Assembly (NCBI GenBank): GCA_025935735.1
Contig: JAICUS010000044.1
Coordinates: forward strand, 1-18,734
Length of the DNA stretch: 18,734 nt
Reading direction: 5' to 3'
From: Solirubrobacteraceae bacterium
Lineage (GTDB): Bacteria > Actinomycetota > Thermoleophilia > Solirubrobacterales > Solirubrobacteraceae
Part shown: positions 1 through 18,734 of the stretch, one piece after another
Layout of the letters: each line of letters starts with the position of its first letter
Numbering within the stretch: position 1 is the first letter of the stretch
Program-made: the position numbers and the translations under genes
Notes under the pieces: model-generated
Databases searched by the model: none
Told to the model about the DNA's origin: nothing
The model's input: the letters and a program-made list of their open reading frames with translations, nothing else

Positions 1-1143
1 AAGCACTACGACGCGGCGTTCCAGAAGTTCTTCGAGCGCCTCGCCGCGGACGGCATCACGCCCAAGAACACGCTGTTCGTGATCAGCGCGGAGGAGAACG
101 ACCAGTTCGCCGGGGCGAACGTCGGCCGGGCGTCGGTGCCCACGCCGGCCGGCTGCGACGGCGTCACCACGCCGTGCAACTACCCCAGCGGCACGATCGG
201 CGAGCTGCAGGCGAACATCAACGGGCTGCTCGCCGGCACGGCGTCGGCCGCCACGCCGTTCGACATCGAGCCGCAGGGCGCGGCGATCTACGTCCACGGC
301 CAGCCGGCCGCGGACAACCCGGCGGTGCGCCAGCTCGAGCGCGACACCGCCCGGATGACGAACCCGCTCGATCCCTACAGCGGCGTGGCCAACGAGCCGA
401 TCACCCGCTACCAGGCGGGCGCGCTCGAGCAGCGGGTGCTGCACATGCAGACGGCCGACCCGCTGCGGACGCCGACGTACACGCTGTTCCCGAAGCCGGA
501 CTACTTCTTCTCGACCTCGGGACCGAACGTCAGCATCAACTCGAGCTTCGCCTACGACCACGGCTACTACAGCCCGAACATCGACGTCACCTGGGCCGCC
601 ATGACCGGGCCCGGCGTGGCGCGCCGGGGCGTCGACGGGCCGCAGCCCGCGGAGGGCAACCAGGCGCACGACCCGGAGTCGAACAACACCGTCCCCGAGG
701 CGAGCCGGCAGGGGACGTGGGTCGAGGAGGCCGACATCCGGCCGACGATGCTCTACCTGGCCGGCCTGCGCGACGACTACCAGTCGGACGGGCACGTCAT
801 CGGCCAGGCCCTCTCGCGAGTGCCGTTCTCGCTCGCGGCGACGGAGCTGCTGGCGAAGGGCTATGACCAGATCAACTCGAGCGTCGGCGCCCTGGCGACC
901 GACACGCTGCTGGCCGACACGAAGGCGCTGGCCTCCGGCTCGGCGAGCGACGACGCCGCCTACCGGGCGGAGCAGCGCAGGCTGCAGCGGCTCGCCGACG
1001 ACCGCGACCGCGCGGCGGCGCGGATCAAGGAGACGCTCGGGGACGCGGCGGCCGGGCGCGCGCCGCACTTCGGCGAGGTCATCAGCGGCCTGTTGCAGGA
1101 GGAGCAGCTGCTCTTCCGGGCGCACAGGCTGGCCGCGCAGTAG
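1..1143 (+). CDS. Alkaline-phosphatase-superfamily phosphoesterase, C-terminal part (5' end outside window)
   Basis: The frame is open from base 1, so the gene starts upstream; about 380 residues are visible. The beginning reads LFVISAEENDQFAG, which corresponds to the LxVxTADxGDxFAG metal-binding segment of sulfatase/phosphodiesterase-fold enzymes, although the usual Asp-His pair is changed to Glu-Glu-Asn. Further on come AYDHGYYSPNIDVTW, resembling the second metal-binding segment, and EADIRPTMLYLAGLRDDYQSDGHVI, typical of the C-terminal part of the fold (quoted in part here: DIRPTMLYLAGL and DGHVI). The last ~90 residues are helical, charged and Ala-rich and lie outside the catalytic fold. 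A phosphoesterase or phosphodiesterase acting outside the cytoplasm is likely from the family, but the signal peptide is not in view and the substrate cannot be told. A strong hairpin follows 14 bases after the stop. Confidence 0.75.
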   Translation, partial: KHYDAAFQKFFERLAADGITPKNTLFVISAEENDQFAGANVGRASVPTPAGCDGVTTPCNYPSGTIGELQANINGLLAGTASAATPFDIEPQGAAIYVHGQPAADNPAVRQLERDTARMTNPLDPYSGVANEPITRYQAGALEQRVLHMQTADPLRTPTYTLFPKPDYFFSTSGPNVSINSSFAYDHGYYSPNIDVTWAAMTGPGVARRGVDGPQPAEGNQAHDPESNNTVPEASRQGTWVEEADIRPTMLYLAGLRDDYQSDGHVIGQALSRVPFSLAATELLAKGYDQINSSVGALATDTLLADTKALASGSASDDAAYRAEQRRLQRLADDRDRAAARIKETLGDAAAGRAPHFGEVISGLLQEEQLLFRAHRLAAQ

Positions 1144-1156
1144 GGGCTTTGGTCCC

Positions 1157-1181
1157 CGCCCCGGGGGTAGACCCCGGGGCG
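1157..1181 (+). terminator. Perfect 10-bp hairpin after the phosphoesterase gene
   Basis: CGCCCCGGGG at 1157-1166 and CCCCGGGGCG at 1172-1181 are exact inverted copies around a 5-base loop (GTAGA). It starts 14 bases after the stop codon of the phosphoesterase gene, the usual place for a transcription terminator. No T-tract follows, so it would act as the I-shaped type known from actinobacteria, or simply protect the 3' end. Its right arm reaches the GTG proposed as the old start of the udgX remnant. Confidence 0.55.
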
Positions 1182-1487
1182 TGGGCCGGCCCGAGGACGA
1201 CTACGACGCGACGCCGTTCCTGCCGGAGCGGCGCTCGCTGTCCGCGCTGCGCGAGGCGGCGGCGGGCTGCCGCGGCTGCCCGCTGCACATCGGCGCCACG
1301 CATCGGTGCGAGCTTCCGCGTCACCCGCCACCGCGGCGAGGCGATCGACTCCGGCCTCGCGCCGCTGGTCACGGCCACGATCCACCCCTCGGCGATCCTG
1401 CGCCAGCGCGACGACGAGTCGCGGCTGGCCGAGCGCGAGGCGTTCACCGCCGACCTGCAGGTCGTGGCCGACCGCCTCGGCGGCTGA
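1181..1487 (+). pseudogene. udgX: udgX remnant: uracil-DNA glycosylase with the middle deleted and frame shifted
   Basis: Two pieces of one UdgX-type uracil-DNA glycosylase lie next to each other in different frames. From GTG 1181 (frame 2) the translation contains PFLPERRSLSALREAAAGC followed by RGCPL, the N-terminal segment with the C-x-x-C that binds the 4Fe-4S cluster. From about 1311 (frame 3) to the TGA at 1485-1487 it reads SFRVTRHRGE, then LVTATIHPSAILR and a final ADLQVVADRL, which is the family's C-terminal end. UdgX proteins are about 200 residues; only about 100 codons remain, so roughly the central half is gone, including the KRRIH loop with the histidine that forms the covalent link to DNA. 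The joint is near GCCACG at 1295-1300. No functional enzyme can come from this. The genes on both sides look intact. Confidence 0.8.
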
Positions 1488-1494
1488 GCGGCGG

Positions 1495-2268
1495 TCACTC
1501 CTCAGAGGCGTCCTCGGCCTCGTCGACGACCGCCTGCCACAGCGCCGCCTCGATCAGCCCGGCGTTGGCCAGCGCCTCGATCGCGGCGGGCTCCTCGGCC
1601 GCCTCGACGAAGCCCTCGGCGACCAGCACGCGGATCACCTCGGCGGCCGACCGCGCGGTCTGCTCGGCCGACGGGCGCTCGCGGCCGGCCAGCACGGCCA
1701 GGGCGTCGAGCAGCGCGGCGCCGCGCGTGGCCCGGGCGAGCTCGAGCGCCTCTTCGGCGTCGGCGCGCGCCTTGAGCTCCGCACCGACGAGCATCTCCAC
1801 CTCGGGCGTGAGGAACCCCTGCGCGCGCAGCGCCCCGCCGGTCCGGTGCACGACGGCCCGCAGCCGCGCCGCCCACACGTGCTCGACGAGCACGACGGCC
1901 GCGTGATCGCCCGGCCCGATCTCGTCGGTCAGCCGGCGCAGGTCCTCCAGCGCGAAGCCGGCCGTCCGCGCGAACGCCTCCGGCGGCGCCAGCCCGCCGT
2001 TGCCGCCGTGGCCGTTGACGCCCAGCAGCCGGGCGATCGGGTTGGCGTCCTCGGCCGGCCGCTCGGCGATCAGCGGCCCGAGATCGACCTCGGTGAGCTT
2101 CCCGCCTTCCCGCGCTCGGTGCAGGAAGCGCGCGTCGATGACGCGGATCATCCCCCGGCCGCGCAGGTCGAGCAGCTCGCGGACGATCTCGCCCTGGAAG
2201 CGCTCGGTCGTCTCGAACCCGACGAGCAGGATCTGGAGCGGGCCGTGGCCCGGCTCTGCGGTGTTCAT
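1495..2268 (-). CDS. DUF1269/DUF6325-like protein of unknown function
   Basis: A 257-residue cytoplasmic protein. The N-terminal half (GPLQILLVGFETTERFQGEI, later RVIDARFLHR) resembles the ferredoxin-like fold proteins annotated as DUF1269/DUF6325, which begin with the same GP-x-Q-hhhhGF and I-D-hhhhh pattern. A Gly-rich linker (GVNGHGGNGG) follows near residue 100, then a second unit containing DHAAVVLVEHVWAARLRAVV. The C-terminal ~100 residues are Ala/Glu-rich helix. No signal peptide or membrane segment is visible. I chose ATG 2268 because it overlaps the TGA of the upstream RTX gene as ATGA, which suggests translational coupling. The function is unknown. Pairing with a secreted RTX protein is a chromosomal fact, but the meaning is open. 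The 3' end points toward the udgX remnant. Confidence 0.8.
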   Translation of the reverse strand: MNTAEPGHGPLQILLVGFETTERFQGEIVRELLDLRGRGMIRVIDARFLHRAREGGKLTEVDLGPLIAERPAEDANPIARLLGVNGHGGNGGLAPPEAFARTAGFALEDLRRLTDEIGPGDHAAVVLVEHVWAARLRAVVHRTGGALRAQGFLTPEVEMLVGAELKARADAEEALELARATRGAALLDALAVLAGRERPSAEQTARSAAEVIRVLVAEGFVEAAEEPAAIEALANAGLIEAALWQAVVDEAEDASEE

Positions 2269-3971
2269 GGCCTCGACATTACGCGCAACCCGCGCTCGAG
2301 CTGGGCCAGCTTCGCCCGCGGCAGGGTGCGGCGGTGGCCGCCGACCCTGAGCACGGTCTTCCCGCGGACGACGCGGGCGTGCGCAGCGAGCCAGCTGCGC
2401 GACGCGTTCAGGTCGGCCGAGTCGATCACGACGTTGTCGCCGGGGCCGCCGTCGAGCGTGTCGGCGCCCGCGCCGCCGATCAGCACGTCGTCGCCCGCCT
2501 CGCCCAGCAGCGTGTCGTTGCCGGCGCCGCCCAGCAGGACGTCGTCGCCGTCGCCGCCGGCCTCGGTCAGCAGCGGCGCGGCCGCGGCCAGCGAGGAGCC
2601 GTCGATGACGTCGTCGCCGGCCAGGCCGTCGACGGTCAGGCGGTCGCCGGCGCCGGCGTTGACCATGTCCACGCGCGCGGCCAGGCCGCTCACCCGCGCG
2701 CTCCCGGCCGAGCCGGTCACGCCGGCCACGTCGTCGCCCGCGGTGGCGTTGACGATCACATTGTCGGCCGCGCCGTCGTCGCCGCCCTCGTCGTCGGTGA
2801 CGCTCGTGACGTCGGTCCCCGAGAGGTCGTTGACGGTCAGGGCGTCGGCGCCGCCCAGGGTCTTGGCGACGATCGCCTCGACGTCGTTGAGGTCCATCGT
2901 GATGGTGGCGACGTCGCGGGTGAAGCGCACGCGCCCGCCGTTCGCCGAGACGTCCATGCGCTCGTTGATGTTCGCGCCGTTGAACGCCATCGTGTCGCTG
3001 CCGGCCTGGCCCTCGATGGTGTCGCTGCCGTCGCCGGGGTCCCACTGCGCGGTGTCGTCGCCGGGGCCCAGGAACATCGTGTCGTTGCCCTGGTTGCCGT
3101 CGGCGAGGTCGTTGCCGTCGCCGCCGAGCAGCACGTCGTTGCCGTTGCCGCCGCGCAGCGAGTCGTTGCCGGCGCCACCGTCGACGGTCAGGGCGATCAG
3201 CGCGGCGAGGTTGCCGGTGGCGGTGAAGCTGTCGTCGCCGCCGTTGGCATTGAGCGTGAGCTTCTCCGACGTGCCGATGTCGAGCGAGAACGGCGCCGGG
3301 TTGACGCGGTCGAAGCGCACGCGGGTGCCGTTGGCGGTGGCGGAGAACTGCTCGGCGCCGTTGCCGCCGTTGACCTCGACCGTGTCGGTGCCGTCGCCGC
3401 CCTCGTTCAGGTCGGTGTCGTCGCCGGGGTTCCAGATCATGCGGTCGCTGCCGGCCTGGCCGAAGACCTGGTCGTCGGCGTCGCCGCCGGTCAGCGTGTC
3501 GTTGTCGGCGCCGCCGAAGAGCAGGTCGTTGCCGCCCTTGCCCAGCAGCGTGTCGTTGCCGTCTTGGCCGAACAGCTGGTCGGCGCCGGAGCCGCCGGTC
3601 AGGACGTCGTTGTCGGACCCGCCGAACAGCAGCGCGCGGGGCAGCGCGCCGTTGGCCTCGTTGAGCGTGAGCACGTCGTTGCCCGCGAGCCCGAAGACCT
3701 GGATCGCCGACGTGTTGGCCACCGTCGGCGTGCCGCCGGAGACGGCGATCGCGCCGCCATTGACCAGGATCCGGCCCGCCGCGTCGCGGCTGAGGAGGAT
3801 CGAGTTCGCCGCGCTGTCGCCGGTCACGCTCAGGATGCCGCCGCTGAACGTCGCGGTGGTGGCGGCCTGGGCCGAGGCGGCCGTGGCCGCGATGAGCCCG
3901 GCGGCCAGCGCACCGCCGCTCACCAGCCGGCGCGTCGTGCGCCGTCCGCCCATCTGGCGTCTTGCCTTCAT
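2265..3971 (-). CDS. Secreted RTX-type calcium-binding repeat protein
   Basis: 568 residues. Residues 1-36 form an export signal: basic MKARRQMGGRRTTRR, a hydrophobic stretch and an AQA-A cleavage site; the paired arginines leave Tat export possible. The mature part has three blocks of GGxGxDxLx nonapeptides, at about 117-178, 264-327 and 472-512, which in this family form parallel beta-rolls that bind calcium between turns. Between them a ~85-residue module appears twice (about 179-263 and 309-393), each starting W-(N/D)-PGD and containing an ANGxRVRFxR strand. The C-terminus (RTLPRAKLAQLERGL) is basic and not a type I secretion signal, consistent with Sec or Tat export in a single-membrane cell. 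Start ATG 3971 has a good AGGAGA ribosome site at 3977-3982, spaced five bases. The stop overlaps the next start as ATGA. A surface or matrix role is likely; the ligand is unknown. Confidence 0.88.
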   Translation of the reverse strand: MKARRQMGGRRTTRRLVSGGALAAGLIAATAASAQAATTATFSGGILSVTGDSAANSILLSRDAAGRILVNGGAIAVSGGTPTVANTSAIQVFGLAGNDVLTLNEANGALPRALLFGGSDNDVLTGGSGADQLFGQDGNDTLLGKGGNDLLFGGADNDTLTGGDADDQVFGQAGSDRMIWNPGDDTDLNEGGDGTDTVEVNGGNGAEQFSATANGTRVRFDRVNPAPFSLDIGTSEKLTLNANGGDDSFTATGNLAALIALTVDGGAGNDSLRGGNGNDVLLGGDGNDLADGNQGNDTMFLGPGDDTAQWDPGDGSDTIEGQAGSDTMAFNGANINERMDVSANGGRVRFTRDVATITMDLNDVEAIVAKTLGGADALTVNDLSGTDVTSVTDDEGGDDGAADNVIVNATAGDDVAGVTGSAGSARVSGLAARVDMVNAGAGDRLTVDGLAGDDVIDGSSLAAAAPLLTEAGGDGDDVLLGGAGNDTLLGEAGDDVLIGGAGADTLDGGPGDNVVIDSADLNASRSWLAAHARVVRGKTVLRVGGHRRTLPRAKLAQLERGLRVMSRP

Positions 3972-4065
3972 GCGTGTCTCCTGTGGGAATCTGGATGGTC
4001 TTCACCTCCAGACGCCCGGGACGCCCGGTTCATTCCCGCGGTCCGTTCCTGACCTCGTCCGGGCG

Positions 4066-4071
4066 TATGGT
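4066..4071 (+). promoter_or_regulatory. -10 box (TATGGT) for leaderless VOC gene
   Basis: TATGGT matches the TANNNT -10 pattern and ends seven bases before ATG 4079, so the start codon itself would be the first transcribed base. This favours ATG 4079 over the in-frame ATG at 4067, which lies inside the box. I see no convincing -35. Confidence 0.45.
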
Positions 4072-4078
4072 CGGGGGC

Positions 4079-4951
4079 ATGACCGACCAGGACCGCTACA
4101 TCCCAGGCGTGCCGTGCTGGATCGACACCTCGCAGCCCGACCCGGAGGCCGCCGCGGCCTTCTACGGCGAGCTGTTCGGGTGGCAGCTGGAGAACGTCAT
4201 GCCCGCGGATGCGCCGGGCAGCTACTTCGTCGCCCGGCTCAACGGCGGCGACGTGGCCGCCGTCGCCTCCCAGCCCGAGGGGCAGCCGCGCCCGGCGACG
4301 TGGGACAGCTACATCTGGGTGGACGACGCGAACGAGTCCGCCGCCAAGGTGCGCGCGGCCGGCGGCACCGTCGTCATGGAGCCCTTCGACGTCATGGAGG
4401 CGGGCCGGATGGCGGTCTGCACCGACACCGAGGGCGCCGCCTTCTCCCTGTGGCAGCCCGGCCGCCACCGCGGCGCGACCGTCGTCAACGAGCACGGCTC
4501 GCTCAACTTCAACATCCTCGGCACCCACGACCTCGACGCGGCGAGCGCGTTCTACGGCGCCGTGTTCGGCTGGGAGCTGCTCGAAGTCGGCGGCAGCGGC
4601 CGGTTCTGGGCGCTGCCCGCCTACGGCGACTTCCTCGAGTCCCGCACCCCGGGGCTGCGCGAGCGGATCGCCGGGATGGGCGCCCCGCCGCGCTTCGAGG
4701 AGGTCGTGGCCGGCGTGAACCTGTCCGACGAGCGGCCGGTCGGCTGGGGCGTCACGTTCGCCGTCGACGACGCCGACGCGATCGCCGCCCGCGCGACCGA
4801 GCTCGGCGGCCGCGTGCTCGCGCCGCCGGAGGACGGGCCGTGGGTGCGGATGACCGTCATCGCCGACCCGCAGGGCGCGGTCTTCGTGGCCAGCAAGTTC
4901 GCGCCGGAGAACAAGGACGTCGGCGCGGGGAGCGCGGCCGCCGGCGCCTGA
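4079..4951 (+). CDS. Two-domain VOC (glyoxalase/bleomycin-resistance fold) protein
   Basis: 290 residues made of two VOC domains, about 5-125 and 135-275. Both begin with the family's pattern of a strand, then AAxAFYGxxFGW (EAAAAFYGELFGW and DAASAFYGAVFGWEL), and end with a D-x-(E/Q)-GAxFxL/V strand (DTEGAAFSLW, DPQGAVFVASKF). The arrangement resembles the hydroxylase/CFP-30B-like VOC proteins common in actinobacteria, usually annotated only as VOC family protein. Members bind a divalent metal and small molecules, but the substrate here cannot be named. The last ~15 residues are a Gly/Ala tail. There is no signal peptide, so it is cytoplasmic. The phosphoesterase-fusion gene starts 13 bases after its stop, so the two are probably one transcript. 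The upstream -10 box suggests a leaderless mRNA. Confidence 0.85.
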   Translation: MTDQDRYIPGVPCWIDTSQPDPEAAAAFYGELFGWQLENVMPADAPGSYFVARLNGGDVAAVASQPEGQPRPATWDSYIWVDDANESAAKVRAAGGTVVMEPFDVMEAGRMAVCTDTEGAAFSLWQPGRHRGATVVNEHGSLNFNILGTHDLDAASAFYGAVFGWELLEVGGSGRFWALPAYGDFLESRTPGLRERIAGMGAPPRFEEVVAGVNLSDERPVGWGVTFAVDDADAIAARATELGGRVLAPPEDGPWVRMTVIADPQGAVFVASKFAPENKDVGAGSAAAGA

Positions 4952-4964
4952 TTACCCTCCCCGG

Positions 4965-5636
4965 ATGGCTCCACGACCCCGGGCGGTGCGCGCGGCCGGC
5001 GGCGACGGCGTCGACGCCGGGGCCGTGGCCGCCGCCGCCCGGGGGCTCGGGGTCATGGGCTGGGTGCGGCCCACGGGGGAGCTGCACGCCGAGGGCGCGC
5101 CCGACGCGGTCGAGGCGCTGCTCGCCTCGCTGGGCGACGGGTGGTCCGTCGAGCGGGCGCGCGTCGAGGGCCACGAGCAGTTCGGGATCCGCGGCGTCAG
5201 CGCGGGCGTGTTCGTCGTGCAGGAGCACCAGGCCACCGCGCACCACTACGACTTCCGGCTGGAGGTGGACGGGGTCATGCGCTCCTGGGCGGTGCCCAAG
5301 GGGCCGTCGCTGGACCCCGCGGCCAAGCGCCTGGCCGTCGAGGTCGAGGACCACGGCATGGGCCACAACGACTACGAGGGCGACACGGTGATCATCTGGG
5401 ACCGCGGCACCTACGAGCAGGGCGGCCGCGTCGCCTGGCCCGAGGCGCTCGCGCGCGGGCACGCCGTGTTCGTGCTGCACGGCGAGAAGCTGAGCGGCGG
5501 GTTCGCGCTCCAGCGCACGCGCCCCGGCGCCAAGCCGCAGTGGCTGCTGATCAAGCGCCGCGACGCCGAGGCGCGCCCCGGCTCGGACATCGTGTCCGAG
5601 CGCCCCGAGTCCGTGGTCAGCGGCCGCACGCTCTAG
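4965..5636 (+). CDS. Acylphosphatase-like domain fused to LigD-type 3'-phosphoesterase domain
   Basis: 223 residues, two domains. Residues ~7-70 look like an acylphosphatase: ARGLGVMGWVRPTGELHAEG, then APDAVEALLASL, match the helix-strand-helix core. The catalytic loop (normally VQGVGFR) is replaced by GDGVDAGA and the Asn of GWVRN by Pro, so catalysis is unlikely. Residues ~82-215 match the phosphoesterase (PE) domain that trims 3' ends in bacterial non-homologous end joining: FVVQEHQATAHHYDFRLEVD and SWAVPKGPSLDP. Metal and phosphate ligands His88, His94, Asp96, Arg98, Arg122 and His130 (equivalent to His42, His48, Asp50, Arg52, Arg76 and His84 of Pseudomonas LigD) are present. The position of Tyr88 is His134, and the IPxGxYGxG loop that normally precedes TVIxWDRGTY is missing. 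No ligase, polymerase or Ku gene is in the window. The stop shares a CTAG with the stop of convergent ltrA. Confidence 0.82.
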   Translation: MAPRPRAVRAAGGDGVDAGAVAAAARGLGVMGWVRPTGELHAEGAPDAVEALLASLGDGWSVERARVEGHEQFGIRGVSAGVFVVQEHQATAHHYDFRLEVDGVMRSWAVPKGPSLDPAAKRLAVEVEDHGMGHNDYEGDTVIIWDRGTYEQGGRVAWPEALARGHAVFVLHGEKLSGGFALQRTRPGAKPQWLLIKRRDAEARPGSDIVSERPESVVSGRTL

Positions 5637-6838
5637 GCGAGCCGCTCCAGCGGGGAGGGCTCGCCGCGCGCCGCGCGGCGCTGCCCCGCCACGCGCTCGG
5701 CGGCGATCACCCCCGCGAGGATGACGACGGTCAGCGCCTGCAGGACCCAGCCCGGCGCGAAGCCGCCGGCGGCCCCGGCGAGCAGGCAGGCGCCGGCGCC
5801 GGCGAGGCGCTTGACCGAGACCGTGCCGGCCATCCGCAGCCGGAACACGGCGTGGGCGAGCAGGTAGATCGCCGGGCCGGCCACCACGGTGACCACGGCG
5901 GCGGTGCCGAGCGTGTGCGTGGGGTGGTCGATCACCAGCTCGTCGCCCACCGCGGCCACGATCACCCCGGCGACCATCACGACGTGCAGGTAGGTGTAGG
6001 CGTCGCGGGCCAGCAGCGTGCGGCGCTCCGCCAGCTCGAGCCGGCGCTCGGCGATCGTGGCGACGTAGTCGAAGTACAGCCACCACATCGCCGCCGTGGC
6101 CAGGAAGGCGAGGGCGAACGCGGTCAGCCGCGCGAGGTCGAGGTGCAGGTCGCTCGCGGTCGCCCCAATCATCACGATCGACTCGCCGAGCGCGATGATC
6201 ACGAACAGCTGGAAGCGCTCGGTGAAGTGGCCGCTGTCCACCTGCCAGGCGACGTGGTCCAGCCGCTGCCGGCCGGGGACGCGGTAGACGAACAGCGGTC
6301 CGGCGTAGTCGATGGCCAGCGCCACCAGCCAGAGGACCGTACGGGCGGTGCCGTGCGCGAGCCCGCCGGCCAGCCAGAAGAGCGCCGCCACCGCGAACCA
6401 CGTGAGGATCTCGCCCGCCCGCGTGCGCTCGATCGTGCCGGGCCGCGCCGACGCGAACGTGAGGAACGTGTGCCGCCCCACCTGGATGACCACGTAGGCT
6501 GCGGCGAACAGCAGCCCGCGGTCGCCGAACGCCTTCGGGATGGCCACCGCCATCACCAGGCTGGCCAGCATCAGGCCGATCAGCAGCAGCCGCACCGCGA
6601 TGGCGTCCGGGTCGAGCTCGTTCGTGACCCACGTCGTGTAGTTCCACGACCACCAGACCACGAGCAGCGCCAGGGCGGCCTGGCCGGCGCCCTGCCAGCT
6701 CAGGTGCGCGAGCAGCAGGTGCGAGACCTGCGTGACGGCGAAGACGAAGACGAGGTCGTAGAAGAGCTCGAGCGCCGTGACGCCCCGCGCCTCCTCGCGC
6801 CGCTGGAAGCGCGTCGGCCGACTAGTGGTGCTCGCCAC
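5633..6838 (-). CDS. ltrA: Low temperature requirement A (LtrA) family membrane protein
   Basis: 401 residues, mostly hydrophobic, with about ten membrane helices. The family signature near the N-terminus is clear: RGVTALELFYDLVFVFAVTQ, close to the usual TxxELFxDLVFVFAxTxLS. Other conserved pieces are WWSWNYTTWVTNELDPD and GHFTERFQLFVIIALGESIV. LtrA was named for growth at low temperature in Listeria; its biochemical role is not known. The proposed start is GTG 6838, which lies inside the end of the upstream four-cysteine gene (17-base overlap), so the two genes are probably translated together; no ribosome site is visible. The stop codon overlaps that of the convergent phosphoesterase gene within a single CTAG. 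Confidence 0.9.
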   Translation of the reverse strand: MASTTSRPTRFQRREEARGVTALELFYDLVFVFAVTQVSHLLLAHLSWQGAGQAALALLVVWWSWNYTTWVTNELDPDAIAVRLLLIGLMLASLVMAVAIPKAFGDRGLLFAAAYVVIQVGRHTFLTFASARPGTIERTRAGEILTWFAVAALFWLAGGLAHGTARTVLWLVALAIDYAGPLFVYRVPGRQRLDHVAWQVDSGHFTERFQLFVIIALGESIVMIGATASDLHLDLARLTAFALAFLATAAMWWLYFDYVATIAERRLELAERRTLLARDAYTYLHVVMVAGVIVAAVGDELVIDHPTHTLGTAAVVTVVAGPAIYLLAHAVFRLRMAGTVSVKRLAGAGACLLAGAAGGFAPGWVLQALTVVILAGVIAAERVAGQRRAARGEPSPLERLA

Positions 6839-7388
6839 CGGCGGTGGAAGCCGGCGGGCGGGACTCCTCGGCGAGCGACGTGATCGTCAGGAGCCCGCGG
6901 GCGGCCTCCTCGAGCACCGAGGTCGCCTCCTCCTGCGAGCGCGCGTAGAGCTCGACCAGCAGGTGCACGACGATCTGCTCGTCCTCGTGCTTGTGGTAGC
7001 GCACGTGGGTGAAGAACTCGCGCGTGCCGTGGTCGCCGAACGCCGCGTAGGCCAGGGCGTCGGCGGCCTCGGGGCCCGAGCACGTCTCCACCGAGTCGGC
7101 CTCCACGGCCACCGTGCACGAGGCGACCCACGGCGTGCCCACCACCATCCGCTCCCAGCGGTCCTCGACGGGCTCCAGCCGGTCGTTGTGGAAGACGAGG
7201 TGCGGCTGGTCGTGCATGCAGTCCAGGCACTGCACCACCGCCTCCTGGAGCTCGTCCACCACGTCGGCCCGCTTTCCGGTCACCGGGTCGATGCGATGAA
7301 TCCCCTCATAGTGGACCTGCACCTCCAGGTCCCGGCTCCAGCAGCGGTAGCACCGCAGCCACGATCCGATCTGGCCCGCCGTCGACAT
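6822..7388 (-). CDS. Unrecognised 188-residue protein with two CxxC pairs
   Basis: I do not recognise a family. The N-terminal ~60 residues carry C-Y-R-C (13-16) and C-L-D-C (54-57), a likely four-cysteine zinc site, with His26, His31 and His59 near it. The rest is acidic and rich in Glu and Val (EDEQIVVHLLVELYARSQEE), probably an alpha/beta domain, ending in a His-containing tail (GGEHH). There is no signal peptide or membrane helix, so it is expected in the cytoplasm. Its end overlaps the ltrA start by 17 bases, so a role linked to LtrA is possible. ATG 7388 is preceded by TAGAAT eight bases upstream, which suggests a leaderless mRNA. It is transcribed away from the lipoprotein gene, whose start is only 13 bases away. 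Confidence 0.75.
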   Translation of the reverse strand: MSTAGQIGSWLRCYRCWSRDLEVQVHYEGIHRIDPVTGKRADVVDELQEAVVQCLDCMHDQPHLVFHNDRLEPVEDRWERMVVGTPWVASCTVAVEADSVETCSGPEAADALAYAAFGDHGTREFFTHVRYHKHEDEQIVVHLLVELYARSQEEATSVLEEAARGLLTITSLAEESRPPASTAGGEHH

Positions 7389-7396
7389 GCGTACTC

Positions 7397-7402
7397 ATTC
7401 TA
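7397..7402 (-). promoter_or_regulatory. -10 box (TAGAAT) for the four-cysteine gene and ltrA
   Basis: On the minus strand TAGAAT lies eight bases before ATG 7388, fitting leaderless transcription. The box overlaps the first base of the lipoprotein start codon on the other strand, so the two divergent genes share one very short control region of about 13 bases and could interfere with each other. No clear -35 is visible. Confidence 0.45.
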
Positions 7403-7800
7403 TGCTCCGGCTCGTGCGCCGCCCGCTCGTCGCGCTCGTCGCCGCCGCGCTCGCGCTCGGCGGCTGCGGCTCCGGGCCCTCGGACGCCGAGCAGGTGCGC
7501 GCCGCCGTGCTCGCGTTCGGCCGGGCCACGGCGGCCAAGGACTACCAGCGGCTGTGCGACCGGCTGCTCGCGCCGCGGCTGGTGGAGAAGATCAAGCAGG
7601 CCGGGCTGCCGTGCGAGGTGGCGCTGCAGAAGGGGCTCGGCGGCGTGAAGGACCCGAAGCTGACGATCGGCCGGATCGCCGTCGACGGCGACTCGGCCAC
7701 CGCGGACGTCCGCACGTCGGCCCGCGGCCAGCCGCCGTCCCGGGACACGCTGAAGCTGACCAAGGTGGGTGGAAGATGGAAGATCGCCTCGCTCGGGTAG
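7402..7800 (+). CDS. Small lipoprotein, probable NTF2-like/DUF4878-type fold
   Basis: 132 residues from ATG 7402; an in-frame ATG at 7387 would add five residues and cannot be excluded. I prefer 7402 because it gives a compact lipoprotein signal: MLRLVRRP, a hydrophobic stretch, then the lipobox L-G-G-C with Cys22 as the lipidated residue. The mature part begins with EQVRAAVLAFGRATAAKDYQ and ends with KLTKVGGRWKIASLG, the pattern of small NTF2-like proteins (helix with 'A..AKDY..LC', ending with a strand 'GGRWKI'). Two further cysteines in the mature part could pair outside the cell. It is anchored to the outer face of the membrane; its ligand is unknown. It ends 48 bases before the XRE-cupin start, in whose upstream region the operator boxes lie. 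Confidence 0.8.
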   Translation: MLRLVRRPLVALVAAALALGGCGSGPSDAEQVRAAVLAFGRATAAKDYQRLCDRLLAPRLVEKIKQAGLPCEVALQKGLGGVKDPKLTIGRIAVDGDSATADVRTSARGQPPSRDTLKLTKVGGRWKIASLG

Positions 7801-7813
7801 CCGCGCTGCTCAG

Positions 7814-7849
7814 TTGATTGCGCATCAGCTGCGCAGTATGATGCGCAGA
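7814..7849 (+). promoter_or_regulatory. Core promoter of the XRE-cupin operon covered by three TGCGCA boxes
   Basis: TTGATT (7814-7819) and TATGAT (7837-7842) are a good -35/-10 pair with a 17-base spacer. The -10 ends six bases before ATG 7849, so the start codon is the likely first transcribed base. Three copies of the palindrome TGCGCA lie at 7819-7824, 7830-7835 and 7842-7847, starting 11 and 12 bases apart, i.e. about one helical turn. The outer two extend into a longer inverted repeat, TGCGCATCA (7819-7827) and TGATGCGCA (7839-7847). The boxes touch the -35, fill the spacer and touch the -10, the arrangement of a repressor operator, most simply for the XRE-cupin protein itself. Confidence 0.7.
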
Positions 7850-8385
7850 TGGCGGCGATCCTGATCGGCGAGAACGTCAAGGCCCTGCGGCAGCGAGGGC
7901 ACCTGCCGGCGCTGGAGCTCTCGCGCCGCTCCGGCGTGGCCCGCAACACGATCGCCGCGCTCGAGGCCGGCGAGGGCAACCCGACCGTCGACACGCTCTA
8001 CGCGCTGGCCAACGCGCTCGGCGTGCCGCTCTCCGACCTGTTGGAGAAGCCGGAGCCCGGCGCCCGGGTCGTCCGCGCCGGCACCGGTCCCGCGATTGAG
8101 GGCGCGGCGCTCGACGCGCGGCTGCTGGAGCGCATCGAGCGCCCCGGCCTGCTCGGCGAGCTCTACGCCATCCGCTTCCATCCCGGCGCCGCCCGCCACG
8201 CCCAGCCGCACCCGCTGGGCGTCGAGGAGCGCCTGCATGTCCACACCGGCCGCGTCCGGGTCGGCCCCGAGGACGCGCCGCTCGAGCTCGGCCCGGGCGA
8301 CTTCGCCCGCTACAGCGGCGCCGTGCCGCACGTCTACGAGGCGCTCGACGGGGAGGCGGCGGGCACGCTGCTGATGCTCACATGA
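7849..8385 (+). CDS. XRE-family transcriptional regulator with C-terminal cupin domain
   Basis: 178 residues. Residues ~8-64 are a helix-turn-helix of the XRE/HipB/cro type (GENVKALRQRG, then SRRSGVARNTIAALEAGEGN and TLYALANALGVPLSDLL). Residues ~105-178 are a cupin beta-barrel (FHPGAARHAQPHPLGVEE, GPGDFARYSGAVPHVYEAL) that probably senses a small ligand. This architecture is that of PuuR/SutR-like regulators, which often control the neighbouring amine, amino acid or sulfur metabolism gene. The stop overlaps the aminotransferase start as ATGA, so the regulator and enzyme are translated together. The promoter, with three operator-like boxes, fits self-repression. The start is fixed by the -10 box six bases upstream. 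The ligand may be the substrate or product of the adjacent aminotransferase; that is inference. Confidence 0.9.
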   Translation: MAAILIGENVKALRQRGHLPALELSRRSGVARNTIAALEAGEGNPTVDTLYALANALGVPLSDLLEKPEPGARVVRAGTGPAIEGAALDARLLERIERPGLLGELYAIRFHPGAARHAQPHPLGVEERLHVHTGRVRVGPEDAPLELGPGDFARYSGAVPHVYEALDGEAAGTLLMLT

Positions 8386-9536
8386 TCCCCCGGTCCGCCC
8401 GCCTCGCCGACATCGTGGGCTTCGGCATCGACGCCGTCGCCGCCGCGATCGAGGCGCCGGGGACGCTGCGGCTGGAGAACCTGGACACCGACCTGCCGCT
8501 GCCGCCCGGGGCGGTCCGGGTGACCCGCGAGGCGCTCGACGACCCCGCCTCGAACTCCTGGCTGCCGTTCACCGGCGACCTGGGGTTGCGCGCCGCGATC
8601 TCCGACCACACGTTCGCCCGCCACGGCCGCCGCTACGACCCGGAGCGCGAGATCGCCGTCACCTGCGGCGGCACCGAGGCCGTGCTGGACATCCTGCTGG
8701 CCACGCTGGACCCCGGCGACGAGGTCGTGCTCACCGACCCGATCTACGCCGGCCTGGTCAACCGGGTGCGGCTGGCCGGCGGCGTCCCGGCGTTCGCGCC
8801 GCTGGCCGTCGCCGGCGGCGAGTGGCGCCTGGACCGCGACGCGCTCGCCGCGGCGGTCACCGACCGCACCGTCGCGCTGCTGATGATGAGCCCGTCGATG
8901 CCCAGCGGCTGCGTGCTCGACCGCGCCGACTGGGAGGCCGTCGCCGCATTGTGCGAGCGCCACGACCTCTTCCTGCTCTACGACGCGGCGATGGAGGCCC
9001 TGCTGTTCGACGGCCGCGAGCTCGTCTCGCCGCTGTCGGTCGACGGCCTCGCCGACCGCACGGTGATCGCCGGCTCGATGTCCAAGGAGCACCGGATGAT
9101 CGGCTGGCGCGTCGGCTGGATCGCCGGCCCCGAGCCCGTCGTGCGCGACGCCGGCTGGGTGCACGTCTACAACACCACGACCCCCGTGTCCGTGGCCCGC
9201 CGCGCCGCCGAGGCCGTGCTGCGCGGGCCGCAGGAGCACGTCGCCCGGGCCACCGCGGAGCTCCAGCGCCGGCGCGACGCCGTCCTCGCCGCCCTGCCGG
9301 GCTGGCCGCTGATCTCCCCCGGTGGCGGCTGGTCGCTGCTGCTCGACGTCGCGGCGCTCGGCGCCACGCCCCCGGACGCCTCGCGGATCATGCTCGCGGA
9401 GGCCGGGATCGCCGCCACCGCCATGACCGGCTGGGGCGGCGCGGTGGCCGCGCGGCACGTGCGCTTCGTGTTCAGCGCCGAGCCGGTGGAGCGGCTCGCG
9501 GAGCTCGCGCGGCTGCACCAGACCTCATTGGTCTGA
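8382..9536 (+). CDS. PLP-dependent class I/II aminotransferase-like enzyme with altered active-site motifs
   Basis: 384 residues, fold type I. GGTEAVLDILLATLDPGDEV and TDPIYAGLVNRVRLAGG are the phosphate- and ring-stacking region, and SMSKEHRMIGWRVGW holds the PLP lysine (Lys235) and the following arginine (Arg243). Two usually invariant positions differ: the NPxNPTG loop reads SPSMPSG, with Met173 in place of the Asn that hydrogen-bonds the cofactor, and the DxxY motif reads DAAM, keeping Asp201 but with Met204 for Tyr. Lysine and aspartate remain, so PLP binding is likely, but the chemistry or substrate may differ from standard transaminases. It is translationally coupled (ATGA) to the XRE-cupin regulator and followed 34 bases later by a PfkB kinase, so the three probably form one operon. 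The substrate is unknown. Confidence 0.85.
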   Translation: MIPRSARLADIVGFGIDAVAAAIEAPGTLRLENLDTDLPLPPGAVRVTREALDDPASNSWLPFTGDLGLRAAISDHTFARHGRRYDPEREIAVTCGGTEAVLDILLATLDPGDEVVLTDPIYAGLVNRVRLAGGVPAFAPLAVAGGEWRLDRDALAAAVTDRTVALLMMSPSMPSGCVLDRADWEAVAALCERHDLFLLYDAAMEALLFDGRELVSPLSVDGLADRTVIAGSMSKEHRMIGWRVGWIAGPEPVVRDAGWVHVYNTTTPVSVARRAAEAVLRGPQEHVARATAELQRRRDAVLAALPGWPLISPGGGWSLLLDVAALGATPPDASRIMLAEAGIAATAMTGWGGAVAARHVRFVFSAEPVERLAELARLHQTSLV

Positions 9537-9570
9537 GCGCCATCCCCGGTGACCTGATAGACGTGGGCCC

Positions 9571-10464
9571 ATGAGCGTGGACGTCGTCGTCGCCGTGCCG
9601 GCCTTCCTCGACATGACCTTCGTGGGTCTCGAGGGCCTGCCCGGGCTCGGCGAGGAGCGCTTCGCCGGCGACCTCGTGCGCTCCCCGGGCGGCGGCGCGA
9701 TCACCGCGATCGGGGCCGCCCGCCTGGGTCTGTCGACCGCCCTGGCCGCGCCGCTGGGCGGCGACCCGGCCGGCGACGTGGTCCGCGGGGTGATGGACGA
9801 GGAGGGCGTGCAGGTCGTCGGCCCGACCTGCCCGCGCACGCCGATCACCATGGTCATGCCGATCGAGGGCGAGCGGGCGATGGTCACCTACGACCCGGGC
9901 GTGCGCGCCCGCGCGGCCGACATCGCCGCGCTGGCCCCGCGCGCCGTGGTCACCGGGCTCAGCCAGCTCGACGTGGTGCCCGCCGGCGCCCGCGCCTACG
10001 TGACCGTGGGCGACGACGACGCCCGTGCGTTCGCCGGCCGCCTGCCCGGCCAGGCGGCCCGGGCCACCGGCCTGCAGATCGACCAGCGCGAGGCGCTCGT
10101 GCTCACCGGCGCCGGGACGCCGCAGGAGGCGGCGGCGATGATCGGGGCGCGGGTGCCCGCGGTGACCGTCTCGCTCAACGGCGGCGGCGCGACCGCGGTG
10201 GTGGACGGCGAGGCGCTGGAGGTCCCGGGCTACGAGATCGGCCACGCGGTCGACTCCACCGGCTCCAGCGACCTGTTCGTCGCCGCCTGGGCGTGGGGCG
10301 ACGCGATCGGCATGCCGGTCGCCGACACCCTGCGCTGGGCCGAGCTCTACGCCGCGCTCTCGGTCCGCGTGCCGACCGGCGCGGCCGGCGCCACGCCGCT
10401 GGGCGAGCTGATGGAGGAGGGCGCCCGCCGCGGCCTCCCCGCCCCGCCGGCGCGCTCGGCCTGA
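9571..10464 (+). CDS. PfkB-family carbohydrate/nucleoside kinase
   Basis: 297 residues, ribokinase fold. The first PfkB signature is seen at residues ~39-53 (SPGGGAITAIGAARLG) and the second at 228-234, where DSTGSSD replaces the common DTTGAGD; Asp234 is the catalytic base and Thr230/Gly231 belong to the anion hole. The family transfers phosphate from ATP to sugars, nucleosides or related alcohols; the substrate cannot be read from sequence. It starts 34 bases after the aminotransferase stop with no promoter that I can see, so it is probably the third gene of the XRE-cupin operon. Its last 118 bases are overlapped by the 3' end of the DUF6691 gene on the other strand. Confidence 0.88.
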   Translation: MSVDVVVAVPAFLDMTFVGLEGLPGLGEERFAGDLVRSPGGGAITAIGAARLGLSTALAAPLGGDPAGDVVRGVMDEEGVQVVGPTCPRTPITMVMPIEGERAMVTYDPGVRARAADIAALAPRAVVTGLSQLDVVPAGARAYVTVGDDDARAFAGRLPGQAARATGLQIDQREALVLTGAGTPQEAAAMIGARVPAVTVSLNGGGATAVVDGEALEVPGYEIGHAVDSTGSSDLFVAAWAWGDAIGMPVADTLRWAELYAALSVRVPTGAAGATPLGELMEEGARRGLPAPPARSA

Positions 10465-10859
10465 CGGCGCACGGCCAGCCGCAGGCCGACCGTCAGCCCG
10501 ACGATCGTGGCCAGGCTCCACCAGACGCCCTGGCCGAGCTGGGTGGCGATCGGGCCCGGGCAGGCGTCGGCCACCGCCCAGCCGGCGCCGAACAGCAGCG
10601 CGCCGACCACGTGCGGGCGGGCCGGCCTGACCGCGGTCCAGCGCACGGGCTCACCGGTGAGCAGCGCGCGGGCGCGCCGGGCGCGCAGCAGCCGCAACCC
10701 TGCGAACGCGGTGACCACCGCGCCGGCGAAGAAGAGGTACAGGTAGGCGCTGCGGAACAACAGTCCGTCCCGAAGTACGACCGGGCTGGTGAGCCCCGTC
10801 CAGCACAGCGTGACGCCGAAGACGACGCCGACCAGCGCGGCGGCCGCCCGCGAGCGCAT
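10347..10859 (-). CDS. YeeE/YedE family transporter, second half (DUF6691-like)
   Basis: 170 residues with about four membrane helices. The family motif is clear: FGAGWAVADACPGPIATQLG, with Cys100 in D-A-C-P-G-P; an N-terminal GLTSP element matches the other half-conserved site. In the two-part YeeE/YedE (Sulf_transp) transporters this protein pairs with the upstream one to form a pore that moves thiosulfate or another sulfur species past conserved cysteines. The start ATG overlaps the stop of its partner (TGATG). The last ~40 residues are a soluble Pro/Ser/Ala-rich tail (SSISSPSGVAPAAPVGTRTE) beyond the usual end of the family; this tail is encoded entirely opposite the pfkB 3' end, so it may be an accidental extension after loss of an earlier stop. 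Confidence 0.82.
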   Translation of the reverse strand: MRSRAAAALVGVVFGVTLCWTGLTSPVVLRDGLLFRSAYLYLFFAGAVVTAFAGLRLLRARRARALLTGEPVRWTAVRPARPHVVGALLFGAGWAVADACPGPIATQLGQGVWWSLATIVGLTVGLRLAVRRQAERAGGAGRPRRAPSSISSPSGVAPAAPVGTRTESAA

Positions 10860-11320
10860 CAGATGACCGCCTCGATCAGGAAGCTCACGCCGATCGCGGT
10901 GGCGAAGAACGTCGCCGTGGCGACCAGGCTGGCCGGCGAGAGCTGCGCGTTGCCGCTCAGCCCGTTGCCCGACGTGCAGCCACCGGCGGTCTTCGCGCCG
11001 TAGCCGATCAGCACGCCGGCGCCGGCCAGGATCGGCGCGATCAGCCAGCGCGCGTTGCCGTGGAAGGTCGCGGTCAGCCAGCCGTAGCCGTGGAAGTCCG
11101 GCCCGCCGGCCACCAGCGTGAACCCGACCGCGCCGATCAGCAGGCCGACGAGCAGCCAGCCGCGCGTGCCGAAGGCCAGGCTGCGCCGCGACAGCCGCTC
11201 CACCACGTCCGACCAGGCGCCGGTGACGCCGAGCCGCTCGTTGAGCAGCCAGCGCAGCGCGACCACACACAGGCCCAGGACGGGCCCGCCGACGAACCAC
11301 GGGAGCTGCTGGTGCAGCAT
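10859..11320 (-). CDS. YeeE/YedE family transporter, first half
   Basis: 153 residues with four membrane helices (about 8-26, 54-74, 91-108, 130-150). The signature GYGAKTAGGCTSGNGLSGNA, at about residues 106-125 with Cys115, is the Sulf_transp motif of YeeE/YedE transporters, where the cysteine relays thiosulfate or a related sulfur compound. Together with the following DUF6691-like gene it makes one two-part transporter. It starts 25 bases after the aldo/keto reductase stop. A TATCCT box seven bases before ATG 11320 could give a leaderless transcript of its own, so it may be both read through from the operon upstream and independently started. Confidence 0.88.
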   Translation of the reverse strand: MLHQQLPWFVGGPVLGLCVVALRWLLNERLGVTGAWSDVVERLSRRSLAFGTRGWLLVGLLIGAVGFTLVAGGPDFHGYGWLTATFHGNARWLIAPILAGAGVLIGYGAKTAGGCTSGNGLSGNAQLSPASLVATATFFATAIGVSFLIEAVI

Positions 11321-11327
11321 CCCAACC

Positions 11328-11333
11328 AGGATA
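11328..11333 (-). promoter_or_regulatory. -10 box (TATCCT) ahead of the YeeE/YedE pair
   Basis: On the minus strand TATCCT lies seven bases before ATG 11320 in the 25-base gap after the aldo/keto reductase gene. It fits TANNNT and leaderless spacing. The -35 is weak (TCTTCA at 17 bases), so this is a tentative internal promoter; the GGTTGGG between box and start could instead be a poor ribosome site. Confidence 0.35.
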
Positions 11334-11345
11334 GGCGATCGGATT

Positions 11346-12257
11346 TCAGGTGAAGAGCCCGGACACGTCCAGCTCCGCGGCGCGCACGTTCTCCGCCACC
11401 TGCTCGGGCGTGGTGGCGCCGAACAGCACCGTGGCCACGCCGGGGCGCGTATACGCGAACGCCATCGCCAGCGCGGCCGGCGTCGTGCCGCGCTCCTGCG
11501 CCAGCTCGTGGAGGCGCTCGGCCACGCGCCGCGCGTCGGCGAAACGCGGGTCGGCGATCTCCTCGCTCATGCGTCCCGATCCGCCGTGCGCGTACTTGCC
11601 GGACAGGATCCCGCCGGCCAGCACGAACGAGGCGACCACGCTCGCGCCGCACGCCGCCAGCGCCGCCTGCATGTCGTCGTCCTCCACCGGCGAGCGCTGC
11701 GCGAGGCTGTAGGGCAGCTGCGCGGCGCACGGCGCGGGGACGCCCTGCTCGCGGGCGATCCGGCCGGCCGCGGCGATCCGGTCGGCCGGCCAGTTGACGA
11801 TCCCCCAGGCGCGGACCTTGCCGGCCCGCAGCAGCCCGCCGGCCGCGTCGACCACCTGGTCCAGCGGCAAGTCGGCCGGCGGTGGGTCGGCGTAGACGAA
11901 GTCGACGTGGTCGAGCCCGGTGCGCTGCAGCGAGGCGTCGAGCTCCTGCGCAGCCGTCTGCCCGGGCCAGAACTCCCACCACAGCTTCTCGGCGATCGTC
12001 ACCTCCGCGCGCGGCCAGCCGGAGCGGCGGAAGACCTCGCCGAACACCACCTCGGAGTAGCCGGTGGGGATCGGCGCGCGGCCGGTGAGGTCGTTGTAGC
12101 GGGCGATCTCGAGGAAATCGACGCCGTGCTCGCGCGCCGCGTTCAGCACCGCCACGGCCTGCTGGCGCGGGATCCGCTCGTATGTGCGCCAGGAGCCGAG
12201 CGCGAACGCGGAGACCTCGAGCCCGGACTCGCCCAGCCGGCGCCGCTCGACGGTCAA
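11346..12257 (-). CDS. Aldo/keto reductase-family protein with altered catalytic tetrad
   Basis: 303 residues, TIM-barrel of the aldo/keto reductase family. RRLGESGLEVSAFALGSW is the classic N-terminus, GVDFLEIARYNDLTGR follows, VTIAEKLWWEF contains the lysine (Lys91), and GVATVLFGATTPEQVAEN near residue 280 is the usual NADP-binding end. The tetrad Asp-Tyr-Lys-His looks changed: the Asp of FFDTA aligns with Glu50, the Tyr is shifted (Tyr54), and the His of LHxPD aligns with Asp124 (YADPPP). Ordinary carbonyl reduction is therefore doubtful. I chose TTG 12257 because it overlaps the stop of the GFA gene as TTGA and puts the LGESGLEV motif at the expected distance from the start; no ATG or GTG is better placed. 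Third gene of the five-gene run that starts at 13614. Confidence 0.85.
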   Translation of the reverse strand: MTVERRRLGESGLEVSAFALGSWRTYERIPRQQAVAVLNAAREHGVDFLEIARYNDLTGRAPIPTGYSEVVFGEVFRRSGWPRAEVTIAEKLWWEFWPGQTAAQELDASLQRTGLDHVDFVYADPPPADLPLDQVVDAAGGLLRAGKVRAWGIVNWPADRIAAAGRIAREQGVPAPCAAQLPYSLAQRSPVEDDDMQAALAACGASVVASFVLAGGILSGKYAHGGSGRMSEEIADPRFADARRVAERLHELAQERGTTPAALAMAFAYTRPGVATVLFGATTPEQVAENVRAAELDVSGLFT

Positions 12258-12655
12258 CCGCGCGCCCGCGGGTAGCGGGTAAGGCCGTCGTCGGGCACGG
12301 TCTCCCAGTCCGGGGCCGACTCGAGCCATTGGCGGTAGGAGGGGCGCACGCCCGGGTCGGCGTCCAGCGTGCCCATGCGCACGCCGACCGGCAGCTCGCC
12401 GCCGCCGGAGAACAGCGCGCTGCCGCACAGCGAGCAGAACGACTTCGGGAAGCCGTCCTCCGGCGCCCACGTGCGGACCGCCTCCTCGCCGGCGGTGATC
12501 CGGAAGTGCTCGGATGCGACCCGGGCGTTGATCGACCACGCCGTCCCCGTGCGCCGCTGGCAGCGGTGGCAGTGGCAGTAGCCGGCGCTCTCGAACCGCG
12601 CGGTGACCTCGTAGCGCACGGCCCCGCAGGCGCAGCCGCCGGTGATCGGCTCCAT
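12254..12655 (-). CDS. GFA (glutathione-dependent formaldehyde-activating-like) family zinc protein
   Basis: 133 residues. The cysteine set of the GFA/Mss4-like fold is complete: C8-x-C10, C27-x-C29-x-x-C32 in YCHCHRCQRRTGTAW, and C74-x-x-C77 in FCSLCGSALF. These bind zinc. The family name comes from glutathione-dependent formaldehyde processing, but most actinobacterial members have no proven activity, and these cells use mycothiol rather than glutathione. The start ATG 12655 overlaps the stop of the F420-type oxidoreductase (TGATG), and its own stop overlaps the TTG start of the aldo/keto reductase-like gene. So it is tightly tied to two redox enzymes. A role in aldehyde handling is a guess from the neighbours. 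Confidence 0.88.
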   Translation of the reverse strand: MEPITGGCACGAVRYEVTARFESAGYCHCHRCQRRTGTAWSINARVASEHFRITAGEEAVRTWAPEDGFPKSFCSLCGSALFSGGGELPVGVRMGTLDADPGVRPSYRQWLESAPDWETVPDDGLTRYPRARG

Positions 12656-13614
12656 CACGCCACCCCCGCCCGCAGCGCGCCGGCCACGTCGCGCGCGAAC
12701 AGCTCGAGCGTCCGCCGGTCCAGCGGGGGGCGGGCCTGCATCAGGAAGTCGCCGGCGCCCTGCTCGCGCGCCACCTCGCACCGCTCGGCGCACTGCTCGG
12801 GCGTGCCCACGATCATCCCCTCCCGCAGTCGCTCGGGCGCCACGCCGCGGGTCGCGGCCAGCGCGCGCAGGTTGTCCTCGGCCTCGGCCTCGGTCTCGCC
12901 CAGCACGGCCCGGAACACCACCTGCTTGCGGATGTCCTCGGGGTCGCGCCCGACGTCGGCGCAGTGGCGGGCCAGCACGTCGAGCTTGTGGGCGTACGTC
13001 TCGCGGTCGGCCAGGAACGTGTTCCAGCCGTCGGCGTGCTCGGCCACGATGCGCAGGGTGCGCCGCTCACCCGAGCCGCCGATCCACAGCGGCAAGCGCT
13101 CTTGCAGCGGCTTCGGCTCGGCCATCGCGTCCGTGAGCTGGAAGTGCCGGCCGGAGAAGTTGGCGCGCTCCTGCGTCCACAGCGCGCGCAGGACGTGGCA
13201 GGCCTCGTCGAGCATGTCCATCCGCACGCCGATGCGCGGGAACGGGATGCCGTACTGGCCGTGCTCGAGCTCATACCAGGCGGCGCCGACGCCGAGCTCC
13301 AGCCGGCCGCCGGAGACGTGGTCGATGGTGGCCGCCATCTTGGCCAGCACGGCCGGATGGCGGTAGGTCACGCCGAGGACGATGACGCCGCACCGCAGCC
13401 GCTCGGTGTGCGCCGCCATCGCCGCCAAGAGGGTCAGCCCCTCGAAGCACGGGCCGGTCGGATCGGCCTGGATGGGCATGAAGTGGTCGAACACCGAGGC
13501 CCAGTCGAGCCCGGCCGCCTCGGCGGCGCGCCAGAGCTCCAGGTAGGCCGGGAAGTCGCTGTACTGCTGCCCCGAGTGGATCCCGAAGCGCAGCTCGCCC
13601 GCGTGGATCTGCAC
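12655..13614 (-). CDS. LLM-class F420-dependent oxidoreductase (luciferase-like)
   Basis: 319 residues, one TIM-barrel domain of the bacterial-luciferase superfamily. Typical pieces are AAEAAGLDWASVFDHFMPI near the N-terminus, TLLAAMAAHTERLRCGVIVL, HPAVLAKMAATIDHVSGGRL with GVGAAWYELEHGQYG, and PLWIGGSGERRTLRIVAEHA. In actinobacteria this subgroup mostly uses coenzyme F420, occasionally FMN; the substrate is not predictable. The proposed start is GTG 13614, with no better start nearby and with a -10 box (TAGTCT) six bases upstream, so the mRNA is probably leaderless. It is the first gene of the minus-strand run that continues with the GFA protein (TGATG overlap), the aldo/keto reductase-like protein and the YeeE/YedE pair. 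Confidence 0.9.
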   Translation of the reverse strand: MQIHAGELRFGIHSGQQYSDFPAYLELWRAAEAAGLDWASVFDHFMPIQADPTGPCFEGLTLLAAMAAHTERLRCGVIVLGVTYRHPAVLAKMAATIDHVSGGRLELGVGAAWYELEHGQYGIPFPRIGVRMDMLDEACHVLRALWTQERANFSGRHFQLTDAMAEPKPLQERLPLWIGGSGERRTLRIVAEHADGWNTFLADRETYAHKLDVLARHCADVGRDPEDIRKQVVFRAVLGETEAEAEDNLRALAATRGVAPERLREGMIVGTPEQCAERCEVAREQGAGDFLMQARPPLDRRTLELFARDVAGALRAGVA

Positions 13615-13620
13615 GCGCGC

Positions 13621-13646
13621 AGACTATCGGTGGGGTACGCCCCACC
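13621..13646 (-). promoter_or_regulatory. Promoter and inverted repeat ahead of the F420-type oxidoreductase operon
   Basis: On the minus strand TAGTCT (13626-13621) ends six bases before GTG 13614. Directly upstream lies an inverted repeat, GGTGGGG (13629-13635) and CCCCACC (13640-13646), separated by four bases, within the expected -35/-10 spacer. There is no recognisable -35, as in promoters that need an activator, or the repeat is a repressor site. It lies between the divergent genes at 13614 and 13710. Confidence 0.5.
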
Positions 13647-13690
13647 ACCGATCGGGTAGTGGCCCTCGTGTCCCGGCTCGCGCGAGCCGA

Positions 13691-13696
13691 TAACGT
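13691..13696 (+). promoter_or_regulatory. -10 box (TAACGT) for the gene at 13710
   Basis: TAACGT fits TANNNT and lies 13 bases before ATG 13710, which would leave an untranslated leader of only about six bases. A 10-base palindrome, CTCGCGCGAG, sits just upstream at 13677-13686. The box lies inside the longer reading options starting at GTG 13659 or 13668, which argues for ATG 13710. Confidence 0.35.
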
Positions 13697-13709
13697 GCGT
13701 CACAGGCTC

Positions 13710-14144
13710 ATGCTCAATGCTCGCATCGACATCACGCAGGGCCTCGACGGCGAGCCGGTCGTGCTGGCCTGCTTCGATCTCGGCGCCGAGGAGCTCGCCG
13801 CGTCCGCCCAGGCCGTGCGCGCCACGGTCGCCGAGCGGTTCCGCACCGCGAGCATGTCCACCGACGACGTGCTCGAGCTGCGCGAGCTGACCGCGCTGAC
13901 GGACGAGCTGGCCGAGTTCGCGCGCGAGCCCGGGATGCGCTCGGTCGTCATGCGCCCCGCGCGGCTGTCGGCCTGGCGGGACGCCCTGGCGCACTTCGTG
14001 GAGAGCCGCGACGACGCCGAGTGGACGCGCTCCGACGACCGCGAGGCGCTGCCCGCGGCCCGCGGCCTGCTGTGGCCGCTCGAGGACCTCTGCGCCGAGG
14101 CGATGCGCGCCGCGCTCAGCCCGCCGGCGCCGAAGGCCTGCTGA
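13710..14144 (+). CDS. Unrecognised 144-residue helical protein
   Basis: I cannot assign a family. The protein starts MLNARIDITQGLDGEPVVL, a probable pair of strands, followed by ACFDLGAEELAASAQAVRAT and mostly acidic, Leu/Ala/Glu/Arg-rich helices (TDDVLELRELTALTDELAEF; ARGLLWPLEDLCAEAMRAAL). There is no signal peptide, membrane helix or metal motif, so it is probably cytoplasmic. Codon use with strong G/C at third positions supports a real gene. ATG 13710 was chosen over GTG 13659, 13668 and 13695 because of the -10 box at 13691. It diverges from the F420-type oxidoreductase operon and overlaps the convergent aldolase gene by 29 bases at the 3' end. Confidence 0.6.
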   Translation: MLNARIDITQGLDGEPVVLACFDLGAEELAASAQAVRATVAERFRTASMSTDDVLELRELTALTDELAEFAREPGMRSVVMRPARLSAWRDALAHFVESRDDAEWTRSDDREALPAARGLLWPLEDLCAEAMRAALSPPAPKAC

Positions 14145-14901
14145 GGCTCCTCAATTCGCTCACTGCGGCGCGTGCCGCCTGCAGCATCCAGCCGCCGTCG
14201 GAGCCGACGGCGATCATCCGGAAGCCGTCGTCGATCGCGTGCTGCGCGTCGGCGGTGGAGGCCAGGAAGATGCCCGCGGCCTTGCCCGCGGCGTCGGCGG
14301 CGGCGACGACGCGCTCGATCGCGGCGCGGAAGCGGGGGTCGTCGAACCGGCGGTAGATGCCCATCGAGTGCGAGAGGTCGCTCGGGCCGACGAAGACGAC
14401 GTCGATGCCGTCGATGGCCGCGATCCCCTCGACGGCCTCGACCGCCTCGGGGGACTCGATCTGGGCGATGCCGAGCGTGCGCTCGGCCGCGTGACGGATG
14501 GCCTCGGGGTCGGTGCCGAAGCGGGCGCCGCGGGGGAACAGCGCCACGCCGCGGCTGCCCGCCGGGCCGTAGTGGAGCGCGCCGGCCCAGGCCTCGGCCT
14601 GGGCGACGGAGTTGATCTGCGGGCACATCAGGCCCTCGACGCCGAGGTCGAGCGCCCGCGCGGCGCGCGAGCGGTGGTCGTTCTCCACCCGGGCGAGCAC
14701 GTGCACGCCCGCGGCGGCCGCGCCGAGCGCCTGCGGCAGCAGCTGCGCCTCGTGCCCGCCGCCGTGCTCGAGGTCGACGAGCAGCCAGTCCCAGCCCGCG
14801 AGCCCGAGCGCCTCTGCCGCCAGCGGGCTGCCCAGCGTGAGGAAGCTGCCGAACAGGGTCTCGCCGGCGGCGAGGCGGGCCTTCATGGGCGTCTGGGGCA
14901 T
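14116..14901 (-). CDS. HpcH/HpaI family class II (pyruvate-type) aldolase
   Basis: 261 residues, TIM barrel. WDWLLVDLEHG carries the general base His46, RVENDHRSR the Arg71 that binds the pyruvate carboxylate, QIESPEAV the metal ligand Glu149 and VFVGPSDLSHSMG the metal ligand Asp175; the last two coincide in number with those of HpcH. The family cleaves 4-hydroxy-2-oxo acids or 2-dehydro-3-deoxy sugar acids to pyruvate plus an aldehyde with a divalent metal. The exact substrate is not predictable. Start ATG 14901 has no ribosome site but has a TAGGTT -10 box ending six bases upstream, and that box overlaps the nearby palindromic repeat. Its 3' end overlaps the gene on the other strand by 29 bases. 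Confidence 0.88.
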   Translation of the reverse strand: MPQTPMKARLAAGETLFGSFLTLGSPLAAEALGLAGWDWLLVDLEHGGGHEAQLLPQALGAAAAGVHVLARVENDHRSRAARALDLGVEGLMCPQINSVAQAEAWAGALHYGPAGSRGVALFPRGARFGTDPEAIRHAAERTLGIAQIESPEAVEAVEGIAAIDGIDVVFVGPSDLSHSMGIYRRFDDPRFRAAIERVVAAADAAGKAAGIFLASTADAQHAIDDGFRMIAVGSDGGWMLQAARAAVSELRSLSRPSAPAG

Positions 14902-14907
14902 CCCGGA

Positions 14908-14913
14908 AACCTA
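14908..14913 (-). promoter_or_regulatory. -10 box (TAGGTT) for the aldolase, overlapping a REP-like repeat
   Basis: On the minus strand TAGGTT ends six bases before ATG 14901, the spacing of a leaderless mRNA. Its first two bases (14913-14912) are part of the outer arm of the palindromic repeat at 14912-14932. If the repeat is a later insertion, it may have supplied or altered the promoter. Confidence 0.45.
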
Positions 14914-14967
14914 AAGGGGTCAGTCCCCTTTAAGCCGCGCGGACGTTAAAAGGGGTCTGACCCCTTT
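14912..14967 (-). repeat. REP/BIME-like pair of AAAGGGGTCAG-type palindromes
   Basis: Two near-identical hairpins flank the small palindrome CCGCGCGG (14935-14942). The first has arms TAAAGGGG (14912-14919) and CCCCTTTA (14925-14932) with loop TCAGT. The second has arms AAAGGGG (14949-14955) and CCCCTTT (14961-14967) with loop TCTGA. The second, read on the minus strand, matches the first at all but one base of 19, so they are in opposite orientation, as in a BIME made of two REP units. It begins just outside the cupin stop codon and ends in the aldolase -10 box. For minus-strand transcripts the unit next to cupin ends CCCCTTTT and can serve as an intrinsic terminator. Motifs of the AAAGGGGTCAGACCCCTTT type are known to me as dispersed repeats in many genomes. 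Confidence 0.75.
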
Positions 14968-14969
14968 GA

Positions 14970-15503
14970 CTACGCGGTGGCCGGGAGCGGGGTCCGGGCG
15001 AGCTTGGCCAGCGGCGCCATCGTGAGCTGCTGGAGCCAGGCGGGCGGGAACGGGCCGCGGACCTCGCGGCGGAAGCGGCGGGTGAACTGGGCCAGCGCGA
15101 GCGGGCGGGGCATGCCGCTGCGCAGCGTCCGGCCCTCCTCGGCGAGGCGCACAGCGGTCTCGAGCAGCTGCTCCATCTGGAGCGCCGGCCGGACCTCGAC
15201 CTGCGCGCGCGTGACCTGGCCGCTCGCGTTGGCGAACTTGTGGGCGGCGCCGGGCGGGACGGTGACGACGTCGCCGGGGCCGGCCTCGATGGTCTTGCGG
15301 CCGAGCTTGAAGCGCATCCGCCCCTCGACCACGCGGAACGTCTCGGTCTGCTGCGGGTGGACGTGGAGGCCGGGAACACGGCCGTCGGGCGTGAGCTCGA
15401 GGTCGAACGCGAGCAGCTCGCCGTCCGTGTCGGCGGCGGTGCGGGTGAAGGTGATCGTCTCGCCGGAGACGGGGTTCTGGAGGATCTGTCCGGTGTGGGC
15501 CAT
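14970..15503 (-). CDS. Cupin-domain protein
   Basis: 177 residues. The cupin barrel occupies about residues 25-110. Metal-type ligands are visible: His47, His49 and Glu54 in LHVHPQQTETFRVVEG and His88 in VPPGAAHKFAN; GPGDVVTVPPGAAH is the classic second cupin motif. The C-terminal ~65 residues are helical (LEEG-type start, then FTRRFRREVRGPFPPAWLQQ) and resemble the tail seen in small single-cupin proteins of unknown role. It is probably a metal-binding enzyme or sensor in the cytoplasm. Start ATG 15503 has a GGGAGAG ribosome-site-like stretch about eight bases upstream. It lies 88 bases downstream of meaB on the same strand, so it could be cotranscribed. The repeat pair starts immediately after its stop. 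Confidence 0.85.
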   Translation of the reverse strand: MAHTGQILQNPVSGETITFTRTAADTDGELLAFDLELTPDGRVPGLHVHPQQTETFRVVEGRMRFKLGRKTIEAGPGDVVTVPPGAAHKFANASGQVTRAQVEVRPALQMEQLLETAVRLAEEGRTLRSGMPRPLALAQFTRRFRREVRGPFPPAWLQQLTMAPLAKLARTPLPATA

Positions 15504-15591
15504 GGCGGGGACTCTCCCGGGCGGCGGCCCGCACGTCGTCGGCCTCTGTGGCGATCTTCGCTGATCCGGTCGGATGGTCTTGCGTCGTCAC

Positions 15592-16521
15592 TCAGGAGGA
15601 CGCGCGGTCCTCCAAGAGGCGCACCAGGGTCGGCTCGTCGGATGACGGGTCCTGCTCGGCGAGCCAGCGGCGGGCGGCACGGCGGCCGCCGAGCGCGCGC
15701 AGCCCGCGCTCGCCGTGCTCGGCCAGGAAGTCGGCCAGCGCGCCGGCCCGGCGGGCGGCCGTGCGGCGGACGGAGAGGTCGAGGCCGGCGCGGTGCGCGG
15801 CCAGCGCGTCGGCCAGCTCGGCGATGCCGGCGACCGGCGCGACCGCGGAGACGGCGAGCACCGGCGTGCCCTTCGCGCCGAGGGCGGCGAGCGCGGCGGC
15901 CAGGTCGTGCTCGGCCCGGCGGGCGGCGGCGCCGAGGTCCGCCTTGGTGACGACCAGCACGTCGGGGATCTCCATGATCCCGGCCTTCAGGAACTGCAGC
16001 GCGTCGCCCGAGCCGGGCTGGACGACGACCGCCACGGTGTCCGCCGCCTCGGCCACGTCGGTCTCCGACTGCCCGACCCCGACGGTCTCGATCACCACGA
16101 GGTCGAACGCGCCCGCCAGCGCCTGCGCCGCCGCCCGGGTCGCCGGCGCGAGCCCGCCGAGCCGCTCCCCGGCGGCCATCGAGCGGATGAACACGTCGCG
16201 GTCGGCCGGGTCGTGCTCGATCCGCGCGCGGTCGCCCAGCAGCGCGCCGCCGGAGCGCTTGGACGACGGGTCGACGGCCAGCACGGCCACGCTCTGGCCG
16301 CGGGTGCGCCATTCGCGCAGCAGCGCGGAGAGCAGCGTCGACTTGCCCGAGCCCGGCGGGCCGGTGACGCCGATGACGTGGCCGGCGCCCTCGCCCGCCC
16401 GCGCCACCAGCGCGGCCGCCTCGGCGCGCCGCGTGCGGTTCTCCAGCAGGTTCAGCGCGGCGGGCGCGGCCGCGCGGTCGCCGGCGCGCAGCCGCGCGCC
16501 GAGCTCCTCGGCGCCGGTCAC
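15592..16521 (-). CDS. meaB: MeaB/ArgK-family GTPase, chaperone of a B12-dependent acyl-CoA mutase
   Basis: 309 residues, G3E-type GTPase. The Walker A motif is GPPGSGKST (residues 54-62); AVDPSSKRSGGALLGDRARI is the family-specific segment; VVIETVGVGQSETDV is the Walker B and switch region; VVTKAD gives guanine specificity. MeaB loads and protects adenosylcobalamin in methylmalonyl- or ethylmalonyl-CoA mutase and helps eject inactivated cofactor. The start GTG 16521 overlaps the mutase stop as GTGA, so the two are translated together, as in many genomes. The gene itself looks intact even though the mutase frame upstream carries an amber codon. If that stop is real, translation of meaB by coupling would be reduced. 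Confidence 0.93.
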   Translation of the reverse strand: MTGAEELGARLRAGDRAAAPAALNLLENRTRRAEAAALVARAGEGAGHVIGVTGPPGSGKSTLLSALLREWRTRGQSVAVLAVDPSSKRSGGALLGDRARIEHDPADRDVFIRSMAAGERLGGLAPATRAAAQALAGAFDLVVIETVGVGQSETDVAEAADTVAVVVQPGSGDALQFLKAGIMEIPDVLVVTKADLGAAARRAEHDLAAALAALGAKGTPVLAVSAVAPVAGIAELADALAAHRAGLDLSVRRTAARRAGALADFLAEHGERGLRALGGRRAARRWLAEQDPSSDEPTLVRLLEDRASS

Positions 16522-18473
16522 GCCGCCGTGGAGACGCCGTTGCGCTGGGCCACCAGCGCCACGATGTCCCGCATGATCCGGTCGAGCTCGAAGTCCTTGG
16601 GCGTGTAGACCGCGGCGACGCCGGCCCGCTCCAAGAAGGCCACGTCGGCCTCGGGAATGATGCCGCCGGCCACCACGGGGATGTCCGCGCCGTCCAGCGC
16701 GGCGATCACGTCGGGCACGAGCTCCTTGTGCGAGCCGCTGAGGATCGACAGGCCGATCACGTGGACGCCCTCGTCGATCGCGGAGCGGGCGATCTGCGCG
16801 GGGGTGAGCCGGATGCCCTCGTAGACGACGTCCATGCCGGCGTCGCGGGCGCGGACCGCGATCTGCTCGGCGCCGTTGGAGTGGCCGTCGAGCCCGGGCT
16901 TGCCCACGAGGATCTTCAGCGTGCGCCCGAGCGCCTCGCTGACCCGCGCGACCTCGTCGCGCAGCGCCTCGTCGGCGGCGGGCGAGGCCGCCTCGCCGAC
17001 GCCGGTGGGCGCCCGGTAGGAGCCGAACACGTCGCGCAGCGCGGCCGCCCACTCGCCGGTGGTCACGCGCGCCCGGGCGGCGGCCAGGGTGGCGGGCATG
17101 ACGTTCTCGCCGGTCGCGGCGACGCGCTTGAGCTCGTCGAGCACCTGCGTCACGTCGCCGCGCTCGGCCCGCCACCGCTCTATGGCCTCCCGCGCCTCGT
17201 TCTCGACGCCGGGGTCGACCACGAGGATCCCGCCGTCCTGGGTGAGCGGCGACGGCTCGGTCTCCTTGAAGCGGTTGACGCCCACCAGCACCTGCTCGCC
17301 GGACTCGATGCGCGCGAGCCGCTCGCGGTGCGACTCCACCAGCGCGGCCTTCATGTAGGCCACGGCCTCGACCGCGCCGCCGCGCTCCTCGACGCGCGCC
17401 ATCTCTCCTCTGGCCCCGGCCAGCAGCTCGTCCACGAGGCCGTCCATCACCTTGGAGCCCTCGAAGATGTCGGGGTACTCGAGCAGGTCGGTCTCGTAGG
17501 CCAGCACCTGCTGGATGCGCAGCGACCACTGCTGGTCCCACGGCCGCGGCAGCCCGAGCGCCTCGTTCCAGGCGGGGAGTTGGACCGCGCGGGCGCGCGC
17601 GCCGCGGCCCAGGGTGACCGCGAGCGCCTCGAGCACGATCCGCTGCACGTTGTTCTCCGGCTGGGACTCGGTCAGCCCGAGGCTGTTGACCTGCACGCCG
17701 TAGCGGAAGCGGCGGTGGCGCTCGTCCTGCACGCCGTAGCGGTCGCGGCCGAGCTCGTCCCACAGCGCGGCCATCGCCCGCAGCTTCGCGTGCTCCTCCA
17801 CGAACCGCACGCCCGCGTTGACGAAGAAGCTGATGCGCCCGAACACCGCCCCCATGCGGTCCTCCGGCACCCGCTCGCGCACCGCGTCGAGGATGGCGAT
17901 CGCCGTGGCCATGCTGTACGCGATCTCCTGCACCGGCGTCGCCCCCGCCTCCTGCAGGTGATAGGAGCACACGTTGACCGGGTTCCACTTCGGCACGTGC
18001 TCGACCGTGTAGGCCACCATGTCGGCGATCAGCCGCAGCGACGGCCCGGGCGGGAACGCGTACGTCCCGCGCGACAGGTACTCCTTGATGATGTCGTTCT
18101 GCGTGGTGCCCTGGAGCCGATCCTCGGCGATCCCCTGCTCCTCGGCCGCGACGATGTAGAGCGCGAGCAGCCAGGCCGCGGTCGCGTTGATCGTCATCGA
18201 CGTGTTCATCTCGCCGAGCGGGATGCCGTCCAGCAGCGTCCGCATGTCGCCCCTGTGGCTCACCGGCACCCCGACCTTGCCGACCTCGCCCCGGGCCAGC
18301 GCGTCGTCGGGGTCATAACCCGTCTGCGTGGGCAGGTCGAAGGCGACCTAGAGCCCGGTCTGGCCCTTCGCCAGGTTGCGGCGGTACAGCTCGTTCGACT
18401 TCGCCGCGGTCGAGTGCCCCGCGTAGGTGCGCATCATCCACGGCCGATCGCGCTCCGGCAGCCGATGCTCCAT
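16518..18473 (-). pseudogene. ecm: Ethylmalonyl-CoA mutase (MeaA clade) with in-frame amber stop at codon 42
   Basis: From ATG 18473 to TGA 16518 one frame encodes 651 residues interrupted only by TAG at 18348-18350. Before it come [20 protein letters not shown] and LAKGQTGL, after it VAFDLPTQTGYDPDDALARG; the family has Ser here (GLSVAFD), so TCG to TAG, one base (18349), explains it. The remainder is a complete B12-dependent mutase: MNTSMTINATAAWLLALY, GTTQNDIIKEYLSRGTY, FPPGPSLRLI, VCSYHLQEAGATPVQEIAY, and a B12-binding domain with D529-x-H531-x-x-G534 (KPGLDGHSNG). Length and motifs fit the MeaA/ethylmalonyl-CoA mutase clade (acetate assimilation) better than methylmalonyl-CoA mutase. Restart at GTG 18269 would lack the Tyr-bearing N-terminus. 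It may be a true nonsense mutation, a sequencing error (G to T on the plus strand) or, least likely, readthrough. meaB follows by GTGA overlap. Confidence 0.85.
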
Positions 18474-18479
18474 GGCGAG

Positions 18480-18507
18480 AGAGTATTGACTCGCCAGTCA
18501 ACGGCAA
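18480..18507 (-). promoter_or_regulatory. ecm-meaB promoter with a 16-bp palindrome filling the spacer
   Basis: On the minus strand TTGCCG (18507-18502) and TACTCT (18485-18480) form a -35/-10 pair with a 16-base spacer, and the spacer is exactly the palindrome TTGACTGGCGAGTCAA (18501-18486; 6-bp arms, GGCG centre). The -10 ends six bases before ATG 18473, so the transcript is probably leaderless. A dimeric repressor, of TetR type for example, would block the promoter from this site. No such regulator gene lies next to it in view. Confidence 0.65.
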
Positions 18508-18579
18508 GCCGCTTCACCCGGCGACGCGACCAAGTCGCTTGCAGCGCGATCCGCCGGATGAGAGAGTCGCGCCCGCGCC

Positions 18580-18734
18580 GTGAGCAGATTCCGGGGACAG
18601 TGGGGGACGTACTGGCCGTTCTGGGGCTTTGCGCTGATCGGGATCGCGCTGGCCGCGTGGGAGGGCTTCTCCTACCACAACAAGACCGCGGGGACGGTCG
18701 TGCTCGCCCGGGTCGACGCCTGCCAGATCAGCCA
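18580..18734 (+). CDS. Small membrane protein, N-terminal part (runs off the window)
   Basis: From GTG 18580 an open frame runs to the window edge (51 codons seen). It starts MSRFRGQWGTYWPFWGFALI and continues IGIALAAWEGFSYHN, one membrane helix after a short basic N-terminus, then KTAGTVVLARVDAC. The layout (helix followed by a TxGxVV strand) resembles DUF3592-type membrane proteins, but too little is seen to be sure. GTG was chosen because the helix follows directly; there is no clear ribosome site. An alternative frame from ATG 18558 gives an Arg-rich sequence without sense. The ~105 bases between this gene and ecm hold the mutase promoter and otherwise nothing I recognise. Confidence 0.5.
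   Translation, partial: MSRFRGQWGTYWPFWGFALIGIALAAWEGFSYHNKTAGTVVLARVDACQIS

Follow-up and report, generated by a model that had tools for sequence, protein, structure and literature searches.

A single in-frame TAG, private to one contig, in an otherwise intact ethylmalonyl-CoA mutase gene: probably a consensus error or a very young allele

Within the window, by which we mean the whole stretch of 18,734 nucleotides analysed here, which appears to be an entire contig from a Solirubrobacter-like actinobacterium, the gene for a predicted ethylmalonyl-CoA mutase is interrupted by a TAG at codon 42, and this TAG is private to the window among the copies examined. The most likely explanation, to which we assign a probability of roughly 55%, is that one base of the assembled consensus is wrong and created the TAG; the organism itself would then carry an ordinary gene for ethylmalonyl-CoA mutase. 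Next in likelihood comes a very young nonsense allele. We weighted the two in this way because the relatives are intact, because loss of the enzyme is expected to be costly and because the contig is supposed to derive from a metagenome. A single private stop on one contig is an ordinary event.

The mutase gene is read on the minus strand, where the ATG at 18473..18471 is in frame with the TAG at 18350..18348, with 41 sense codons before the stop and 609 after it. The residues adjoining the TAG are GQTGL on the N-terminal side and VAFDLPTQ on the C-terminal side, and the frame ends with a TGA that overlaps the GTG start of meaB at 16521. With the stop read as X, the translation forms a single chain in which an acyl-CoA mutase domain (PF01642, residues 7-484) is followed by a B12-binding domain (PF02310, residues 520-622). 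The protein exceeded the curated cut-offs of TIGR00641 and TIGR00640, and its close homologues are called ethylmalonyl-CoA mutase or MeaA in their source records, these names being annotation. Domains, profile scores and homologue names together suggest an ethylmalonyl-CoA mutase, with a predicted substrate, although the uninterrupted frame expected of such a gene is broken here by the TAG at codon 42. A lone stop in a frame this long and this well matched is not the chance noise of an out-of-frame reading. An earlier note on this DNA had reported an amber stop at this place in an otherwise intact mutase; its location proved exact on the minus strand, and the full-length frame with both domains agrees with the rest of that description. 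The features of the locus are collected in Table 1.

Table 1. Coordinates of the mutase gene, its in-frame TAG and the adjoining features in the window
Feature	Coordinates	Strand	Remarks
Ethylmalonyl-CoA mutase (meaA/ecm) frame	16518..18473	-	651 codons plus stop, broken at codon 42; TIGR00641, TIGR00640, PF01642, PF02310, named homologues
In-frame TAG, codon 42	18348..18350	-	Ser in relatives examined
Downstream ATG-initiated reading	16521..18245	-	Codon 77 onward, 575 aa (P0064, the product given for the window contig)
Probable -10 box, TACTCT	18480..18485	-	6 bases ahead of ATG; TANNNT 6 or 7 bases ahead in 29/31 loci with a candidate start codon
Inverted repeat TTGACT-N4-AGTCAA, candidate operator	18486..18501	-	Just upstream of -10 box; read directly
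MeaB/ArgK-type GTPase gene, intact	15592..16521	-	PF03308 over cut-off; start overlaps mutase stop

To compare codon 42 among other copies, we used a sample made up of the best 80 of 591 confirmed contig stretches and 25 loci from the 118 family genomes that matched. A larger set of 121 other loci, all with Ser, included duplicates and paralogues; once 12 duplicate loci and four loci with less than 60% identity were dropped, 105 other distinct loci and the window were left. Ser was encoded at codon 42 in all 105 other loci (at least 60% identity), and the window alone of the 106 had TAG. Among homologous proteins (the best 120 of 8000 scored), Ser was present in 119 out of 120, that is, in every protein other than the window's own shortened product, which falls short of the site. 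Since a stop at this site is invisible in protein databases, the DNA loci are the fairer test. The earlier note had taken the lost residue to be a conserved Ser and had called for the codon to be compared in close relatives; these counts bear it out, and the close relatives have Ser, a near-identical copy included. That copy, P0002, lies on another NCBI contig (9,976 bases) and matches the window over 651 residues except for Ser at 42 and one Val-to-Ile difference near the C-terminus, at a position where P0004 and P0005 also differ from each other. The proteins P0003 to P0006 are 97-98% identical and likewise have Ser at 42.

In the family search, 118 out of 146 genomes matched strongly, the closest being seven genomes of one genus with 83-85% DNA identity over the gene. 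The mutase genes of two of these (G134 and G135) are identical, so that the seven genus loci amount to about six independent comparisons. Three loci (L041, L070 and L078) showed stops within their best match, all at query positions 645-649, which is the normal end of the gene, and a fourth (L086), with a stop at query position 488, is a paralogue with 38% identity.

The near-identical copy and the related copies with an ordinary codon indicate that the TAG is probably either a sequence error or a mark of a very young broken copy. We saw no further decay in the mutase gene: the frame is full length, and the meaB product is identical in two contigs. The dN/dS ratio was 0.18-0.22 between the window and the seven genus loci and 0.10-0.22 among those loci, placing the window near the top of the range for the genus, and ratios of this size indicate that the mutase gene is under strong selection. 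Because P0002 is near-identical to the window, the divergence of the window must be older than the stop. The dN/dS values and P0002 thus point to an event that was very recent or to an error, without separating the two. The earlier note had named a very recent event and a sequence error among its explanations, and both are supported by the conserved Ser site within a frame that is otherwise full length and whose start region and neighbouring meaB are intact.

Several points weigh against a consensus error: nothing in the neighbouring genes suggests that the consensus is poor in general, the dN/dS values of the window are high within the genus range, and a nonsense allele that is real and recent would be indistinguishable in sequence. 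Nine of the ten neighbouring genes scanned had a Pfam match, most of them over nearly the whole profile, the exception being the first gene, which the edge of the window truncates. Among the 19 gene models there is one internal stop, a count that is uninformative on consensus quality because the other models had been picked as open frames (two of the 19 are incomplete at the start). Across the 19 models there are 1118 opportunities for a one-step nonsense change, 158 of them in the mutase gene and 575 of the G:C to T:A type. Changes of the G:C to T:A type arise both from library damage and from mutation in cells. Neither the position of the stop nor its type discriminates between error and allele, since both sources produce the type and 575 of the 1118 opportunities share it. 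What looked like a second internal stop, in 10347-11320, was dismissed when the span was resolved into two adjacent frames. We also saw no sign of a chimera, as the meaA, meaB, cupin and aldolase genes of the window match in the same order within one locus (L116) of genome G138. A search of the literature for stop-codon errors in metagenomes returned no match.

Taken as given, the sequence reads as a real and very young null allele, from which a 41-residue fragment would be made and by which the ethylmalonyl-CoA route for acetate-type carbon would be lost. Any of 158 single substitutions could create a stop in the mutase gene, and rare null alleles occur in natural populations. Against such an allele, the near-identical P0002 is intact and the 105 other loci examined all have Ser; moreover, a single close mutase copy and the lack of an isocitrate lyase match in relatives would imply strong selection on the gene where acetate-type carbon matters. 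We regard a null allele as possible and as our tentative second choice after a consensus error.

The expected cost of loss was judged from the seven genus genomes. Each had one close mutase copy (86-89% identity) with no stop inside; the mutase search otherwise hit more distant mutases (38-42%), B12-binding domains and, in G137, one weakly matching sequence. All seven also had ccr over the cut-off, and none had an isocitrate lyase match, compared with 8 out of 14 control genomes. The ethylmalonyl-CoA route may thus be the sole acetate route of the genus (G134-G140), and these relatives probably need the mutase to grow on acetate-type carbon. Given this gene content in the relatives, loss of the mutase would probably be costly. 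The claim in the earlier note that loss would disable the ethylmalonyl-CoA route is, by analogy with these seven relatives, a reasonable one. If the stop is real, one strain would have lost acetate assimilation in a lineage where the relatives gave no isocitrate lyase match, a metabolic loss caught very early. In all seven genomes, ccr and meaA share contig and strand, and in five of them the two are within about 2 kb of each other.

The conserved start of the gene bears on whether the 41 codons ahead of the TAG belong to it. A TANNNT motif ends 6 or 7 bases ahead of a candidate start codon in 29 out of 31 distinct loci (17 at spacing 6 and 12 at spacing 7, with two loci that do not fit), and any other spacing from 0 to 19 occurred in at most one locus each. 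These loci were drawn from 35 distinct loci of Solirubrobacteraceae and kin with at least 72% identity (L001-L010 and L089-L113), of which four without a candidate start codon were left out; in the locus of G139 (L093), the scanned range contained no ATG, GTG or TTG. The spacing suggests the geometry of a leaderless transcript, and leaderless transcripts are known from actinobacteria. Because this geometry is conserved, in the window as elsewhere, the first 41 codons are very probably genuine. In all seven genus genomes, the alignment of the N-terminus begins at residue 1 or 2. This and the start geometry contradict the refuting case named in the earlier note, homologues that start past the site and lack a conserved N-terminus, and on the same grounds we reject a naturally shorter protein with a downstream start.

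The earlier note had also described the promoter, operator and meaB as intact. This held for the start region and for meaB, but conservation of the operator is partial: G140 has a similar inverted repeat and G137 a weaker one, and we saw none in the other five genus loci. The window MeaB protein has an identical entry in two contigs, the second of which may be the contig of P0002; TIGR00750 scored it at 224.6 bits, just under the cut-off of 240.75. The gene order meaA, meaB, cupin and HpcH-type aldolase (14116-18473) is common to the window and G138. Elsewhere in the window, a minus-strand gene (2265-3971) encodes a 568-aa protein with repeated GGxGND-like motifs that by eye resemble calcium-binding RTX repeats.

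We also considered whether a working enzyme could be made despite the stop. Reinitiation at the ATG of codon 77 (18245) would yield a functional 575-aa mutase; the product given for the window contig, P0064, starts at this codon, and an AGGGG lies shortly ahead of its ATG. However, residues 1-76 are conserved in the seven genus genomes, and solved mutases align with the query starting at its residue 10. The aligned part takes in the TYAG stretch, in which the Tyr is catalytic in methylmalonyl-CoA mutase. We therefore consider reinitiation very improbable. If the TAG is an error, the 575-aa product would be an artefact of truncation and no basis for annotating a shorter mutase.

Read-through, in which a suppressor tRNA or a recoded TAG would insert an amino acid at codon 42 so that the full enzyme is made, is also highly unlikely, if a shade less so than reinitiation. 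The frame past the TAG is intact, as read-through would have it, but an intact frame is expected anyway after a recent change. TAG is the stop of 6 out of 19 gene models in the window, so its ordinary use as a stop is not avoided. Two convergent genes, encoding a LigD 3'-phosphoesterase-like protein and LtrA, share a CTAG at 5633-5636 in which their TAG stops overlap, and the cupin homologue in G138 stops one residue earlier than the window cupin, also with TAG. For the TAG-ended gene at 6822-7388, all five homologues stop within 4 codons; for the TAG-ended gene at 7387-7800, three out of four stop within 6 codons, and the fourth runs on. Release factor RF1 was over the cut-off in all seven genus genomes, and TAG was found at codon 42 in none of the 105 other distinct loci. 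No PylS was over the cut-off in any of the 146 family genomes, 130 of which had weak matches far below it (the best at 38.1 bits against a cut-off of 178.15); in the control for this search, 1 out of 14 genomes was over the cut-off. ARAGORN found no tRNA gene in the window. Least probable of all is that a natural amber-suppressing tRNA reads codon 42 and the full mutase is made, which would amount to strain-level recoding of a central-carbon enzyme. The suggestion in the earlier note that the codon is read through therefore finds no favour in the TAG-ended models, RF1 and the PylS search, and the evidence gives no cause to revise the genetic code in the window.

The window can be compared with known cases. 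As in ordinary single-base nonsense changes and consensus errors of assembled contigs, one stop lies in a gene that is otherwise intact and is private to a single contig, and we found no feature that sets the window apart from them. The large subunit of methylmalonyl-CoA mutase (1req, 2xij) belongs to the same family by sequence, and the human enzyme keeps the Ser of GLSVAFD when aligned with the window protein. The window protein falls under the curated cut-off of NF006944, a model for methylmalonyl-CoA mutase (527.5 against 876 bits). The closest comparison is with the ethylmalonyl-CoA mutase (Ecm/MeaA) of Solirubrobacter, which has 86-89% protein identity to the window over nearly the whole length in all seven genus genomes. 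These copies have the same start geometry as the window and, unlike the window with its TAG, encode Ser at codon 42.
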